Assembly: GCA_027492795.1 (NCBI GenBank)
Contig: JAPUEB010000011.1
Coordinates: 1 to 64,000, forward strand
Length of the DNA: 64,000 nucleotides
Direction: 5' to 3'
Source of the DNA: Chryseobacterium sp.
GTDB taxonomy: Bacteria; Bacteroidota; Bacteroidia; Flavobacteriales; Weeksellaceae
In this document: positions 1-64,000 of the stretch, one piece after another
Layout of the letters: each line of letters begins with the position of its first letter
Position numbering within the stretch: position 1 is the first letter of the stretch
Notes under the pieces: generated by a model
Seen by the model: the letters and a program-made list of their open reading frames with translations, nothing else
Database searches by the model: none
Told to the model about the DNA's origin: nothing
Program-made: the position numbers and the translations under genes

Positions 1-258
1 TACTCAAAGATACAAAAAATATATGACAAATTATAATGATTTAACTATATTTTAAAAGATTATGTTGGAGATTTTCAAAAAGAAGAATTTTACACGTTAG
101 AAAACGGAAAAATAATCAGCCGAATTTGGGTAGAAAAACAGGGAGTTTCTATCTTCAACAAAAATTCTTGGCAGGAAATTTTTGAATTTTTTGTGGAGAA
201 AATGGATGGTTTTGAAAGGTTTTATTATGAATTTGAGGATTTTATAAAGGATGTTTAA
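1..258 (+). pseudogene. DUF4268 family protein, 3' end, frameshifted
   Basis: The last ~68 codons (52-258) read as a DUF4268-like C-terminus, with the family pattern GKIISRIWVEKQGVSIFNKN followed by a W-x-E-I-x-x-F segment and a stop at 256-258. No start codon lies in this frame, and stops at 34-39 block it upstream. The upstream part continues sensibly in the next frame (MTNYNDLTIF, from 23). One extra T in the T-run at 50-53 would join the halves into NDLTIFLKDYVGDF. The gene therefore looks like the 3' end of a DUF4268 gene (role unknown, often near restriction or DNA-related genes) carrying a one-base deletion or a sequencing error. The 5' part lies outside the window. Confidence 0.6.
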
Positions 259-310
259 CCTTATTTTTAACCACCCCGTCCTTCGGACACCCCTCCAAAG
301 GAGGGGAATT

Positions 311-1969
311 TTAAGCTGCAAATTTCCTTTTCCTTAACCAGTAAAAAAGTCCGCCCAATAAACCGATAATTACTAACGGGAGCAATAAATTTATCCATTG
401 CCAAGTTGATTTTTCATCGTTGATGCGTTGTCTGTCGAGAAGTCTGGCTTCGATGTTTCGGTTTCGGAGTTCCATTAAATTGGCATCGTCCAAAAGAAAA
501 TCCAAAGAATTTCTTAAAAACTGTGCATTTCCGTATTCCTGTTTTGTAAGCAAATCTACACCTAAAGGAAGTGGTTTTCCTTTCAAAATTTGATTTCTAC
601 CAACATCGCCGTCGGAAATGACAATCATCTTATTATCCGGACTTTGCGCTTTGAAATTGGGATATGCATTTTTCTCGCTTCTCGTAGCATAAGCCGACTT
701 GAATTTTCCTTCCAAAGAAACTGCAAAAATCTTCGGAGTTGAAGGTTTTTCAAAGGCTGCAACGGAATCTGTTCTCACAATTTCGGAAAGTGAAACATAG
801 TTTGGAACAGGTTTCACAGCAGTACGGTCGCTGCTTTCAAAAAGAACGTTGGTTTTTATTCCAGGTCTTCCTAAAGTATCGATTGCTGTTGGAAATTCAA
901 ATTTTACCGGATTGATGTTTTTGGTAATCGGATTTTTGTTTTCGGCAATTCCTAACGGAAAATAAGGCCAAAGAAAACTGCCGTATTGAGGATTTCCCTC
1001 CACTTCACCGGTAACAATTCTAATTAACGCAGATTTTTTAAAATCTTTCACCAAACCATTGTTGATGCGGATTCCGTAATTGAAAAAGAAATCCGTCATA
1101 TTCACATCAATCGGATATGCCATGATTTTTTTGGAGCGGAAAAGCGTGTCCATTTCGGCATTTACACCGTCAATCATCCACAACGTTTTTCCACCGTTCA
1201 TAATATATTGATCGAGAATTACTTTTTCACCATCTGTAAAGGCTTTTCGTGGTTTTGCAACTACCAAAGCATCCATTTTTTTCAGTTTTGGAACGTCTGC
1301 AAGGCTCAACTCTACTCCATTTTCGGGAATTACGGGACCTGCGTTGTAATTTTCGAGTGCCATTTCCATAAATCCTCGAAATTCGTCGGGACGCAATTCA
1401 TCCTGATTAATCAAAACTCCCACATTTTTGCGGTGTTCCTGAACAAGACCTTTAATATTTGAAATAAAATTATACTCCAAATTTTCGATGGAGCGGTTTA
1501 ATTGGTCGGCTGCATCAATTCCACTTTGCTGAATGATTAAAGGTATGGAGGTTCCGTATTTGTTGTATTTTATCGCAGCGTAAGGAAACATCACGATTTG
1601 TTTCGCCGTTCCGTCCTTCATATCGGTCAGTTGTGACGGCTGCATTCCCATCGCCATCAAAGTATCTTGCGACATTTTTGTTTTGATGGGATCAATAAAT
1701 TTAAAATCAATTTTCGGATTTATTTTTCGGAATTCTTCGAGCATAAACTTCGTTTCGTTCTGCAACTGCTTGAAACTCGCCGGAAAATCGCCCTCCAAAT
1801 ACACTTCCACCATCATCGGTTTTTTCACCGATTTTAAAACTTTAACGGAAGAGTTTGAAAGTGTGTAACGTTTTTCTTTGGTTAAATCGAAACGCGACGA
1901 AAATATCCCAAAAGTTCCCAATAGAAGGACAACGCCGAGAATAATATATATGATGTTTTTCTTGCTCAT
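311..1969 (-). CDS. gldG: Gliding motility ABC transporter substrate-binding protein GldG
   Basis: 552 residues. A membrane helix near the N-terminus (about 5-25), a large periplasmic domain, and a C-terminal helix (about 525-545) followed by RKRKFAA match the GldG family (ABC_transp_aux domain). In flavobacteria GldA, GldF and GldG form an ABC transporter required for gliding in some species; its substrate is unknown. gldF lies upstream on the same strand (2149-2877), the usual gldFG order. The 180-base gap between them is unusually long for this pair and holds a palindromic repeat (about 2020-2098). Whether this organism glides cannot be told from the window. The start is the ATG at 1969. 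Confidence 0.93.
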   Translation of the reverse strand: MSKKNIIYIILGVVLLLGTFGIFSSRFDLTKEKRYTLSNSSVKVLKSVKKPMMVEVYLEGDFPASFKQLQNETKFMLEEFRKINPKIDFKFIDPIKTKMSQDTLMAMGMQPSQLTDMKDGTAKQIVMFPYAAIKYNKYGTSIPLIIQQSGIDAADQLNRSIENLEYNFISNIKGLVQEHRKNVGVLINQDELRPDEFRGFMEMALENYNAGPVIPENGVELSLADVPKLKKMDALVVAKPRKAFTDGEKVILDQYIMNGGKTLWMIDGVNAEMDTLFRSKKIMAYPIDVNMTDFFFNYGIRINNGLVKDFKKSALIRIVTGEVEGNPQYGSFLWPYFPLGIAENKNPITKNINPVKFEFPTAIDTLGRPGIKTNVLFESSDRTAVKPVPNYVSLSEIVRTDSVAAFEKPSTPKIFAVSLEGKFKSAYATRSEKNAYPNFKAQSPDNKMIVISDGDVGRNQILKGKPLPLGVDLLTKQEYGNAQFLRNSLDFLLDDANLMELRNRNIEARLLDRQRINDEKSTWQWINLLLPLVIIGLLGGLFYWLRKRKFAA

Positions 1970-2019
1970 TTAAAATAAATTCAAAAAAATTATTTTTCTA
2001 TATTAAAAATTTACCAAAA

Positions 2020-2098
2020 ATTGATTTCCTTCGTTTGCCCCGACCCTAAAGGGAGCGAAGAAAATCAATTTCCACCCTTTAGGGTCGGGGTTAAGAAA
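2020..2098. repeat. Dispersed palindromic repeat, family B, copy 1
   Basis: The repeat holds CCCCGACCCTAAAGGGAGCG, then GAAGAAAATCAATTTC, then CCCTTTAGGGTCGGGG, so the two halves are inverted copies that can fold into a long hairpin. Related copies lie at about 7355-7472, 17698-17845 and 25168-25300, with relatives inside the elements at 31150 and 35206. It sits between gldF and gldG and could attenuate or stabilise that transcript; this is inference. Confidence 0.7.
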
Positions 2099-2148
2099 TT
2101 GGTTTTCAAAACATTAAATTAACAGTTAAAAATATTTTGAGTAATCAT

Positions 2149-2877
2149 TTATTTTTTCTTTTCTACAAAAATTTTGGCTAAAAAAAGACAAATCCCAATC
2201 ACTAAAAGGAAATAGAAAACGTCTTTAGAATCAATTAAACCTCTAGTGAAAGCAATGAAATGCTGATAAAAACCAATATTTTGCAATACATAATCTGCAC
2301 CGCCCAATAATTTGTAACTCGCCAATTGCTCAATTCCGAAATACAAAATAAAACACATAAAAACACCGAGCAAATAAGCCATAATTTGGTTGGAAGACAG
2401 CGAAGAAGCCAAAATTCCCACCGACGCAAAAGCCGCAATTAGCAAAATCAAGCCGAAATAACTTCCCAATGTTGCGCCCATATCAATATTTCCAGCTGGA
2501 ACGCCCAAAACATAAATGGTATAAAGGTACACCAACGATGGAATAACGCAAAAAATTCCCACCAACCAAACGGAAAGAAATTTTCCTAAAACAATTTCTG
2601 AAATTTTCACAGGTTGCGAAAAAAGCCAGTTTAAGGTTCCGGTTTGCTGTTCTTCTGCGAACGTTTTCATGGAAAGTGCAGGAATAATGAACATCAAAAG
2701 CCAAGGCGAAAGCGCAAAATAACTTTGCAAAGTAGCAGTTCCGATGTCGAAAATATTGGAATCATTTTCGAAGAAAAATAGGAAAAGCGTCCCAATAACG
2801 CTGAATGCAGCGATAATTAACCACGCGCTCCAATTCCCGAAATAACTCCAAAGTTCTTTTTTAAAAATAGCAATCAT
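2149..2877 (-). CDS. gldF: Gliding motility ABC transporter permease GldF
   Basis: 242 residues with about six hydrophobic segments (near 15-35, 55-70, 105-125, 140-160, 170-185, 218-236), typical of an ABC-2 type permease. The N-terminal MIAIFKKELWSYFGNWSAW and the FAEEQQTGTLNWLFSQPV segment are characteristic of GldF and NosY-like permeases. It is the membrane channel of the Gld ABC transporter with GldG (downstream) and GldA, the ATPase, which is not in this window. A hepta-nucleotide repeat (GAAGTCC, 2883-2910) lies just before the ATG. Confidence 0.92.
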   Translation of the reverse strand: MIAIFKKELWSYFGNWSAWLIIAAFSVIGTLFLFFFENDSNIFDIGTATLQSYFALSPWLLMFIIPALSMKTFAEEQQTGTLNWLFSQPVKISEIVLGKFLSVWLVGIFCVIPSLVYLYTIYVLGVPAGNIDMGATLGSYFGLILLIAAFASVGILASSLSSNQIMAYLLGVFMCFILYFGIEQLASYKLLGGADYVLQNIGFYQHFIAFTRGLIDSKDVFYFLLVIGICLFLAKIFVEKKK

Positions 2878-2882
2878 AGTTT

Positions 2883-2910
2883 GAAGTCCGAAGTCCGAAG
2901 TCCGAAGACT
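2883..2910. repeat. Heptanucleotide microsatellite (GAAGTCC)
   Basis: Three perfect units of GAAGTCC are followed by GAAGACT, six bases before the gldF ATG on the opposite strand. It is one of several 7- or 8-bp microsatellites near gene ends in this window. Confidence 0.8.
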
Positions 2911-2921
2911 ACGAAAAACGG

Positions 2922-3467
2922 TTATTTTTTGTTTTTATTAACCAGTTTTACAATCATCATAATTCCCACTACCAAAACGAGAAATCCTACAATTAATTGC
3001 CACCAATATTCAATAGCCATTGATTTTAAAATTACTGTAAAAACCACTAAAAATAAGATGAAAGTAGCGATTTCGTTGGCTTGTCGAAGTTTGATATTGG
3101 CAATTGGGAGAATATTTCCGTTGAGATTTTTTATTTGAAGGACTTTTTTCCAACACCAAAAATGATAAGCGCCCAAACCGAGAAGGAAAGTTAGTTTAAG
3201 ATGAAACCAAGGCATTTTCATTAATCCAAAATTTAGAAAAATTAAGGTTAATCCGCTTAAAAGCATGATGATTCCTGCAGGAACCGTGATGATGTTCCAA
3301 AGCCTTCTCGCCATGAAAACATACTGTTCGCGAAGAATTTTCTTTTTATTTTCCTCGAATTCATCAGTGTCTTTATAATACACAAAAAGCCTTACGAGGT
3401 AAAAAATCCCTGCAAAATAACTGACCATAAAGATAATGTGAACGGCTTTGATAATGATGTAAAGCAT
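2922..3467 (-). CDS. hemJ: Protoporphyrinogen IX oxidase HemJ (CopD/UPF0093 family)
   Basis: 181 residues, four or five membrane helices, and the family signature of a conserved His in the first helix (H10 in KAVHIIFMVSYFAG), followed by LVRLFVY, a RRLWNIIT segment and a WFHLKL...YHFWCWKK segment. HemJ oxidises protoporphyrinogen IX to protoporphyrin IX in the inner membrane and replaces HemG/HemY in many bacteria. Length agrees with the family (about 140-200). It stands alone, with gldF downstream about 45 bases away and a repeat-rich gap upstream. The assignment rests on motif recall; a generic CopD-family membrane protein is the alternative. Confidence 0.8.
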   Translation of the reverse strand: MLYIIIKAVHIIFMVSYFAGIFYLVRLFVYYKDTDEFEENKKKILREQYVFMARRLWNIITVPAGIIMLLSGLTLIFLNFGLMKMPWFHLKLTFLLGLGAYHFWCWKKVLQIKNLNGNILPIANIKLRQANEIATFILFLVVFTVILKSMAIEYWWQLIVGFLVLVVGIMMIVKLVNKNKK

Positions 3468-3479
3468 CCGAAAAATTTA

Positions 3480-3800
3480 GGTGCAAAGATAAGGTTTTCA
3501 GTATAAAAATTTGGCTAAAATTCATTGAGAATCATAGCCAAAATTATTAGTCCCAAATTTTTTTTCAATCGTTACTTTTGTCTTGATACAAAAGTAACCA
3601 AAAAATCAAGACTGGATATTTTTGCTAAAAAATTAAAATTCCTTTTAAGAAAATTCCCAAACTCGGGCGGAAAGCAAATTTAATTTTTTAAGGAAGATTT
3701 ATGCCGCCCTCAAACAATGGGAATTTTTTATTTTGTTATCATTTACAATAGTTATGTTAAAAGGAATTTCAATTTTTCTATACGCAAAAATCTCCTAGGT
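3480..3800. repeat. Gene-free stretch with a long dispersed-type repeat
   Basis: No coding potential was seen. From about 3565 the sequence has an inverted pair (GTTACTTTTGTCTTGATACA, then CAAAAGTAAC), followed by TCGGGCGGAAAG and GCCGCCCTCAA facing each other around 3665-3715. This resembles a repeat family I recall from other Bacteroidota intergenic regions. Only one copy is present here, so the family claim is from memory. An IR of GGCTA and TAGCC lies at 3511-3538. Confidence 0.4.
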
Positions 3801-3864
3801 CACCAAAAAATGAATTAGCTTACCAAAGCTCTTACATTTTTTGAAGAGTATTAATTTCTTATTA

Positions 3865-5061
3865 CTAGGAAATTACACCCAACTCTTTCCCCACTTTTTC
3901 AAAAGCGGAAATCGCCTTATCCAAATGTTCTCTGGTATGAGCCGCAGAAAGTTGAACACGAATTCTTGCTTTTCCTTTTGGAACGACAGGATAGAAAAAT
4001 CCAATCACATAAATTCCTTCATCCATCAGTTTTTCCGCCATTTTTTGTGAAAGTGGTGCGTCATAAAGCATCACCGGAACAATCGCAGCATCACCATCCG
4101 GAATGTCAAAACCTTTCGATTTCATCTGCGTTCTGAAATAATCAGCGTTTTCCATCACTTTATCGCGAAGCGAAGTATCTTCGGAAATCATATCCAAAAC
4201 TTTTATCGCAGCACCCACGATTCCCGGAGCCAAAGAATTTGAAAAAAGATAAGGTCTTGAACGCTGTCTCAACATATCAATAATTTCCTTTTTACCGGAA
4301 GTAAAACCTCCTAAAGCACCACCTAAAGCTTTACCAAGCGTAGAAGTAATGATATCCACTCTTCCCATCACGTCATTCGCTTCGTGCGTTCCGCGACCTG
4401 TTTTTCCAATAAATCCTGTTGCGTGAGAATCGTCAACCATTACTAAACAGTCGTATTTTTCGGCTAAATCGCAAAGTCCTTTCAAATCGGCAACAATTCC
4501 ATCCATGGAGAAAACTCCATCCGTAACAATAATTCTGAAACGGTGATTTTTTTTGGAAGCTACGATGAGTTGTGCCTCCAAATCTGCCATATCGTTGTTT
4601 TTATAACGATATCTTGCTGCTTTACACAACCTCACACCATCAATAATAGAAGCGTGATTCAATTCATCAGAAATTATGGCATCTTCTTCCGTAAAAAGTG
4701 GCTCAAAAACACCTCCGTTTGCATCAAAACAAGCTGCATACAAAATGGTGTCTTCCATTCCTAAAAACTGGGAAATTTTCGCTTCCAATTCTTTGTGAAT
4801 ATCCTGTGTTCCGCAAATAAAACGTACTGATGACATTCCGTAACCGTGGCTCTCTATCATTTCTTGCGAAGCTTTCATCACTTCAGGATTGTTGGATAAT
4901 CCCAAATAGTTATTGGCGCAAAAATTCAGGAGTTTTTTTCCGTTGGCTTCAATTTCGGCACTTTGTTGCGAGGTGATGATGCGTTCGGTTTTGAAAAGAC
5001 CGTCGTTTTTAATATTCTGAAGTTCGTTTTGAAGGTTTTCTAGATACTGTTTTGAAATCAT
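3865..5061 (-). CDS. kbl: Glycine C-acetyltransferase (2-amino-3-ketobutyrate CoA ligase)
   Basis: 398 residues, the usual Kbl length. It is a fold type I PLP enzyme of the alpha-oxoamine synthase family. The Schiff-base lysine is K244 in [10 protein letters not shown], and D210 with H213 in VDDSHATG hold the cofactor ring. It converts 2-amino-3-ketobutyrate plus CoA to glycine and acetyl-CoA, the second step of threonine breakdown after threonine dehydrogenase. No tdh lies beside it. The close paralogues (BioF, serine palmitoyltransferase, HemA) differ in substrate residues; full-length similarity, including [14 protein letters not shown] and the C-terminal [10 protein letters not shown], favours Kbl. 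Confidence 0.93.
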
Positions 5062-5093
5062 TATTTTGAAATTTTTGTTGCGCTAATTTACAA

Positions 5094-5121
5094 AAAATGC
5101 CCTCAATAAAGAAGGCATTTT
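5094..5121 (-). terminator. Intrinsic terminator-like hairpin
   Basis: AAAATGCC and GGCATTTT form an 8-bp stem with a 12-base loop, followed on the minus strand by a T-run. It lies between the M1 peptidase gene and kbl, about 250 bases past the peptidase stop, and would insulate kbl. Confidence 0.55.
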
Positions 5122-5126
5122 GGTTT

Positions 5127-5195
5127 TATAAATTTTGGCTAAAGCCATATTGAAATATAATTTTTGAAAACGGGCTAAAGCCCGTTGCTATTGAT
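5127..5195. repeat. Dispersed palindromic repeat, family C, copy 1
   Basis: It reads AAATTTTGGCTAAAGCC, a 25-base AT-rich spacer, then CGGGCTAAAGCCCG and CTATTGAT. A second copy at 11880-11946 has the same two motifs in the same order and leads into the tandem array there. Confidence 0.75.
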
Positions 5196-5207
5196 GATTA
5201 TTTTTTT

Positions 5208-5356
5208 GAATGTCCGCTTTTTGTAATAATGAGTACTTTGTCATTCTGAATGAAGCGAAGCGTAATGAAGAATCTATTGATAATCAAATAGATTCCTCCT
5301 TCGTCGGAATGACAAATTCGCTTCAAAAATCAAAACATGACATAAAACGGACATTC
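5208..5356. mobile_element. MITE-like 149-bp element, copy 1
   Basis: The ends are inverted: GAATGTCCGCTTT at the left, and a right end whose complement is GAATGTCCGTTTT. Inside is a second inverted pair (TGTCATTC/GAATGACA and GAATCTA/TAGATTC). A second copy at 17519-17667 is the same length and differs at one base (C to T near the right end). Such identity in two distant intergenic sites points to recent movement or active conservation. No open reading frame or clear target duplication was found. Confidence 0.75.
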
Positions 5357-5366
5357 ATTATTATTT

Positions 5367-7292
5367 TTAATATTTAATAAACTTCAAATTTTTCTCATTA
5401 ATGCTAATGATATAATTTCCAGCAACCAAATCCGAGATATTGATAGACTTGCCAACAATGTAAGTTCCTATTTTCACCAATTTTCCGTCTGCGGCGAATA
5501 TTTTGAAGTTTTCATTTTTTGAAATTCCTTTGAAGAAAATTTCGTTTTTTGCAGGAACCGGATAGATGCTGAATGTTTCATTACTAAATTCCGAAGTATT
5601 CATGTTGTTATCCATCGTTATTGTTGAGTTTTTTTCAACAATTTGGTATTCATAATTAAATTCAACGGACGCAACTGTGAATGTTAGTGGATAGTTAAAA
5701 TATTGTCCGTTTGATGTATGTTCTGGTTTTAAATAAGCAACTTCACCACCTGTTCCAACTACTTTTATCGGAAGTGGCAATTCAAAAAAAGCAACAGATG
5801 AGTGACTTTGAGATTGCGAAGCCTGAATCGTAATAGATTGATTGGGGTTTTGCTTCCATTTTATGGTGTAAGTTGGATATCCCTGTCCGTAAACCCAATC
5901 ATTGAAAAATTCTGTAAAATCCTTTCCTGTAGAAGTAAGCAAAGAGTTTTTCAAATCCGTTGTAGATGCATAGTTATATGCCAAATTTGGTCTTTGATGG
6001 TAATCTTTTATAGCCTGATAAAACACCGGATCCGTTAAAATCCATTTAATCATTCTTAAAATATATCCTCCTTTTGAATAGGAAAGTCTTCCGTTGAAAA
6101 TAGCATTTATGCTTGATAAATTAGCATCTGCAACATAGGTACTTCCACCTACAGCACTCGTTATATAATTTTTTTGATTTAATAGATAGCTCAAAAACTC
6201 TGCAGGAGTCAACATTAATTTTTCGTAAGCTACGTGTTCGCCAAAAGTCGCAAAACCTTCGTTGAGCCAAATGTCGTTCCAAGTTCCACAGGTAACTTTG
6301 TCGCCAAACCATTGATGCGCCAATTCGTGAGCGATGAGACCTTTGCTCCATCCTCCCATAGACGACATGGTTTGATGCTCCATTCCACCGCCGGCTTCAA
6401 ATTCCATGTGACCGTATTTTTCATTTCGGAACGGATAAGTTCCAAAATAGGTTTCAAAAGTATTCATGCACTGTTTGGTCCAATCAATATTTGCCATCGA
6501 GGTAGCATCGGCTGCTGTAGATGGATAAACATAATTCACAAAAGGAAAAGGCGGATTTCCTATGACATCATTCAATTTTGTAAAATTGGTAATAGAAAAT
6601 GCGGCAAGATAGGCTGCCATAGGATAATTTGTTCTCCAAAAAGTTAATTTTTGGGAGTTCGGCAAAAGTGTTTCCGATTTTAAAGTTCCGTTGGCTGCAA
6701 CATGATATTGCGAAGGAGTGGTGATTTTAAAGTCAAATCTTTCAATTTTATCGTTCAAACTTTGCTTTGTAGGAAACCAATCTTGCGCTCCATAAGGCTC
6801 AGAAAGTGTGGACATTACCGCAATTCCACTTTGATAATTTGTGAAAAACGCATTATTTGCAGTTGGTGGAGTTCCGGAATAATTTATGGTGAGAGAATCC
6901 AAAACTGTTGCCTGCAAAGGTGCTGTAAAATCAATTTTTATTTCGTTTGTAGCGGTTAATTGCTGAAAAATCAAATTATTTCCGTGATATTGTACTTGCG
7001 AAACATTGATCTGCGGCGTAAAGTCAAAATAAATGCTTGAAATCTGCTGATTTGGTATAAAATGCGAAGTTACACTACCACCAACACTATTAACAGCCGG
7101 ATCCAACGTAAGATCTAATCTTTGGTAGCGCAAATCGTAATTTAGGGTATTGGGATTTACATTTCCTGAGGTCATTTTTGCCAAATAACCTTTCTTTTCT
7201 TTTGAAACAAGCGCATCAAAATCCAAATCTGAATTTTGGGCAAATGTAAAAGTGTAAAAAATTGAAAATAAAACTGATATAATTTTTTTCAT
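5367..7292 (-). CDS. Secreted M1 family zinc metallopeptidase with T9SS sorting domain
   Basis: 641 residues. A signal peptide (1-18, ending TFAQ) is followed by an aminopeptidase-N-like N-terminal beta domain and a gluzincin catalytic domain. The catalytic motif is HELAHQWFGD (H322, E323, H326) with the third zinc ligand E345 in NEGFATFGEH. The substrate-binding GGGMEHQ motif is at 301-307. Residues ~570-641 form a type A T9SS sorting domain (IYPVPAKNEIFF, then the GNYIISINEKN end), so it should cross the outer membrane by the T9SS and be surface-attached or released. Likely role: trimming peptides outside the cell for amino-acid supply. Confidence 0.92.
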   Translation of the reverse strand: MKKIISVLFSIFYTFTFAQNSDLDFDALVSKEKKGYLAKMTSGNVNPNTLNYDLRYQRLDLTLDPAVNSVGGSVTSHFIPNQQISSIYFDFTPQINVSQVQYHGNNLIFQQLTATNEIKIDFTAPLQATVLDSLTINYSGTPPTANNAFFTNYQSGIAVMSTLSEPYGAQDWFPTKQSLNDKIERFDFKITTPSQYHVAANGTLKSETLLPNSQKLTFWRTNYPMAAYLAAFSITNFTKLNDVIGNPPFPFVNYVYPSTAADATSMANIDWTKQCMNTFETYFGTYPFRNEKYGHMEFEAGGGMEHQTMSSMGGWSKGLIAHELAHQWFGDKVTCGTWNDIWLNEGFATFGEHVAYEKLMLTPAEFLSYLLNQKNYITSAVGGSTYVADANLSSINAIFNGRLSYSKGGYILRMIKWILTDPVFYQAIKDYHQRPNLAYNYASTTDLKNSLLTSTGKDFTEFFNDWVYGQGYPTYTIKWKQNPNQSITIQASQSQSHSSVAFFELPLPIKVVGTGGEVAYLKPEHTSNGQYFNYPLTFTVASVEFNYEYQIVEKNSTITMDNNMNTSEFSNETFSIYPVPAKNEIFFKGISKNENFKIFAADGKLVKIGTYIVGKSINISDLVAGNYIISINEKNLKFIKY

Positions 7293-7354
7293 ATGTTGAT
7301 ATTTGGTGTTTCAAAGATAAAAAAAGGATGACTAAATAGGTCAATTATTTTAAA

Positions 7355-7472
7355 AGAAAATCAATTTCTTTTCTCCAACCCTAAAGGGAGGAAATTGATT
7401 TTCTTAGCTCCCTTTTTTATGCTGAGCTTGTCGAAGTAAGGGTTGGGGAAAAACGAAGAAAATTAATTTCAT
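7355..7472. repeat. Dispersed palindromic repeat, family B, copy 2
   Basis: AAAATCAATTTCTTTTCTCC, then AACCCTAAAGGGAGGAAATTG, facing an inverted half AGCTCCC...AAGGGTTGGGG and GAAGAAAATTAATTTC. It has an insert ATGCTGAGCTTGTCGAAG that is shared exactly with the copy at 17698-17845. Confidence 0.65.
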
Positions 7473-7502
7473 ACTGGGAAAATTATTTATTAATCATTTT
7501 TA

Positions 7503-7534
7503 AAAAAAATACCTTTCAAAAAACATGAAAGGCA
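7503..7534 (-). terminator. Terminator of dacB
   Basis: CCTTTCA and TGAAAGG form a 7-bp stem with a 7-base loop, extended by A-T pairs, and a run of Ts follows on the minus strand. It starts about 25 bases past the dacB stop. Confidence 0.75.
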
Positions 7535-7556
7535 TTATAGATTTTGAAATTATTCA

Positions 7557-9029
7557 TTATAAGTTTAGAGCGGGCTCCAGAATTTTTTCCATCCTGTTTT
7601 TTACCTGATCCACGGAACCGGCATAATTGTTCACCATCAAAGAAAAAACTAAAGTTCTGCCTGTATTGGTTTTAATGTAGCCTGCAAGAGTTTTTACTTT
7701 ATTTAAAGTTCCTGTTTTTGCATAAACCTGTCCGAAACCATTGCCTTGAAACGATTTTTTCAAAGTTCCGGTTTGTCCAGCAACTGGTAAAGAATCAAAA
7801 TAAGTTTTGTAATATTTTTCGTTCATCAAGTTGGTAAGATATTTCACCTGCGCAATTGGCGTTACCGTATTATTTCTAGAAAGTCCGCTTCCGTCCTGAT
7901 AATTCAGTCCATTAAGGTCAAATCCCGAATCTGCAAGATGTTTCATTACCACAGCTTTTCCTGAATCTACAGTCTGATCTCCTTTTTTCTGAAAACCAAC
8001 CATTCTTAAAAGTGCTTCAGCCAAAGCATTATCACTTCTTTGATTGGTATCATAAACAATATCTCCCAAAGTTGGCGATTTATAGGTAGTAATAAAGTTT
8101 CTTGCTTCAGGTTCTCCGTCTGTCATTTTAGCTTCTACTTTTCCTGAAACTGCGATTCCACTTTTCACCAAAGTTGTTCTGAAAGAATTTGCCAAAGAAA
8201 ATGGCGCATCAGCAAGTTTTGTAGTTAAAGCTCCACCATCATATTTTTCAGCATACACCATTTTGTTGATGTAAGGTGAAACATAAAAGTATCTTTTCGT
8301 TGTTTGATCAAAAGGATTTGTCTTTTTTACAATCAGTTTTTCGTTTGCTGGATTGATGTTTACGGTAGTTCCAACTGGCAAGTAATAGTTTTGATGTTCC
8401 AGCCAAATAATATTTTCTGGAAGAACAGGCATTTTATTTTCCTTAAAAATCGCAGTCTGAACGTAGATATTACCATTCACTTTTTTAATTCCCTTGTTTT
8501 GCAGCGCAAACAGAAAATCTTGTGAAATACTTCCATAAGTGCTTGCTCCAGCTTTTCCGGTACCCAAAGAAGGATCGCCGCTTCCTACAATATAAAGGTT
8601 TCCGTTCAGATTTCCTTCCGCATCAATTTCTCCCGAATGTTCTAATTGGGTATTCCAACGAAAATTTTCTCCTAAAAGATTTAGCGCGGTTTCCGTCGTT
8701 AAAAGCTTCGTGGTAGAAGCAGGAACCAAAGGCGTATTTTCGTTATAGGAAGAAATTACTTTTTTGGTTTTTGGATCATAAACCACAAATCCCCAGCTCG
8801 CATTTCGTAAAACAGGATCGCTGCTCATGCTGTTTACGTTAATATCCACCAATTCTTTCGCCGAAAGAACTACTTTTTCTGCAACGGGAACTGTATTGGA
8901 AGGAAGATTAATGCTGGTTTGGTTTTCGTACATCGTTGGAAGCTGTTTTGCAGAATTTGTAGTCTGCGCAGACAACAATGCCGAAAATAGTACCGAGACT
9001 CCGGCTATATAATTTTTAAGTTGAATCAT
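7557..9029 (-). CDS. dacB: D-alanyl-D-alanine carboxypeptidase/endopeptidase (PBP4, S13)
   Basis: 490 residues with a signal peptide (about 1-21). The S13 active-site motifs are in order: SxxK as S105-TT-K108 (in VPASTTKLL), SxN in QRSDNALAEALL (about 333), and KTG in YAKTGTLNKV (about 440). The long insert between the first two motifs is typical of PBP4 (class C low-mass PBP). It acts in the periplasm, removing the terminal D-Ala of peptidoglycan pentapeptides and cutting cross-links. It is transcribed alone, with its own terminator at 7503-7534 and a 160-base leader before it. Confidence 0.93.
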   Translation of the reverse strand: MIQLKNYIAGVSVLFSALLSAQTTNSAKQLPTMYENQTSINLPSNTVPVAEKVVLSAKELVDINVNSMSSDPVLRNASWGFVVYDPKTKKVISSYNENTPLVPASTTKLLTTETALNLLGENFRWNTQLEHSGEIDAEGNLNGNLYIVGSGDPSLGTGKAGASTYGSISQDFLFALQNKGIKKVNGNIYVQTAIFKENKMPVLPENIIWLEHQNYYLPVGTTVNINPANEKLIVKKTNPFDQTTKRYFYVSPYINKMVYAEKYDGGALTTKLADAPFSLANSFRTTLVKSGIAVSGKVEAKMTDGEPEARNFITTYKSPTLGDIVYDTNQRSDNALAEALLRMVGFQKKGDQTVDSGKAVVMKHLADSGFDLNGLNYQDGSGLSRNNTVTPIAQVKYLTNLMNEKYYKTYFDSLPVAGQTGTLKKSFQGNGFGQVYAKTGTLNKVKTLAGYIKTNTGRTLVFSLMVNNYAGSVDQVKNRMEKILEPALNL

Positions 9030-9189
9030 TCTTAAACTTTCTATTTTATATTTGATTAACTTGATTTTCTAAAGTTAAAAATTGCGAAAAGCATAAAACT
9101 ACATCACAAAAACGATTCAAAAGTATAAATTATTATTGAAAGTCAAAGCTTTACAAGTTCTAAATTAGGGTAAATTTTGTTAAAATTTG

Positions 9190-11637
9190 TTAAAAATCAA
9201 CGAAAATTGACTTTTTGATGCTGTGATAACCCGAAACTTCATCAAATTCATCTAAACTTTTTGTTACAAAATTTTTAAATTCTTTATAGTTTTTTCCACG
9301 TGGAAGTTTCAAAAGAATTTGATATTGATATAACAAATTGATTTTCCCAATCGGAGATTTTTCCGGTCCGAAAATGCATTCCTGAGGTAAATATTTCTGT
9401 AAAATTGAACTCAAAAATTTTGAGGCTCGATTCACTTTATCTTCTTTTCGGTGTTTTAATTCAATTAAAATAGTTCTGGTAAAAGGTGGATAATTGAATT
9501 TTTTTCTTTCATCTAAAAAATATTGGTAAATCTTTTCAGAATCGTTTTCTTTAATGAGTTGAAAAACTAAATTATGCGGATTAAACGTCTGAATCAATAC
9601 TTTTCCTTTTCCTGAAACGCGTCCTGCTCTTCCCGAAACCTGCGTAATCAACTGATACGCGCGTTCTTCCGCCCGAAAATCCTGTACATAAAGCATTTGG
9701 TCGGCTCTTGGAATAGTAACGAGTTCGATATGGTCAAAATCCAAACCTTTGGAAATCATTTGGGTTCCTACGATGATATCGTTTTCGCGTTCCTCTATTT
9801 TTTCGTATAATTTTTCGTAGGCAAACTTTTTCCGCATCGAATCGACATCCATTCTATCAACTTCTGCGTCAGGAAAAATTTTGGACAATTCCTCGTGAAT
9901 CTGTTCTACACCAACGCCTCGTGTGTTCAGATTTTCAGAAAAACATTTTGGACAGGTTTTTGGTTTTGCCGCTTTATGACCGCAATAATGGCATTTCAAT
10001 TCATTTGAAAATTTATGATACGTCATCACAACATCGCAATTGGAGCAATACGCAACGTAACCGCAACTTTCACATTCCACCACATTCGCATAACCACGGC
10101 GATTATGAAGCACAATCACCTGATTTTTTGCCTCCAAATTTTCTCGAATTTCTTCAATCGTTTTAAAAGAAAAATTGCCGTTCACATTTTTGGAATCCTG
10201 CGCTTCTTTAAAATTAATGAGTTCAAATTCAGGAAGTTTTACATTTCCAAAACGTTCATTGAGAGCAACATACTTTATTTTATCATTTTTAGCGAGCCAA
10301 TAACTTTCTACCGATGGGGTTGCAGAACCCAAAATCACATTAGCGCCGTAAAAATTTGCCAAAACCAAACTTGCATCTTTAGCGTTGAAATAAGGCGAAA
10401 CTTCGCGCGGTTTGTAAGCGGAATCGTGTTCTTCATCCACAATAATCAAACCTAAATTTTGGAATGGCAAAAACAAAGCATTCCGCGTTCCAATAAGGAT
10501 TTTAATTTCATTATTCCTGATTCTTCGCCACACTTCTACCCTTTCAAAATCCGTTAATTTTTGATGATAAAAGCCCAATTGACGACCATATTTTTTCTCT
10601 AAACGTTGGGTAATTTGCTTGGTTAAAGAAATTTCTGGAAGCAAAAAAAGAACGTTTTTGCCTTCAGAAATGGTTTCTTCAATTTTTTCTAAATAAATAT
10701 GCGTTTTTCCCGAAGAAGTTACGCCGTGAAGCAACACATTTTTTCCTTCACCAAAGGCTTCATCTACTTCCGATTTGGCGATTTTTTGAAGTTCTGTGAG
10801 TTCTTCCAGTTCTTCGGTTTCGCCTTCATAACTTTCCAAACGGTCTTTTTGCAGGAAGTATTCTTCTACAAAACCTTTTTCAATCAACGATTTTAATTGC
10901 GAATGAGCAAAAACTCCCTCATCAAAAATTTCTGATTTTCGAATCGGTTTATCTGGATTTTCAGTTTGTTTTTCAATCAAAAGAAGCAAAAGTTCCTGCT
11001 GTTTTGGTGCTTTTTTTAAACTTAAAAGAACTTCTGGCAAATTATTAATTATTAATTTTTCATTATTAATTCTTAAATAGGCGATTTCTTTTGCTTTATA
11101 CTTTTCAGAAATTTTCTCATCAATTTCTATGTATTGCAAATCAATCAAAGAATTGACGGTTTTTACGATTTCTTTTTTGGGAATAAATGCCTCAATTTCA
11201 GAAAGATTAATCATTTGCCGAACTTCCAAAGCCTGAATGAGATACATTTCATTAACATCCAAATTTTGAAAATCAATGACTGCATTTGGTTTTAATTTTA
11301 AATAGGTTTCACTTTCCAATTTCAGTGAACTGGGAAAAGAAAAACGGTAAATTTCTCCAAGATTGCATAAATAATATTCTGAAAGCCAGTTCCAAAAATC
11401 AATTTGTTGCTGCGGAAGAATCGGAAATTCATCCAAAACACTGATAATTTCCTTTGGAACAAAGGTTTCCGTCTCATTATCGTGAAGTTCGCAAACAATT
11501 CCGGTATAAATTTTCTTTCCTCGAAACGAAACCAAAACACGCATCCCTATTTCAATTTTTCCCAATAATTCATCGGGTACTTTGTAGGTAAAAGTGCCTT
11601 TGAGATTGAGCGGAAGAATGATTTGGGCGAAATTCAA
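9190..11637 (-). CDS. priA: Primosomal protein N' (replication restart helicase PriA)
   Basis: 815 residues. The N-terminal DNA-binding domain begins FAQIILPLNLKGTFTYKVPD. The helicase core has Walker A at 305-312 (GVTSSGKT), the DEEH box near 402, and the GSATPS motif. Eight cysteines in CESCGYVAYCSNC and CHYCG...CPKC bind two zincs. The C-terminal half carries the conserved QVSGRAGR motif. PriA loads the replisome at collapsed forks. The start is a TTG at 11637: it gives the family N-terminus and no ATG lies near it in frame. No neighbour appears cotranscribed, because the 806-base stretch upstream is repeat DNA. Confidence 0.94.
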   Translation of the reverse strand: MNFAQIILPLNLKGTFTYKVPDELLGKIEIGMRVLVSFRGKKIYTGIVCELHDNETETFVPKEIISVLDEFPILPQQQIDFWNWLSEYYLCNLGEIYRFSFPSSLKLESETYLKLKPNAVIDFQNLDVNEMYLIQALEVRQMINLSEIEAFIPKKEIVKTVNSLIDLQYIEIDEKISEKYKAKEIAYLRINNEKLIINNLPEVLLSLKKAPKQQELLLLLIEKQTENPDKPIRKSEIFDEGVFAHSQLKSLIEKGFVEEYFLQKDRLESYEGETEELEELTELQKIAKSEVDEAFGEGKNVLLHGVTSSGKTHIYLEKIEETISEGKNVLFLLPEISLTKQITQRLEKKYGRQLGFYHQKLTDFERVEVWRRIRNNEIKILIGTRNALFLPFQNLGLIIVDEEHDSAYKPREVSPYFNAKDASLVLANFYGANVILGSATPSVESYWLAKNDKIKYVALNERFGNVKLPEFELINFKEAQDSKNVNGNFSFKTIEEIRENLEAKNQVIVLHNRRGYANVVECESCGYVAYCSNCDVVMTYHKFSNELKCHYCGHKAAKPKTCPKCFSENLNTRGVGVEQIHEELSKIFPDAEVDRMDVDSMRKKFAYEKLYEKIEERENDIIVGTQMISKGLDFDHIELVTIPRADQMLYVQDFRAEERAYQLITQVSGRAGRVSGKGKVLIQTFNPHNLVFQLIKENDSEKIYQYFLDERKKFNYPPFTRTILIELKHRKEDKVNRASKFLSSILQKYLPQECIFGPEKSPIGKINLLYQYQILLKLPRGKNYKEFKNFVTKSLDEFDEVSGYHSIKKSIFVDF

Positions 11638-11689
11638 TGTGTTGATTTGCTAATTTGCTGATAAGTTGATATGAAAATTTGGATTGTCA

Positions 11690-11830
11690 TTGGCTTCGCC
11701 GAATCTACGATTTCTGAATGTAATGAGTGAAACGAATGAAGCGAAGAATTTTTTAATGTAAGAGATTCTTCACTCCTCTTTTGAACTTCGTTCGTAAAAC
11801 TTCGTTTTATGTTCAGAATGACATTGTTCT
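11690..11830. repeat. Degenerate palindromic repeat related to the MITE core
   Basis: TGTCATT, GAATCTACG, AATGAAGCGAAGAATTTTTT and GAGATTCTTCACTCC, with TTCAGAATGACATTG at the right, form an imperfect palindrome sharing the GAATGAAGCGAAG and AGAATGACA words with the 149-bp elements. It appears to be an older or composite relative. Confidence 0.5.
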
Positions 11831-11879
11831 TTTTTACAAATTTAGGAAATAAATATTATGCTTTAAAACACTTCAATTC

Positions 11880-11946
11880 ATAAATTTTGGCTAAAGCCAA
11901 CTGAATTTTTGTAAAAATTAAGCGGGCTGAAGCCCGCTCCTATTGA
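11880..11946. repeat. Dispersed palindromic repeat, family C, copy 2
   Basis: AAATTTTGGCTAAAGCC and AGCGGGCTGAAGCCCGCT, ending CTATTGAT, match copy 1 at 5127-5195 in order and spacing. The right end merges with the tandem array that follows. Confidence 0.75.
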
Positions 11947-12333
11947 TTTTAAAACTTTTTTTTAAGATTGAACTCCTAAGGAGTTCACAATTTAACACAT
12001 TGAAATTTTCTACACAGATACTGCTCCTACGGAGCGAACCTTAATTAACAAATCTATAAAACTCAAGGGTTAAAGCCTACTCCTATTTATTTAAAACGTT
12101 TAAAAAAAGATTGAACTCCTACGGAGTTCACAATTGATTACATTGAAATTTTCTACACAGATATCTCACCTACGTAGCGAATCATAATTAACAAATCTAT
12201 AAAACTCAAGGGTTAAAGCCTACTCCTATTTATTTAAAACGTTTAAAAAAAGATTGAACTCCTACGGAGTTCACAATTGATTACATTGAAATTTTCTACA
12301 CAGATATCGCTCCTACGGAGCGAACCTTAATAT
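11931..12333. repeat. 143-bp tandem array, about 2.8 units
   Basis: The word GATTGAACTCCT starts at 11966, 12109 and 12252, so the period is exactly 143. Each unit contains two perfect palindromes, GAACTCCTACGGAGTTC and CGCTCCTACGGAGCG (the latter mutated in unit 2), joined by ATTGAAATTTTCTACACAGA. Units are nearly identical. The last is cut off near 12333. The array lies between the priA start and the proline dehydrogenase stop and has no coding potential. Confidence 0.85.
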
Positions 12334-12389
12334 TAAATTAAGGAAAAATAAAAAAAATCACTCCCAATAATACATTCTATCAATCATTC

Positions 12390-12453
12390 AAACTCTCCAA
12401 CTCTCCAACTCTCCCACTCTCAAACACTCCAACACTCTCACTCTCAAACACCC
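12390..12453. repeat. Octanucleotide microsatellite (CCAACTCT type)
   Basis: CCAACTCT, CCAACTCT, CCCACTCT, CAAACACT and CCAACACT repeat with period 8. On the minus strand the repeat supplies the TGA stop of the proline dehydrogenase gene (12444-12446). The same type occurs at 35383-35455. Confidence 0.75.
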
Positions 12454-13613
12454 TTTCTTCTCCTCAATTCCTTCTCAATCAATCCCAATTCTCGTCCGGT
12501 TTGTCCTGCGACAGAGGTGTTTTCCTGCGCTCTTCTGGTAAGATAAGGAACCACGTCTTTCACGGGTCCATAAGGTAAATATTTGCAGGCATTGTAATTT
12601 TTGTCGCCGAGATAATAGGTGATGTTGTCACTCATACCATATAATTGTCCGAAATGAATTCTGTCATCATCGTGTGGTAAATTCATCGCTTTCATTCTGT
12701 CCATCACCAATTCTGTGGATTTTTCGTTGTGCGTTCCAAAAAATGCGGAAACTTTATCCAAATTGTTCATCACAAAATCAATGGCAGCATTGAAATTATC
12801 GTCGGTTGCCTGTTTTGTGGGTTGAATTGGATCTTGATAACCCATTTCTTCGGCTCTTGCACGCTCTTTTTCCATATAAGCGCCGCGAACAAACTTGTAG
12901 CCAAGGAAATAATTCTTTTCGTTGGCGCGTTTTAAATCTTCCGCGAGATATTCTAAACGTCCGGTTCTGTACATTTGAATGGTGTTCCAAACGATGGCTT
13001 TTTCCTTGTTAAATTGGGCTTTCATTTCATTCACCAAATTATCAACCGCTGTTTGAATCCACGTTTCTTCCGCATCAATCATAATGATAACGTTTCTTTC
13101 GTGCGCCATTTTGCAAACGTCTTCATAACGTTTTACTATGCGGTTCCACTCCTCTTTTTCACTGGAAGTTAATTCTTTTCCTGCCTGAACTTCTGCATAC
13201 AAATTAAATCTTCCAAAACCTGTTGGTTTGAAAACCACAAACGGAATTGCCGGATTTCCTTCTGCAAATTTTATGTTTTGCTTGATTTCTTCGCAAGTAT
13301 GGTCAAATGTTTCCTCTTCTTCTTTTCCTTCAATCGCGTAATCGAAAATGCTTCCAATGTGGTGTTTGAACATTTTTTTCACCACTTCCATACTTTTTTC
13401 GCGGGTTTCGCCACCTACAAACTGCTCAAAAAGTGTGTGTTTTACTATATCTTGAACAAAAGGAAAGTTATTGTGAACGGTAAAATTAAGAGCTTTAATT
13501 CCTAAACTCGTCAAATGAGGATGCTGAATCATTTTAAACATCCATTTTGCTTTTTCGAGTTGTTTAGTGGATTTATCGGCGAAAGCGATTTTGGTATCGT
13601 TGAAAATTGACAT
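12444..13613 (-). CDS. Proline dehydrogenase
   Basis: 389 residues, the monofunctional bacterial/eukaryote-like PRODH form (no fused P5C dehydrogenase). A TIM-barrel flavoenzyme with the typical KFVRGAYMEKERARAEEMGY motif (about 250-270) and the C-terminal RRAQENTSVAGQTGRELGLI that binds FAD and proline. It oxidises proline to pyrroline-5-carboxylate and passes electrons to quinone at the membrane. A separate P5C dehydrogenase would be expected elsewhere in the genome. It is monocistronic here; the stop codon lies in an octanucleotide repeat. Confidence 0.93.
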   Translation of the reverse strand: MSIFNDTKIAFADKSTKQLEKAKWMFKMIQHPHLTSLGIKALNFTVHNNFPFVQDIVKHTLFEQFVGGETREKSMEVVKKMFKHHIGSIFDYAIEGKEEEETFDHTCEEIKQNIKFAEGNPAIPFVVFKPTGFGRFNLYAEVQAGKELTSSEKEEWNRIVKRYEDVCKMAHERNVIIMIDAEETWIQTAVDNLVNEMKAQFNKEKAIVWNTIQMYRTGRLEYLAEDLKRANEKNYFLGYKFVRGAYMEKERARAEEMGYQDPIQPTKQATDDNFNAAIDFVMNNLDKVSAFFGTHNEKSTELVMDRMKAMNLPHDDDRIHFGQLYGMSDNITYYLGDKNYNACKYLPYGPVKDVVPYLTRRAQENTSVAGQTGRELGLIEKELRRRKGV

Positions 13614-13789
13614 TGGATTTTGAAAATTTTGAATTCTACAAATTTAATAATAGTTCGTTGGAAAAAAAATTATTTGATTTTTATTTAATTGCAAGGTTCG
13701 CAAAGTTTATTTGAAATTTTGCAATGTAGATTTTCTTTCACAAATTGAAAAATTCGCCGATTCCTATAAAAAAATAGATTAAAAGAGGC

Positions 13790-13840
13790 AAAGGCACTTT
13801 GCTTAGCAAAAAAATATCACTTGCTAAACGAAGTGCCTTT
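13790..13840. repeat. Long hairpin in the PRODH/UbiA gap
   Basis: AAAGGCACTTTGCTTAGCAA faces TTGCTAAACGAAGTGCCTTT across an 11-base AT loop; 17 of 20 positions pair. It is followed by a second motif, CTTTGCGCTCTTTGCG. It lies about 70 bases past the stop of the UbiA gene, so it could end that transcript, but there is no T-run on the minus side. No gene was seen in 13614-13910. Confidence 0.6.
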
Positions 13841-13910
13841 GCGTTCAATCAGCGCATTTATAATAAAAAATCTTTGCGCTCTTTGCGATAAAAAACTGCT
13901 CTGCTAAAAA

Positions 13911-14807
13911 CTAAAATTTCGAGAGAATTCCGCCCAAAAGCATTGCCAAAATACCGATGAATACCCACAAACGAAGGATATTCATTGCAAAAAACTTGGA
14001 ATTTTTTCTTTTGGATTGAAAAAAATACATCACAAAAATAATGACGAACAATCCTGCTGCAAAATAGTAAGACATTACGCTGTGAAGTCCGCGAGAATCA
14101 ATGATTAGCATGGAAACAATCATTAAAAAAATGAGTAAAACTATAATGATTGTATTGGTGATTTTCTTTCCAAAGAAATTGGGAATTGTGGAATATCCAA
14201 ATATTTTATCTGCGTTTTTCGTGAGCGTATCTTTCAGAATGTCAATGATTAAAAGAATCAAAAACAGAAACATCGCCATCAAAAAGATTTTCTTTGAAAA
14301 TGTTTGGTAATAAATCAACATTCCGAAAAATGGATAAAGCGTCAAACTTACAAAGGTGAGATTATTGAGAATCAGAATTTTTGAAAGTTTATGGCTGTAA
14401 AACCACATAAAAAACTGATAGACAATAAAAAACACAAAAACTCGTGGCGAAATCAACCAAGAAATCGCAAGCGAAATGATGCTTAACGACAAATACGCAT
14501 AAAGAAAATACTTCTGTTTCAGGAAACTTTGTAAGCGGGAACGAAACGGTTTTGTTAATTGGTCTTTCTCGCGGTCGTAAAACTGGTTGATAATTCCGCC
14601 CGCCAAAATGCTTAAAACCGCACAAAAAATAATGCCGTGAACTTTGAAATCAAAGACAAATTTCCTCAAACTTTCCTCCTGATTGAACAGAAAAAAAGTG
14701 GAAACATACAACGCGAAAGTGAGCAAAACCGTCACGAAAAACCGCGCTCCCAAAAGAAAACCGATGAATTGTGAAATTCGGTGAAGGATAGGATTTCGGT
14801 CCTGCAT
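13911..14807 (-). CDS. UbiA family prenyltransferase
   Basis: 298 residues with eight or nine membrane helices. The first aspartate-rich motif, NQFYDREKD (about 91-99, NxxxDxxxD), binds the prenyl diphosphate through Mg; the second is less plain (DILKDTLTKNADK, about 190-202). UbiA enzymes attach an isoprenoid chain to an aromatic or glycerol-phosphate acceptor. In flavobacteria such a gene is often annotated geranylgeranylglycerol-phosphate geranylgeranyltransferase; the acceptor cannot be read from the sequence. It lies 58 bases downstream of the mevalonate-type kinase, which fits an isoprenoid operon. Confidence 0.82.
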   Translation of the reverse strand: MQDRNPILHRISQFIGFLLGARFFVTVLLTFALYVSTFFLFNQEESLRKFVFDFKVHGIIFCAVLSILAGGIINQFYDREKDQLTKPFRSRLQSFLKQKYFLYAYLSLSIISLAISWLISPRVFVFFIVYQFFMWFYSHKLSKILILNNLTFVSLTLYPFFGMLIYYQTFSKKIFLMAMFLFLILLIIDILKDTLTKNADKIFGYSTIPNFFGKKITNTIIIVLLIFLMIVSMLIIDSRGLHSVMSYYFAAGLFVIIFVMYFFQSKRKNSKFFAMNILRLWVFIGILAMLLGGILSKF

Positions 14808-14865
14808 TTTTGTAAAGCCGTTTTAAATGTAAATTTTTCTCAAATTTTTGCCGACTTTACTTGGT

Positions 14866-15792
14866 TTAGAATCTGTAAATAACCTCTTTGTGGAAACCTT
14901 CCAACATTTTTTCAGCCTTGTCGTAATCTTTCGTGAAGCCCAAAATGTAGCCACCACCGCCACTTCCGCAAAGTTTTAGGTAATAAGCATTGGTATCGAT
15001 TCCTTTTTTCCAAACGTTATAAATACTTTCAGGAATCATTGGTTTGAAGTGTTCGTAAGCCCAAACTGAAAGATTTTTTAGATTTTTGAAGAAAGGATTC
15101 ATTTCCTTTTTCAAAAAAGTATCGATGCAGGCGTTGTTATAACGTATAAATTCTTCTTTCAAAGTTTTGCGGAAACCTTCAGTTTTCATTTTTTCAAAGA
15201 AAATTTGCACCATTGGTCCAGTTTCACCAACTACTCCGCTGTCTATCAAAAATATAGCGCCTTTTCCTTCGGTTCCGCCTGTAATGGCAACTTTGTCCAC
15301 ATTTTCGCGGTTTTCGATAAGGATTGGAAGGTTCATATAGCAAATCAGCGGATCAATTCCGGAGCTTTTTCCGTGGAAATAACTTTCCAGCTGACCAAAA
15401 ACTTTTTTCAAATCTTTCAGTTCAAATTTTGAAATCGTTTCGGGACTATACTTTTTCAGGGAGTATTTTTCAAAAATTGCGGCAACCAACGCGCCGGAAC
15501 TTCCTACACCATAACCTTGCGGAATATTGCTGTCGAAGAAAAGTCCGTTTTTGATATCTTTTTTAAATTCGGCAACGTTCAGCTCAAAGTTATTTGGAAG
15601 AACAAGGCCCGTTAAATATTCTGCATATTTTTGAAGGTGATTGTTTGATTTTTTTTCAAAATCTGAATCGAGGTCGGAAAATTTTAAGGTTCCTTTATAA
15701 AAACTGTAAGGTAGCGTTAAACCTTGGGAATCTTCGATAATTCCGTATTCGCCGAACAGCAGGATTTTTGCGTAAAATAAAGGATTGGTCAT
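14866..15792 (-). CDS. GHMP kinase, mevalonate kinase-like
   Basis: 308 residues. GHMP-kinase motifs: N-terminal AKILLFGEYGIIEDSQGL (substrate region), ATP-binding PQGYGVGSSGALVAAIF (about 92-108), GKSSGIDPLICY (about 141-152) and the C-terminal CGSGGGGYILGF (about 280). The FGEY and SSGID motifs match mevalonate kinase, which makes 5-phosphomevalonate in the mevalonate route to isopentenyl diphosphate, the route used by flavobacteria. The UbiA prenyltransferase directly downstream supports an isoprenoid role. Another GHMP substrate cannot be excluded. Confidence 0.82.
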   Translation of the reverse strand: MTNPLFYAKILLFGEYGIIEDSQGLTLPYSFYKGTLKFSDLDSDFEKKSNNHLQKYAEYLTGLVLPNNFELNVAEFKKDIKNGLFFDSNIPQGYGVGSSGALVAAIFEKYSLKKYSPETISKFELKDLKKVFGQLESYFHGKSSGIDPLICYMNLPILIENRENVDKVAITGGTEGKGAIFLIDSGVVGETGPMVQIFFEKMKTEGFRKTLKEEFIRYNNACIDTFLKKEMNPFFKNLKNLSVWAYEHFKPMIPESIYNVWKKGIDTNAYYLKLCGSGGGGYILGFTKDYDKAEKMLEGFHKEVIYRF

Positions 15793-15922
15793 AGTTTATT
15801 TAATCCGTTGATTTTCAGTTGCAAATATACAAAAAAAATTGTTTGATGTTTGATGTTTGATGTTTTTTACAACTTATTGCTGTTTTAACAAAATTTAAGC
15901 CAATTCATTTAAAATTTTACAA

Positions 15923-17395
15923 TTAAAGCACATCTCTGTCTTTCAGCATTTTAATTTTCAAAAATCTTATTAAAATTAAACCTACTGCAAAGAAGATGGT
16001 CATTGAAAGCGCCGCAAATCGCATATTATTGAACTTCTCAATCAGCGTTGCAAAGATGAAAGTCCCTAATATAATTGCCAGTTTTTCCAAAACATCATAA
16101 AAACTGAAGTAGGTAGTATTATCATTCCCTTCCTCCGGTAAAAGTTTGGAGTAGGTGGAACGCGACATCGCCTGTAAACCGCCCATTACTAGACCTACAA
16201 TCGCTGCGACTCCATAAAATTGGTATTCTACATTCGGGTTTTCTTTGTTGAGGAAATATGCCGACAAACAGGCAACCATCCACAAAATAATGGCAATGGA
16301 AATCACGTTTTTATTACCAATTCTACGAGAAAGTCTGGAGAAAATCACCGCACCAATAATTGCTTCAATTTGTATCACCAAAAGCGTTGCAATCAGTTTC
16401 GTTTGATCTAGGTTGATTTCACTTTTACCAAAAAGTGTAGCCATTAGGAAAATCGTTTGCATTCCGACGCTGTAAAAGAAAAAACTGGAAAGGAAAAACT
16501 TCAAATTTCTGTCTGCAAAAAGGTTTTTGCCAACCTTGAAAAGTTCGTTGAAACTCTGTTTTGCAACATCAAAATAAAAACTGATATTGTCTTTCAAAAC
16601 CTCCCAAAAACCGCCCTGTTCTTCGTGTTTTGCGAAAATATTTTTGTAATTTAAAAGAACCAAATCTTTCGGCAATTGATCTTTTACGTTTCCAAACTGA
16701 GGTAAATATTTGAAGGTGTATTGCGCAAATCCAAACCACCAAGCTCCGGTAAGTAAGAAAGCAATCCTGGTATAAATTTTTTGTTCTTTCGGTCCGTCTG
16801 CAATCACCATAATTAAAATCAAACATAAAATTACAAGTACTACAGAACCGATATAACCGTAAACATAGCCTTTTGCAGAAAGCGCATCCTGTTTTTCGCG
16901 CGTTGCAATATCGGGCAAAAAGGAATTATAAAAAACCAAACTTCCCCAAAAACCAACACTCGCCGTAATACTGAACAACAAACCGAGAAAAACATTGTTC
17001 ATCCCAGTAAACATAGCCAATCCCATACAGGAAGTCGCTCCCAAATAACAAAAAAATTGTAAAAAAGATTTTTTATTTCCAATAGTATCCGCAAGCGAAG
17101 ACAAAAAGGGCGACAGAAGCACCACAATAAAGAAAGAAATTGTCAAAGAATATCCGTAAATCGCGTCTGGATGATAGGTTTCACCAAAAAGTTTGATTTG
17201 ATGACGAATCGGAACGGAAATCCATTCGCCAGTTTTCTCTACAAATTCCTTTTTTTCCGACGCCGTTGTGATAATGGCGTAGTAAATCGGAAAAATAGTG
17301 GATGTAATAACCAGCGAATAAACGGAGTTTGCCCAATCGTAGAAAGCCCATGCTTTCATGATTTTGGGGTTGTTTTTTATAGGATTTTGGCTCAT
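15923..17395 (-). CDS. MFS transporter, Atg22/UMF1-like
   Basis: 490 residues, about twelve membrane helices. The N-terminal KAWAFYDWANSVYSLVITST is the hallmark of the UMF1 (Atg22-like) group. A cytoplasmic loop of about 60 residues lies near 240-300, and GVMGGLQAMSRSTYSKLLPE-type text (about 390-410, here VMGGLQAMSRSTYSKLLPEE) marks the second half. Yeast Atg22 exports amino acids from the vacuole; the bacterial substrate is not known. It is transcribed alone; the gap upstream holds repeats, including a MITE copy. Confidence 0.85.
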   Translation of the reverse strand: MSQNPIKNNPKIMKAWAFYDWANSVYSLVITSTIFPIYYAIITTASEKKEFVEKTGEWISVPIRHQIKLFGETYHPDAIYGYSLTISFFIVVLLSPFLSSLADTIGNKKSFLQFFCYLGATSCMGLAMFTGMNNVFLGLLFSITASVGFWGSLVFYNSFLPDIATREKQDALSAKGYVYGYIGSVVLVILCLILIMVIADGPKEQKIYTRIAFLLTGAWWFGFAQYTFKYLPQFGNVKDQLPKDLVLLNYKNIFAKHEEQGGFWEVLKDNISFYFDVAKQSFNELFKVGKNLFADRNLKFFLSSFFFYSVGMQTIFLMATLFGKSEINLDQTKLIATLLVIQIEAIIGAVIFSRLSRRIGNKNVISIAIILWMVACLSAYFLNKENPNVEYQFYGVAAIVGLVMGGLQAMSRSTYSKLLPEEGNDNTTYFSFYDVLEKLAIILGTFIFATLIEKFNNMRFAALSMTIFFAVGLILIRFLKIKMLKDRDVL

Positions 17396-17518
17396 GTAAT
17401 GTTTGAAGTTTGAGTTTTGAAGTTTGACGATTCAATCAAATTTCATTTGCAAAACTAATCTTTTTTGAATTTTATTCCTTTAATCTCTGAATCTTGGAGA
17501 TAGTTTTTTATTTATTTT

Positions 17519-17667
17519 GAATGTCCGCTTTTTGTAATAATGAGTACTTTGTCATTCTGAATGAAGCGAAGCGTAATGAAGAATCTATTGATAATCAAAT
17601 AGATTCCTCCTTCGTCGGAATGACAAATTCGCTTCAAAAATCAAAATATGACATAAAACGGACATTC
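17519..17667. mobile_element. MITE-like 149-bp element, copy 2
   Basis: Same length as the copy at 5208-5356 and identical except for one base (T here, C there, in TCAAAAYATGACATA). Both have terminal inverted repeats of the form GAATGTCCGYTTT. The flanks are AT-rich and unrelated beyond that. A short open frame crossing it is not a gene. Confidence 0.75.
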
Positions 17668-17697
17668 ATTTTAATTATTTACTATTATGAATTTTTA

Positions 17698-17845
17698 ATA
17701 TAAAAATCAATTTCTTTTCCCCAACCCTCCCTTCGACTTCGCTCAGGATGACATGGTAGGAAATTGATTTTTTTCGCTCCCTTTTTTATGCTGAGCTTGT
17801 CGAAGTAAGGGTTGTGGGAACGAAGAAAATTAATTTCCGTATTGG
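17698..17845. repeat. Dispersed palindromic repeat, family B, copy 3
   Basis: AAAATCAATTTCTTTTCCCC, AACCCTCCC and an insertion (TTCGACTTCGCTCAGGATGA), then AGGAAATTGATTTT and the inverted half ending GAAGAAAATTAATTTC. It shares ATGCTGAGCTTGTCGAAG with the copy at 7355. It is nested between the MITE and the thiolase terminator. The whole gap 17396-17984 holds repeats and no gene. Confidence 0.65.
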
Positions 17846-17887
17846 CATAAAATTGACAGTCATTTAATTATTAAACAAAAATAGAAA

Positions 17888-17935
17888 AACCATTAAGAAT
17901 CTGATAAAAAAAATCATTAATAATTCTTAATGGTT
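17888..17935 (-). terminator. Terminator of the thiolase gene
   Basis: AACCATTAAGAAT and ATTCTTAATGGTT form a perfect 13-bp stem with a long AT loop, and a T-run follows on the minus strand. It starts 50 bases past the thiolase stop. Confidence 0.75.
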
Positions 17936-17984
17936 ATGTTTTGAGATTCTTCATTTCGCTACCGCTCCATTCAGAATGACAATG

Positions 17985-19166
17985 TTAAGCCATATTCTCG
18001 ATAACGATTGCAGAAGCTCCACCTCCACCGTTGCAAATGGCTGCAGCGCCGTATTTTCCGTTGTTTTGTTTTAGAACGTTGATTAAGGTTACAATAATTC
18101 TTGAGCCTGAACTTCCCAGTGGATGTCCCAAAGAAACTGCGCCACCATTTACATTTACTTTGTTGGAATCTAAGCCTAAAATTTTGTTATTTGCCAAACC
18201 AACTACGGAAAAAGCTTCGTTAAATTCAAAAAAATCGATGTCTGAAATTTCCAAGTTTGCTTTTTTCAAAGCGATTGGAAGTGCTTTTGCAGGAGCTGTT
18301 GTGAACCATTCCGGAGCGTGAGCTGCATCTGCGTAAGAAACGATTTTTGCCAAAGGTTTCAAACCGAGTTCATCCATTTTTTCTTTAGACATTAAAACCA
18401 ATGCAGAAGCTCCATCATTCAAAGTGGAAGCATTGGCTGCGGTTACCGTTCCATTTTCTTTTTGAAAAACAGTTGGAAGCGTTCCGATTCTGTCAAAATT
18501 TACAGATTTATATTCTTCATCTTCAGCAAAAATTACGGGATCGCCTTTTCTCTGTGGGATTTCAACGGCAACAACTTCATCTTTGAATTTTCCTTCGCTC
18601 CAAGCTTTTGCGGAACGTTTGTAGGATTCTACGGCGAAATTATCTTGGTCTTCACGGGAAATTTCGTATTCTGCGGCACATTTTTCGGCGCAAACTCCCA
18701 TGTGAACTTTGTTGTAAACATCGGTAAGTCCGTCTAGAACCATTCCGTCCTGCATTTTTACATCGCCTAATTTTGTTGCGTTTCTTGCGGAAAAATAATG
18801 CGGAACTTGCGACATATTTTCCATTCCACCGGCAACAATTACGTCTGCATCACCTGCTTTTATTGCTTGTGCCGCCATCATTACTGCTTTCATACCGGAA
18901 GCGCAAACTTTGTTGATGGTTGTAGCAGGAGTTTCATTGCTTAAACCCGCTCCTAAAGCTACTTGACGAGCAGGAGCTTGTCCTTCGCCGGCTTGCAAAA
19001 CGTTCCCCATATAAATTTCCTGAACCTGATTTGGATCAAGATTTATTTTTTCCAAAGCGCCTTTCACGACAGTTGCTCCCAACTTTGTAGCAGGAACGGT
19101 GGATAAACTTCCCATAAAACTTCCCATCGGTGTTCTTGCCGCGGAAACGATGAATACTTCTTTCAT
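17985..19166 (-). CDS. Acetyl-CoA C-acetyltransferase (thiolase)
   Basis: 393 residues, the standard thiolase length. The nucleophile is C88 in TTINKVCASGMKAV. The second half has the NGGAVSLGHPLGSSG motif (His about 350) and the C-terminal AAICNGGGGASAIVIE with the general-base Cys (about 380). It makes or splits acetoacetyl-CoA (biosynthetic type, AtoB/PhaA-like), feeding the mevalonate route or fatty acid/ketone metabolism. A small secreted protein gene follows upstream at 19186 (19-base gap), so the two are probably cotranscribed. Its own terminator lies at 17888-17935. Confidence 0.93.
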   Translation of the reverse strand: MKEVFIVSAARTPMGSFMGSLSTVPATKLGATVVKGALEKINLDPNQVQEIYMGNVLQAGEGQAPARQVALGAGLSNETPATTINKVCASGMKAVMMAAQAIKAGDADVIVAGGMENMSQVPHYFSARNATKLGDVKMQDGMVLDGLTDVYNKVHMGVCAEKCAAEYEISREDQDNFAVESYKRSAKAWSEGKFKDEVVAVEIPQRKGDPVIFAEDEEYKSVNFDRIGTLPTVFQKENGTVTAANASTLNDGASALVLMSKEKMDELGLKPLAKIVSYADAAHAPEWFTTAPAKALPIALKKANLEISDIDFFEFNEAFSVVGLANNKILGLDSNKVNVNGGAVSLGHPLGSSGSRIIVTLINVLKQNNGKYGAAAICNGGGGASAIVIENMA

Positions 19167-19185
19167 TTTCTGTATAAATTTGATA

Positions 19186-19605
19186 TTATTCTTTAATTTT
19201 TTCTAATGTTAAAACAGTTCCCACCTCATCATTTTCAGATTTTATGCGAATCATGTTCAGTTCAGTTTGCAAAATGGTGTTGTGATAGACGGTTCCTTTT
19301 AAAATTCCGTTGGATGGATCGGTATTTTCAGTTACTACAAGATGATATTTGCAGGGATTTTCGGTTTCAAAATGCATTTTGGCTTTTATGAAATTTTTAC
19401 CATTATCGAAATACTCGGTTTGAATGTCTTTATCAATAACCATCGTCCATTCTTCCTCCGGAACTTCCAAAGACATGAACGTTCCACTTTTTATGTTTTC
19501 ACATTTTGGCTTAACATCAGGATTTTGCATATAATCTGTTTGCGCATTGCTTTGGGAACAATACACCAAGAAAATAAACGCAAACAATTTATGAAACCTG
19601 CTCAT
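19186..19605 (-). CDS. Small exported protein of unknown function
   Basis: 139 residues; the family is not recognised. A signal peptide is plain (MSRFHKLFAFIFLVYCSQSNA, about 1-21). The mature part has alternating beta-strand-like segments and two cysteines (about 35 and 86 in KPKCENIKSG and ENPCKYHLVV), which could form a disulfide in the periplasm. It lies 19 bases upstream of the thiolase gene on the same strand, so the two probably share a transcript, though no functional link is obvious. An intrinsic terminator just before it (19637-19655) separates it from the genes behind. Confidence 0.7.
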   Translation of the reverse strand: MSRFHKLFAFIFLVYCSQSNAQTDYMQNPDVKPKCENIKSGTFMSLEVPEEEWTMVIDKDIQTEYFDNGKNFIKAKMHFETENPCKYHLVVTENTDPSNGILKGTVYHNTILQTELNMIRIKSENDEVGTVLTLEKIKE

Positions 19606-19636
19606 GCTAAATTATTCTGCCAAATTACAAAAAAAA

Positions 19637-19655
19637 ACACACTTTGGAAGTGTGT
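19637..19655 (-). terminator. Terminator-like hairpin
   Basis: ACACACTT and AAGTGTGT form an 8-bp stem with a 3-base loop, and eight or more Ts follow on the minus strand. It ends the transcript of the gene at 19822-20904. Confidence 0.8.
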
Positions 19656-19689
19656 CATATGGAGCTTATTTCAATTTTTCGTTTGCTTT

Positions 19690-19775
19690 TAAAAATAAAA
19701 TCTCGCAAATTACGCAAATAACGCAGATTTTATTCCAATTTATCTGCCATATCTGCTAAATCTGCGAGAATAATA
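19690..19775. repeat. Palindromic repeat (TCGCAAATTACGC / TCTGCGAGA)
   Basis: AAATCTCGCAAATTACGCAA and CGCAGATTTT face AAATCTGCGAGAATAAT about 55 bases later. A related half-copy (TTTTTCTCGCAGATTTTGCG) is at 52287-52325. It is noncoding. Confidence 0.5.
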
Positions 19776-19821
19776 AAAATTTGAAGCAATATAACCTGAT
19801 TTAAAACTACGATTGAGATTT

Positions 19822-20904
19822 CTAAAAATTCAATCCAGCAAGTTCTATCCCAAACTGAAGTCCGAGTTTGTTGTTTAAAAGTGCACTATTATTGAAAAGT
19901 GGTGTAAAATCTTTCTTTACAAACAAATTGAAACCACCATAACCTGCACTTAATTTTGCCCCGAAAACAAAAGGATTTACGCCATTTTCTACTTTCTGTG
20001 CAAAATCATTTCTTCTGCTCTCACTATTTGCATATTGGTATTTGATTTTCTCTCCTACTTTCAAATCTCCATAAATTCCAACTCCTACTCTAATTTGTTT
20101 TTTACTTGCATCCAAATATTTCACACCTTCATGCTCGATATATTTTGGATTGAGGACAAAATTAAAATCAACAGGAATTTCCAAATAATTGATTCTTAAT
20201 TGAGAACGTTTCAAATCGCCACCGGAAAATGGCGCAACAAAAAGTTTGTCATTTGCTTGAGCAAAAACTCTTGAACGCCCCAAATCGTGTGTATCCGAGC
20301 GGAAGCCTAAACCATAACTCATAAAAACCGGGCTGGTAAATTTGCCAATTTGAAACTCTCCTTTTATGGCATAATTGTATGAAACATTTTGTCCGAAACG
20401 AGTTTCTGAATCATTTTTGAAAAAATTATAAGGTTCAGAACTATTGGTAAGGTTGAGCCAACCAAGACTTAACACAAATCCGCTGGTTTTAAGTTTATCT
20501 TTTGGATGTTTCTTCTTTTCGCTTTTTTCGTTGGTGTTTTCCTCACTGTTTTCCAGTGAAAAGTTGGTGTTTTCTGCGCTCATCACAGAGTTTTTTACCG
20601 ATTTTTTGGTGATTTCTTCTAAGGTAGATTTCTCTGCTTCCACTTTTTCATTGATAGCGGTTTCATACCGTGCTGCGATTTCGTTGCGCTGATTTTGTTT
20701 TTCAGTTTCGGAGATTTTTCCTGCTTTGAATTTTTCATCTACCGCGTCTAATTCTGCATTCATTTTTGTTTTTTCGGCTAGAACGATGCTTTCAATTCGG
20801 GATGAATACTCTTTGATTTGCTGTTCCAAAGAAGGTTTTTCTTGAGCAAAAGTCAATACAGAAAGCGATAACGCAATTCCTGAAAGTAAAATTTTTGTTT
20901 TCAT
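19822..20904 (-). CDS. Outer-membrane beta-barrel-like protein with N-terminal coiled coil
   Basis: 360 residues. A signal peptide (1-20, ending LTFAQ) is followed by a charged helical stretch rich in E and K (about 25-130, likely coiled coil) and then by a C-terminal half of alternating Gly/aromatic strands ending LGLQFGIELAGLNF, as in outer-membrane barrels. No named family was recognised. It lies 86 bases downstream of a membrane protein gene and near an ECF sigma factor (21706-22241), all on the same strand, which suggests it is a member or target of that sigma operon. Confidence 0.65.
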   Translation of the reverse strand: MKTKILLSGIALSLSVLTFAQEKPSLEQQIKEYSSRIESIVLAEKTKMNAELDAVDEKFKAGKISETEKQNQRNEIAARYETAINEKVEAEKSTLEEITKKSVKNSVMSAENTNFSLENSEENTNEKSEKKKHPKDKLKTSGFVLSLGWLNLTNSSEPYNFFKNDSETRFGQNVSYNYAIKGEFQIGKFTSPVFMSYGLGFRSDTHDLGRSRVFAQANDKLFVAPFSGGDLKRSQLRINYLEIPVDFNFVLNPKYIEHEGVKYLDASKKQIRVGVGIYGDLKVGEKIKYQYANSESRRNDFAQKVENGVNPFVFGAKLSAGYGGFNLFVKKDFTPLFNNSALLNNKLGLQFGIELAGLNF

Positions 20905-20990
20905 ACTATAAAATTTAAGTTAATTTCTTGATACTATTTTTGCTGTCTGGACGCTGTTTTGCAGATTATTATTGTTTAAAAGTTAGTTGA

Positions 20991-21722
20991 CTAATTTGAA
21001 GGCAAATCTTCTGAATAGACTGTAAAACCAAGAATTCTTACAGAGGAAGGACCTTTTCTTTTAAATTTTCTGATATCAAACTCTCCTAGTTTCGGCTGAT
21101 TGCGAAGTTCAGATTTCTTTTTTTCCAATTCTCTTCCAAAAAGGAGTTCGTCTCCTGTGATGTAGGATTTTTTTTCTTTTATAACTGACGTTGAAGGTTT
21201 TACTGCGACTATATTTTCTGAAAAATCTTCATTAACCTCAATTGGACTTGCCTGAATTAGTGGAGCTTGAATTTGATTTATTTTTCCAACAAAAGAAGCG
21301 TTTTCATCAGGCAATTTTTTTTCAGTTTTTGAAACTTTTTTGTTTGTTGCAGCTAAATTTTTTATCTCAGTGTTTTCCACCATTTTACTTGCAGGTTCTA
21401 TCCTTTGCATTTTTGTGGATTCAGAATTGGAAGAAGTTTTCAAAAGAACATTGCTACTTTTTACATTTCCTTTTTGCTGATGAACGATAAATTGATCAGT
21501 CTCCGGTTTGCTCATATTCTTCCATATCAAAGCACCTGCAGAAACTAACAGCACTACAACTGCGGCGTATTTCCACCAACCAACAGATGGTTTTGAAATT
21601 GGTGCGATTTTTATATCGTTCTGTTCATCCAAACGAGCTTCCAACCTGTCCCAAAGTGCCTCGGAAGGAGAAAATTCTCTTTCTTCGTAGCGTTTTTTGA
21701 GTTGATTATTTTTGTAGTACAT
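20991..21722 (-). CDS. Membrane protein downstream of the ECF sigma factor (anti-sigma-like position)
   Basis: 243 residues. A cytoplasmic N-terminal part (1-46, with REFSPSEALWDRLEARLDEQ) precedes one membrane helix (about 47-67, WWKYAAVVVLLVSAGALIW) and a long polar Ser/Lys/Glu-rich periplasmic tail. The layout is like that of anti-sigma factors, though no ZAS or FecR motif was recognised. The gene overlaps the sigma-factor gene by 17 bases (start at 21722, sigma stop at 21706), so coupled translation is likely. The role as anti-sigma factor is inferred from position and topology. Confidence 0.65.
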   Translation of the reverse strand: MYYKNNQLKKRYEEREFSPSEALWDRLEARLDEQNDIKIAPISKPSVGWWKYAAVVVLLVSAGALIWKNMSKPETDQFIVHQQKGNVKSSNVLLKTSSNSESTKMQRIEPASKMVENTEIKNLAATNKKVSKTEKKLPDENASFVGKINQIQAPLIQASPIEVNEDFSENIVAVKPSTSVIKEKKSYITGDELLFGRELEKKKSELRNQPKLGEFDIRKFKRKGPSSVRILGFTVYSEDLPSN

Positions 21723-22241
21723 GATTTTCTTTTTTTAAAAATTCTGTAAGCCATTTTTTACTTTTGTTCAGTTGGCTTTTGCTGGTTCCTTCGCTTATAT
21801 TGAGGATTTCAGAAATTTCGCTGTGTTTTTTTTCTTCAAAAACAAACAGGTTGAAAACGATTTTGTAACCTTCGGGCATTTGCGAGAAAATTTCATCTAA
21901 ATTGATGTTTTGTATCTCCTCTTCAAAATCATCTTCAAGTTCGATGCTTTCTACATCCACATCAGCATACAAAATGTTTTTTTTCTTCCTTATGAATGAA
22001 ATGGAATCATTCACCACTATTTTTCGGAGCCAAAACGGAAAAGATTTCCAGTCTTTGCAGTCGCTTATTTTGTAAAACATTTGTAGAAAGCGTTCAGCAA
22101 AACATCTTCGGCGTCGTGCAGATTTCCGGTGTAGGATTTTGCCACAGCGAGCATTTTTCCGGCAAACATTTCGTATAATGCTTTTTGGGAAGCTCTATCC
22201 TGCTGTTTTGCATTTCTAAAATGAAATTCTAAATTGTGCAT
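21706..22241 (-). pseudogene. RNA polymerase ECF sigma factor, frameshifted
   Basis: Two frames together give a normal ECF sigma factor. Region 2 begins MHNLEFHFRNAKQQDRASQK (ATG at 22241) and runs to NAFYKCFTK. The other frame continues with ISDCKDWKSFPFWLRKIVVN and the sigma-4 region LNISEGTSKSQLNKSKKWL. One missing base in the T-run at 22068-22071 (plus strand; 4 Ts where 5 would join the frames) breaks it. The joined product would be about 178 residues. Either the gene is inactivated or the sequence has a homopolymer error. It heads the small operon with 20991-21722. Confidence 0.75.
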
Positions 22242-22253
22242 AAAATTTCATTT

Positions 22254-22889
22254 CTATTTAGTAGGACCTTTTATAGTTACGCCAACTGAAAGCAGTATTC
22301 CAGAAAACTTGTTTGCACCAAAAGCACACTGTTTACCAATTAAATTTTGATATGCTGCTTTGGAAGTTAAAAATATTCCAACATTATCACTCGTAATTTT
22401 GGCAATTTTATAGGAAAAATCTAAACCGGTAGTCATTTGAAAAAACCGTTTCCTTTGCAATACTTTCGCAAAAGCAGTTTCACCGGTGTACCAAACTCCA
22501 TCAATTTCTTGCTCTACTTTAACCATTTCTAATTCATCTGGATTGACGAGTGCAAATTGATACATACCAGAATTGATAAATCCGCTCAAAAAAAACTTTT
22601 CATTCTGCAAAAAATCGTAATATCCAATTGCATGAATTGCCATAAACTTTCCTCTGGTTCGATCTGCGGGAAATCCAAAATTTTCGTTGTAGGTTTTTGA
22701 AGTACATCGTCCTCCTAATCCTAAAGAAAGTTTATCGCTAACAAAATATCTCGCTTCAAATTCACCTCCAAGATGATGCGATTTCAAAGTTGGCTGAAAA
22801 TTGCCACCCATGAAAAAGGCAATATCATTTTTTTGGGATTGAATGATGGAAAAAAATAAAATACAGCAAAAAATAAAAGTTTTCTTCAT
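22254..22889 (-). CDS. Predicted outer-membrane beta-barrel protein
   Basis: About 211 residues from the ATG at 22889, chosen because it gives a signal peptide (MKKTFIFCCILFFSIIQSQ). The mature part is rich in strand-like segments with Gly and aromatic residues (GGEFEARYFVSDKLSLGLGG) and ends SVGVTIKGPTK, like small porin-family barrels. It is not a named family. It lies upstream of the ECF sigma gene on the same strand, 12 bases from the sigma start, so the two may share a transcript. Confidence 0.6.
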   Translation of the reverse strand: MKKTFIFCCILFFSIIQSQKNDIAFFMGGNFQPTLKSHHLGGEFEARYFVSDKLSLGLGGRCTSKTYNENFGFPADRTRGKFMAIHAIGYYDFLQNEKFFLSGFINSGMYQFALVNPDELEMVKVEQEIDGVWYTGETAFAKVLQRKRFFQMTTGLDFSYKIAKITSDNVGIFLTSKAAYQNLIGKQCAFGANKFSGILLSVGVTIKGPTK

Positions 22890-22967
22890 AAAAAATTGCT
22901 TTTGAAAAGTTGCTTCTATATAAAAGACTTCAGCTTTTAGAAATAGTTGCCTCAAAATACAAAAAAA

Positions 22968-22992
22968 ATTACACTTTTTTGGGAAGTGTAAT
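22968..22992 (-). terminator. Terminator of the nucleoside permease gene
   Basis: ATTACACTT and AAGTGTAAT form a perfect 9-bp stem with a 7-base loop, and a T-run follows on the minus strand. It starts about 28 bases past the permease stop. Confidence 0.8.
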
Positions 22993-23020
22993 TTATATGA
23001 TTGATTTATAGATATTTAAC

Positions 23021-24280
23021 CTAATGTTTTATCTCTGCAACTTCGGCAGGATTGTGTTTGTGTCTGAAGAATAATCCGAAAAGTATAGCGATTACCAATG
23101 CGTAAGCTGCGAAAATGAGCCAGATTTCGTGCCACATTTTGTCGCCGTTTTCTAATGTGAAGAATTTTGCGATAAGCCAACCACTCACAAAACTTCCTAT
23201 CATTGCTCCGAAACCATTCGTCATCATCATAAATAATCCTTGAGCGGATGAGCGGATTTTGTAATCTGTTGTAGTTTCTACGAAAAGGGAACCGGAAATA
23301 TTAAAGAAATCAAAAGCCATTCCGTACACGATACAGGAAAGAATAATGAGCGTTAATCCGAAACCTTCCGGAGTTCCGTAAGCAAAAAAAGCAAAACGTA
23401 AAACCCAAGCAAACATGGAAATCAGCATCACTTTTTTGATGCCGAATTTTTTCAAAAAGAAAGGAATAGCAAGAATGAATAAAGTCTCGGAAATCTGCGA
23501 AATCGACATGATGATGGTGGAATATTTCACCACAAAACTGTCTGCATATTCCGGTTTTTTACCAAAATCTGATAGAAAAACATCGCCATACATATTGGTT
23601 AATTGCAATGCCGCACCCAAAAACATGGAGAAAATAAAAAACATCGCCATTTTTGCGTTTCCAAAAAGTGAGAAAGCATTTAGTCCTAATTTTTCTGCTG
23701 TAGAAGCATTTTTCGGAATTAAGTTTTGCGGTTTGCAAGCAGGCAAAGTAAAAGAATAAATCGCAAGAATTACCGCAAAAATGCCAGCAATATAAAACTG
23801 ATTTGCAGATGCTTTATTCCCTGTAAGATTGGTAACCCACATTGCGGCAATAAAACCTATGGTTCCCCAAACGCGAATCGGCGGAAACACCTTCACTACA
23901 TCATAATTGTTATTTTTTAGAATGTAATAAGCAATGGAATTGGACAGCGAGATTGTCGGCATATAAAAAATCATCGCGATGAGCATAATCCAAAAAAATG
24001 TGTTCGGATTATCCACCATAGGAAGGAAAAACAGTGTAACAGCATAGCCCAAATGCAGCAATCCGTACAATTTTTCGGCATTCATCCATCTATCGGCAAT
24101 AATTCCGGTTAAAGCAGGCATGAAGATAGAAGAAATTCCTAAAGTCATAAACACTATTCCGAATTCTTCGCCACCCCATTGTTTTGTACCAAACCAATAA
24201 TTGGCAAATGTAATGAGCCACGCTCCCCACACAAAAAACTGAAGGAAACTCAATATCGTTAAACGTAATTTTAGATTCAT
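23021..24280 (-). CDS. Nucleoside permease (NupG/XapB-like MFS)
   Basis: 419 residues with twelve membrane helices. The first helix (RLTILSFLQFFVWGAWLITF), then IFMPALTGIIADRWMNAEKL and PPIRVWGTIGFIAAMWVTNL, are typical of the nucleoside:H+ symporter family. It imports purine and pyrimidine nucleosides for salvage; the exact specificity is not readable. It is monocistronic: a microsatellite of GTTGGGT units lies 12 bases before the ATG, and a terminator follows at 22968-22992. Confidence 0.87.
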   Translation of the reverse strand: MNLKLRLTILSFLQFFVWGAWLITFANYWFGTKQWGGEEFGIVFMTLGISSIFMPALTGIIADRWMNAEKLYGLLHLGYAVTLFFLPMVDNPNTFFWIMLIAMIFYMPTISLSNSIAYYILKNNNYDVVKVFPPIRVWGTIGFIAAMWVTNLTGNKASANQFYIAGIFAVILAIYSFTLPACKPQNLIPKNASTAEKLGLNAFSLFGNAKMAMFFIFSMFLGAALQLTNMYGDVFLSDFGKKPEYADSFVVKYSTIIMSISQISETLFILAIPFFLKKFGIKKVMLISMFAWVLRFAFFAYGTPEGFGLTLIILSCIVYGMAFDFFNISGSLFVETTTDYKIRSSAQGLFMMMTNGFGAMIGSFVSGWLIAKFFTLENGDKMWHEIWLIFAAYALVIAILFGLFFRHKHNPAEVAEIKH

Positions 24281-24291
24281 AATTTTAAATT

Positions 24292-24318
24292 GTTGGGTGT
24301 TGGGTATTGGATGTTCTT
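24292..24318. repeat. Heptanucleotide microsatellite (GTTGGGT)
   Basis: Two GTTGGGT units, then ATTGGAT and GTTCTT, 12 bases before the start of the nucleoside permease. The same unit recurs at 32173-32214. Confidence 0.65.
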
Positions 24319-24335
24319 ATTTTTTGAAATCTATT

Positions 24336-24929
24336 TTAATCAATTTTCTTTTTTCGGCGTTTAATCTCTTCCTGAATTTCCATGGCGGTATCGTAATCTT
24401 CTTCTTTTACGGCATCTTCGAGGATTTTCTGCAATTCTTCCATCGACATTGATTTCAGATTGTCTTCTGCATGGATTTCGGGGAAATGTTCTTCCACAGC
24501 TTTTTCTTCTATTTCCAAGAGAATTCCGGCTTCATTCAGCACCTGTTCGGTGGTGTAAATGGGCGCATTGAAACGAACCGCCATTGCAACGGCATCCGAA
24601 GTTCTTGCGTCCAAAATAAGTTCTTCACCTCCAGAAGTGTTTTTAAAATTAATATTAGAAAAAAATACACCATCCACAATTTGATAAATCACTACCGAAG
24701 TCAATTCATAATGGGTATCTTTTACAAATTTTGAAAATAAATCGTGGGTAAGCGGACGCGGCGGATGAATGTCTTTTTCTAAACCTAAAGAAATGGACTG
24801 CGCCTCAAAATTACCTATAACTACGGGAAGTTTCACGTTGGTAGGTTCATGCTCCAAAAGCAGCGCGTAAGCTCCCGACTGTGTTTGACTGTAAGAAATT
24901 CCGCGGATGATGAGTTCTTTGTAATCCAT
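24336..24929 (-). CDS. Bifunctional nuclease family protein (DUF151) with UVR domain
   Basis: 197 residues. The N-terminal BFN/DUF151 domain (about 1-135) shows LPVVIGNFEAQSISLGLE and LDARTSDAVAMAVRFNAPIY, both typical. The C-terminal part has a UvrB/UvrC-type motif (about 163-195, LQKILEDAVKEEDYDTAMEI). The plant homologue is a DNA/RNA nuclease; the bacterial role is not settled. It lies alone on the minus strand with the permease gene downstream, 55 bases away, and a terminator-containing gap upstream. Confidence 0.9.
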   Translation of the reverse strand: MDYKELIIRGISYSQTQSGAYALLLEHEPTNVKLPVVIGNFEAQSISLGLEKDIHPPRPLTHDLFSKFVKDTHYELTSVVIYQIVDGVFFSNINFKNTSGGEELILDARTSDAVAMAVRFNAPIYTTEQVLNEAGILLEIEEKAVEEHFPEIHAEDNLKSMSMEELQKILEDAVKEEDYDTAMEIQEEIKRRKKKID

Positions 24930-25097
24930 AGAACAAATATAAATTAAATTTAAGATTTTGGATTTGAAATTGAAGTTTTTTTTCGTATTTCAGCAATAGT
25001 TTTTGAGTTTATTCAAAAATTAATTGAAGGTAGAAAACCATGTATAATCTTCATTTCTCTGTTTAAAATTGAAATTACGAAAAAAGCTTCAATAAAA

Positions 25098-25125
25098 AAA
25101 CCGAAGAGCCATTTCTTCGGTTTTT
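25098..25125 (-). terminator. Terminator of the etfBA operon
   Basis: AAACCGAAGA and TCTTCGGTTT form a perfect 10-bp stem with a 6-base loop, and Ts follow on the minus strand. It is the first good terminator past etfA, although about 210 bases away with repeat DNA between. The gap 24930-25336 holds no gene. Confidence 0.75.
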
Positions 25126-25167
25126 ATAAAACATTTTATAAAGAATTGTTGGTTTTACTTACATGCA

Positions 25168-25300
25168 GAAATTGATTTCTTCGTTTCCCCAATCCTAAAG
25201 GGAGCGAAGAAAATCAATTTCCTTAGATGAAACTTAATTTGCTCCTTTAGGGTTGGAGAAAACAAATTAAGGTTCATTTTGAAAAACTTAAACAGGTTCT
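25168..25300. repeat. Dispersed palindromic repeat, family B, copy 4
   Basis: AAATTGATTTCTTCGTTTCC, then AATCCTAAAGGGAGCGAAG, then TTTGCTCCTTTAGGGTTGG. Its right end (TTTTGAAAAACTTAAACAGG) is the terminal repeat of the elements at 31150 and 35206, but the matching left end is missing, so this copy may be a truncated or chimeric element. Confidence 0.65.
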
Positions 25301-25336
25301 TAATTTAGATTTTCTTGTGAAAAACTATCTTAAAAA

Positions 25337-26284
25337 TTATCCTTTCAGAGCCTTTATTTTCTCTGTAAGTGCAGGAACAATTTGGAAAGCGTCTCCTACT
25401 ACTCCATAATCTGCTGATTTGAAGAACGGAGCTTCCGGATCGCTGTTGATTACTACGATAGTTTTAGAAGAATTCACTCCCGCTAAATGCTGAATTGCGC
25501 CGGAAATACCGATGGCAATATACAAATTGGGAACGATGGCTTTTCCGGTTTGTCCCACGTGTTCGCTGTGAGGTCTCCATCCGATATCTGAAACAGGCTT
25601 AGAACATGCAGTTGCAGCGCCTAAAAGATTAGCTAAATTTTCTACCATTCCCCAGTTTTCAGGACCCTTCATTCCACGACCTGCGGAAACTACGATTTCT
25701 GCTTCTTTCAAGTCTAATTTTCCTGAAGACTGTTCGTGAGAAAGCACTTTAGTATCTTCGTTAGCTACCGATAAATTTCTAATTTCTTCGGAACCGGAAA
25801 CCGAATTTTCTTTTGCTCCAAATGCGTTTTGAGAAACTGTAACAATTACACCGTTTCCTTCAGCTTTTGCGTGCATATATCCTTTTCCGGAAAATGCTTT
25901 TCTTTTCACCGTGAAAGGTGCAAGATTTTCCGGTGCAGCCAAAGCGTTAGTAATTAACGCATAATTTTTAGAAACTGAAAGCATCGGAGCTACCGAAGAA
26001 GCGTCTGTAGTATGAGGAAATACGATAATATTTCCGTTGGCAACTTCGTGAAGAGCTTGTGCATAAGCTTTTGCACTAAAATTTTTCAATCCTTCATCTT
26101 TGATATTGATGACGTTCGTTGCGCCATATTTATATAATAGGTCTGAAGAATCTGTTGGGTTGATGGAAATTGCAGTTACGCTTTCTCCGGCTGCATCAGC
26201 GATAGCTTTTGCATAGGAAACTGCCTCGAAAGCGGCTTTTTTGTAAACACCGTTGATGTTTTCTGCATATACGAATATTGACAT
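25337..26284 (-). CDS. etfA: Electron transfer flavoprotein alpha subunit
   Basis: 315 residues. The C-terminal FAD domain starts near VVSAGRGMKGPENW (about 200) and runs through WRPHSEHVGQTGKAIVPNLY (the conserved ETF-alpha signature) to KSADYGVVGDAFQIVPALTE. With EtfB it carries electrons from acyl-CoA dehydrogenases to the quinone pool through ETF dehydrogenase. etfB lies 128 bases upstream on the same strand; the gap between them holds an octanucleotide-type repeat, unlike the tight spacing usual in this pair. Confidence 0.95.
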   Translation of the reverse strand: MSIFVYAENINGVYKKAAFEAVSYAKAIADAAGESVTAISINPTDSSDLLYKYGATNVINIKDEGLKNFSAKAYAQALHEVANGNIIVFPHTTDASSVAPMLSVSKNYALITNALAAPENLAPFTVKRKAFSGKGYMHAKAEGNGVIVTVSQNAFGAKENSVSGSEEIRNLSVANEDTKVLSHEQSSGKLDLKEAEIVVSAGRGMKGPENWGMVENLANLLGAATACSKPVSDIGWRPHSEHVGQTGKAIVPNLYIAIGISGAIQHLAGVNSSKTIVVINSDPEAPFFKSADYGVVGDAFQIVPALTEKIKALKG

Positions 26285-26301
26285 TTTTGTTTTTTTTTAG
26301 G

Positions 26302-26352
26302 TTAAGTTGTGAAGTTGTAAAATTGTGAAGTTGTAAAGTTGTAAAGTCGTTT
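26302..26352. repeat. Octanucleotide microsatellite (AGTTGTAA type)
   Basis: Units of AGTTGTAA, AATTGTGA and AGTCGTTT lie between etfB and etfA. A similar array is at 30982-31028. Confidence 0.6.
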
Positions 26353-26411
26353 AGTTACAAAGATGTTTTTACGATTTCATCTCCGGACTTCGGACTTCCA
26401 GCTTCCGATTT

Positions 26412-27158
26412 CTAAATTACTTTCGCTTCTTCGTGAAGCATTCTTACGAGTTCGTCCAAATTATCCGGTGAAACCATTTTCACACTGGCTCTTGCTGGAA
26501 CGCTGTCGAAAGAAACTGCATCTACTTTTACTTCAGTTGCAACCGGTTCCTGAACTTGCAATGGTTTTGTTCTCGCGGTCATAATTCCACGCATGTTAGG
26601 AATGATAAGATCTTTTTCATCTACCATTCCTTTTTGTCCTGCAATAACAGCCGGAAGTTTTACAGAAATAGTTTCTTTTCCGCCTTCAATTTCGCGAACT
26701 GCAGTAGCTTCGTTTCCGTTCACATCCAACCCAACACAAGCGTTTACAAAAGGTTGATTCAACAGTTGAGCAAGCATTCCGGGAACAGAACCTCCATTGT
26801 AATCAAGAGATTCTTTTCCGCAAAGAATTAAATCGTACCCGCCGTTTTGTGCGATTGTTGTGATTTCTTTAGCGGTAGAATAGCTGTCTTTTGGTTCAAA
26901 ATTTACTCTTACGGCATCATTGGCTCCAATTGCCAAAGCTTTTCTGATGACAGGTTCTGTGGTAGCATCACCAACATTTACCACGGTAACAGTTGCACCT
27001 TGAGATTCCTGTAGTTTTATTGCTTTTGTTAAAGCAAATTCATCTAAAGGATTGATAACCCACTGAATTCCGTTTTTGTCGAATGCAGATTTGTCTGCCG
27101 TAAAATTAATTTTTGAGGTAGTATCGGGAACACTACTGATGCAAACTAATATTTTCAT
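26412..27158 (-). CDS. etfB: Electron transfer flavoprotein beta subunit
   Basis: 248 residues. MKILVCISSVPDTTSKI begins the ETF domain; AMP-binding region near DLILCGKESLDYNGGSVP (about 110-128) and the VREIEGGKETISVKLPAVIA segment (about 160-178) are typical of EtfB. It binds EtfA and AMP and shuttles electrons in fatty acid and amino acid oxidation. A 24-bp perfect palindrome lies 42-65 bases upstream of the ATG and is a candidate operator for the etfBA operon. Confidence 0.95.
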   Translation of the reverse strand: MKILVCISSVPDTTSKINFTADKSAFDKNGIQWVINPLDEFALTKAIKLQESQGATVTVVNVGDATTEPVIRKALAIGANDAVRVNFEPKDSYSTAKEITTIAQNGGYDLILCGKESLDYNGGSVPGMLAQLLNQPFVNACVGLDVNGNEATAVREIEGGKETISVKLPAVIAGQKGMVDEKDLIIPNMRGIMTARTKPLQVQEPVATEVKVDAVSFDSVPARASVKMVSPDNLDELVRMLHEEAKVI

Positions 27159-27199
27159 TTTTTATGTGATATTATAATTTTTGTAAAGATAAATAAAAA

Positions 27200-27223
27200 A
27201 TATATTATGCATGCATAATATAT
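27200..27223. promoter_or_regulatory. 24-bp perfect palindrome upstream of etfBA
   Basis: The core TTATGCATGCATAA extends symmetrically to 24 bases with no mismatch. The ATG of etfB is 42 bases away. A promoter box TATCTTTAC lies between them on the coding strand. Its symmetry, length and place suit the operator of a dimeric regulator. The identity of the regulator is unknown. Confidence 0.55.
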
Positions 27224-27297
27224 ATAAGCAATTATTATTCAAGGCATTAAAAATAAGGATTTTTGGAGAAATCTGCAATTAAAATTAGAAACAAAAA

Positions 27298-27320
27298 AAG
27301 CATCCTATGAAAGGATGCTT
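27298..27320 (-). terminator. Terminator of the T9SS protein gene at 27342
   Basis: AAGCATCCT and AGGATGCTT form a perfect 9-bp stem with a 5-base loop, and a T-run follows on the minus strand, 22 bases past the stop. Confidence 0.85.
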
Positions 27321-27341
27321 TATGTTACCAGTAAAATAAAA

Positions 27342-28280
27342 TTACTGTTTAATTATCTTTTGGGTGTGTACTTTACCATTATTTAAGCTAATATTCATAT
27401 AATAAACTCCTGTTGGGGCATTAGAAATATCAATTCCGTTGGTACGATAATTTTCTTTTACTAATTTTCCTGATTCATCATAAATTCTGATAAAATTTAC
27501 AGAATATTTAGACTTTATACTTAAATCACCTTTGGTTGGATTTGGATATAAACTAAAATCTGTATTGGAAACTTCACTTGTTCCTAGAGTTGTAGCAGTT
27601 ACAGTAACATCATCTACCATTAGCATATAAACATCAGCAGAAACTCCTTGAATACCTATTCTTACGGTTTGTCCTGCATAACTATCCAATGCAAAGGTTT
27701 TTTGCTGCCACGTTCCATAAGGTGCACTAAGCGCAGTAGCACCTGATATTATTGTGAAGTTAGCAGATGAAGTAGGCGTTCCCGATCCAACATAAATTCC
27801 AACTTTGTACTTATCTAACCCATAAGTACTGGAAAGAGATTTAACCCAAAAAGAAAGATTGTTTCCTGTAAGTCCTAATGTTATTGCCGGGGAAATAAGC
27901 CAGTCGTTATTTGCGGTTGCCCCACCTGTAGTAGAAGGAACCGCAGCCCAACAAGCAGCATATTTCAAACCACTGTGAGGATCAAAATTCCTAACCTCGT
28001 TATCATCAGCGGTTACAGTTGCATTGTTATTAACTCCCGCAGCGGTTGGATTAAAAATTATAAAAGCTTGCGGATCTCCACCATTCAACCAAGTAGTTCC
28101 ACCTGTGGGAAGACCACCAATATAAGTTGGAAGAAGGTCTATATCCAATGTTTGCCATTGGCCAAAACCGGTAATTGCAAAATCCGGAAACGAGTCAAAA
28201 TTCTCATTAAGAATTGTAATCTGGGCATTTGTGCTCGAAAATACAAATGCAGCTGCTAAAGAAAGTAAAAGTTTTTTCAT
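27342..28280 (-). CDS. Choice-of-anchor J protein with T9SS sorting domain
   Basis: 312 residues. Signal peptide (1-19, FSSTNAQ). The mature N-terminal part (about 20-230) is a cleaved-adhesin/choice-of-anchor J type jelly-roll: NENFDSFP, then NDWLISPAITL and SFWVKSLS, ending VYMLMVDDVTV. Residues ~240-312 form a type A T9SS sorting domain (FSLYPNPTKGDLSIKSKY, ending IIKQ). It is expected at the cell surface or released, for adhesion or glycan binding. The substrate is not known. The gene at 28391 follows upstream and has a similar anchor region but a different N-terminal domain. Confidence 0.85.
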   Translation of the reverse strand: MKKLLLSLAAAFVFSSTNAQITILNENFDSFPDFAITGFGQWQTLDIDLLPTYIGGLPTGGTTWLNGGDPQAFIIFNPTAAGVNNNATVTADDNEVRNFDPHSGLKYAACWAAVPSTTGGATANNDWLISPAITLGLTGNNLSFWVKSLSSTYGLDKYKVGIYVGSGTPTSSANFTIISGATALSAPYGTWQQKTFALDSYAGQTVRIGIQGVSADVYMLMVDDVTVTATTLGTSEVSNTDFSLYPNPTKGDLSIKSKYSVNFIRIYDESGKLVKENYRTNGIDISNAPTGVYYMNISLNNGKVHTQKIIKQ

Positions 28281-28342
28281 ATCAATAAAGTTTGTTTATT
28301 AGGCTGGTAAAGTTAAAATAAATTATTTATGTGTAAATAAAA

Positions 28343-28368
28343 AAACGCCCCAAATTTTAGAGGCGCTT
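28343..28368 (-). terminator. Terminator of the T9SS protein gene at 28391
   Basis: GCGCCTC and GGGGCG on the minus strand form a short GC-rich stem with an 8-base loop, and seven Ts follow, 23 bases past the stop. Confidence 0.7.
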
Positions 28369-28390
28369 GAAAAAAATTATTTTTCGAAAA

Positions 28391-29458
28391 TTATTTCTTG
28401 ATGAATTTTTCAGAAACAATACCATCTGAAGTTTCTACCGATAAAATGTAAGTCCCAGATTGTAAGTGTGAAACATCTATCTTATTATCAACATTTTTTG
28501 CATCCATTACTCTTCCACTAAAATCAATAATTGAAAATGATTTTATTTTTTTGTCGGTTTTGATATTTATGATATCAACTGTTGGATTCGGATATATAAA
28601 AAATGAAGCTTTGGAAATGTTGCTAACTTCGCTTGTGGATAATAAAGTAGAATTGGAAAACTTAACAATGAAATTATCTACCGAAGCAATATTTTCTACA
28701 GTATTTCCGGCAGCTGTTGTGCTTACAATGTCGCACTCAGCAGCCACTAAATTAGGTACAACTACCGCAGGATAAGCAGTTCCACCAATTGTCACATTTC
28801 CTCCAGTATAATCGTACGTATAGGTATTAGTTCCATCAGAATAAATATACTTATGAGCGCCTGTTGTTTTATTGTATCTGTACTCTACATTAACCCATGT
28901 ATTGGCAGGAAAAACTTGTGTTCCCAATGTCAAAGTCAAAGTTCCTGAAGTTCCTGAAGGTGGATAACTTGGAACTGATACATTTGCCTCTCCCTGAATG
29001 GTTTTTGTTGCATAGTTGTACTTTATACCGCCAATAGTAGAACTAGATGCACCAATCGGACCATACAGAATAACTTTAATAGTTCCAGCTCCAGTTGCAG
29101 GTCCAGTGAAAATTTGTGCTTGTATTACAGTAATATCATTTGTGGCAGAAGCAGTGGTGGAAATGTTTTTCCAAGCCCATCTTTCATTTGTATTAGCTCC
29201 AGAAGCTGGAGGAGCACCATTTCCGCTTGTAAGCTGTAAAGATTTACCATGTGGCACATCAATGTTTATGATTTGGTATGATGCGGCTGAACCTCCATAT
29301 AGATAAATCCCTCCTTGTCCAGCTGTAGTACCTGTAAAATCAGTACCAACGTTTCCTAGGTTTAGAGCATCAAAATTTTCATTAATTACAACTTGTTCTT
29401 GTGCAAAACCAAATACAGCTAAAGAGCACATACATAAACTTAGTAAAACTTTTTTCAT
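28391..29458 (-). CDS. Secreted protein with T9SS sorting domain, unknown catalytic role
   Basis: About 355 residues from the ATG at 29458, which gives the signal peptide MKKVLLSLCMCSLAVFGFAQ; an earlier in-frame start is less likely. The mature part begins VVINENFDALNLGNVGTDF and has the strand-rich jelly-roll pattern of lectin- or carbohydrate-binding folds, with SVDNFIVKFSNS near its end. The C-terminus (FFIYPNPTVDIINIKTDKKI onward, ending EKFIKK) is a type A T9SS sorting domain. No enzyme motif was recognised. It is cotranscribed in orientation with the preceding T9SS gene but has its own terminator. Confidence 0.75.
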   Translation of the reverse strand: MKKVLLSLCMCSLAVFGFAQEQVVINENFDALNLGNVGTDFTGTTAGQGGIYLYGGSAASYQIINIDVPHGKSLQLTSGNGAPPASGANTNERWAWKNISTTASATNDITVIQAQIFTGPATGAGTIKVILYGPIGASSSTIGGIKYNYATKTIQGEANVSVPSYPPSGTSGTLTLTLGTQVFPANTWVNVEYRYNKTTGAHKYIYSDGTNTYTYDYTGGNVTIGGTAYPAVVVPNLVAAECDIVSTTAAGNTVENIASVDNFIVKFSNSTLLSTSEVSNISKASFFIYPNPTVDIINIKTDKKIKSFSIIDFSGRVMDAKNVDNKIDVSHLQSGTYILSVETSDGIVSEKFIKK

Positions 29459-29552
29459 TTTTTTTAAATTTTTGAAATTAATAATAGTAAAAATAAAAGA
29501 TTTTTTTATAATTACCAAATATTATATGCCGATTTTGTAAATAAGTAATAAA

Positions 29553-29578
29553 AAAGTCCCAACTTCAGTCGGGACTTT
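29553..29578 (-). terminator. Terminator of the M20 dipeptidase gene
   Basis: AAAGTCCC and GGGACTTT form a perfect 8-bp stem with a 10-base loop, and six Ts follow on the minus strand, 4 bases past the stop. Confidence 0.8.
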
Positions 29579-29582
29579 CAAT

Positions 29583-30965
29583 TTATGCTTTAGAATAATT
29601 CTCAAAAAACAGCGGAATACTCTCTATTCCTTTGTAAAAATTGAACAATCCGTAATGCTCATTGGGCGAGTGTATCGCATCGGAATCCAAACCAAAGCCC
29701 ATTAAAACAGATTTTGCGCCCAATACTTTTTCAAACATTGCCGTAATTGGGATACTTCCACCGCTTCTGTAAGGCAAAACTTCTTTTCCAAATGCGGTTT
29801 CCATTGCTTTTTTGGCTGCTAAAAATTCTTTGGTGTCGCTTGGTAAAACATAAGGCATTCCGCCGTGATGAGGCGTAACCTTTACTTTTACATTTTCCGG
29901 AGCAATTTTTTCGAAATATTTGGTGAATTTTTCGGTAATTTCTGCATCGGTTTGATAGGGAACCAAACGCATAGAGATTTTTGCATACGCTTTACTTGGA
30001 ATTACGGTTTTTGCACCTTCACCAGTATAACCGCCCCAAATTCCGTTGCAATCCAAAGTAGGACGAATAGAAGTTCTCTCCAATGTAGTATAACCTTTTT
30101 CACCTTCAACTCCATTCAAACCAATAGATTTTTTGAATTCTTCGGGATTGTCTTTCAATTTATTCATTTCTGCACGTTCTTCCAACGAAACTTCTTCTAC
30201 ATTGTCGTAAAATCCGTCAATGGTGATATGTCCGTCTTCATCAATCATTTTTGCAATCATTCTGCTCAAAACATGAATCGGGTTTGGAACCGCTCCTCCA
30301 TAGAGTCCGGAATGCAAATCTCGGTTCGGACCTTCCACTTCTACTTCCATATAACTTAAACCTCTTAAACCTGTTGTAACAGTTGGCTGTTCGTTGGAAT
30401 AAATATGCGTATCGGAAATCAGAATGCAATCGCAAGCTAACTTTTCTTTATTTTCGTTTACAAAATCACCCAAACTTACAGAACCCACTTCTTCTTCACC
30501 TTCCAAAATAAATTTTACATTACAAGGCAAAGTATTGGTTTTCATCATGGCTTCAAAAGCCTTTACATGCATGAAAAACTGCCCTTTATCATCGGCAGAA
30601 CCACGCGCGAAAATAGCACCATCAGGATGAAGTTCCGTTTTTTCTATATAAGGCTCGAAAGGTGGTTTTTTCCACAAATCAAGCGGATCGGGAGGTTGCA
30701 CATCGTAATGTCCGTAAACCAAGACCGTTGGTAGATTTTTATCCAAAAATTTCTCGCCAAAAACAATAGGATAACCTTTGGTTTGGCAAACTTCCACATT
30801 GTCGGCTCCGGCGTTTTTTAGATGTTCTGCTACTTTGTCGGCACACTCTAAAACATCTTTTTTATATGCAGGATCTGCAGAAATAGAAGGAATTCTTAAA
30901 AGTTCAAAAAGTTCGTCAACGAAGCGTTGTTTGTTTTCGTTGATGTAGTTTAGGGTTTGTTGCAT
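29583..30965 (-). CDS. M20 family metallo-dipeptidase
   Basis: 460 residues. The zinc-binding VYGHYDVQPPDP (about 82-93) has H and D in the standard places, the DDKGQFFMHVKA segment carries the bridging Asp, and EGEEEVGS (about 150-157) the general base and bridging Glu. A lid domain follows with NPIHVLSRMI, and the last motif is PYRSGGSIPITAMF (about 390-403). This matches the PepV/CNDP-like cytosolic dipeptidases, which cut dipeptides after uptake. No signal peptide is seen. A microsatellite lies in its 5' leader. Confidence 0.93.
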   Translation of the reverse strand: MQQTLNYINENKQRFVDELFELLRIPSISADPAYKKDVLECADKVAEHLKNAGADNVEVCQTKGYPIVFGEKFLDKNLPTVLVYGHYDVQPPDPLDLWKKPPFEPYIEKTELHPDGAIFARGSADDKGQFFMHVKAFEAMMKTNTLPCNVKFILEGEEEVGSVSLGDFVNENKEKLACDCILISDTHIYSNEQPTVTTGLRGLSYMEVEVEGPNRDLHSGLYGGAVPNPIHVLSRMIAKMIDEDGHITIDGFYDNVEEVSLEERAEMNKLKDNPEEFKKSIGLNGVEGEKGYTTLERTSIRPTLDCNGIWGGYTGEGAKTVIPSKAYAKISMRLVPYQTDAEITEKFTKYFEKIAPENVKVKVTPHHGGMPYVLPSDTKEFLAAKKAMETAFGKEVLPYRSGGSIPITAMFEKVLGAKSVLMGFGLDSDAIHSPNEHYGLFNFYKGIESIPLFFENYSKA

Positions 30966-30981
30966 TTTTATGTTTTGTTAA

Positions 30982-31028
30982 ATCGTTGAGTTGTAAAATT
31001 GTAAAGTCGTTAAATTGTAAAGTTGTTT
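30982..31028. repeat. Octanucleotide microsatellite upstream of the M20 gene
   Basis: Degenerate units of GTTGTAAA and GTCGTTAA, period about 8, related to the array at 26302-26352. Confidence 0.55.
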
Positions 31029-31071
31029 TAGCTGTTATTTTTTAGTTATTTTTCATTCCTTTCTATCAGTC

Positions 31072-31128
31072 CTCAAGCGACAAGTCGCATGAGGTTAACA
31101 ATGTGTCGCGCTCCGCGCGAGATTGCGG
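31072..31128. repeat. GC-rich dispersed hairpin repeat, copy 1
   Basis: AAGCGACAAGTCGC, then ATGAGGTTAACA, then TGTCGCGCTCCGCGCGA: two short GC hairpins (GCGAC/GTCGC and CGCGC/GCGCG). A near-identical copy lies at 53173-53226. It has no known function. Confidence 0.75.
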
Positions 31129-31149
31129 AAAAAATGGTTTTTCCTTAAG

Positions 31150-31355
31150 AGGCTGTTTAAATTTTATATTTTTTGAAATATAGTTTCAGAAATTTTCTTT
31201 TCCCCAACCCTTCCTTCGTGAACTGCGTTCGCAGACTTTTCGTTTGTGCTTAGGATGACAATGTAGAAAATTCCCCTCAAAATAAAACTTAATTTGCTCC
31301 TTTTAGGGTTGGGGTAAACAAATTAAGGTTTATTTTGAAAAATTTAAAACAGGCA
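31150..31355. mobile_element. MITE-like element with AGGCTGTTTAAA ends, copy 1
   Basis: Left end AGGCTGTTTAAATTTT and right end TTTGAAAAATTTAAAACAGG are inverted copies; a family-B-like palindrome (CCCCAACCC, then GGGTTGGGG) lies inside with the insertion GAACTGCGTTCGCAGACTTT. The copy at 35206-35362 is 157 bp, and both right halves are nearly identical. Confidence 0.6.
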
Positions 31356-31394
31356 CTAAAAGCTTAAAAAGTAAATCACTCCAAAAATAAAAAA

Positions 31395-31418
31395 AATGCC
31401 TCGCCGAAGCAAGACATT
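31395..31418 (-). terminator. Terminator of the OmpA-family gene
   Basis: AATGTCTTGC and GCGAGGCATT pair (with G-T) around a TTCG-like loop on the minus strand, and eight Ts follow. It lies 27 bases past the stop. Confidence 0.7.
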
Positions 31419-31444
31419 TATTGTTTATTATTAACCAAGTTTTC

Positions 31445-32104
31445 TTATTTTGAAAATCTTACCGCCATTTTTCTGTCTACGGCTCTTTCTGCATCAGATG
31501 CTTTTGCGTCTACAGTGGCGAATTTGCTTCCATAACCTTCAGCTCCCAAAACTTGAGCACCAACACCTAATTTCGTCAATTCAGATTTAATAAAATTGGC
31601 TCTGTCTTGAGATAATTTTACATTGGAAGCTTCATTTCCTGTTTTATCGGTATAACCACCAATTTTAATTTTTGCATCAGGATACGCTTTCAAAATTGCT
31701 GCTAAGTTTTGAATTTGACCTTCAGAACCGGCTTCCAATTGTGTTGCAGAACCCATTTTGAAATTCACATTGTCGAAATTGTACCATTTGTCTTTCAAAG
31801 CGGCATCATCAGCAGCATTTTTGTAACCATCAGATTTCAAGAAACCAATCATTTGCTCTTCCAAACCTCCTTGATATGCTTTCAAAGCAGTACCGTTCAA
31901 ATCTACATTTACGGCAGTTTTGGCAACCGCTCCGTGTTCCGAACTAGCAGCAGCACCATGTTCTCCGGTTCCTCGTACTTCATGAGCATCGTAACGATCT
32001 GCTCCTTTTTCGATTCTTAAAACACCTTGATTTCCGCCCTCGGTTACTTTCTTACAACCAATTGCCAAAGCACAAATTGCTAAACCTAATACAATTTTTT
32101 TCAT
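31445..32104 (-). CDS. OmpA family lipoprotein
   Basis: 219 residues from the ATG at 32104 (an earlier in-frame TTG is unlikely). A lipoprotein signal peptide (KKIVLGLAICALAIGCKK) puts the lipid on C17. A low-complexity Gly/Glu/His linker (about 40-60) is followed by the OmpA domain (about 105-219) with the peptidoglycan-binding motif KIGGYTDKTGNEASNVKLSQ and DRANFIKSEL. Expected at the inner face of the outer membrane, holding it to peptidoglycan. Length is between Pal and larger OmpA-like proteins. Confidence 0.88.
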   Translation of the reverse strand: MKKIVLGLAICALAIGCKKVTEGGNQGVLRIEKGADRYDAHEVRGTGEHGAAASSEHGAVAKTAVNVDLNGTALKAYQGGLEEQMIGFLKSDGYKNAADDAALKDKWYNFDNVNFKMGSATQLEAGSEGQIQNLAAILKAYPDAKIKIGGYTDKTGNEASNVKLSQDRANFIKSELTKLGVGAQVLGAEGYGSKFATVDAKASDAERAVDRKMAVRFSK

Positions 32105-32172
32105 GTTCAAATTTATAATTTTCCAAAATTAAGAAATATTGAGAGTTTGCGCAAAAAAAATGGGGGAATTTT

Positions 32173-32214
32173 GTTGGGTGTTGGATGTTGGGTGTTGGAT
32201 GTTGGATGTTGGAT
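32173..32214. repeat. Heptanucleotide microsatellite (GTTGGAT/GTTGGGT)
   Basis: Six units of seven bases in a row, alternating GTTGGGT and GTTGGAT, between the methyltransferase stop and the OmpA-family start. It is the purest heptanucleotide array of this type in the window. Confidence 0.85.
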
Positions 32215-32228
32215 ATTGCAAAAAACCG

Positions 32229-33377
32229 TTATTTCGTTTTTAAAATCACTTTTCCTTTCATTGTTTGGGTGAAAATGAGATAGTTTTCTCCACCGTCAAT
32301 CAATTTATACTTTTTTTTGATTTCTTCGGGCTTTAAGGGATGATTTTTGGAAATAATGTTGAATTTTTCTCCCTTTTTTAGTTCTTTAGAATCTATACTT
32401 TTCACTTCTAAAATTCGTCCGCAGAAATTTTCTACAAAATTTTCCGAAGTGTAAAGATGCGAATTGGGATGAAGTTTTTTTAGCTTAAATTTTTCTGAAA
32501 TTAAATTAAAAACTCCGGCTTTTAATACCGAATTATTAGGAATATAGATGTATTTTTTGGGTTCGGAAAACTGGGATTTTGCAGTTTCAATTTCGTGAAA
32601 ATAGAAAGAAAAATCGGGTTCATCAGTTTCCAAATTGACACATTTAATCAAAATACTTTCGGCTGAAATTTTTGAATCCATCAAAACCAAAAGCTCTTTT
32701 ACATCGTTTTTCACGGCAACAATATGAATTTCTGCGATGTTTTTTAGAACCGAAATCAAGTAGGAAATATCAATGAGTGGCGAAAGTTTGATGAGAATTT
32801 TTTCTGAATTATCTAATAGTTTATCCTGAACTTCAATAAGATTCGGCGACAAATATTCCAATAAAAAGACTTTGTTTTTGTTACCATCTCTTCGCGCCGG
32901 ATCGAGGTAAATGACCTCAAATTTTAAAGAATTATGTTGAAGGAAATCTTCCAGTTTTTCATTGATGAAATGAGCTTTTTTGCCTAAAATTTCCCAATTA
33001 TTTTTTACCATTTCCAATAATTCGGAATTTTGTTCAACTAAAGTAATTTCCTCAAAATTTTGTGATAAAAAATAAGCATCAATTCCGAAACCGCAGGTTA
33101 AATCCACCAATGATTTTCCTTTTACCAGATTGGTTTTGTAGATTCCTGTTGCTTCGGAACTTGCTTGTTCTAAATTAAGATTTGGCGGAAAAACAATACC
33201 TTCTTTCAACAAAAACGGGAACTTTTTTTCGGCGACTTTTGTGCCTTTGATTTGCTGAACGATTTCCTGCATGGTAACATCAGGAAACGGTGATTTTTTC
33301 AATAACAAAGAATGCAAATCTGTGTTGAGGTTTTCTGCCACGAATGCACGAATTTTATTGAGAGTTTCTTGCTTCAT
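32229..33377 (-). CDS. Class I SAM-dependent methyltransferase (THUMP-like domain)
   Basis: 382 residues. The SAM site is VDLTCGFGIDAYFLSQNFEE (about 91-110, motif I D-x-x-C/G-x-G), with the acidic partner E in EITLVEQNSE. The catalytic-region motif YLDPARRDGNKNKVF (about 154-168) is DPARR, as in several flavobacterial RNA or protein methyltransferases with a THUMP-like C-terminus. The target is not recognisable. The gene stands alone; the dispersed palindromes around GxxExxY begin just upstream. Confidence 0.75.
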   Translation of the reverse strand: MKQETLNKIRAFVAENLNTDLHSLLLKKSPFPDVTMQEIVQQIKGTKVAEKKFPFLLKEGIVFPPNLNLEQASSEATGIYKTNLVKGKSLVDLTCGFGIDAYFLSQNFEEITLVEQNSELLEMVKNNWEILGKKAHFINEKLEDFLQHNSLKFEVIYLDPARRDGNKNKVFLLEYLSPNLIEVQDKLLDNSEKILIKLSPLIDISYLISVLKNIAEIHIVAVKNDVKELLVLMDSKISAESILIKCVNLETDEPDFSFYFHEIETAKSQFSEPKKYIYIPNNSVLKAGVFNLISEKFKLKKLHPNSHLYTSENFVENFCGRILEVKSIDSKELKKGEKFNIISKNHPLKPEEIKKKYKLIDGGENYLIFTQTMKGKVILKTK

Positions 33378-33385
33378 ATTTTTTC

Positions 33386-33473
33386 ATGCCACGAATGCAC
33401 GAATATTTTTTTTTGATAAGTTTAAATTGAAAATTGATGGATAAAAAATCATTCGTGCATAGGTGGCAAAGAT
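33386..33473. repeat. Palindromic element at the 3' side of the GxxExxY gene
   Basis: GCCACGAATGCACGAAT at the left and ATTCGTGCATAGGTGGC at the right are inverted copies around a 52-base AT-rich spacer. The same words reappear at the other side of the gene (33882-33929), so the gene is bracketed. Confidence 0.75.
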
Positions 33474-33475
33474 TA

Positions 33476-33847
33476 TCATAAAACTAATCGCTTGTAATTT
33501 AGCTTAGGTTCTCCAAAATTTACCAATATTGACAATTTGTTTTGTGAAACTTTCAAATAATTGATACACTGCGCAATATCATCATCAATTAATTCTTTTC
33601 TACCTTTTACCTCTAAAACTATTTTATCAAAAACAATAAAATCCGCGAAATATTTGTGTGGTAAAACAATCCCTTTATACACAACTTCATATTCCTTTTC
33701 TCTTTCGTAAAGAATTCCAGCGCGACAAAATTCAACTTCCAAAGCATCTTTATAAACAACCTCAGAAAATCCAGGTCCTAAATTATTGTGAACTTCCATA
33801 CAAAGTCCAATAATTTGATACGATTCTTCTTTATAAACAATTGCCAT
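33476..33847 (-). CDS. GxxExxY protein
   Basis: 123 residues, the usual size. The family motif GxxExxY is seen as GPGFSEVVY (about 25-33, G-F-S-E-V-V-Y), preceded by MEVHNNLG and followed by VLPHKYFADFIVFDKIVLEV, an H..D...EVK arrangement resembling nuclease or lyase cores. Its function is unknown. Palindromic repeats of the same type bracket it on both sides (33386-33473 and 33882-33929), an uncommon arrangement suggesting it moved with or was picked up by a repeat element. Confidence 0.9.
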   Translation of the reverse strand: MAIVYKEESYQIIGLCMEVHNNLGPGFSEVVYKDALEVEFCRAGILYEREKEYEVVYKGIVLPHKYFADFIVFDKIVLEVKGRKELIDDDIAQCINYLKVSQNKLSILVNFGEPKLNYKRLVL

Positions 33848-33881
33848 TTTTTTTAACTTCTCAGCTACTAACTTAATAATT

Positions 33882-33929
33882 TTGCCACGAATACACGAAT
33901 TTAATAAAAACTATTCGTGCATTCGTGGC
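33882..33929. repeat. Palindromic element at the 5' side of the GxxExxY gene
   Basis: TGCCACGAATACACGAAT faces ATTCGTGCATTCGTGGCA with a 12-base spacer; 17 of 18 positions pair. It is the compact form of the element at 33386-33473. Confidence 0.8.
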
Positions 33930-33949
33930 AAAAAAATATGAGGGAAGCT

Positions 33950-35113
33950 TTATTCAAACATTTCAGCTAAACGAACTTTTCTGATTTCGTTTTCAGAATA
34001 CATTTCGGCTGCGGTTTTTTTGGCTTCTAATTTTGGGTAGAGATTTACGCCGATAAGTTTGATTTTTCCTTCGGAAACCCAGTTTTGTTCGGCAACAGCG
34101 TGTTCGTAGATTTTTTTCTGGATGATTCCCTGTTTCAAAAGTTCTAAATAACCTCCCGCTTCTTCGATTTCTAGGAAAAGTTTCCAAGATTTCTGGGCGA
34201 ACTGTTGCGTTAAATCTTCTACATAATAACTTCCGTTGGAGGCATCTTCAAAAACATTAATGATGCTTTCATACGCCAAAACAATTTGTTGTTTGAAGGA
34301 AATTTCTTCTGAAAGTTCGGTGGAATTCTGCATTTTATAATCGTTGCAAAAAACGGCATCACTTCCCGCAATCATTGCAGCAGCGGCTTCTAAAGTAGAA
34401 CGAATCAGGTTGTTTTCTTCGTCGTTTTTAGCCTTATTTCTCAAAGAAGTTTCAGCGAAAATGTATGGAATTTCATCCAATCCAAATTCTTTGGAAAGTT
34501 GATTGAACAGTAATTTCAGCGCACGAATTTTAGCAATTTCAAAGAAGTAATTTCCTCCAACTGCAACTCTAAAAATCAGTTTATTCAAAATTTCCGGACC
34601 GAAAATTTCTGTCAATTCCTTGGTTTTTACCAAAGCAATTCCCAACTGTTGGTAAATTGCGGCTCCCGCATTTTGATGAAGTGAAATATCAATGCAAATA
34701 TTTCTTTTAAAATCTTTTGCCAAAAGTTCTTTTGCCAACTGCTCGTTCAGCGATGAATTATTCTCATCAAAAACATCAATTAAGGAAAAGTATTGATTAT
34801 TTTCATCAATGGAAACATGTTCTGCAAGATCTTTATTATTGATGAAAACAGTTTTTTCGTCTAAATTTTCAACATTTTCATTCAAAAGAAAAGCAAATAC
34901 GTTTTCTTCCAAATCTTCATGATAAACAGAAACCAAATGAGTGGATTCCTCTACTTTTGGTAAATTTTTCAAAGGTTTTGAAACTGAGTCGTAGTAAGGT
35001 TTTACGCAAACCTGTTCTAAATTTTCTTTGCTTAAAACATCGTAGATATTATCAACTTTCAGTTGTTTTTTTACAAGATTTTCCCAATCTTGATAGGTAA
35101 CTTTTTGAAACAT
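33950..35113 (-). CDS. mutA: Methylmalonyl-CoA mutase small (beta) subunit
   Basis: 387 residues. The mutase TIM-barrel is recognised by YQDWENLVKKQL at the N-terminus, the FRVAVGGNYFFEIAKIRALK region (about 200-220) and SDAVFCNDYK (about 272-281), with NGSYYVEDLT (about 315). The C-terminal B12-binding domain found in the large subunit is absent, which is normal for a short MutA; this one ends in ENEIRKVRLAEMFE, at the low end of the length range. It supports the MutB catalytic subunit, converting methylmalonyl-CoA to succinyl-CoA. mutB is not in the window. divIC-udk lies upstream, as in other flavobacteria. Confidence 0.85.
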   Translation of the reverse strand: MFQKVTYQDWENLVKKQLKVDNIYDVLSKENLEQVCVKPYYDSVSKPLKNLPKVEESTHLVSVYHEDLEENVFAFLLNENVENLDEKTVFINNKDLAEHVSIDENNQYFSLIDVFDENNSSLNEQLAKELLAKDFKRNICIDISLHQNAGAAIYQQLGIALVKTKELTEIFGPEILNKLIFRVAVGGNYFFEIAKIRALKLLFNQLSKEFGLDEIPYIFAETSLRNKAKNDEENNLIRSTLEAAAAMIAGSDAVFCNDYKMQNSTELSEEISFKQQIVLAYESIINVFEDASNGSYYVEDLTQQFAQKSWKLFLEIEEAGGYLELLKQGIIQKKIYEHAVAEQNWVSEGKIKLIGVNLYPKLEAKKTAAEMYSENEIRKVRLAEMFE

Positions 35114-35205
35114 AATTTTTAATTTTTCACCACAAAAGGCACAAAAGTTTTTTTTAAAATTTAGAGATGGAACAGATTACGCTTTATAAAGTACACAAAA
35201 TTAAA

Positions 35206-35362
35206 AGCCTGTTTAATTTTTTATTTTTCAATTACAGTATTGGAAATTTTCTTTTCCCCAACCCTAAAGGGTGGAAAATTTCCTCCAAAATAGACCTTAA
35301 TTTGCTCCTTTTAGGGTTGGGGTAAACAAATTAAGGTTTATTTTGAAAAATTTAAACAGGCT
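35206..35362. mobile_element. MITE-like element with AGCCTGTTTAA ends, copy 2
   Basis: Left end AGCCTGTTTAATTTTTTA and right end TTTGAAAAATTTAAACAGGC are inverted copies. Inside, CCCCAACCCTAAAGGG faces TTTTAGGGTTGGGG. 157 bp, no coding capacity. The right half matches the element at 31150-31355 almost base for base. The gap 35114-35454 holds this, a microsatellite and nothing else. Confidence 0.7.
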
Positions 35363-35382
35363 CTATTACTTATATAATAAAT

Positions 35383-35455
35383 CTCAAACGCTCCAACTCT
35401 CAAACACCCCCACTCTCAAACTCTCCCACTCTCAAACTTTCCCACTCTCAAACTC
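35383..35455. repeat. Octanucleotide microsatellite (CTCAAACT/CTCCCACT)
   Basis: About nine units of 8 bases, alternating CTCAAACT and CTCCCACT, ending at the stop codon of the septum-initiator gene. It belongs to the same class as 12390-12453. Confidence 0.8.
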
Positions 35456-35826
35456 TATTTCTCTTCTTTTTTCTTTATCGCTGAAGAATCCACTACCATA
35501 ATGAAAATTTCCTCGTTTGGTTTTTTCATGAAGTAGTTTTCGCGGGCGAATTTTTCCTTTTCGTCTTTATTGTTCATCAATTTTTTGTAGAACTGGTCGT
35601 TTTTTTCGTATTCAGATTTGTAGTAGGCTAACTGATCTTCGTATTTATTGATTTCGCCGTTCAGTTCGTTAATCACCAAAAATGAAGTGCTGTCGAAGAA
35701 AATCATCCAAACCAAAAATGCAAAAATGGTGATGAAATATTTGTTCACCACGTATTTCCGGATGAATTTCATGATTGGCGAAACCGGTTTGATTTCTTTT
35801 ATTAATTCTTCCTCTTTTTTTCTCAT
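35455..35826 (-). CDS. Septum formation initiator family protein (FtsB/DivIC-like)
   Basis: 123 residues from the ATG at 35826; a GTG one codon earlier is less likely. A basic cytoplasmic N-terminus precedes one membrane helix (about 29-49, ITIFAFLVWMIFFDSTSFLV), then a coiled coil (about 55-100, EINKYEDQLAYYKSEYEKND) and a short tail with RENYFMKKPNEEIFI. This is the FtsB/DivIC layout, which helps assemble the division septum. It overlaps the udk stop by one base (TGATG), so the two are coupled. Confidence 0.85.
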   Translation of the reverse strand: MRKKEEELIKEIKPVSPIMKFIRKYVVNKYFITIFAFLVWMIFFDSTSFLVINELNGEINKYEDQLAYYKSEYEKNDQFYKKLMNNKDEKEKFARENYFMKKPNEEIFIMVVDSSAIKKKEEK

Positions 35827-36443
35827 CACTGAACTTTTTTAAGGGTATTATTAATTACTGTCGAAAGAAAATCAATCGCAACCGTGTTTTGACGCATATT
35901 TGGAACGATTAAATCCGCCTCGTTTTTGGAAGGTTCAATAAATTCCTGATGCATCGGTTTCAAAGTGGTTTGGTAACGGTGCAAAACTTCGTTCAAATCT
36001 CTTCCTCTTTCTTGGGTATCTCTGCGAATTCTACGAATCAATCTTTCATCAGAATCGGCATGAACAAAGACTTTTAAATCAAATTCCTTTAAAAGTTCGG
36101 GATTTGTGAGCACTAAGATTCCTTCTACAATCAACACATTTCTTGGTTCTATAGTAACATGATCACCGGTTCTGGAATGGGTAACGAAAGAATAAATCGG
36201 TTGCTCGATATTTTCGCGTTTTTTCAACGTTTTTACGTGCTCTATCAACAAATCGAAATCGATAGATTTTGGGTGGTCATAGTTCAATCCTTCCCGTTCT
36301 GAAAGTGAAAGATGCTGATTATCATGATAATAATTGTCCTGCGAAAGCACATTGACACCTTCCGCATTCAACTGTTGAAGAATTTTGTTGACCACAGTGG
36401 TTTTTCCGCTTCCGGTACCACCTGCAATTCCGATGACGAGCAT
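35826..36443 (-). CDS. udk: Uridine kinase
   Basis: 205 residues. P-loop GIAGGTGSGKTTVVNKIL (about 5-22), LSQDNYYHD (Asp of the substrate site, about 33-42), YDHPKSIDFD (about 53-62) and the RDTQERGRDL-N lid region (about 135-145) are all typical. It phosphorylates uridine and cytidine with GTP in nucleoside salvage, which fits the nucleoside permease elsewhere in the window. Its stop overlaps the start of the septum-initiator gene by one base. The 156-base gap upstream separates it from a divergent T9SS gene. Confidence 0.95.
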   Translation of the reverse strand: MLVIGIAGGTGSGKTTVVNKILQQLNAEGVNVLSQDNYYHDNQHLSLSEREGLNYDHPKSIDFDLLIEHVKTLKKRENIEQPIYSFVTHSRTGDHVTIEPRNVLIVEGILVLTNPELLKEFDLKVFVHADSDERLIRRIRRDTQERGRDLNEVLHRYQTTLKPMHQEFIEPSKNEADLIVPNMRQNTVAIDFLSTVINNTLKKVQ

Positions 36444-36543
36444 TCAATTTTGTTTTTACAAATATAGAATTTTTGTAATTGAAGTGTAAGTATTTTAAAA
36501 TGATATTTATTATTTCCATTTAAAAAATCACACAAACGGGTAA

Positions 36544-36574
36544 TTGACTCACATGATTAACTAAAATAAATTTG
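36544..36574 (+). promoter_or_regulatory. Bacteroidota-type promoter for the T9SS adhesin gene
   Basis: TTG at 36544-36546, 20 bases, then TAAATTTG at 36567-36574. The box matches TAnnTTTG exactly, and the ATG is 26 bases beyond. Confidence 0.65.
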
Positions 36575-36599
36575 CTGAATAACTAAAAAACTAAATGTT

Positions 36600-39197
36600 A
36601 TGAAAAAAACACAACTTTTTGGAAAACTTTTCTTGTTGCTGATCGTCATGATTTCGGCGCAAACAAAAGCTCAAACATTTCTAAATGAATCTTTCACTGG
36701 AACTGCAATGCCGACAGGATGGACTGCAGGCTCAACAACAACAGGAGATTTTACTTGGACATTTTATGATGCTTATGATGATATGGAGGTTTATGAACGA
36801 AGTGGTACCGCACAAAATGAGCATATTACTACACCTTCAATGAATTTATCTTCTGCGAATAATGTATATGTAAGTTTTTCCTTATGGTTATTTGGGGCAA
36901 AAGCTTTCTTACACGCAAAAACTTCTAATTGTAAAATAATAGTTTCTAGAGATAATTTTGCTAGTCAAACTGTTATTTTTGACGCCAATAGCTTAAATGC
37001 TTCCGAGTTTTATACTTCAAATCTATTTTTTAACAAAACAATTTCAAAATCTCTCACCAATCTTGGCTTTACGGGAGCGGGAAATAGTAATGTGAAAATA
37101 AGATTTCTATTTACTTCAACTGGAGCGGGCTCCAATTATGGAGGACAAGCTTATTTAATGGATTTAAAGGTTTCTACTGATTGTGCTGCTACTTCAATAA
37201 AAAATTATTCCAACACTGGTATTACTTGGTATCCTATAGAAAACTTTTCCGGAACTTATGATATAGAATATGGCCCCATAGATTTCGTGCAGGGAAATGG
37301 AACTTTAGTAACCGGCCTTACAGGAACATCTTATAGCTTTCCTACTCCACAGTGCAGTTATAAAGCTTATATAAGAGCAAATTGTGGTTCCACGCAATCG
37401 CTTTGGGTAGAATCTTCTATTTTTAAGGGAAATCTTTTCACCAACAATGTTTCTAATATTACTACAAATTCTGTAACGTTTAACTGGACAACAGATTCTC
37501 CTTCTGTAAACATCGAATACGGACCAGCAGGATTTGCGGCAGGTACCGGAACACAATTAACCTTTCTAGATGGAATTTCTCATACTATTACTGGTTTAAA
37601 TCCTTGTACAAAATACAGTTATAACATCAGAACCAATTGTGGAGGTGTTTTAGGTAATATGATTTGGGGCAACTTTGTTACAGCTCCAACATTAAATTCT
37701 GCTATATCAATTCCTTTCACTGAAACCTTTGATAACACATTATGCGCACTGGGATACATCAACGTGAATGGAAACAGTGAATCCGGAAGTATTTTTGCTA
37801 ACCGTATGAGAATGATTGGCGATAATAATTATAATGGCGGAAGTGTCTACACAACTGTAGTAGAATCCAGACCTTTTCAATTAACGCAAAATACTCCTGT
37901 GAATGTTAGTTTTACTTATCAGGGAGTATTGAATGGAAACAACGATTATTTAATAGTTTACTTAAAAGATGAGGCAACAGGACAGCTTAAAAATATCACC
38001 TCTGTATTATCAACCAATAATATTACAGTATCCAATGCATCGGGTGTGGCTGTACCAGACGTAACTGGGCTTCACCGTTTAGTATTTAAATCTTCATATT
38101 ACAATACAAAAGGATATTATGTAGATAATTTATCAGTTGGTAACTGTGCTATAGTGCTAAACAGAGATTACAGCTATGGTTGGAGCGATCATATTTTAAC
38201 TACTACCAATTCAGCCTTATTTAATTTTTATAAAAATTACGATTCGGCAGAAATTGAATATGGACCTTCTGGCTTTACACAAGGTACAGGAACGATGATT
38301 TCAAATATCACTGCTGATACATACACCGTTACCGGCTTATCATCATGCACTAGATATGATTTCTATTACAGAGAAAAATGTGGAACTACATACGGAAGTT
38401 GGAAAGCCGGTGCATTTGAAACAAAGCCAACCCTATCTGTTACCAATGTACCTTATACCGAAAACTTTACTGGTTCTACACTCGTTTGTTCATCAGGTTG
38501 GAAAAGACTGAAAGGACAGGTGTTAATTTTCACTGGTACTGATGAAATTTCTTTCACCAGCAATGGCGGTAGTTCAGCTACACCTACAATGTATGCACCA
38601 AATTACTACGATACCAGATTCATTACAAAAGGAATCAACCTGATAGCCGGAAAAACTTACAAGATTTCCTATAAATACAAAGGTAATCCTAGTACTACCA
38701 CTTTTGTAAATAATCCTACTATGAAAGTGACCATTGGAACTACCGAAGATATCAATTCGCATACCGTAATTAAGGATTTTGGAGCCGCCGGAATACCGAG
38801 TGCAACTACTTATACCTTAGTAGAAACCACCTATAATTGTACTACTTCAGGAACATATTATATTGGTTTTGATGTACCTTTCGTAAATACATTTGGAATT
38901 TATTATTTCGATGATTTCAGTATTGTAGAGCAAACTTCAATGTCAACAACCGAAATTTCATCAGAAAACGTAAAAATTTATCCCAACCCAACTACAGGAA
39001 TTGTACATATTGATATGGGATCGGAAGAAATTGAAAATGTGAATGTCTTCGATCAATCAGGAAGATTAGTATTCAACAAAAAAATGAATAACAGCAAAAA
39101 AGCTTCTGTAGATATCGGGAATTTGCCATCCGGAATTTATATCATGGAGGTAAAAACTAAAAACAGCAAACAGGTAACAAAAGTGATGAAAAAGTAG
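36600..39197 (+). CDS. Large secreted fibronectin-type repeat protein with T9SS sorting domain
   Basis: 865 residues. Signal peptide (about 1-24, SAQTKAQ). The region ~25-200 is a jelly-roll (NESFTGTAMPTGW, choice-of-anchor J). Then three fibronectin-type-III-like repeats each carry the phrase IEYGPxxFxxGxGT followed by a Cys-containing turn (about 220-290, 300-360, 550-605), interleaved with further jelly-rolls (about 370-510 and 615-785). The C-terminal IYPNPTTGIVHIDMG and QVTKVMKK end is a type A T9SS sorting domain. An adhesin or binding protein for glycans at the cell surface is likely; no catalytic motif is seen. Confidence 0.87.
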   Translation: MKKTQLFGKLFLLLIVMISAQTKAQTFLNESFTGTAMPTGWTAGSTTTGDFTWTFYDAYDDMEVYERSGTAQNEHITTPSMNLSSANNVYVSFSLWLFGAKAFLHAKTSNCKIIVSRDNFASQTVIFDANSLNASEFYTSNLFFNKTISKSLTNLGFTGAGNSNVKIRFLFTSTGAGSNYGGQAYLMDLKVSTDCAATSIKNYSNTGITWYPIENFSGTYDIEYGPIDFVQGNGTLVTGLTGTSYSFPTPQCSYKAYIRANCGSTQSLWVESSIFKGNLFTNNVSNITTNSVTFNWTTDSPSVNIEYGPAGFAAGTGTQLTFLDGISHTITGLNPCTKYSYNIRTNCGGVLGNMIWGNFVTAPTLNSAISIPFTETFDNTLCALGYINVNGNSESGSIFANRMRMIGDNNYNGGSVYTTVVESRPFQLTQNTPVNVSFTYQGVLNGNNDYLIVYLKDEATGQLKNITSVLSTNNITVSNASGVAVPDVTGLHRLVFKSSYYNTKGYYVDNLSVGNCAIVLNRDYSYGWSDHILTTTNSALFNFYKNYDSAEIEYGPSGFTQGTGTMISNITADTYTVTGLSSCTRYDFYYREKCGTTYGSWKAGAFETKPTLSVTNVPYTENFTGSTLVCSSGWKRLKGQVLIFTGTDEISFTSNGGSSATPTMYAPNYYDTRFITKGINLIAGKTYKISYKYKGNPSTTTFVNNPTMKVTIGTTEDINSHTVIKDFGAAGIPSATTYTLVETTYNCTTSGTYYIGFDVPFVNTFGIYYFDDFSIVEQTSMSTTEISSENVKIYPNPTTGIVHIDMGSEEIENVNVFDQSGRLVFNKKMNNSKKASVDIGNLPSGIYIMEVKTKNSKQVTKVMKK

Positions 39198-39223
39198 TAA
39201 ATAACACATAAATGATGAGAGAG

Positions 39224-39246
39224 GAGCGCTGAAAGGCGCTCTTTTT
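39224..39246 (+). terminator. Terminator of the T9SS adhesin gene
   Basis: GAGCGC and GCGCTC form a 6-bp GC stem with a 6-base loop, followed by TTTTTATTTT, 27 bases past the stop. Confidence 0.8.
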
Positions 39247-39262
39247 ATTTTGATAGAATTAT

Positions 39263-39270
39263 TATCTTTG
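39263..39270 (+). promoter_or_regulatory. TAnnTTTG box for the M28 peptidase gene
   Basis: TATCTTTG lies 16 bases before the ATG at 39287, just past the preceding terminator. No clear -33 TTG is at the best distance. Confidence 0.5.
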
Positions 39271-39286
39271 AAAAAATAAAAAGTCC

Positions 39287-41506
39287 ATGAGCATTATTAA
39301 GCTTTATACCCTATCCTTTTTAGGAATTTCAACCCTCCTTTTTTCTCAGGAACAAAACTTAAAAAACATACAAAAACTCACTTTCGGGGGCGATAATGCG
39401 GAAGCCTATTTTTCTCCCGACGGAAAAAAATTGACATTGCAGGTTACCAATCCGGCAATTGGCGCAGAATGCGACCAGATTTATCTTTTGGATTTGAATA
39501 AAAAGCAAGGCAAAACGAAAGATTTGAAAATGATTTCCACAGGAAACGGAAGAACAACGTGTTCTTTTTTTATGCCCGATGGAAAACATATTCTTTACGC
39601 TTCTACACACGAAGCCGACAAAAAATGTCCGCCAAAACCAACACCAAGAACCGACGGAAAATACCTTTGGCCCATTTATGACACGTTCGATGTTTATGTT
39701 GCGGATTTGAATGGAAAAATTGTAAAAAAACTCACCGATAATAAAGGTTACGACGCAGAAGCCGTAGTTTCCCCGAATGGAAAATACATCGTTTTTACTT
39801 CTACCAGAAGCGGCGATTTGGAGCTTTGGAGAATGGATATCAACGGAAAAAATTTAAAGCAATTGACTTTTGGATTGGGTTATGACGGCGGTGCATTTTT
39901 CTCCCACGATTCCAAAAAATTGGTGTTCCGCGCATCTCGACCAAAAACGGAAAAAGACATCAAAGAATACAAGGAACTTCTTGCCGAAAATTTGGTTGCA
40001 CCAACCAACATGGAAATTTATACCATGAATATTGATGGAACCGATTTGAAGCAAATCACCAATCTAGGAAAAGCAAATTGGTCGCCATATTTTCATCCTT
40101 CCGATAAAAAAATCTTGTTTTCTTCCAATCATCATTCTACAAGAGGTTACGATTTTCAGATTTATTCCATTGATATTGACGGAAAAAACTTAAAACAAAT
40201 TACCTACGAAAGCGAGTTCAATGCATTTCCGATGTTTTCTCCTGATGGAAAAAAACTGGTTTTTGCGAGCAACAGAAACGGCGACAAACCTCACGAAACC
40301 AATGTTTTCATCGCAGATTGGGTGGAAACTGATGCCAATGAAAACGTAGTTTTAGAAAATTTAAAAAAATCCAACACTTATTTGGCTTCCGATGAACTGA
40401 AAGGGCGACTTGCAGGAAGCGAAGGCGAAAAAAAGGCAGCCGAATATCTTGCTAAAGAACTGAAAAAGCTAAAAATAAAGCCTTTAGACGGGAAATCTTT
40501 TTTCCAAAACTTTGAATATGATGTGAAGCTCAATCCTCATTCTGAAAGCTCTTCTGAAAAAATAAGTGCCAGAAATGTTATTGGGTTTTTAGATAATAAT
40601 TCCGACAAAACAATCGTGATTGGCGCTCATTACGATCATTTGGGACTCAATGAACACCACAATTCCACGCAAATGAATTCTGAAGGACAAATTCACAACG
40701 GTGCGGATGATAATGCTTCCGGCATTTCTTCAGTTTTGGAATTGGCGCGAATGTTTTCACAAAACAAAACCAAGGAAAAAGTTAACTATATTTTCGCATT
40801 TTTCTCCGGCGAAGAAGATGGATTGATGGGCTCGAAATATATGGCAGAAAATCTTCCAAAAAATTCAAAAGTCATCACCATGATAAATCTGGACATGGTT
40901 GGAAGACTGAACGCAGACAAAGTTTTGAACGTAGGCGGAATTGGAACCAGTCCGAAATTTCCAGATTTGGTTAAAAAATTTAAACCTGCAGGTTACAATT
41001 TGGCGTTGGATGAAAGCGGAGTTGGACCATCCGACCACACTAGTTTTTACTTGAAAAATATTCCGGTTTTATTTTTCTTTACGGGAACGCATTCCGATTA
41101 TCACAAACCGAGCGATGATACGGAGAAAATCAATTTCGAGCAGCAAAAAGTGATTACCAATTATGTTTTCAACCTTGCGAATGCGCTTGCAAACGAAAAT
41201 CATTTAGAATTTACCAAAACAAAAATGTCTGAAACGAAAGCCATTCCGAAATATAAAATTACGCTGGGAATTATGCCGAGTTATGCCGATACAAAAGATG
41301 GACTGCACATTGACGGCGTTTCGGAAAACCGACCTGCAGCACTTGCAGGAATTATGGCGGGAGATATTTTAACCCAAATTGGCGACTGCAAAATCACGGA
41401 AGTGTATTCTTACATGGAATGCTTGTCTAAAGTAAATTCCGGCGATGAAAAAGAGCTGACTGTGATGCGAAATGGGGAGAAAAAGGTGGTGAGGGTGAAG
41501 TTTTAA
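39287..41506 (+). CDS. TolB-like propeller / M28 peptidase / PDZ fusion protein
   Basis: 739 residues. Signal peptide (about 1-22). The N-terminal part (about 25-340) is a beta-propeller of TolB/WD40-like PD40 repeats (FSPDGKKLTL, VSPNGKYIVFTS, FSPDGKKLVFAS). The M28 zinc peptidase core follows (about 350-635): GAHYDHLG, NGADDNASGISSVLELA (D bridging, about 474), FFSGEEDGLMGS (general-base E about 508) and the late GPSDHTSFY His. A PDZ domain closes it (about 660-739). It probably trims peptides in the periplasm or at the surface. It ends 31 bases before a Crp/Fnr gene that may be cotranscribed. Confidence 0.9.
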   Translation: MSIIKLYTLSFLGISTLLFSQEQNLKNIQKLTFGGDNAEAYFSPDGKKLTLQVTNPAIGAECDQIYLLDLNKKQGKTKDLKMISTGNGRTTCSFFMPDGKHILYASTHEADKKCPPKPTPRTDGKYLWPIYDTFDVYVADLNGKIVKKLTDNKGYDAEAVVSPNGKYIVFTSTRSGDLELWRMDINGKNLKQLTFGLGYDGGAFFSHDSKKLVFRASRPKTEKDIKEYKELLAENLVAPTNMEIYTMNIDGTDLKQITNLGKANWSPYFHPSDKKILFSSNHHSTRGYDFQIYSIDIDGKNLKQITYESEFNAFPMFSPDGKKLVFASNRNGDKPHETNVFIADWVETDANENVVLENLKKSNTYLASDELKGRLAGSEGEKKAAEYLAKELKKLKIKPLDGKSFFQNFEYDVKLNPHSESSSEKISARNVIGFLDNNSDKTIVIGAHYDHLGLNEHHNSTQMNSEGQIHNGADDNASGISSVLELARMFSQNKTKEKVNYIFAFFSGEEDGLMGSKYMAENLPKNSKVITMINLDMVGRLNADKVLNVGGIGTSPKFPDLVKKFKPAGYNLALDESGVGPSDHTSFYLKNIPVLFFFTGTHSDYHKPSDDTEKINFEQQKVITNYVFNLANALANENHLEFTKTKMSETKAIPKYKITLGIMPSYADTKDGLHIDGVSENRPAALAGIMAGDILTQIGDCKITEVYSYMECLSKVNSGDEKELTVMRNGEKKVVRVKF

Positions 41507-41537
41507 TTATTTATTTTTTTTCAAAAACACTAATTAT

Positions 41538-42107
41538 ATGAACCAAGATTTATTGAAAATGCTTGAATTGCTGAATGATAATGAAAAATTTCAGTTAATG
41601 GAGGCTACACAAAATTTCAAAAGATTGGAAGTAAAGAAAAACACATTTCTTTTGAAGCCTGGCGAAACGGAAAATTTTGTGTATTATGTATCAGAAGGAT
41701 TGGTAAGGGTATATCTCGAAAAAAATGATGGAGAAGAAAGCACAATGGGATTTTATACTGAAGGGGATTTTGTTTCGGGTTATCCTTCTTTTTTGTCGCA
41801 AAAACCATCTCTTTTTGGCGTGCAGGTATTGGAAGATTCGGTGCTAATCCAAGGAAGTAGAGAGCAGATCAATGATTTATATTATCGGTTTCCGCTTTTT
41901 GAGAAGTTTGGAAGGTTAGCTATAGAAAAAAACTATATAAAAATTACCGACCATTATGTAGCTCTCCTTACCACATTTTCTGAAGAACGGTATCTAAAGC
42001 TTTTCAAGGAAAACCCAGACCTTATCAATAGAGTTCCCGTAAAGCATTTGGCTACCTTTTTGGGGATACATCCTAATAGTTTGAGTAGGATACGGAAGAA
42101 AATTTAA
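41538..42107 (+). CDS. Crp/Fnr family transcription regulator (first of two)
   Basis: 189 residues. The N-terminal cNMP-binding-like jelly-roll (about 15-125) lacks the cAMP phosphate-binding RxS of E. coli CRP, so the effector is unknown. The C-terminal DNA-binding helices are VKHLATFLGIHPNSLSRIRK (about 168-187), the same as in the regulator at 49528. There is no promoter gap of its own beyond 31 bases, so it may be read from the M28 transcript. It has its own terminator at 42113-42142. The two paralogues bracket the 42-49.5 kb accessory locus. Being regulator of that locus is a possibility, not shown. Confidence 0.9.
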   Translation: MNQDLLKMLELLNDNEKFQLMEATQNFKRLEVKKNTFLLKPGETENFVYYVSEGLVRVYLEKNDGEESTMGFYTEGDFVSGYPSFLSQKPSLFGVQVLEDSVLIQGSREQINDLYYRFPLFEKFGRLAIEKNYIKITDHYVALLTTFSEERYLKLFKENPDLINRVPVKHLATFLGIHPNSLSRIRKKI

Positions 42108-42112
42108 TAAAA

Positions 42113-42142
42113 AAGGCCGTTTCAAGTTATGAAACGGCTTTT
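42113..42142 (+). terminator. Terminator of the first crp/fnr gene
   Basis: AAGGCCGTTTCA and TGAAACGGCTTTT form a stem of about 10 bp with a 5-base loop, followed by a T-run, just past the stop. The region 42143-42359 holds no convincing gene. Confidence 0.8.
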
Positions 42143-42359
42143 CTGAAAAACTTAACTGCATTTATAAGACAATTCTATATTATTTGTGAAAGCAATCAAA
42201 AAAATGAAAATGCCATCAAATATTAATACTGAATGTTACAACAGCACATTTTGCTTTTATTTAAAGATAAGTTTTACTTAAAATCTTTTTCTGATTTTAC
42301 TTAGCCTATAAATAATAAAGATTAAAGCTGCAAAAGTTATTAGTATTAATTCCATATAA

Positions 42360-42929
42360 TTACGGTTTCCAAAAAGACCAAACGGTCCCATTATAAACAC
42401 AAAACAAATTATTTGTAGGATCATATACAACCATACCTGCTGCAGGATTGTTGATAGTGCTGTGAGGATTTTCTACTAAAGGTAAAATCATCGCTTTATT
42501 TGTATCTGCCAATACAAGAATTCCTTTTGTAGTATCTGTTGAGGGATTTCCGCCAATCATTGTTTTAGCATTTTGTAATTCCTTTTTAGTATCTTGTATT
42601 GAAGAATTAACCGTATTGTTTGTAATTCCGGATATTACATCGGTTTTGTTTTTTACCGTAAGATCAAACCATGCACCCGCTTTTCTGTACTTCACTTTGT
42701 AATCGGATAAATCAAAAATTAAAGTTCCATCCTCTGTGCCAGAAATCGCTGTGTAATTTGCAGTAGGTTGATTGGCAATCGTAGAAACCCAAGGTAGTAC
42801 AATTCCTCTATTTTCAGTTCCAAACTCTAATGAAACTGCGGGAGAACTTATGGTGGACTTCCCTATTGCTACTTGCGCAAAAGCGCAAGTAGAAAGGAAT
42901 ATTAAGCATAAATATTTTATTTTTTTCAT
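42360..42929 (-). CDS. Small exported protein with C-terminal GMVVYD...NG..W module
   Basis: 189 residues. Signal peptide (1-19, STCAFAQ). The middle is a polar Asn/Thr/Lys region. The C-terminal 45 residues contain MILPLVENPHSTINNPAAGM, VVYDPTNNLFCVYNGTVWSF and end WKP. This resembles the end of the giant protein just upstream (LKKGMMIYNTDLDCLQINVD), so the two may share a C-terminal display or recognition module. No T9SS type A motif is seen. It is the last gene of the operon from 48200, 18 bases after the giant gene. Its function is unknown. Confidence 0.75.
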   Translation of the reverse strand: MKKIKYLCLIFLSTCAFAQVAIGKSTISSPAVSLEFGTENRGIVLPWVSTIANQPTANYTAISGTEDGTLIFDLSDYKVKYRKAGAWFDLTVKNKTDVISGITNNTVNSSIQDTKKELQNAKTMIGGNPSTDTTKGILVLADTNKAMILPLVENPHSTINNPAAGMVVYDPTNNLFCVYNGTVWSFWKP

Positions 42930-42947
42930 TTTAAAAAATTTTAGAAA

Positions 42948-45900
42948 TTAGTCTGGACAAGATTGAGTATTGAAACATTTCCAACCGGTAGCAGTGCCAT
43001 CTACATTGATTTGCAAACAATCTAAATCGGTGTTATAAATCATCATACCCTTTTTTAGATTTGCAGGTGTAGCATTCAAGGCTGATAACTGTGCGTTCGT
43101 TAAACGGTTTACCACAAAACCTTTTTCCTTTGATTCTAAAACGGTCCAAGCACCATTTCTCACCATTGGCCAATTGTCTGGCTGAACACCATTATTGTTT
43201 GTAGAACTTCCTGCTCTACCCAATGCAGTGATTCCGTGATTTGTTGGCAAATTAGTACCCGAAGTGTAAGCTCCCTTATAGCAGTAGCAAGCCAAAACAT
43301 AATTGTATGTCTTTTTGCCAGTTTGCACCAAAACACTGGAGCAAGTTCCGCCAGGAGCGGTGCTACAAGTAAGACCCGTTATTTGATCTTGAGAAATAAC
43401 ATCAAAACTGTATGAACCTGTAGCAATGGTGCTATTAGGTACAAAAGTTAAATTATAATCCAAATTTTGACCTGTAGTCATTCCTGTTGGTAAAGAAAAT
43501 TTGACATATTTTTTACCTGTAGCTGCATCTGTAAAAATTCCAATGTAGGTAGGACACAGTGTGCTATTACATACAAATGAAGTCGCAGTATGCACATAAT
43601 CGTATCCTGTAGGAACATAAACTAAAATAGTTCCGGTAGATGTAGTTTGTGTTGCTGTAACTACCGTTTGACTAAAGTTCATCGTAAGAGAAGTTTTACA
43701 GCTGGAAATGCTTGCAGCAGTATTAGAAATAACAGTTGAGATGCTATAAACAGGATCCGCACCATTAATTAATACCGAACTTGCTGCCAAAACACTACCA
43801 TTACCTATTGCTGGTTCACCACATGTTCTGTTGGCATTGCCAAAAACAGTAAGATTATCTCCTGATACAAAATCACAGCTACTTGCAATTTTAAACTTCA
43901 CACCAATTAATCTTGAGATAGCATTCCCGCCGTCTGTTAATGTTCCAGGTAAACCGCTTGAAGGATAGTTGGATGCTGTTGTAAGATCAACGGTAGTAGT
44001 ATTAGCAGAAGTGGTTATCGTTGCAGATTGCCAAGTTCCTGTATTTACCGGATATTGCACCAAAAGTGTTCCTGGAACTATCGATAAACCTGTAGGTAAA
44101 TTGATATTAAATTTATGACCTACCGTATTTCCGGCACCTGCAGAGTTGATGCGGAATTCATAATCGAGTTGTGTACACAAATCTACTTTTCCGGTAGGCT
44201 GTTGTACAGTTTGCACCTGTATTTCACCAGTTTGTGGAACAAAAGTAAGATCTGCAGATGCTTTACCACAAGTATAAACTGACGGATCCGTAGGATAACT
44301 GTCACAGTTCCAGCCTCCTTCCACTTTAAATGTTGTGGAGTTACAAGCTGTATAAGTAAAATCTATACGATAATCTTTAAACGTACCCGATGCCAAACCA
44401 GTGGTACTTATTTTATACCAAATACCTCCCGAATAAGTAATTGGTGTTAAAACAGCGTTTGTGGCAACATCTACAACTTGTGTTATATTTACACCTGCAA
44501 CCGTAGGAATAGAAATCCAGGTAAAAGGAGCCGTAGTCGTTCCGGTAGAGGTCATTCTTACTACATAACTGTGGGAAGGCAAAGTTGCCTGTATCGTTCC
44601 CGTTTGATTGGATAAAGATATTGCAGGCTTGGTTTGTATAGTATAGTTTGACGGTATTGTTTTACTAAGTGTTGCTGGTGTTGGCCAAGCTATATCTTTG
44701 TAATGATAGTAATATGGAATATACTCAACAGTACTTGTATAAGGAACGTTTGCTGTTGCTTGCGTTTCACATGTTGGGTTTACATATACATCCATAATCA
44801 AAGCATAAGCATTGGTTACAGTAATATGTAAAGTTTTGGCAGGCAATATAACCTGATAGGTATTTCCACTTACCAATGTTGGGATTAAATTTTCTGTAGG
44901 AAAAGCAGCATCCCTTCCTTCCCATGTTACCTTGTTCAGAGTATATCCAGAAGGTATTGTAAAAGTCCATTTTGTTGGCAAAATTCCAGGGCGAACTTCG
45001 GATAAATACTTTGTACCAGATGCATCAAAGCGATAAGCAATATTATGTGTTGATTGTCCAATATTAAACACATTACAACTGCTTGCAAGTGGTTGGTTTG
45101 AACCGTCAATAATTGTTGGTCTTACTAAATAGATTTCAGGCACCAAATTGTTGCAGGAAAGCTCATTATTAGACAAATCTTTATTATAGAAATAAAAATT
45201 ATTACCCATTTGTTGATCATGTGTAGGCAATATTTCACTGCTTACAGTATAATGGGAAACCGTTTCTATAATATCTCCAGCCAATAAACCGCCGGAAGGC
45301 AAAATTGCGGATAAATCCCAGTCGATTACCTGAATCGCCGTAGTGGTTCCCGTAGTACCAAAAGTAGTAGAATTTCCTGTCGCAATTGTACTTCCACCTC
45401 TTTTTATAATTACGTCAATACTTTTTGGGGTTAGTTTATTATCTGTCCCAGTTAATTTATTCAATTTAAATTTCAAGAAAAGATTAGATGAACTGATGGT
45501 ATTTTGTACAGCATTTGCCGTAATATCAATATCATCCAGATACAAAGCTTTTGCTAAATCATAAGAGCTTATGGCACTTCTTGTTTGGTGAGTGGTCAAA
45601 GTATTATCTGTCCAACCTAAGGAATTGTCTGCACGTTCTATCTTCAATAAGTTTAATGCAGGTCCTCCCGTTGTACAAGGTTCAGGACAAACAGCTTTAC
45701 CAATATCCAAACTTCCACAAAACAACTGCTCGTTGCAGGTACATCCTGTAACAATATTATCAATTCTTTTTAATTTATACGGAATACTAATAGGTCCCGA
45801 AACCCCACAGGTATAAACCAGATCAATTTCAAACCATCCCATTGTTTTATTCGGAGAAGTAACCGTAAAGCCGGTTGCTGTGGCAGTATAGCTTACCGAA

Positions 45901-47606
45901 GTTCCAGCTGAGGAAGCTCCATTTGGATATTGCAGGGGTCGCCAAACTGCATTACCAGTTCCGGAAACAGACATTCCGGCTGGAAGTGTTACTTCATACA
46001 CATATCTTGTGTTATTAGTATCAAAAGGAGAATCAATTTGATAATAACCTACTGAAAATCTTGCTCTGAATGGAGTCCCTCCAAAAATATTGGCCGGCGC
46101 ATACGATTTGTTAGCTAATTGAGTAACCTGCGAAATCAGCCCTGTTCCCGTTTCCACTCTCACTACAGATGTCTCAAGAGTATTACTGCACATAGTAGTG
46201 TATTGTATATCGGATCTTCCTGCATAAGACATACTCCAGTTTTGGTTACAGGTAAACAAGTTACATTTGACTTTTGTTGTAATATCTACAGTAACCGTAT
46301 TTCCGGCAGGTAAATCGTCATAAAAACCGTCTCCATCCAAATCCTCCAAACCAACACCTGCACCATCCGGATCGGTAGTGAACAAATCTTTAACACTTAC
46401 GGAGGCAATTGCACTACTGGTACCGTTGGTAACCGTAATTCCACTTTGTGTACCAATGGTTGCACTGTTAAGGTTTATATAATCCCAACGATTTGCAAAC
46501 AATGCGCCTCCCGAGCTTTGTCCATATCTAAAAACAACATTGTACATTCCCGCTGCTGCTGCGTTACCAGTACCTCCATTGGTAAAGGTATTACGCATAA
46601 TAAATGGGGTACATTGATCTACGTAGCCAATTTTTGCACCAGTAAAAGCAGTAAAGTTTGGTGTACCTCCTACCATATTTACACTACCTATTCCTGTAAC
46701 TGTTTGGCACCAGCTTGCAGGTGCTGCAGAACAACCCCAACCAGAAGAATAGTTGGTAACCGCATTACATACTTTTATTTTATATTTTTCTGTAAAAGTT
46801 AAACTTTCCGCATTGCAAAAATCTCCACCCGGTAGATTTGCAGAAGTAATAGTGTAGTAAGAAGTTGTTCCCGATGTTGATGTGGGCGTTAATGTAACTG
46901 GAGTTGCTAATGCAGTTCCATTTACACTGGTTAATTGCAGCGATGTTTGCTGTATTCCATTTGCAGGATAATCAATAGAAAAATACACGGTATTGGCACA
47001 TCCATTTCCTCCATTATTAATGGTAAAAGTTCGTGTATATTCCGTATTCAATACTGCATTGATTTGGGATGCAGGTTGATTGAAACTGAAAACTGGATAA
47101 AAAGTATTATAAGTAGGTGAATTAGCCGTAGTAGTATCAGTACCAATAGTTCCGGATACAATATCTCTGAAAATTCCACCTCCAACTGCAAAATCTCTTG
47201 CAGGACAAGTTGCTGAGCGATCAATTGTAAAAACAATTCTATTACCCGGGCTTAATGTTAAAGGCCCAATTTTGAACGTGGGAGCATTAAGATTGGCTAT
47301 ACTATTTTCAGAAATGCTTAATCCGCCTAATTGGCTAACGGTAGCCAAAGATCCTGCAACATAATTTACACCGGCAGGAAGTTGTATGGTAACATCCGCT
47401 CCATTGGTTGAAGCCATATTAACATCAAGCTGTACCTGCAATTTCGACTGCCCATTACAAACCGTTAAATTTTGTGGGTTCGCAGTAGGCGAAGTGGAAA
47501 ATGCCGGATAAGTGATGATAAAGGATTGAGCAAAAAACAAATTGCTCAAAAGAAAAAACATTAAAATTAGTGGTAATTTTAAGTTATTTGATAATATAAT
47601 TTTCAT
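42948..47606 (-). CDS. Giant secreted protein, 1552 residues, DUF11-like repeats
   Basis: Signal peptide (about 1-27, LLSNLFFAQ), then a very long strand-rich, Thr/Asn/Gly/Ser-rich region with many phrases of the DUF11/conserved-repeat type: DVTIQLPAGVNYVAGSL, FNINLPTGLSIVPGTLLVQY, ILVYVPTGYDY. Many Cys pairs occur (CSAAPASWCQT, TCNEQLFCG). The C-terminal tail (about 1480-1552) ends LKKGMMIYNTDLDCLQINVD and FNTQSCPD, a module also hinted at in the 42360 protein. No enzyme motif was recognised. It is likely a surface-exposed adhesin or matrix protein. Start at the ATG at 47606. Confidence 0.8.
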   Translation of the reverse strand: MKIILSNNLKLPLILMFFLLSNLFFAQSFIITYPAFSTSPTANPQNLTVCNGQSKLQVQLDVNMASTNGADVTIQLPAGVNYVAGSLATVSQLGGLSISENSIANLNAPTFKIGPLTLSPGNRIVFTIDRSATCPARDFAVGGGIFRDIVSGTIGTDTTTANSPTYNTFYPVFSFNQPASQINAVLNTEYTRTFTINNGGNGCANTVYFSIDYPANGIQQTSLQLTSVNGTALATPVTLTPTSTSGTTSYYTITSANLPGGDFCNAESLTFTEKYKIKVCNAVTNYSSGWGCSAAPASWCQTVTGIGSVNMVGGTPNFTAFTGAKIGYVDQCTPFIMRNTFTNGGTGNAAAAGMYNVVFRYGQSSGGALFANRWDYINLNSATIGTQSGITVTNGTSSAIASVSVKDLFTTDPDGAGVGLEDLDGDGFYDDLPAGNTVTVDITTKVKCNLFTCNQNWSMSYAGRSDIQYTTMCSNTLETSVVRVETGTGLISQVTQLANKSYAPANIFGGTPFRARFSVGYYQIDSPFDTNNTRYVYEVTLPAGMSVSGTGNAVWRPLQYPNGASSAGTSVSYTATATGFTVTSPNKTMGWFEIDLVYTCGVSGPISIPYKLKRIDNIVTGCTCNEQLFCGSLDIGKAVCPEPCTTGGPALNLLKIERADNSLGWTDNTLTTHQTRSAISSYDLAKALYLDDIDITANAVQNTISSSNLFLKFKLNKLTGTDNKLTPKSIDVIIKRGGSTIATGNSTTFGTTGTTTAIQVIDWDLSAILPSGGLLAGDIIETVSHYTVSSEILPTHDQQMGNNFYFYNKDLSNNELSCNNLVPEIYLVRPTIIDGSNQPLASSCNVFNIGQSTHNIAYRFDASGTKYLSEVRPGILPTKWTFTIPSGYTLNKVTWEGRDAAFPTENLIPTLVSGNTYQVILPAKTLHITVTNAYALIMDVYVNPTCETQATANVPYTSTVEYIPYYYHYKDIAWPTPATLSKTIPSNYTIQTKPAISLSNQTGTIQATLPSHSYVVRMTSTGTTTAPFTWISIPTVAGVNITQVVDVATNAVLTPITYSGGIWYKISTTGLASGTFKDYRIDFTYTACNSTTFKVEGGWNCDSYPTDPSVYTCGKASADLTFVPQTGEIQVQTVQQPTGKVDLCTQLDYEFRINSAGAGNTVGHKFNINLPTGLSIVPGTLLVQYPVNTGTWQSATITTSANTTTVDLTTASNYPSSGLPGTLTDGGNAISRLIGVKFKIASSCDFVSGDNLTVFGNANRTCGEPAIGNGSVLAASSVLINGADPVYSISTVISNTAASISSCKTSLTMNFSQTVVTATQTTSTGTILVYVPTGYDYVHTATSFVCNSTLCPTYIGIFTDAATGKKYVKFSLPTGMTTGQNLDYNLTFVPNSTIATGSYSFDVISQDQITGLTCSTAPGGTCSSVLVQTGKKTYNYVLACYCYKGAYTSGTNLPTNHGITALGRAGSSTNNNGVQPDNWPMVRNGAWTVLESKEKGFVVNRLTNAQLSALNATPANLKKGMMIYNTDLDCLQINVDGTATGWKCFNTQSCPD

Positions 47607-47636
47607 TGTGTTTGTTATAAAGTTATTTAATATTCA

Positions 47637-48200
47637 TCAGCCATAAAGCATTTCTGGGGGAGCTCTAAGTGATGTGCAGAAATACATTTTCCATAGGATT
47701 TCTGATATATTTTTTTGAAATTTTCTTGTAGAATTTTTTGAAAAAGGATTCTGAAAAAAATATTTTTGGGGAATGGTAGAAAGCAACTTTGAAGAGGAAT
47801 ATTGAGAATATAAAATTGCTTGGCTTGAAAGAAAACTGCCTACATAGCTAATTTTTTGTAGCGGAGTTTGAATTTGAAAAATTTCACCTTTATTTTGATT
47901 AATTTTTGAAGTATTTCTTAAATACTTCTTGGCAACTACTAAAGTTTTGGTTTTAAAGTATGTTTTTTTTCTGCTTGTATTTTTTTTTAAATTAATTCTT
48001 GATGTTATTTCATGTTCAACATTTGATTCTGCATAAATTAATGCTCCATCAAAAACAATAATATGCTCATCTGGTTTTGAACTTGAATCATTAGAAATTA
48101 TTAGGCTATCATTATAGCTTGATAAAACCTCCGTATTGGAAAAAAAATTATTGCTGAAGAAAATAAACAGTAAAGAAATAAATAATCTACATTTTTTCAT
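47637..48200 (-). CDS. Small exported protein, first gene of the giant-protein operon
   Basis: 187 residues from the ATG at 48200. That start gives a signal peptide (MKKCRLFISLLFIFFSNNFF) and the leader fits the promoter below; the open frame extends upstream but runs into that leader. The mature part is polar, with Lys/Ser-rich stretches (SRINLKKNTSRKKTYFKTKT). No family was recognised. The 30-base gap to the giant gene suggests cotranscription, and its role might be in export or anchoring of that protein. It is preceded by a textbook promoter and a Crp/Fnr-type operator. Confidence 0.65.
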   Translation of the reverse strand: MKKCRLFISLLFIFFSNNFFSNTEVLSSYNDSLIISNDSSSKPDEHIIVFDGALIYAESNVEHEITSRINLKKNTSRKKTYFKTKTLVVAKKYLRNTSKINQNKGEIFQIQTPLQKISYVGSFLSSQAILYSQYSSSKLLSTIPQKYFFQNPFSKNSTRKFQKNISEILWKMYFCTSLRAPPEMLYG

Positions 48201-48284
48201 ATGTAGATTATTTACAATAGAGAGGTCTAATACTGTTAAAGTAATTAAATTGGGTAAACTTAATTTCATCATTTGTGTATGGAG

Positions 48285-48314
48285 CAAATTTAGAAACTGT
48301 TACACCTACAGCAA
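48285..48314 (-). promoter_or_regulatory. Promoter of the giant-protein operon
   Basis: On the minus strand: TTG (48314-48312), 19 bases, TAAATTTG (48292-48285), followed by C. Both boxes match the Bacteroidota consensus. The predicted start of transcription is near 48281, about 80 bases before the ATG at 48200. Confidence 0.75.
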
Positions 48315-48315
48315 C

Positions 48316-48329
48316 CTAACATTTGTTAG
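48316..48329 (-). promoter_or_regulatory. Crp/Fnr-type operator, site 1 (CTAAC-AAAT-GTTAG)
   Basis: A perfect 5-N4-5 inverted repeat, the geometry of FNR sites. It ends one base before the -33 TTG, so its centre is at about -41.5, the class II activator position. The outer C is 37 bases before the first base of TAnnTTTG. Confidence 0.7.
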
Positions 48330-48364
48330 AAAATTAATTCCATTTAATACAAAAATTTCTACCA

Positions 48365-48898
48365 TTACAACTTAGGTCTTCCCGGCACTTTTTTAGGCAC
48401 AATTTCCATATCAAAACGTTGTTTCCATTCTACCGCCTTTTCTTCAAAATTGTTGAAAATTCTGTTGTCATTACTTTCTTTTCTCATTTCTGAAATATAT
48501 TCTTCACTCCAACGAAAAAACTCTATATACATGAAGCCTAAATAATCATAGCAAATCTCATCATCTATGGTGTTGTTTTTAATATTAATAGCAATGAACT
48601 CGAAGAGGTTGGCAATATTTCTGGTAGCATAAATTACATTGTTTTTAATATCTATATCATCAAGAGTGCTAATATCTTTTGCATAAAATCTCTTTTTATC
48701 AAAAGGCTTGATGTTGTTTTCCGATAAAATTTTAGAAAATTTCGGGTAATCGCCCAATACCAAATCTTTCAAAATTTCTTGTGTAGATTTTCTTCTGTTC
48801 CACTCATGAAATTTTTTCAAAGTTCTATAGGCTGTAACAGCACTAAAACTTACTATCGCCAAAGTAATAGCCTTGAAAATTAAATCTAAAGTTTCCAT
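48365..48898 (-). CDS. Membrane-anchored protein, DUF4760-like
   Basis: 177 residues. One membrane helix near the N-terminus (about 5-24, DLIFKAITLAIVSFSAVTAY) is followed by a helical cytoplasmic domain with EWNRRKSTQEILKDLVLGDY and a long EEKAVEWKQRFDMEIVPKK end. The layout resembles DUF4760, whose function is not known. It lies 34 bases downstream of the other membrane protein (48933-49373), and the two form an operon driven from the promoter at 49390-49434. Function unknown. Confidence 0.6.
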   Translation of the reverse strand: METLDLIFKAITLAIVSFSAVTAYRTLKKFHEWNRRKSTQEILKDLVLGDYPKFSKILSENNIKPFDKKRFYAKDISTLDDIDIKNNVIYATRNIANLFEFIAINIKNNTIDDEICYDYLGFMYIEFFRWSEEYISEMRKESNDNRIFNNFEEKAVEWKQRFDMEIVPKKVPGRPKL

Positions 48899-48932
48899 AA
48901 TTTGTGTTTTTAGTTGAGCAGGTGTCTTATTT

Positions 48933-49373
48933 TTATCTTATTAAACATTTTTCTAACTGTTGTTTTATCAATAGAGTTTCATCATTTCTGAAATAAATTA
49001 ATGGCAATTTTAGGCGAACGAATTTTGATTTATTATTGAGGATTGTTATTTCCAATTTCTGTTTCGGCACTTTTGGGGTATCAAAATGATTAATCATTGC
49101 TAATGGGAATTCTATCCTTTTATGTTCTGAGTTACCAATTTTCATAAAATTTCTATTGTTGTATGAAAAGAAATAGTTTGTAATTTCTATTTCTATCAAT
49201 TTGATTTCAAACATAGATTTTATACTATTAACAATCAAGGCGACAGCAAGGATATAAATCGTAAGGGATTTATAGAAAAGATGATTAATAATAATTATTA
49301 GAAAAGATGTTAAAAGTAGCGCCGTAAGCAAATAAAATTGTTTCTGAGCTCTTTTTTGGTTATTAATTTTCAT
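48933..49373 (-). CDS. Two-helix membrane protein with PH-like soluble domain
   Basis: 146 residues. Two membrane helices (about 13-33 and 35-55) are followed by a beta-rich region (about 58-146) with IEIEITNYFFSYNNRNFMKI and KLPLIYFRNDETLLIKQQLE, reminiscent of the bacterial PH domain in YdbT/bPH proteins. The assignment is tentative. It is the first gene of a two-gene operon with 48365-48898. Its promoter carries the same Crp/Fnr-type operator as the giant-protein operon, with only a short leader of about 13 bases. Confidence 0.6.
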   Translation of the reverse strand: MKINNQKRAQKQFYLLTALLLTSFLIIIINHLFYKSLTIYILAVALIVNSIKSMFEIKLIEIEITNYFFSYNNRNFMKIGNSEHKRIEFPLAMINHFDTPKVPKQKLEITILNNKSKFVRLKLPLIYFRNDETLLIKQQLEKCLIR

Positions 49374-49389
49374 CGGTTCGTATTTTTTT

Positions 49390-49397
49390 CAAAACTA
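49390..49397 (-). promoter_or_regulatory. TAnnTTTG box of the membrane-protein operon
   Basis: TAGTTTTG on the minus strand (49397-49390). No -33 TTG is at the expected place; the end of the operator takes its position, as expected for an activator-dependent promoter. The ATG is 17 bases on. Confidence 0.65.
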
Positions 49398-49416
49398 TAA
49401 ACAGATTAAAGTGAAT

Positions 49417-49434
49417 CTAACACTCATTTGTTAG
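49417..49434 (-). promoter_or_regulatory. Crp/Fnr-type operator, site 2
   Basis: CTAACAAATGAGTGTTAG on the minus strand: arms CTAACA and TGTTAG separated by six bases. The first ten bases equal those of site 1, and the outer C is again exactly 37 bases before TAnnTTTG. Confidence 0.65.
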
Positions 49435-49468
49435 AATAAGCATGAAACAATTTTAAAATATTTATTTT

Positions 49469-49486
49469 CTAACATTTGTTTGTTAG
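49469..49486 (+). promoter_or_regulatory. Crp/Fnr-type operator, site 3
   Basis: CTAACATTTGTTTGTTAG on the plus strand: arms CTAACA and TGTTAG. It reads toward the crp/fnr gene at 49528. A TAATTTTA box at 49505-49512 is 36 bases from the outer C. It implies autoregulation. Confidence 0.6.
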
Positions 49487-49527
49487 CAAATCCTCTTTTC
49501 TACATAATTTTATTCTTTAAAAAAACC

Positions 49528-50112
49528 ATGGATCTTGAATTCCTAAAAATTTTTGAAAACGTAAGAGATATTTCTTTGGAGAAAATTGTAGAAATCACTC
49601 AAAACCTGGAGAAAAAAAAATTCAAGAAAAATGAAGTGATTTTGAGCGCAGGAATGCAGGAAACCAATCTCTATTTTATCACTAAGGGACTTGTCCGGAT
49701 GTATATCGTTGACAAAAAAGGTGAGGAAAAATCCTATCGTTTCTTCCTGAAAAACAAATTTTTCACCATACTTCCCTCATTTGTAGACGAAATCCCTTCT
49801 CTATATTTCACGCAGGCAATTGAAGAAACAGAAGTTATTGTAATCCCCAAACAACAATTATTAATTTTTTACGAAAAATTTCCGTTCATAGAAAAAGTAG
49901 TAAGGGAGCAAACAGAAAGGTATCTAATAGAAATGTCGAACCACCTTTACAATTTACATATGCACAGTTCAACAGAAAGGTATAGAAACTTTGTAAAAGA
50001 GAATAAAGAACTGGCAAAAGTTTTACCTATAAAATACATTTCAACCTTTCTCGGAATTCATCCGAATAGCTTAAGCAGAATAAGAAAAACAATCGGAATA
50101 AATAATTTGTAG
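49528..50112 (+). CDS. Crp/Fnr family transcription regulator (second of two)
   Basis: 194 residues from the ATG at 49528 (MDLEFLKIFENV); earlier in-frame codons fall in the promoter. The sensor jelly-roll (about 15-125) contains LYFITKGLVRMYIVDKKGEE, without a recognisable cAMP-contact RxS, and the C-terminal DNA-binding helices IKYISTFLGIHPNSLSRIRK (about 170-189) match those of the 41538 regulator. Site 3 lies in its own promoter, and sites 1 and 2 precede the two neighbouring operons, so it is the best candidate for the activator of the locus. The effector is unknown. Confidence 0.9.
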   Translation: MDLEFLKIFENVRDISLEKIVEITQNLEKKKFKKNEVILSAGMQETNLYFITKGLVRMYIVDKKGEEKSYRFFLKNKFFTILPSFVDEIPSLYFTQAIEETEVIVIPKQQLLIFYEKFPFIEKVVREQTERYLIEMSNHLYNLHMHSSTERYRNFVKENKELAKVLPIKYISTFLGIHPNSLSRIRKTIGINNL

Positions 50113-50155
50113 AAAATTTGAAGTTGATTTCTTACTTATGGCTTAGTAAAGGCTT

Positions 50156-51193
50156 TCAAACCTTCACCTTCAATTGGCCCACATTCAAAATCTTGTAAAC
50201 CAATTCCTTCAAAAGTTCGGAATCTTCCATATTTACAGCGCCTAAACCTTTGCTTTTCATATCGGTTTCGCGAAGTATGGAAATAATTCTTGTGGCATGT
50301 TTCAAAGGATAAAATCGTGCGGCTTCGGCGAAATCTTTAATAAAATAAGGATTTATTCCCATTGCAGATGCAATACTCGCCGGATTTTGTCCGTGCATCG
50401 TGTGGTAAATAATGATGTTGGAAAAATAGTTGTAAAGGTTGCCAATCATCATCACAAAAGGATTACTTTTCGGGTTTTTGCCAATGTAATACGCAATTTT
50501 CATTGCTTTCTCTGCATTTTTTTGCCCAAGCGCTTTTTGAAGTTCAAAAACATTAAAATCTTTGCTGATTCCGATATGTGTTTCTACCAATTTTTCATCC
50601 AGAATTTCGCCATCTTTCAAAATCATTTTCAGTTTTCCAAGCTCGTTGGCAATACGAGAAAGGTCACTTCCAAGGTATTCTGCGAGTAAATGAGATATGT
50701 TTGGTGCGGTTTTTATGTGAAGATTTTGGCATTCATCGGCAATCCATTTGGCGAGTTGGTAATCTTTCACAGGCTCACTTAGAAAAAGCATACTGTTTTT
50801 CTGCAAAAGTTTGGCAAATTTCTTACGGGAATCCGCTTTTTTATGTTTGTGTGCAAAAACCAAAATCGTTGTAGGAACCGGATTTTCAATATAAGTTTCT
50901 AAAATTTTGCACTCGTCTTCAGTAAATTTCAAATCCTGCGCTTCCTTTACGATAATCAGGTTATAATTTCCAAACATCGGGAATTGCTGCGCCAAAGAAA
51001 TAATTTCGGCAATATTTGTATCTTTTCCGTAGGTAACGGTTTGTCCGAAAGCTTTTTCATCTTCCTCCAAAACATCGTTTTCAAAAGATTTTACGGCAAC
51101 ATCAATATAATAAGGCTCTTCTCCGTGGAAAAAATAAACAGGCAAAAATGCTTTATTTTTAATATTTTTGAGGATTAAATCTAATTCTTTCAT
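50156..51193 (-). CDS. holA: DNA polymerase III subunit delta
   Basis: 345 residues. N-terminal AAA+-like part with PVYFFHGEEPYYIDVAVKSF (about 18-37), the FGNYNLIIVKEAQDL segment (about 93-107) and the FVMMIGNLYNYFSNI helical part (about 245-259) correspond to HolA. It opens the beta sliding clamp in the clamp loader. The gene sits back to back with an HsdR_N gene, 5 bases apart, an arrangement I recall from other flavobacteria. Confidence 0.92.
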   Translation of the reverse strand: MKELDLILKNIKNKAFLPVYFFHGEEPYYIDVAVKSFENDVLEEDEKAFGQTVTYGKDTNIAEIISLAQQFPMFGNYNLIIVKEAQDLKFTEDECKILETYIENPVPTTILVFAHKHKKADSRKKFAKLLQKNSMLFLSEPVKDYQLAKWIADECQNLHIKTAPNISHLLAEYLGSDLSRIANELGKLKMILKDGEILDEKLVETHIGISKDFNVFELQKALGQKNAEKAMKIAYYIGKNPKSNPFVMMIGNLYNYFSNIIIYHTMHGQNPASIASAMGINPYFIKDFAEAARFYPLKHATRIISILRETDMKSKGLGAVNMEDSELLKELVYKILNVGQLKVKV

Positions 51194-51198
51194 AGCCG

Positions 51199-51633
51199 AT
51201 GGAACTTCCGAAACTAAACTTTGCGGAAACTTTTGATTTTAAATTGAAGAAAGACAAAGATAAATTTTTTATTTATGATTTGGTGCGAAAATCGTGGCTT
51301 TTGCTCACGCCGGAAGAATGGGTGCGACAACATTGGATTCATTATTTTTTGAACGTGAAGAGCTACTCTACTTCTGCGCTAATTACAGAGAAAAAAGTTG
51401 AATTGAACGGACTTACGAAAAGAATTGATTTGTTGATCACCGAAAAAACACTTCCAAAAATTCTGTTAGAGTGCAAAGCTCCCAGTGTAAAATTAACAGA
51501 AAAAACATTTGAACAAACGGCAAGATATAACTCCGTAATTGGGGCGAAAGAAATTATTTTGAGTAATGGATTGCAGCATATTTTTGCGAGTTTTTCGGAA
51601 GGAAACTATACTTTTGAACCCTTAAATTTTTAA
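51199..51633 (+). CDS. Type I restriction enzyme HsdR N-terminal domain protein
   Basis: 144 residues. It consists only of the HsdR_N nuclease-like domain: IYDLVRKSWLLLTPEEWVRQ near the N-terminus, then KRIDLLI and ILLECKAPSVKLTEKTFEQT (D...E-x-K, PD-(D/E)xK style, about 75-106), and RYNSVIGAKEIILSNGLQ. HsdM, HsdS and the helicase part of HsdR are absent, so it is not a working type I system. The position next to holA and the head-to-tail HAD gene 4 bases downstream suggest a housekeeping role. Confidence 0.85.
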   Translation: MELPKLNFAETFDFKLKKDKDKFFIYDLVRKSWLLLTPEEWVRQHWIHYFLNVKSYSTSALITEKKVELNGLTKRIDLLITEKTLPKILLECKAPSVKLTEKTFEQTARYNSVIGAKEIILSNGLQHIFASFSEGNYTFEPLNF

Positions 51634-51637
51634 CACA

Positions 51638-52285
51638 ATGCACAAAACATCCAACATCCATCACCCATCATCCAGCCCAATAAAAAACATTATTTTCGAT
51701 TTTGGCGGCGTTGTGATGGATTGGGATCAGCGCTATTTTTATAAAGACTATTTCAAAGATGATGAGAAGTTGGAATATTTTCTCGGAAACATTGCTACGA
51801 ATGAATGGAATGCAGAGCAAGACCGCGGAAGAACTTTAAAAGAAGGCACCGAAATTTTGTTAAATCAATTTCCGGATTGGGAAAAAGAAATCCGTGCATT
51901 TTACGATAACTGGACGACGATGTTACGCGGAGACATTCCGGAAAATGTGGAAGTTTTAAGAAAGCTGGAACATTCGAAATACCAACTTTTTGGTCTCACG
52001 AATTGGTCTCACGAAACGTTTCCTTACGCTTTAGCCAATTACGATTTCTTTAAAATTTTCAAAGGAAAAATTGTGGTTTCGGGAGAAGAAAAACTTATTA
52101 AGCCAGATCCGAAAATCTGGGAAGTTTTGATGGAACGTTACCATATAAAAGCAGAAGAATCGGTTTTTATAGATGATAACGCTAAAAATATCGAGGTGGC
52201 GAAAAGTTTAGGATTTATTTGCGTTCACATTACTCCCACAAGTAATCTGGAGAAAGAATTGAGAGATCTGGGATTAAACTTTTAA
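51638..52285 (+). CDS. HAD family hydrolase (phosphatase)
   Basis: 215 residues. Motif I is IIFDFGGVVMDWD (about 18-30, nucleophile D22), motif III/IV KPDPKIWEVLMERY (about 154-167) and SVFIDDNAKNIEVAKSLGFI (about 175-194). This is the subfamily I HAD type (haloacid dehalogenase/YihX-like sugar-phosphatase). The substrate is not known. The first 13 residues are read from a short repeat-like sequence (CATCCAACATCCATCACCCA), so translation could begin slightly later, but no later start codon precedes motif I. Confidence 0.85.
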   Translation: MHKTSNIHHPSSSPIKNIIFDFGGVVMDWDQRYFYKDYFKDDEKLEYFLGNIATNEWNAEQDRGRTLKEGTEILLNQFPDWEKEIRAFYDNWTTMLRGDIPENVEVLRKLEHSKYQLFGLTNWSHETFPYALANYDFFKIFKGKIVVSGEEKLIKPDPKIWEVLMERYHIKAEESVFIDDNAKNIEVAKSLGFICVHITPTSNLEKELRDLGLNF

Positions 52286-52369
52286 ATCTTTTTCTCGCAG
52301 ATTTTGCGGATTACCCAGATTTTTTGTCGGTAGAAAAAAAGGCTTGAAATTTGTTGCAAATTCTATATT

Positions 52370-52583
52370 ATGGACAAAAAATTCAAAATCGGAGACCATG
52401 TTAAATGGAATTCCGAAGCGGGAATGGTTTCGGGAACAATCATTAAAATTCACACGAAAGATTTTTGATTATAAAGGTTATACGCACCACGCAACACAAG
52501 ATGAACCACAATACGAAATTAAGAGCGACAAATCCGACCATATTGCGGCGCATAAAGGAAAAGCGCTGACTAAAATTTTATAA
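52370..52583 (+). pseudogene. DUF2945 (HVA1/TUDOR-like) protein, frameshifted
   Basis: From the ATG at 52370 the frame reads MDKKFKIGDHVKWNSEAGMV and ends at a TGA near 52466-52469. The other frame continues with DYKGYTHHATQDEPQYEIKS and ends in HKGKALTKI. One T too many in the run 52462-52466 separates them (5 Ts where 4 restore GTIIKIHTKDFDYKGYTHH). The joined protein of about 70 residues is a typical DUF2945. Its role is not known. Either the gene is broken or the sequence has a homopolymer error. Confidence 0.75.
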
Positions 52584-52750
52584 ACCACAAAAGGAACAAA
52601 AGAACTTTGAAAATAAATATTGAAATATTAATTTCTCTTTTTATGTTCACAAAAGTTTGAAAATCAAAGATTTTCATTTTGTGTACTTTAAAATATTATT
52701 CATTTCACTTCTATATAACAGCATATAAACTTTTGTGACTTTTGTGGTTT
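52582..52750. mobile_element. Short MITE-like element with CACAAAAG ends
   Basis: AAACCACAAAAGGAACAAAAG at the left and CTTTTGTGACTTTTGTGGTT at the right are inverted copies; 169 bp, AT-rich inside, with an internal GAAAATCAAAGATTTTC palindrome. A related single half (ACCACAAAAGGCACAAAAG) is near 35125-35145. Confidence 0.6.
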
Positions 52751-52766
52751 TTTCCAATCTTCAAAA

Positions 52767-53123
52767 TTATTCGCGGTTTACCAAATCCATTGAAAACGCA
52801 GGTAAACAAATTGCGATGTATTCACAAGATTCTTCAAATGGATTGCTGTAACGTATTCTTGCACCTTTTTCAATTAAAATGCTCTGTCCCGATTCTAAAA
52901 CTACGGTTTCACCATCAATTTCAAATTGCTTTTTGCCCTTGATGATGTAGGTAAATTCATCAAAATCTGGAGTTTGATGCGGTTCGCTCCAATTTGGTGG
53001 TGCAACCATGTGTGCAATCGAAATATTGGAATTTCCTGTGGAGTTTCCCCAGATTTCTTCGATAAGTTTTCCATCTGTAGTAGGAACTACGAATGGTGAT
53101 TTTTGAATTTTATATTTGTTCAT
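52767..53123 (-). CDS. Cupin domain protein
   Basis: 118 residues from the ATG at 53123 (MNKYKIQKSPFVVPTTDGKL). The open frame extends further but that part is read from a GC-rich dispersed repeat and is not coding. The cupin motifs are PNWSEPHQTPDFDEFTYIIK (His, Glu; about 59-78) and ESGQSILIEKGARIRYSN (about 93-110). The fold binds a metal in many members; the function here is unknown. Confidence 0.78.
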   Translation of the reverse strand: MNKYKIQKSPFVVPTTDGKLIEEIWGNSTGNSNISIAHMVAPPNWSEPHQTPDFDEFTYIIKGKKQFEIDGETVVLESGQSILIEKGARIRYSNPFEESCEYIAICLPAFSMDLVNRE

Positions 53124-53172
53124 AATTGATTTTTTGATTTTTGTAGTAATGTTTTTCATTCCTATTTCTTGT

Positions 53173-53226
53173 CCCCAAGCGACAAGTCGCATGAGGTTAA
53201 CATTGTGTCGCGCTCCGCGCGAAATG
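53173..53226. repeat. GC-rich dispersed hairpin repeat, copy 2
   Basis: The same AAGCGACAAGTCGC and TGTCGCGCTCCGCGCGA elements as at 31072-31128, in the same orientation, preceded by TTTTTCATTCCT in both copies. It lies between the cupin start and the acetyltransferase stop. Confidence 0.75.
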
Positions 53227-53236
53227 TTTCGCGTTC

Positions 53237-53770
53237 CTATTTTCTTGAAAACCAATCTTCTTTCTTTATCCAATATTCAACATTCTCGCGATTTGGCTCT
53301 CCATGATAGGCAACTGAAATTTCGCCCTTAAATTCCGCACCTAAACGTTCCATAGCCGTTCTGGAACGCCAATTTTCTGCACCCACATGAAATTTCACCA
53401 AATCTACATATTGAAAAATATAATCCAACATTAGTTTTTTTACGTGCGGATTGAGTTTTGAACCCCAAAATTTGGTGCCGTAAAAAGTGTATCCGATGAA
53501 GATACATCCTTCATCGTCATCATACGCATAGAATCTCGTACTACCTGCAACTTCCCCACTCTTTTTGTCGAAAATGATGAATGCACCTTCCGAGATCATA
53601 GCTCCCTCAAAGAAATTACGAAAAACTTCCCTTTCGCAGCGGTTTTTGTTGGGATGCATTTCCCAAACCTTAGGATCGGAAGCTACTTCATAGAGCTTTT
53701 CAAAATCTGATTCTTTTAAGGGTTGAAGCAGAACGTTTTCGTTTTCTAAAGTGGGTTGAATGGAGAACAT
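53237..53770 (-). CDS. GNAT family N-acetyltransferase (RimJ/RimL-like)
   Basis: 177 residues. The strands and motifs of the RimJ/RimL group are seen: NVLLQPLKESDFEKLYEVAS (about 13-32), GEVAGSTRFYAYDDDEGCIF (about 72-91), IGYTFYGTKFWGSKLNPHVK (motif A region) and FHVGAENWRSRTAMERLGAE (motif B, about 128-147). It would acetylate a protein N-terminus, peptide or small amine with acetyl-CoA. The substrate is not readable. Gene stands alone. Confidence 0.87.
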   Translation of the reverse strand: MFSIQPTLENENVLLQPLKESDFEKLYEVASDPKVWEMHPNKNRCEREVFRNFFEGAMISEGAFIIFDKKSGEVAGSTRFYAYDDDEGCIFIGYTFYGTKFWGSKLNPHVKKLMLDYIFQYVDLVKFHVGAENWRSRTAMERLGAEFKGEISVAYHGEPNRENVEYWIKKEDWFSRK

Positions 53771-53821
53771 CGTTGTTTTTTTTGTGTTGTAAATTTAGAA
53801 AATAAATTTGTTTTCGCTAGG

Positions 53822-53854
53822 AAACCTCATAGGTTTCGGAAACCTATGAGGTTT
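53822..53854. terminator. Perfect hairpin at the 3' end of ada
   Basis: AAACCTCATAGGTTT and AAACCTATGAGGTTT pair without mismatch, with a 3-base loop. It overlaps the last bases of the ada gene and could act as a bidirectional terminator. Related hairpins are known to me as dispersed repeats in Bacteroidota. Confidence 0.6.
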
Positions 53855-54896
53855 AAAAAAGTATCGCCTTCTCCAATTCCAAAAGCTTTTGTTTCCGCCA
53901 AATTCCGCCACCGTAACCGGTAAGTTTGCCGTCGCTTCCAATAACACGATGACACGGAATAATTATAGAAATTTTGTTCAAACCATTCGCATTGGCAACG
54001 GCGCGAACTGCTTTCGGATTTCCTAAAATATTGGCTTGTTCCTGATAACTTCTCGTGGTTCCGTAGGGAATTTTTCGTAAAACTTCCCATACATTTTGTT
54101 GAAAATCTGTTCCAACCGGCGAAAGTGGAACGGTAAAGTCTTTTCTTTTACCCTCAAAATATTCTGACAGTTCTTTTTCTAAAGTTTTGAAATGCTTGTT
54201 TTCTCCCTGAATAATATTGGCGTCGAAATGTTTTGAAATTTCTTTTAATTCTGTCGGAAGTGTTTTTCTGTCGGAGAATTCGAGCATGCAAATTCCATTT
54301 TCATCTGCGCAAGCAATCATTGTTCCGAGTGGTGTTTCGATTCTTTTTAAATCAACAATTTTTTGGTTTTTTGAGTTTTTTGGTGAAACTCCAAATATGT
54401 TTTTAAAACTTTCGCTGAAGCCGCTTAAACTTTCGTAACCGCTGTCGAATGCTGCATCAATCACGTTTTCACCTTGCTGTAACTTCTTAAAAGCTGAGTT
54501 AATTTTAAACATTCTTTGAAAAGCGTGAAACGTCATCCCATGATTTTTCAAAAACCATCTGCGAACGGTTGCCGGTTCCAAACCACGTTTTACCAAATCA
54601 TAATCCTTGAATTTTAATGTGGGATTTTCACTCAATTCATTCAATAAATTTTGAATGAACCTTGGTGTTTCGTTAGGATTTTCAAGTGGTTTACATATTT
54701 TGCAGGGACGATAGCCTTTCAAAATTGCATCTTTTGTAGTTTCAAAAAATTCTACATTTTCTGGCTTAGGTTTTCTTGCGGTGCAAGTAGGTCTGCAAAA
54801 AATACCTGTTGTTTTTACGCCCATCCAAAAAACACCCTCGAATTCGGGGTTTTTGTTGATAGAAGCGTTGTACATGGTTTCGTTAGAAATTTCCAT
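53853..54896 (-). CDS. ada: Ada-type bifunctional methyl transfer DNA repair protein/regulator
   Basis: 347 residues with all three Ada parts. The N-terminal zinc domain has C34 and C38 (GIFCRPTCTARK) with C65 and C68 (RPCKICKP), C34 being the methyl-phosphotriester acceptor by homology to E. coli Ada Cys38. An AraC-type helix-turn-helix follows (about 95-175, RRWFLKNHGMTFHAFQRMFK). The C-terminal O6-methylguanine methyltransferase has the IIPCHRVIG motif (C315). It removes alkyl groups from DNA and activates repair genes on methylation. It is transcribed alone. Confidence 0.93.
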   Translation of the reverse strand: MEISNETMYNASINKNPEFEGVFWMGVKTTGIFCRPTCTARKPKPENVEFFETTKDAILKGYRPCKICKPLENPNETPRFIQNLLNELSENPTLKFKDYDLVKRGLEPATVRRWFLKNHGMTFHAFQRMFKINSAFKKLQQGENVIDAAFDSGYESLSGFSESFKNIFGVSPKNSKNQKIVDLKRIETPLGTMIACADENGICMLEFSDRKTLPTELKEISKHFDANIIQGENKHFKTLEKELSEYFEGKRKDFTVPLSPVGTDFQQNVWEVLRKIPYGTTRSYQEQANILGNPKAVRAVANANGLNKISIIIPCHRVIGSDGKLTGYGGGIWRKQKLLELEKAILF

Positions 54897-54993
54897 TTGC
54901 GATTAAAGATTTGCGATTCCTTTGCAAATGTAACAGTTAAAGATTTGAAAAAACAACCGAAAAATTAACACTAATTTCAAAAGAAGTACTTTT

Positions 54994-55509
54994 TCATTTT
55001 TGCAATGCAGCAATACATTCTTCTCTAATTTTCCAGAATTCATCCAAACTGTAGCGAATTGAAGGTCTGTTTTGCAAATATTGAAGCAAAAAGTCTTTGT
55101 GGTAATTTATTTTGAAGTCCGTAATCTGTTCTGGCTGTATTTCTATCTCGGTTACCAATTCACCTATGAAATCTTCAGGTTTTGAGCTTGATGTAGTGTA
55201 ATCATGTATTACTCCATTAATCCTGAGATAATTATGTGCTTCAGGCATTTCTTCCAGTCCATATTTCTCTAAAACTTTAACTAGCCTTTGATGGTAGTTT
55301 TTTTTCATCATAAATATTCCGAGCATCAGCTTCACATTTGCAATATTTTTTGAAATAGAAAACCTTTTTAAGAAGGCGTGCTTAGTGCTGCAAGTGCCGC
55401 CATTATCCTTCAATACGCATAAAACATCGTTCTTATCCATATTCCTTTTATAAGGCAAATTCTTGATGTATTTACAGGCTTCTTCAAAAGTTGGAAAGTA
55501 TTCTTCCAT
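54994..55509 (-). CDS. Protein of unknown function with a possible Cys-His-Asp transglutaminase-like core
   Basis: 171 residues if it starts at the ATG at 55509. A TTG at 55545 would add 12 residues but overlaps the promoter box TAACTTTG (minus strand, 55550-55543), so the ATG is preferred. NGGTCSTKHAFLKRF (C40) and PEAHNYLRINGVIHDY (H92, D103) are spaced like the triad of transglutaminase-fold cysteine peptidases or arylamine-type enzymes. The family is not named here and the activity is inference. Confidence 0.55.
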   Translation of the reverse strand: MEEYFPTFEEACKYIKNLPYKRNMDKNDVLCVLKDNGGTCSTKHAFLKRFSISKNIANVKLMLGIFMMKKNYHQRLVKVLEKYGLEEMPEAHNYLRINGVIHDYTTSSSKPEDFIGELVTEIEIQPEQITDFKINYHKDFLLQYLQNRPSIRYSLDEFWKIREECIAALQK

Positions 55510-55542
55510 TTTATAAACAGCTGAATTAAGTGAATTACTTCC

Positions 55543-55550
55543 CAAAGTTA
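55543..55550 (-). promoter_or_regulatory. TAnnTTTG box of the 54994 gene
   Basis: TAACTTTG on the minus strand, matching the Bacteroidota consensus, about 34 bases before the ATG at 55509. It decides the start of that gene. Confidence 0.55.
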
Positions 55551-55565
55551 TGATAATTTAGAAAA

Positions 55566-55595
55566 AAACCGCTCCATCAAAAGATGAAGCGGTTT
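55566..55595 (-). terminator. Terminator of rpsA
   Basis: AAACCGCT and AGCGGTTT, helped by CATC and GATG, form a stem of about 12 bp with a 5-base loop, and a run of Ts follows on the minus strand, 23 bases past the stop. Confidence 0.8.
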
Positions 55596-55617
55596 ATATT
55601 TAAAATTTTGGTGAAAA

Positions 55618-57396
55618 CTATTTTCCTCCCTCCATTTTCTTTTTAAGCTCAGCTAAAGCGTCGATATCACCAAGTGTGGTTTTTTCTTCACCTGAACTTG
55701 CAGCAGGTTTCGCAGCAGATTCCTTCACATTTCTTCTTTCTTCATCTCTGAAAACTCCTGTGTGAGATACTACAACTCTCTTGAACTCCTTATTGAACTC
55801 GATTACTTTAAATTCAGCATCCTCACCTTTTTTGATTTTGGATCCGTCTTCTTTCTCTAGTAATCTTGCAGGGCAGAACGCTTCTACTTCAGCATCTTCG
55901 AATTGTACTTGCGCACCTTTATCGAAAACATCCGTTGCTTTTCCGTAGTGAACGGTTCCTTCTGCATACTTGCTTTCAAATTTATCCCAAGGATTTTCTT
56001 GCAATTGTTTGTGTCCTAAAGAAAGTCTTCTTGCTGCTGTATCCAATTCAAGAACTACAACATCCAATTTATCTCCTACATTGCAGAATTCGCTAGGATG
56101 TTTGATTTTTTTAGTCCAAGAAAGGTCAGAAATATAGATTAATCCATCAATCCCTTCTTCTAATTCTACAAAAACTCCAAAATTAGTAAAGTTTCTAACG
56201 GTACCTACATGCTTAGAACCAACTGGGTATCTCTGTTCGATATTTTCCCATGGATCTTTGTTCAGCTGCTTCATACCTAAGGAGATCTTTCTTTCGTCTC
56301 TGTCCAAAGTTAATACTTCAGCTTCTACTTCATCACCTACTTTTACAAAATCACCCGCACTTCTTAAGTGTGTGGACCATGACATTTCAGAAACGTGAAT
56401 CAATCCTTCTACACCAGGTGCAATTTCTACAAATGCGCCGTAATCTGCAAGAACTACTACTTTTCCTTTTACTTTATCTCCAACTTTCAAATCAGCAGAA
56501 AGCGCATCCCAAGGATGTGCCTCCAATTGCTTCATACCCAATTGAATTCTTGTTTTTTCATCGTCAAAATCAAGGATTACCACTTTTACAGTTTGTCCGT
56601 CTTCAAGGATTTCTGATGGGTGGTTTACTCTGCTCCAAGAAAGGTCTGTGATGTGGATAAGACCGTCAACACCTCCTAAATCGATGAATACACCGTAAGA
56701 AGTAATGTTTTTAACAGTACCTTCCAAAACTTGTCCTTTCTCTAATTGAGCGATGATTTCTTTTTTCTGATCTTCGATGTCTGCTTCAATAAGAGCTTTG
56801 TGCGATACTACAACGTTTTTAAATTCAGGGTTAATTTTTACCACCTTGAATTCCATTGTTTTACCAACGTACTGATCGTAATCTTTTATTGGCTTCACAT
56901 CGATTTGTGAACCTGGAAGGAACGCTTCGATACCGTGAACATCAACGATCATACCTCCTTTAGTTCTTGATTTTACAAATCCGTTTACTACCTCACCACT
57001 TTCGTGAAGTTCGTTTACTTTATCCCATGCTTTAAGCGTTCTGGCTTTTTTGTGGGATAACTGAAGTTGTCCGGTTTTGTCTTCTCTTCTATCCACCATA
57101 ACTTCTACTTCATCACCTACCTGCAAACCTTGGTTGTAGCGGAACTCGTTCAGAGAAATAACTCCTTCAGATTTAAAATTGATGTCAACAATTGCCTCCT
57201 TGTCGGTAAGTCTTACAACTTTTCCAATAAGTACATCATTGTCTTCCAGACCTTTTAGGGAACCTTTGTAGATTTCTTCCAGGTCGCTTTTTTCTTTTCT
57301 TGCTTCAGCATCAAGCCCAGATTCAAAAGAATCCCAGTCAAACTGCTCTGGCGCAACGTTTTGGTTCATAAGAACCGTGTCTTTAGTTTCAGACAT
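55618..57396 (-). CDS. rpsA: 30S ribosomal protein S1
   Basis: 592 residues from the ATG at 57396 (MSETKDTVLMNQNVAPEQFD); the frame extends upstream into the leader, which holds the promoter. Six S1 RNA-binding repeats are seen, with KNITSYGVFIDLGGVDGLIH (third) and NFTNFGVFVELEEGIDGLIY (fifth) the clearest. S1 brings mRNA to the ribosome, which matters in Bacteroidota because they make little use of Shine-Dalgarno pairing. The C-terminal tail is an Ala/Ser/Glu-rich linker. It is monocistronic with promoter at 57513-57545. Confidence 0.95.
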   Translation of the reverse strand: MSETKDTVLMNQNVAPEQFDWDSFESGLDAEARKEKSDLEEIYKGSLKGLEDNDVLIGKVVRLTDKEAIVDINFKSEGVISLNEFRYNQGLQVGDEVEVMVDRREDKTGQLQLSHKKARTLKAWDKVNELHESGEVVNGFVKSRTKGGMIVDVHGIEAFLPGSQIDVKPIKDYDQYVGKTMEFKVVKINPEFKNVVVSHKALIEADIEDQKKEIIAQLEKGQVLEGTVKNITSYGVFIDLGGVDGLIHITDLSWSRVNHPSEILEDGQTVKVVILDFDDEKTRIQLGMKQLEAHPWDALSADLKVGDKVKGKVVVLADYGAFVEIAPGVEGLIHVSEMSWSTHLRSAGDFVKVGDEVEAEVLTLDRDERKISLGMKQLNKDPWENIEQRYPVGSKHVGTVRNFTNFGVFVELEEGIDGLIYISDLSWTKKIKHPSEFCNVGDKLDVVVLELDTAARRLSLGHKQLQENPWDKFESKYAEGTVHYGKATDVFDKGAQVQFEDAEVEAFCPARLLEKEDGSKIKKGEDAEFKVIEFNKEFKRVVVSHTGVFRDEERRNVKESAAKPAASSGEEKTTLGDIDALAELKKKMEGGK

Positions 57397-57512
57397 AATT
57401 AATAGTTTGTATTCCTTCTTTTTTAATGATTCCAAATATTGCAGATTAAAAAATACGGAAGTTGTTAAATATAAATGGGTTACTTTCTGGAATCTGTCCG
57501 CAAAAAAGTGGT

Positions 57513-57545
57513 GCAAAAGTAAGAAAATATTAAGAATCTGGCAAA
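57513..57545 (-). promoter_or_regulatory. Promoter of rpsA
   Basis: TTTG (57545-57542), 20 bases, then TACTTTTG (57521-57514) followed by C on the minus strand: both boxes match the Bacteroidota consensus exactly. The transcript starts near 57510, leaving a leader of about 110 bases. The gap 57397-57755 holds only this and the MerR box. Confidence 0.8.
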
Positions 57546-57740
57546 AATTTTATGATGCATTAGTTTTGAACACTTCGATTCGTTAGTTTATAGCATTTTT
57601 TAATATTAAAGTATTGAAGAAATGCTTTATTGCAACGCACACCACAGAAAAACTTAAAACACTGTGAAAACAATTAAATTTTTTAAAATTTCGATTTAAA
57701 AACCAACTCGAAGCTTATTTTTTTATTAGCAATTTATTCC

Positions 57741-57748
57741 TAAATTTG
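57741..57748 (+). promoter_or_regulatory. TAnnTTTG box of the MerR gene
   Basis: TAAATTTG, with a start of transcription expected near 57753-57755. This makes the GTG at 57768 a better start than the TTG at 57756. Confidence 0.55.
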
Positions 57749-57767
57749 TAGGAAATTGATACCAAAG

Positions 57768-58109
57768 GTGAAAATTAACCTTCCAGATAAACTGTATTAC
57801 CCAATTGGCGAAGTTGCACGAGCCTTCAATGTAAACTCGTCCCTAATTCGCTATTGGGAGCAGGAGTTCCCTATTTTAAAACCGAAAAAAAATAAAAAAG
57901 GAAACCGCTATTTCACACCTGAAGACATTAAAAACCTGAAAATTATCTACCATCTCGTGAAGGAAAAAGGGTACACTTTGGATGGAGCAAGAGTTGCATT
58001 GGCTACCAATCATAAAATTTCTGAAACAATATCTATGATTGATCGTTTGGAGTTTGTAAAGGCAGAACTGGTAAAGCTGAAAGATTCTTTACTTGAAAAT
58101 ATAGAGTAA
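57768..58109 (+). CDS. MerR family transcription regulator
   Basis: 113 residues from the GTG at 57768 (KINLPDKLYYPIGEVARAF). A TTG at 57756 would add four residues but falls on the predicted start of transcription. The MerR helix-turn-helix is IGEVARAFNVNSSLIRYWEQ (about 12-31), followed by the wing PKKNKKGNRYFTPEDIKNLK and a coiled-coil dimer helix. Sensor cysteines are absent, as in the small flavobacterial group. Its target is unknown. The helix-hairpin-helix gene follows 75 bases on, with a TAGATTTG box in the gap. Confidence 0.88.
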   Translation: MKINLPDKLYYPIGEVARAFNVNSSLIRYWEQEFPILKPKKNKKGNRYFTPEDIKNLKIIYHLVKEKGYTLDGARVALATNHKISETISMIDRLEFVKAELVKLKDSLLENIE

Positions 58110-58160
58110 TTAGGGGTATTTTCTTACATTCTAAAATCATTTTTTTTAAACAACCCTCAT

Positions 58161-58168
58161 TAGATTTG
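58161..58168 (+). promoter_or_regulatory. TAnnTTTG box of the helix-hairpin-helix gene
   Basis: TAGATTTG, 16 bases before the ATG at 58185. It matches the Bacteroidota -7 consensus exactly, so the gene is not dependent on the MerR transcript. Confidence 0.6.
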
Positions 58169-58184
58169 TCGGAAAAACGAATCG

Positions 58185-59561
58185 ATGAAATCTAATTTAT
58201 ACGCAAACCAATCAAAAAAGCAATTTATTGCTCTTTGCGCCGCCGGTGCAATTGTTTTTGCTGGTTTTACAATCTTCAGGAATAGTGAGGTAAATAATGC
58301 AATTTCTGAAGCCAATGTAGCGTTTTCCCAAAATAAAACCAATAATAGCGAAATAGTTCTTTCAGATTTTGACCCCAATGAACTTGATGAAGGACAATGG
58401 GAAAAACTTGGATTCTCCAAAAAACAAACGGCAACCATATTAAAGTACAAAAACGTTATTGGTGGCGAGTTCAAATCGAAGGAACAACTGAAGAAATGCT
58501 ATGCAATTTCGCAAGAAAAATACGGTGAATTAGAACCTTTCATCTTACTACCAGAGAAAAAAACATCCAATAACAACTATAAATTCAAGAGTTTTGCAAA
58601 CCAAAATATTAACAAAAAGGGGATTTCAGTAACCTCAAAATTTAATCCGGATGTTTATAGCCAATCACAATGGGAAGCTTTGGGATTTAGCGAAAGACAG
58701 GCTGCTGCAATCATTAAGTATAAAAATTATTTGGGCGGAAGCTTTATCAGCAAAGAAAAATTTAAAGAATGTTTCATCATCAGTGATGAAAATTACGCAA
58801 AACTGTCCCCATATCTTATACTTCCTCAAAACACTCCAGAAAATTTTTCATCCAAAAATTTTTCAAAAAGTGAGAATTTAACTCAAAAACCAACAATTCG
58901 CTACAACGCTTTCGACCCAAATCTTTTAGATTTTGATGGTTGGAAAGCTTTAGGCTTCTCCGAAAAGCAGTCTGAGGTGATTCTCAATTATAAAAATCGA
59001 AATTTGAAAGGCAGCTTCAAAAATTTGGAGGAATTGAAAGCCTGCTTTGTAATTTCTGATGAAAAATTTGAAGAGATGAAGCCCTTTGTACGCTTAAATC
59101 CTGAAAATTTTGTTCAAAATGATACGCAAAATAAGGCTCAAAACTTTATAAAAAATACAATTGCCGAAGCCAAAACAGATTTTTCTAAAATTGACATCAA
59201 TCAAATCACTTATCGGCAACTTATCGAGTTTGGATTTGATGAAAAAAGCGCTGGAATGCTAATTGGTTTTAGGAAAAAGTTAGGTGGTTTTGCTAGCGAA
59301 AATCAGATTTTGGAAACATATGATATTGATAAAGAGATGGCTCAAAAACTAGTTTCTACCGCAAAACTAAATACTTCTGGAATTGAAAAATTCACCCTTG
59401 TTGATGCTCCTGAAGAATGGTTGAAAAATCATCCCTATTTCAAGTATTCTGCCGATAAAATTATTTATTATCGAATCTCGAATCCTGATGAAAAGAAGAT
59501 CTGGAAATTCATCAAGGTAAAACCGGAGTATGAAGCGAAAATGCGGCTGTATTTAAAGTAG
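58185..59561 (+). CDS. Membrane-anchored helix-hairpin-helix (ComEA-like) repeat protein
   Basis: 458 residues. A signal-anchor helix (about 12-31, FIALCAAGAIVFAGFTIFRN) is followed by four helix-hairpin-helix-type repeats: three of the pattern FDPNxxDxxxWxxLGFSxKQ, then GGxFKSKExLKxCxxISDExY (about 60-125, 145-210, 235-305), and a ComEA-like fourth (IDINQITYRQLIEFGFDEKS). ComEA binds DNA during uptake by natural transformation; a repeat form with this many copies is common in flavobacteria. The DNA-binding role here is inferred. Confidence 0.8.
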   Translation: MKSNLYANQSKKQFIALCAAGAIVFAGFTIFRNSEVNNAISEANVAFSQNKTNNSEIVLSDFDPNELDEGQWEKLGFSKKQTATILKYKNVIGGEFKSKEQLKKCYAISQEKYGELEPFILLPEKKTSNNNYKFKSFANQNINKKGISVTSKFNPDVYSQSQWEALGFSERQAAAIIKYKNYLGGSFISKEKFKECFIISDENYAKLSPYLILPQNTPENFSSKNFSKSENLTQKPTIRYNAFDPNLLDFDGWKALGFSEKQSEVILNYKNRNLKGSFKNLEELKACFVISDEKFEEMKPFVRLNPENFVQNDTQNKAQNFIKNTIAEAKTDFSKIDINQITYRQLIEFGFDEKSAGMLIGFRKKLGGFASENQILETYDIDKEMAQKLVSTAKLNTSGIEKFTLVDAPEEWLKNHPYFKYSADKIIYYRISNPDEKKIWKFIKVKPEYEAKMRLYLK

Positions 59562-59578
59562 TTTTTCAAAACAACAAA

Positions 59579-59613
59579 CCCTTTCAGCGATTTGAAACGC
59601 TGAAAGGGTGATT
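59579..59613. terminator. Terminator after the helix-hairpin-helix gene
   Basis: CCCTTTCAGCG and CGCTGAAAGGG form a perfect 11-bp stem with an 8-base loop, followed by TGATTTT. It sits between converging genes and can serve both. Confidence 0.8.
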
Positions 59614-59638
59614 TTATTAACAAATATTTTTCACAGAA

Positions 59639-60358
59639 TTACTCAAAAGTTTTTTTAGAATCTTCCACCAATTTTTCCAGTTCAGCTAGTTCATTTGGCG
59701 TTAAATCCCTCCATTTTCCAACCGGTAAATCAAGGTGGATATTCATAATTCGGATGCGCTTCAGTTTCTTTACTTCGTAACCGAGATATTCGCACATTCT
59801 GCGTATTTGTCGGTTCAAACCTTGTGTAAGGACAATTCTGAAGGTCATTGTGTCCAATTTTTCAACCTCGCATTTTTTGGTAACGGTGTCTAAAATTGGC
59901 ACACCGCTTCGCATTTTTTCGATGAATTTTGGCGTAATTGGCTTATCGACGCGAACGATATATTCCTTACCGTGATTGTTTCTGGAGCGGAGAATTTTAT
60001 TGACAATATCGCCGTCAGAAGTTAGTAAAATCAATCCTTCACTCGGTTTATCGAGCCTTCCTATTGGGAAAATTCTTTTTGGGTGATCGATGTAGTCTAC
60101 AATATTGTTTTTCTCGCGTTTGGTATCGGTAGTACAAACGATTCCTACAGGTTTATTAAAGGCGATATAAACGTGTGTTTCTTCTGTTTTTTTAATATTT
60201 TTTCCATCCACAAAAATTTCGTCTTCACCGGAAACCTTCGTTCCCATTTCGGGAATTTTACCGTTGATAGTGATTCTTCCTTCCTCCAAAAGTTTGTCGG
60301 CTGCGCGTCTGGAGCAATAACCGACTTCGGAAAGATATTTATTGATGCGTGTCTCCAA
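59639..60358 (-). CDS. Pseudouridine synthase, RluF/RluB/RsuA family
   Basis: 239 residues from the TTG at 60358 ([20 protein letters not shown] when read as Met). The open frame runs further upstream but through a heptanucleotide microsatellite. An S4 RNA-binding domain (about 1-60) is followed by the catalytic domain with the [18 protein letters not shown] motif (Asp about 101) and [20 protein letters not shown]. It isomerises uridine in large-subunit rRNA or tRNA; RluF-type (23S U2604) is likely. It lies just downstream of truB, overlapping its end in the open frame. Confidence 0.85.
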
Positions 60359-60375
60359 TTTAATAAATGATGAAT

Positions 60376-60417
60376 GATAAGTGATAAGTGATAAGTGATA
60401 AGTGATAAGTGATAAAT
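60376..60417. repeat. Heptanucleotide microsatellite (GATAAGT) before rluF
   Basis: Five perfect units of GATAAGT and one GATAAAT, 18 bases before the rluF start. If it were translated it would give a repeated THYHLSLI pattern, so the gene may start after it. Confidence 0.85.
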
Positions 60418-60428
60418 GATTAATTTCC

Positions 60429-61127
60429 TTAAATTTCAGAAAATCTAAACTCGTTTTGCAAATATTTTTCGGAAGCATTTTCGACAGAATATTCCCCGAT
60501 TTTTGTTCTTCTTAAATTGGTTAAATATGCGCCAACTCCCAATTCCTGACCAATATCGTGAGCCAAACTGCGGATGTAAGTTCCTTTTGAACAACCAACG
60601 GTAAAACGTACAAAAGGCAATTCAACTTCAACATCTTTGATGTGGTGAATCGTGGTTTTTCGCGATTTCATTTCTACCTCTTCGCCTTTTCTTGCCAAAT
60701 CATACGCTCTGTTTCCATCGATTTTTATGGCTGAAAAAATGGGTGGTTTTTGGTCGATTTCACCTACAAATTTTTCTAAAACTTCTTGAATAAAATCTTC
60801 TTTGATGTGTGAAAAGTCCTGATGAAGGATTTCGGGTTTTTCGGTGTCGTAGGATTCGGTTTGCACGCCGATTTTTATTTCGGTGAAATATTCTTTTGGA
60901 GCATCTTGAATTTCTGGAATTTTTTTGGTGAATTTTCCGGTACAAACGATCAAAAGCCCTGTTGCACGAGGATCGAGCGTTCCTGCATGACCAATTTTAA
61001 ACTTTTTGGGGAGATTAAATTCTCTTTTCAGCTTATATTTCAGTTTGTTTACTGCCTGAAAACTGGTCCAATCCAAAGGTTTGTCCAAGAGTATGATTTG
61101 TCCTTCAAGAAAATTTTCAGCAGTCAT
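60429..61127 (-). CDS. truB: tRNA pseudouridine 55 synthase
   Basis: 232 residues from the ATG at 61127 ([20 protein letters not shown]); a longer frame to 61151 overlaps the toxin gene. The catalytic motif is [20 protein letters not shown] (Asp about 52), then the [20 protein letters not shown] segment (about 185). It makes pseudouridine 55 in the T-loop of tRNA. Its start overlaps the stop of the PIN-toxin gene by one base, so this operon runs ftsX, DUF3098, uppP, toxin-antitoxin, truB, rluF. Confidence 0.94.
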
Positions 61128-61547
61128 TATTGAATGAAGTTTATTTCCCAAAATTTTTTTGGAGTTACAATTTTTGTATTCTTATAGTTCGAAAAGGTGA
61201 AATCGTTTGTATTTCCCGTAATGATAAAATCTGCATCCGCTTCATCCGCCAACTCAATGATTTTATTATCATCTTTGTCGGAGAGAATATTGATTTTCTT
61301 TTTAGGCTCAAAATGACTTGCTCGAGCTAAAATTTCAACGATAAGATTTTCTGCACGTATAAAGAAATCAGGAAATTTTGAGAACTTTTCCCTTTGAAGA
61401 ACTTCGAAATATTCAGCAAGTAAATTCATCCGAAATACAAATTTGAAATCTGTTATTGAGAAAAACTTCTTCAACAATTAAGAAGGGAAAACTTCGCTGT
61501 ATTAAAGAAGAAACCAAGACATTGGTATCAAGAATTATTTTTGGCAT
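61127..61547 (-). pseudogene. PIN-domain toxin (COG1569 type), frameshifted
   Basis: From the ATG at 61547 the frame reads MPKIILDTNVLVSSLIQRSF and ends at DEFTC-stop. The other frame continues LLAEYFEVLQREKFSKFPDF and carries the acidic residues of the PIN site (ILSDKDDNKIIELADEADAD, FIITGNTNDF). One T too many on the coding strand (AAA at 61422-61424 on the plus strand) separates them; removing it gives CISDELLAEYFEVLQ. The joined product of about 139 residues is a typical VapC-like nuclease. The antitoxin precedes it with an overlap of 20 bases. Confidence 0.75.
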
Positions 61548-61758
61548 TTTTTCTTACTGCTTTTACTTCATCAGTAATTTCGTCCATCGACATTTTCGAA
61601 AGACCAAGTTTCTCAGCCAATTCAACCGTCTTCATTAGGTTCTGTCGTGAAATTTCTCTGCTGATGATATCCAACAAATCCGAAAAACTAAGGTTGCTGT
61701 TCTTCAAACCAAATTTATTAAATTCTAACTCGGATATTGAAACATTGAGTGTTTTCAT
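61528..61758 (-). CDS. Antitoxin of the PIN-toxin pair
   Basis: 76 residues, MKTLNVSISELEFNKFGLKN to VRKNAKNNS. Its size, charged helical composition and position 5' of the PIN gene (20-base overlap) identify it as the antitoxin; residues ~20-60 (SFSDLLDIISREISRQNLMK) look like a ribbon-helix-helix or Phd-like DNA-binding and dimer region. It would bind and silence the PIN nuclease and repress the pair. It sits between uppP and truB, two genes normally adjacent in flavobacteria, so the pair is probably an insertion. It is intact although the toxin is not. Confidence 0.78.
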   Translation of the reverse strand: MKTLNVSISELEFNKFGLKNSNLSFSDLLDIISREISRQNLMKTVELAEKLGLSKMSMDEITDEVKAVRKNAKNNS

Positions 61759-61785
61759 CTAAAACAATTTTATCAAATATAAAAA

Positions 61786-62601
61786 TTATTTATTAAACAT
61801 CGTAAAGTAAGCCAACAGAACTATTCCTACCACAATTCTGTACCAACCCCAAGGTTTGAAGCCATATTTCGTAAGAACTCCGATGAAAAATTTAATCGCA
61901 ATTACAGCAACTATAAATGCCACGACATTTCCCACCAAAAAAAGCATCAAATTATTTCCCTGCATCAACATTTCGTAGCCTTTCTGCTGCAAACCATTGT
62001 GGTTCCAGTCCTTCAGAAAAATGGAATAAACCGTTACCGCCAACATCGTAGGAACCGCCAAAAAAAATGAAAATTCTGCGGCTGCTTTTCTAGTCAATTT
62101 TTGCTGCATTCCACCGATAATCGATGCTGCACTTCGGCTCGTTCCGGGCATCATTGCAAGACATTGCCAAAAACCTATGATAATGGCGCTTTTGTAGGAA
62201 ATATCTTTTTCATCATCAATCGTATGGATTTTAAAAATTTTATCGATGAACAGGAGCACTACCCCACCCAAAATCAAAACTATTGCGATGGGAACAGGAT
62301 CGCCGAGAACGGCCTCTATTTTGTCATCAAAAAGTTTCCCTAAAACCAAGGCTGGAACTACTGCAACAGCCAATTTTAGGTAGAAATTAATATTTTTAAA
62401 ATCGAAAAACTTCTTCCAATACAGAAATACTACCGCCAGAATTGCTCCAAACTGTATGGAGACCTGAAACATTTTCACAAATTCGTCCTCCTGAATTCCG
62501 AATATCGAACTGGTAAAAATCATATGTGCTGTGGAAGAAACCGGCAAATATTCCGTTAAACCTTCTACAATCGCGATGATGATTGCTTTTATTAAATCCA
62601 T
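61786..62601 (-). CDS. uppP: Undecaprenyl-diphosphatase
   Basis: 271 residues with about seven or eight membrane helices. The catalytic motifs are AIVEGLTEYLPVSSTAHMIF (about 10-29) and MMPGTSRSAASIIGGM (about 152-167). It recycles undecaprenyl pyrophosphate to the phosphate carrier for peptidoglycan synthesis and gives bacitracin resistance when overproduced. It lies 105 bases downstream of the DUF3098 gene, which ends in a terminator-like hairpin at 62647-62684, so it may have an additional promoter. Confidence 0.95.
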   Translation of the reverse strand: MDLIKAIIIAIVEGLTEYLPVSSTAHMIFTSSIFGIQEDEFVKMFQVSIQFGAILAVVFLYWKKFFDFKNINFYLKLAVAVVPALVLGKLFDDKIEAVLGDPVPIAIVLILGGVVLLFIDKIFKIHTIDDEKDISYKSAIIIGFWQCLAMMPGTSRSAASIIGGMQQKLTRKAAAEFSFFLAVPTMLAVTVYSIFLKDWNHNGLQQKGYEMLMQGNNLMLFLVGNVVAFIVAVIAIKFFIGVLTKYGFKPWGWYRIVVGIVLLAYFTMFNK

Positions 62602-62646
62602 CTCCTTTATAAATGATGAGTGATAACTGATAAATGATATAAAAAA

Positions 62647-62684
62647 ACTTTGTCAAAGTTCTAAAAGATGAAACTTATGACAAA
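62647..62684 (-). terminator. Hairpin after the DUF3098 gene
   Basis: CTTTGTCA and TGACAAAG form an 8-bp stem, extended by AAGTT/AACTT pairs, and a T-run follows on the minus strand. It lies between the DUF3098 stop and the uppP start and may attenuate read-through. Confidence 0.6.
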
Positions 62685-62706
62685 GCATTTAATTTAAAAA
62701 TCTAAA

Positions 62707-63009
62707 CTATTTATTTCTTTTCAAAATGGCATAAACTTCCACTGCAAAACCTGCAATTACTAAAAAGGGAGCCAGCCTGATCCTGCGAAAGGAGAAGATA
62801 TCGTCGTTCCAAGAATTAGGATCAAATTTGCCATCAACGGTATTAGCATCTGAACCCAACATCAGCACAAAACCCACAACTATCATTGCCAAACCAATCA
62901 TCATCCATTTATAGTTCTCTTTTCCGAAATAAAAGTCTTTCTTTCCTTCATTTGCAATCTCCGATTTCCCGAAGCTATCTGCGTTGAATTTATCTGTTTT
63001 TTTTGCCAT
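62707..63009 (-). CDS. DUF3098 domain membrane protein
   Basis: 100 residues. Two membrane helices (about 35-52 and 80-96) follow a charged N-terminus; WMMIGLAMIVVGFVLMLGSD and FSFRRIRLAPFLVIAGFAVE are the typical DUF3098 text. Its role is not known, but in flavobacteria it regularly follows ftsX and precedes uppP, suggesting cell-envelope work. The gap to ftsX is two bases, so the pair is coupled. Confidence 0.9.
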   Translation of the reverse strand: MAKKTDKFNADSFGKSEIANEGKKDFYFGKENYKWMMIGLAMIVVGFVLMLGSDANTVDGKFDPNSWNDDIFSFRRIRLAPFLVIAGFAVEVYAILKRNK

Positions 63010-63011
63010 TT

Positions 63012-63908
63012 TTAGTTGTAATATAAGTCATCAATATTAGAGCGAAGAAACCTCCAAGTTGCAAAAATAGTGCTGATTACGGTGATGAGAATTCCCACTG
63101 CAAAAATAAGGATCATCAACCAAATGTATTGATAGGTATCTTGTACAAAAGGCGTTTGAATAGTTGTGGTAAAATAATACCAAACTCCAAACAATGCCAA
63201 CAAACCAAGAACAGAACCCAAAAAACCAAGAATTACAGCTTCCTTTATAAAGGGGGTCAAAATAAATCTTCTTCTCGCACCTACAAGCTGCATCGTTTTT
63301 ATGATGAATCTTTTTGAGAAAATTTTCAGCCTTATAGAATTGTTGATAAGCACGATTGCAAGCACTAAAAATAGCAATGAGAAACCAAGAATCCACTTCA
63401 AAATATTGTTCAGAGTTTCGTAAACTTTTTGCGATTCTGAATTGTTTTTAACTTCAACAATACCCGGGACAGAAGAAATCTGTTTGATGGCATCATTCAC
63501 CTTAGAGGGATCCACAAACTCCGGTTTTAGCGAAACTTCCACGGATGACGGGAAAATATGTGCATCAAACAATTTTTCGGCATCTACACCGAGGCTTTTT
63601 CTAGCTTCAACAGATGCTTGTTCGCGGCTTATGTAGGTTGCATTTTTTACAGCAGCCAAAGCTTTAATTTTTTCCACTGCCCCAGCTTCCTGTTTTGCAA
63701 GCTTCAGGGAATCTTTGGAATCATAATCCTGATCAAAATAAGCATTTACGACCAACTGCTCTTTAAGATAATCTGAATATTTTTGGGCATTAATCAAAAT
63801 TAGTCCTGAAAGACCCACCAAGAAAAGTACAAGTGCAATACTAATTACTACGGTAATATTGCTGGAACGGAGCCTCCTTCTATTAAAATCCTCTACTGTA
63901 TTTGCCAT
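63012..63908 (-). CDS. ftsX: Cell division permease FtsX
   Basis: 298 residues. The first membrane helix (about 19-39, ITVVISIALVLFLVGLSGLIL) is followed by an extracellular domain (about 45-160) and three more helices (about 165-190, 220-240, 265-285), as in FtsX. RLKIFSKRFIIKTMQLVGAR is the cytoplasmic loop of the family. With FtsE it forms an ABC-type complex that controls peptidoglycan hydrolases at the septum. FtsE is not in the window. Start at the ATG at 63908; a short AT-rich leader follows, with nothing else to the window end. Confidence 0.92.
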   Translation of the reverse strand: MANTVEDFNRRRLRSSNITVVISIALVLFLVGLSGLILINAQKYSDYLKEQLVVNAYFDQDYDSKDSLKLAKQEAGAVEKIKALAAVKNATYISREQASVEARKSLGVDAEKLFDAHIFPSSVEVSLKPEFVDPSKVNDAIKQISSVPGIVEVKNNSESQKVYETLNNILKWILGFSLLFLVLAIVLINNSIRLKIFSKRFIIKTMQLVGARRRFILTPFIKEAVILGFLGSVLGLLALFGVWYYFTTTIQTPFVQDTYQYIWLMILIFAVGILITVISTIFATWRFLRSNIDDLYYN

Positions 63909-64000
63909 TAAAACAAAATTTTCCGCTAAAATAGAAAAAAACTTCCGAAATTTGCCGAAAATAGACCGAAATGAGGTGTTAAAAAAAACTTAAAACCTAT

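Follow-up and report, generated by a model that had tools for sequence, protein, structure and literature searches.

A candidate family of secretory arrest-peptide leaders upstream of giant secreted proteins in Chryseobacterium and related Weeksellaceae

Known secretory arrest peptides are mostly found before genes of the export machinery. The motif RAPP causes ribosome arrest (PMC10951233, PMC12992588), and a RAPP-like peptide encoded upstream of secDF in Flavobacteriales arrested efficiently in a B. subtilis PURE system (PMC10987492). ApcA, ApdA, ApdP, and the "RQH family" (PMC7897499, PMC10987492, PMC10951233, PMC12992588) are, like the leader described here, small upstream open reading frame (uORF) products with an export signal, a long spacer, and a C-terminal R-[A/G]-P-P near the stop codon, with little further similarity. 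However, they head sec/yidC genes, whereas the present family heads giant secreted proteins, mostly carries RPPP, and has its own signal-proximal motif. SecM and VemP share with it an export signal, a spacing of 130 to 160 residues, arrest near the C terminus, and a position before a secretion-related gene; in the long SecM class and VemP the spacing, counted from the signal end, is 131.5 and 133 (PMC10987492). They differ in that SecA or SecDF rather than cargo is encoded downstream, in having a start-masking stem-loop, which was not found here, and in their arrest sequence. Like the leaders, the uA_LPPP uORF of Planctomycetota (PMC10987492) encodes a signal-bearing product with X-P-P-P among its last 15 residues, but it lies upstream of secA and has Leu in place of their Arg. 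The leader also differs from CruR (DUF2946) of Bordetella pertussis (PMC9426467) in that it has no CXXC copper motif; a Pfam search gave no DUF2946 match among 19 family members, and a Rho site as in CruR has no synonymous-site evidence in the leaders.

The locus lies in a 64,000-nucleotide stretch of Chryseobacterium sp. DNA (contig JAPUEB010000011.1), referred to as the window. The source genome (2.96 Mb, 46 contigs) has a type IX secretion system (T9SS), with SprA present, and about 51 type A tails. Three consecutive minus-strand ORFs, with the giant between two small genes and gaps of 30 and 18 bases, are present, and each product has an N-terminal hydrophobic export signal, in agreement with a preliminary description of this DNA, which had also quoted the C termini of the giant and of the last small protein (at 42360) correctly. 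The features are as follows.

48153 to 48185, minus strand: hydrophobic core of the leader export signal (LFISLLFIFFS), at the hydropathy peak
48033 to 48062, minus strand: I-x-V-x-x-G-A-x-I motif (IIVFDGALIY) just after the signal, from alignments
47637 to 48272, minus strand: leader ORF (uORF), a candidate secretory arrest peptide of 211 aa from the ATG at 48272
47655 to 47666, minus strand: RAPP codons AGA GCT CCC CCA, predicted stall site, from the sequence and family conservation
47607 to 47636, minus strand: gap of 30 bases between leader stop and giant start, without a predicted masking hairpin
42948 to 47606, minus strand: ORF of the giant secreted protein, 1552 aa
42975 to 43157, minus strand: C-terminal module of the giant, about residues 1484 to 1544, from hhalign and the model
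42360 to 42929, minus strand: small secreted partner, 189 aa, two modules in tandem, from the ORF, hhalign, and the model
42666 to 42815, minus strand: partner module 1 (hhalign against the giant tail, 93.0%)
42372 to 42530, minus strand: partner module 2, C-terminal and closest to the giant's tail (hhalign 98.3%, E 2e-14)
42116 to 42138, minus strand: terminator-like hairpin 3' of the partner gene, a probable operon end, from a consensus scan whose sites are not commoner in the whole region than in shuffles

Alternative leader starts are TTG 48287 (47637 to 48287, 216 aa), ATG 48269, and ATG 48200. The gene directly upstream of the leader, also on the minus strand, encodes a DUF4760 protein (48365 to 48898; Pfam E 6e-19). 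On either side of the operon, at 41538 to 42107 and 49480 to 50112, lie genes for two related Crp/Fnr-type regulators that share 39% identity; the linkage of such genes to the trio suggested previously did not extend to relatives, as none was found within 1.5 kb of any of 138 related uORFs. Crp/Fnr linkage was thus rejected as a general leader feature, and the source genome has about ten such paralogues.

No curated family in Pfam, NCBIfam, or PHROG covers any of the three operon proteins, and the "DUF11-like" repeats earlier ascribed to the giant matched no domain in these databases. The Pfam search likewise found no T9SS type A tail (Por_Secre_tail) in the giant or the partner, as had been stated before. 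A single-protein search of genome contigs with the giant gave no match; the partner profile did find matches. One near-full-length relative of the giant, 55% identical, likewise has a leader in front, ending SVRPPPIFFT, and the trio was found again across Weeksellaceae, in Chryseobacterium, Epilithonimonas, Cloacibacterium, and Kaistella.

The leader ends in CTSLRAPPEMLYG followed by the stop codon (also given as MYFCTSLRAPPEMLYG and stop), with the RAPP motif, unnoticed in the preliminary description, five residues before the stop. It has the sequence characteristics of RAPP-like arrest peptides: a same-strand upstream uORF, a localization signal, a conserved C-terminal motif, and a spacer. 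It belongs to a family of more than 100 distinct uORFs of about 200 aa each, whose profile matched in 116 of 296 genomes and 17 of the 33 genera of the taxonomic family; the window leader matches this profile over its full length with an E value of 6e-40 (it is itself among the profile sequences) and the profile without the C terminus with an E value of 4e-19. Alignments give a common order of an extended export signal, I-x-V-x-x-G-A-x-I, a basic linker, R-[P/A/G]-P-[P/T], and a short tail. A comparable hydrophobic core is present in all 88 non-redundant leaders (minimum hydropathy peak, 1.95), and 73 of the 88 have the I-x-V-x-x-G-A-x-I pattern, a possible sensor element. The only invariant alignment columns are the initiator Met, the Arg, and one Pro, and outside the conserved motifs the leader body is hypervariable yet of fixed length. 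Signal core and Arg are separated by a narrow range of distances (median 162, quartiles 156 to 167), well above the >30 residues that serve as a criterion for RAPP-like arrest peptides, and the 2 to 5 residues after R-x-P-P are unconserved, with neither a hydrophobic segment nor a basic anchor among them. In the 45 residues preceding the signal core, TTG and GTG are the only starts in 26 of the 88 leaders, and 3 leaders lack a start there altogether; initiation at non-ATG codons may hold leader synthesis at a low level.

The association of the motif with the leaders was first apparent in 40 related loci retrieved on account of the giant's tail, where an ORF ending in RxPP lay upstream of 19 of the 51 ORFs with the tail; just 22 of 998 ORFs ended in this way. 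Using a profile from which the C-terminal columns had been removed, 82 leaders were recovered from 100 loci and R[PAG]P[PT] was present in every one, in 81 within the last 20 residues and in the other as RGPP slightly further in; RxP occurred in 8 of 257 control ORFs. As these loci had been chosen in part by the full profile or the motif, the test was repeated on 80 named genome loci chosen by the partner gene alone, and the motif was present in 33 of 33 leaders, 25 of which share <60% identity with every seed. With a broader C-terminus-free profile (A4), applied to 396 genomes of the order, 22 leaders were identified at newly fetched loci, and 21 of these end in RPPP. The sole exception (L309; G441:C104), which comes from a different family within the order, has the ending SLPPPFLV, as though its arrest core had changed from RPPP into the LPPP seen in uA_LPPP, a motif shown to arrest (PMC10987492). 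The 137 small ORFs that end in the motif, and were partly selected for it, contain R[PAG]PP 132 times; the 583,600 residues encoded by other ORFs contain it twice. Across the 88 leaders, each of the six Arg codons and each of the four Pro codons appears at the motif, indicating that the peptide and not the RNA is under conservation, and dN/dS was 0.22 to 0.61 in thirty close leader pairs. Strong full-length members are essentially confined to this one taxonomic family, which named genome records show to be Weeksellaceae. The exception is Flavobacterium tegetincola, which has RGPP-type leaders and module cassettes, possibly acquired by horizontal transfer; apart from this species and the LPPP ORF, matches outside the family were partial and were rejected as signal-peptide-like noise.

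A large secreted gene bearing the C-terminal module (median, about 950 aa) follows 72 of 84 leaders, and a partner gene is next in 65 of these 72. For most of the remaining leaders, the fetched stretch ends too early, the giant that follows is split, or the next gene encodes a secreted "QVGINT" protein. No secA-, secDF-, or yidC-type gene, the mark of a Sec/YidC monitor, was found downstream, where the genes encode large secreted proteins. A recognizable leader is missing from about half of the cassettes selected by their partner gene, and in the source genome two of the four module cassettes have one, those of the window and of contig C25. Downstream of the C25 leader, which ends in KKKFSIRPPPSCGIII, lie secreted ORFs of 391 and 459 aa, with the tail module in the 459-aa product, and a partner; the cassettes on contigs C28 and C35 consist of module and partner without a recognizable leader.

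With a whole family of leaders ending in a ribosome-jamming motif, the small gene is most likely a built-in sensor and not a helper. We consider that the first gene probably encodes a secretory nascent-chain arrest peptide, which would regulate the giant cargo operon in cis rather than serve as a structural partner. Leader anatomy, amino-acid-level conservation of the motif, fixed spacing, and operon linkage were computed here, and from them we infer the arrest itself, the cis regulation, and the releasing signal and its sign. The leader would be translated as a secretory nascent chain comprising the export signal, a short beta-like motif, and a basic spacer, and the ribosome would stall once R-A-P had been made, with the last Pro incoming and the CCC codon at 47660 to 47658 in the P site. 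The stalled ribosome would end near 47643, by analogy with general ribosome footprints, and would thus leave the giant start at 47606 free. The stall would be relieved when the emerging chain is pulled or folds, possible signals being Sec engagement or folding or ligand binding near the signal-proximal motif, and stalling and relief would set expression of the operon, that is, of the giant and the module-bearing partner. By the precedents of SecM and CruR, arrest would switch the operon on. A SecM-style unmasking is disfavored, as no start-masking hairpin was predicted in a comparison of 39 loci with shuffles (p 0.18); predicted accessibility of the giant start in the window was 0.76 free and 0.77 stalled. 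Attenuation by intrinsic terminators was rejected, since terminators were found at just 2 of 47 loci. Coupling through Rho, as in CruR (PMC9426467), is conceivable, though the leader sequences lend it no support.

In mutagenesis and screens, P, A, and G are arrest-permissive at the x position of the motif, G fully and P partly (PMC12992588). RPPP, which most leaders carry, is only partly permissive in ApdA, and this counts against arrest as the best explanation. An RPPP stall is possibly relieved by EF-P. Control of cargo instead of machinery is also unusual for Sec monitors and likewise counts against it.

An alternative is that the stall exerts no control over expression and instead keeps the transcript, with its ribosomes, tethered to the Sec translocon; synthesis of the giant would then take place beside the membrane. 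With roughly 160 residues between signal core and motif, the signal of a stalled chain would lie well beyond the ribosome, and the products encoded downstream are secreted, both in keeping with such tethering, which the many cassettes without a leader make rather unlikely. In a second alternative, R-x-P-P-x(2-5) would serve as a tag for sorting, processing, or docking at the C terminus of a secreted protein that aids export, folding, or anchoring of the giant, much as the preliminary description had proposed in regarding the first small protein as an export or anchoring helper. The leader product is exported by prediction, its gene adjoins that of the giant, and it is under purifying selection. 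However, the near-invariant residues are those of the R-x-P-[P/T] arrest motif and match the peptidyl-transferase arrest core, while the rest of the protein is hypervariable at constant length, and the tail of 2 to 5 unconserved residues has neither a hydrophobic segment nor a basic anchor. Moreover, about half of the module giants have no leader gene, so the leader is not obligatory for export; a tag or helper function thus appears quite improbable. Conservation at the RNA level, whether of a Rho site, a riboswitch, or an attenuator that overlaps the end of the leader, is very improbable, since the C>G bias seen in 94% of leaders over the 240 nt that precede the motif (p 6e-17) shows no excess at fourfold sites and is therefore treated as amino-acid composition without support for Rho, all synonymous codons are in use at the motif, Rfam matched no known RNA element, hairpin terminators are few, and start masking was not found.

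Beyond the candidate arrest leader, the C-terminal module common to the giant and the last small protein, as previously proposed, was borne out. HHalign comparison of profiles built from 57 giant tails and 47 partners gave a probability of 97.8% (E 8e-13, 53 columns), and the two halves of the partner match each other (95.3%, E 2e-8). On these profile comparisons, the last ~50 residues of the giant are homologous to the partner, which is a tandem of two such modules. In the structure comparison that the preliminary description had called for, AlphaFold gave the same confident helix and three strands in giant tail and partner, in whole models of moderate quality (pLDDT 71 to 73). Given the homologous module and the conserved neighborhood, neither of the two refuting outcomes named in the preliminary description, unrelated C-terminal folds or genes that are not neighbors in any relative, was observed. 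The giant's tail was also found in three more proteins of the source genome, each followed by a small secreted partner, and 34 of 99 related genomes encode proteins with it. No sequence family reached the cutoff against the module, and the partner profile had no relative in a PDB sequence search. The module shows a weak fold resemblance to collagen XV/XVIII NC1, phage MTD, and CBA120 tailspikes: the top Foldseek matches in the PDB were collagen XV/XVIII trimerization domains and phage receptor-binding trimers, at an E value of about 0.4 at best, and VIA matches were also weak (Z at most 3.6). A 1:1 giant-partner complex would hold three modules, which suggests a pseudo-trimeric cap. Tentatively, then, this lineage-wide expanded family of arrest peptides could act as cargo-level checkpoints, one nascent-chain sensor to each giant surface-protein operon, that sense export or assembly before the costly giant is made, with the giant tail and two partner modules forming such a cap, although we lean somewhat against this fuller picture.

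A literature search for arrest peptides in Bacteroidota returned only two surveys by Fujiwara et al., and none of the papers found connects type IX secretion to translation arrest. As far as their accessible text goes, the scope of these surveys was sec/yidC uORFs or RAPP/RGPP before annotated genes, and the main text of the RAPP/RGPP survey makes no mention of RPPP, T9SS, or gliding proteins; the minority of leaders with RAPP or RGPP may in part be in its supplementary tables. RAPP-like arrest uORFs are thus a known kind, and the family, its class of downstream genes, and its preference for RPPP appear to be new. The RPPP variant, which most leaders use, would be missed by RAPP/RGPP surveys. 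If the proposed arrest is true, a large lineage-specific arrest-peptide family controls giant secreted cargo, over a hundred "hypothetical proteins" of Chryseobacterium and its relatives would become testable sensors, and a direct handle would be gained on the control of large surface proteins in these bacteria.
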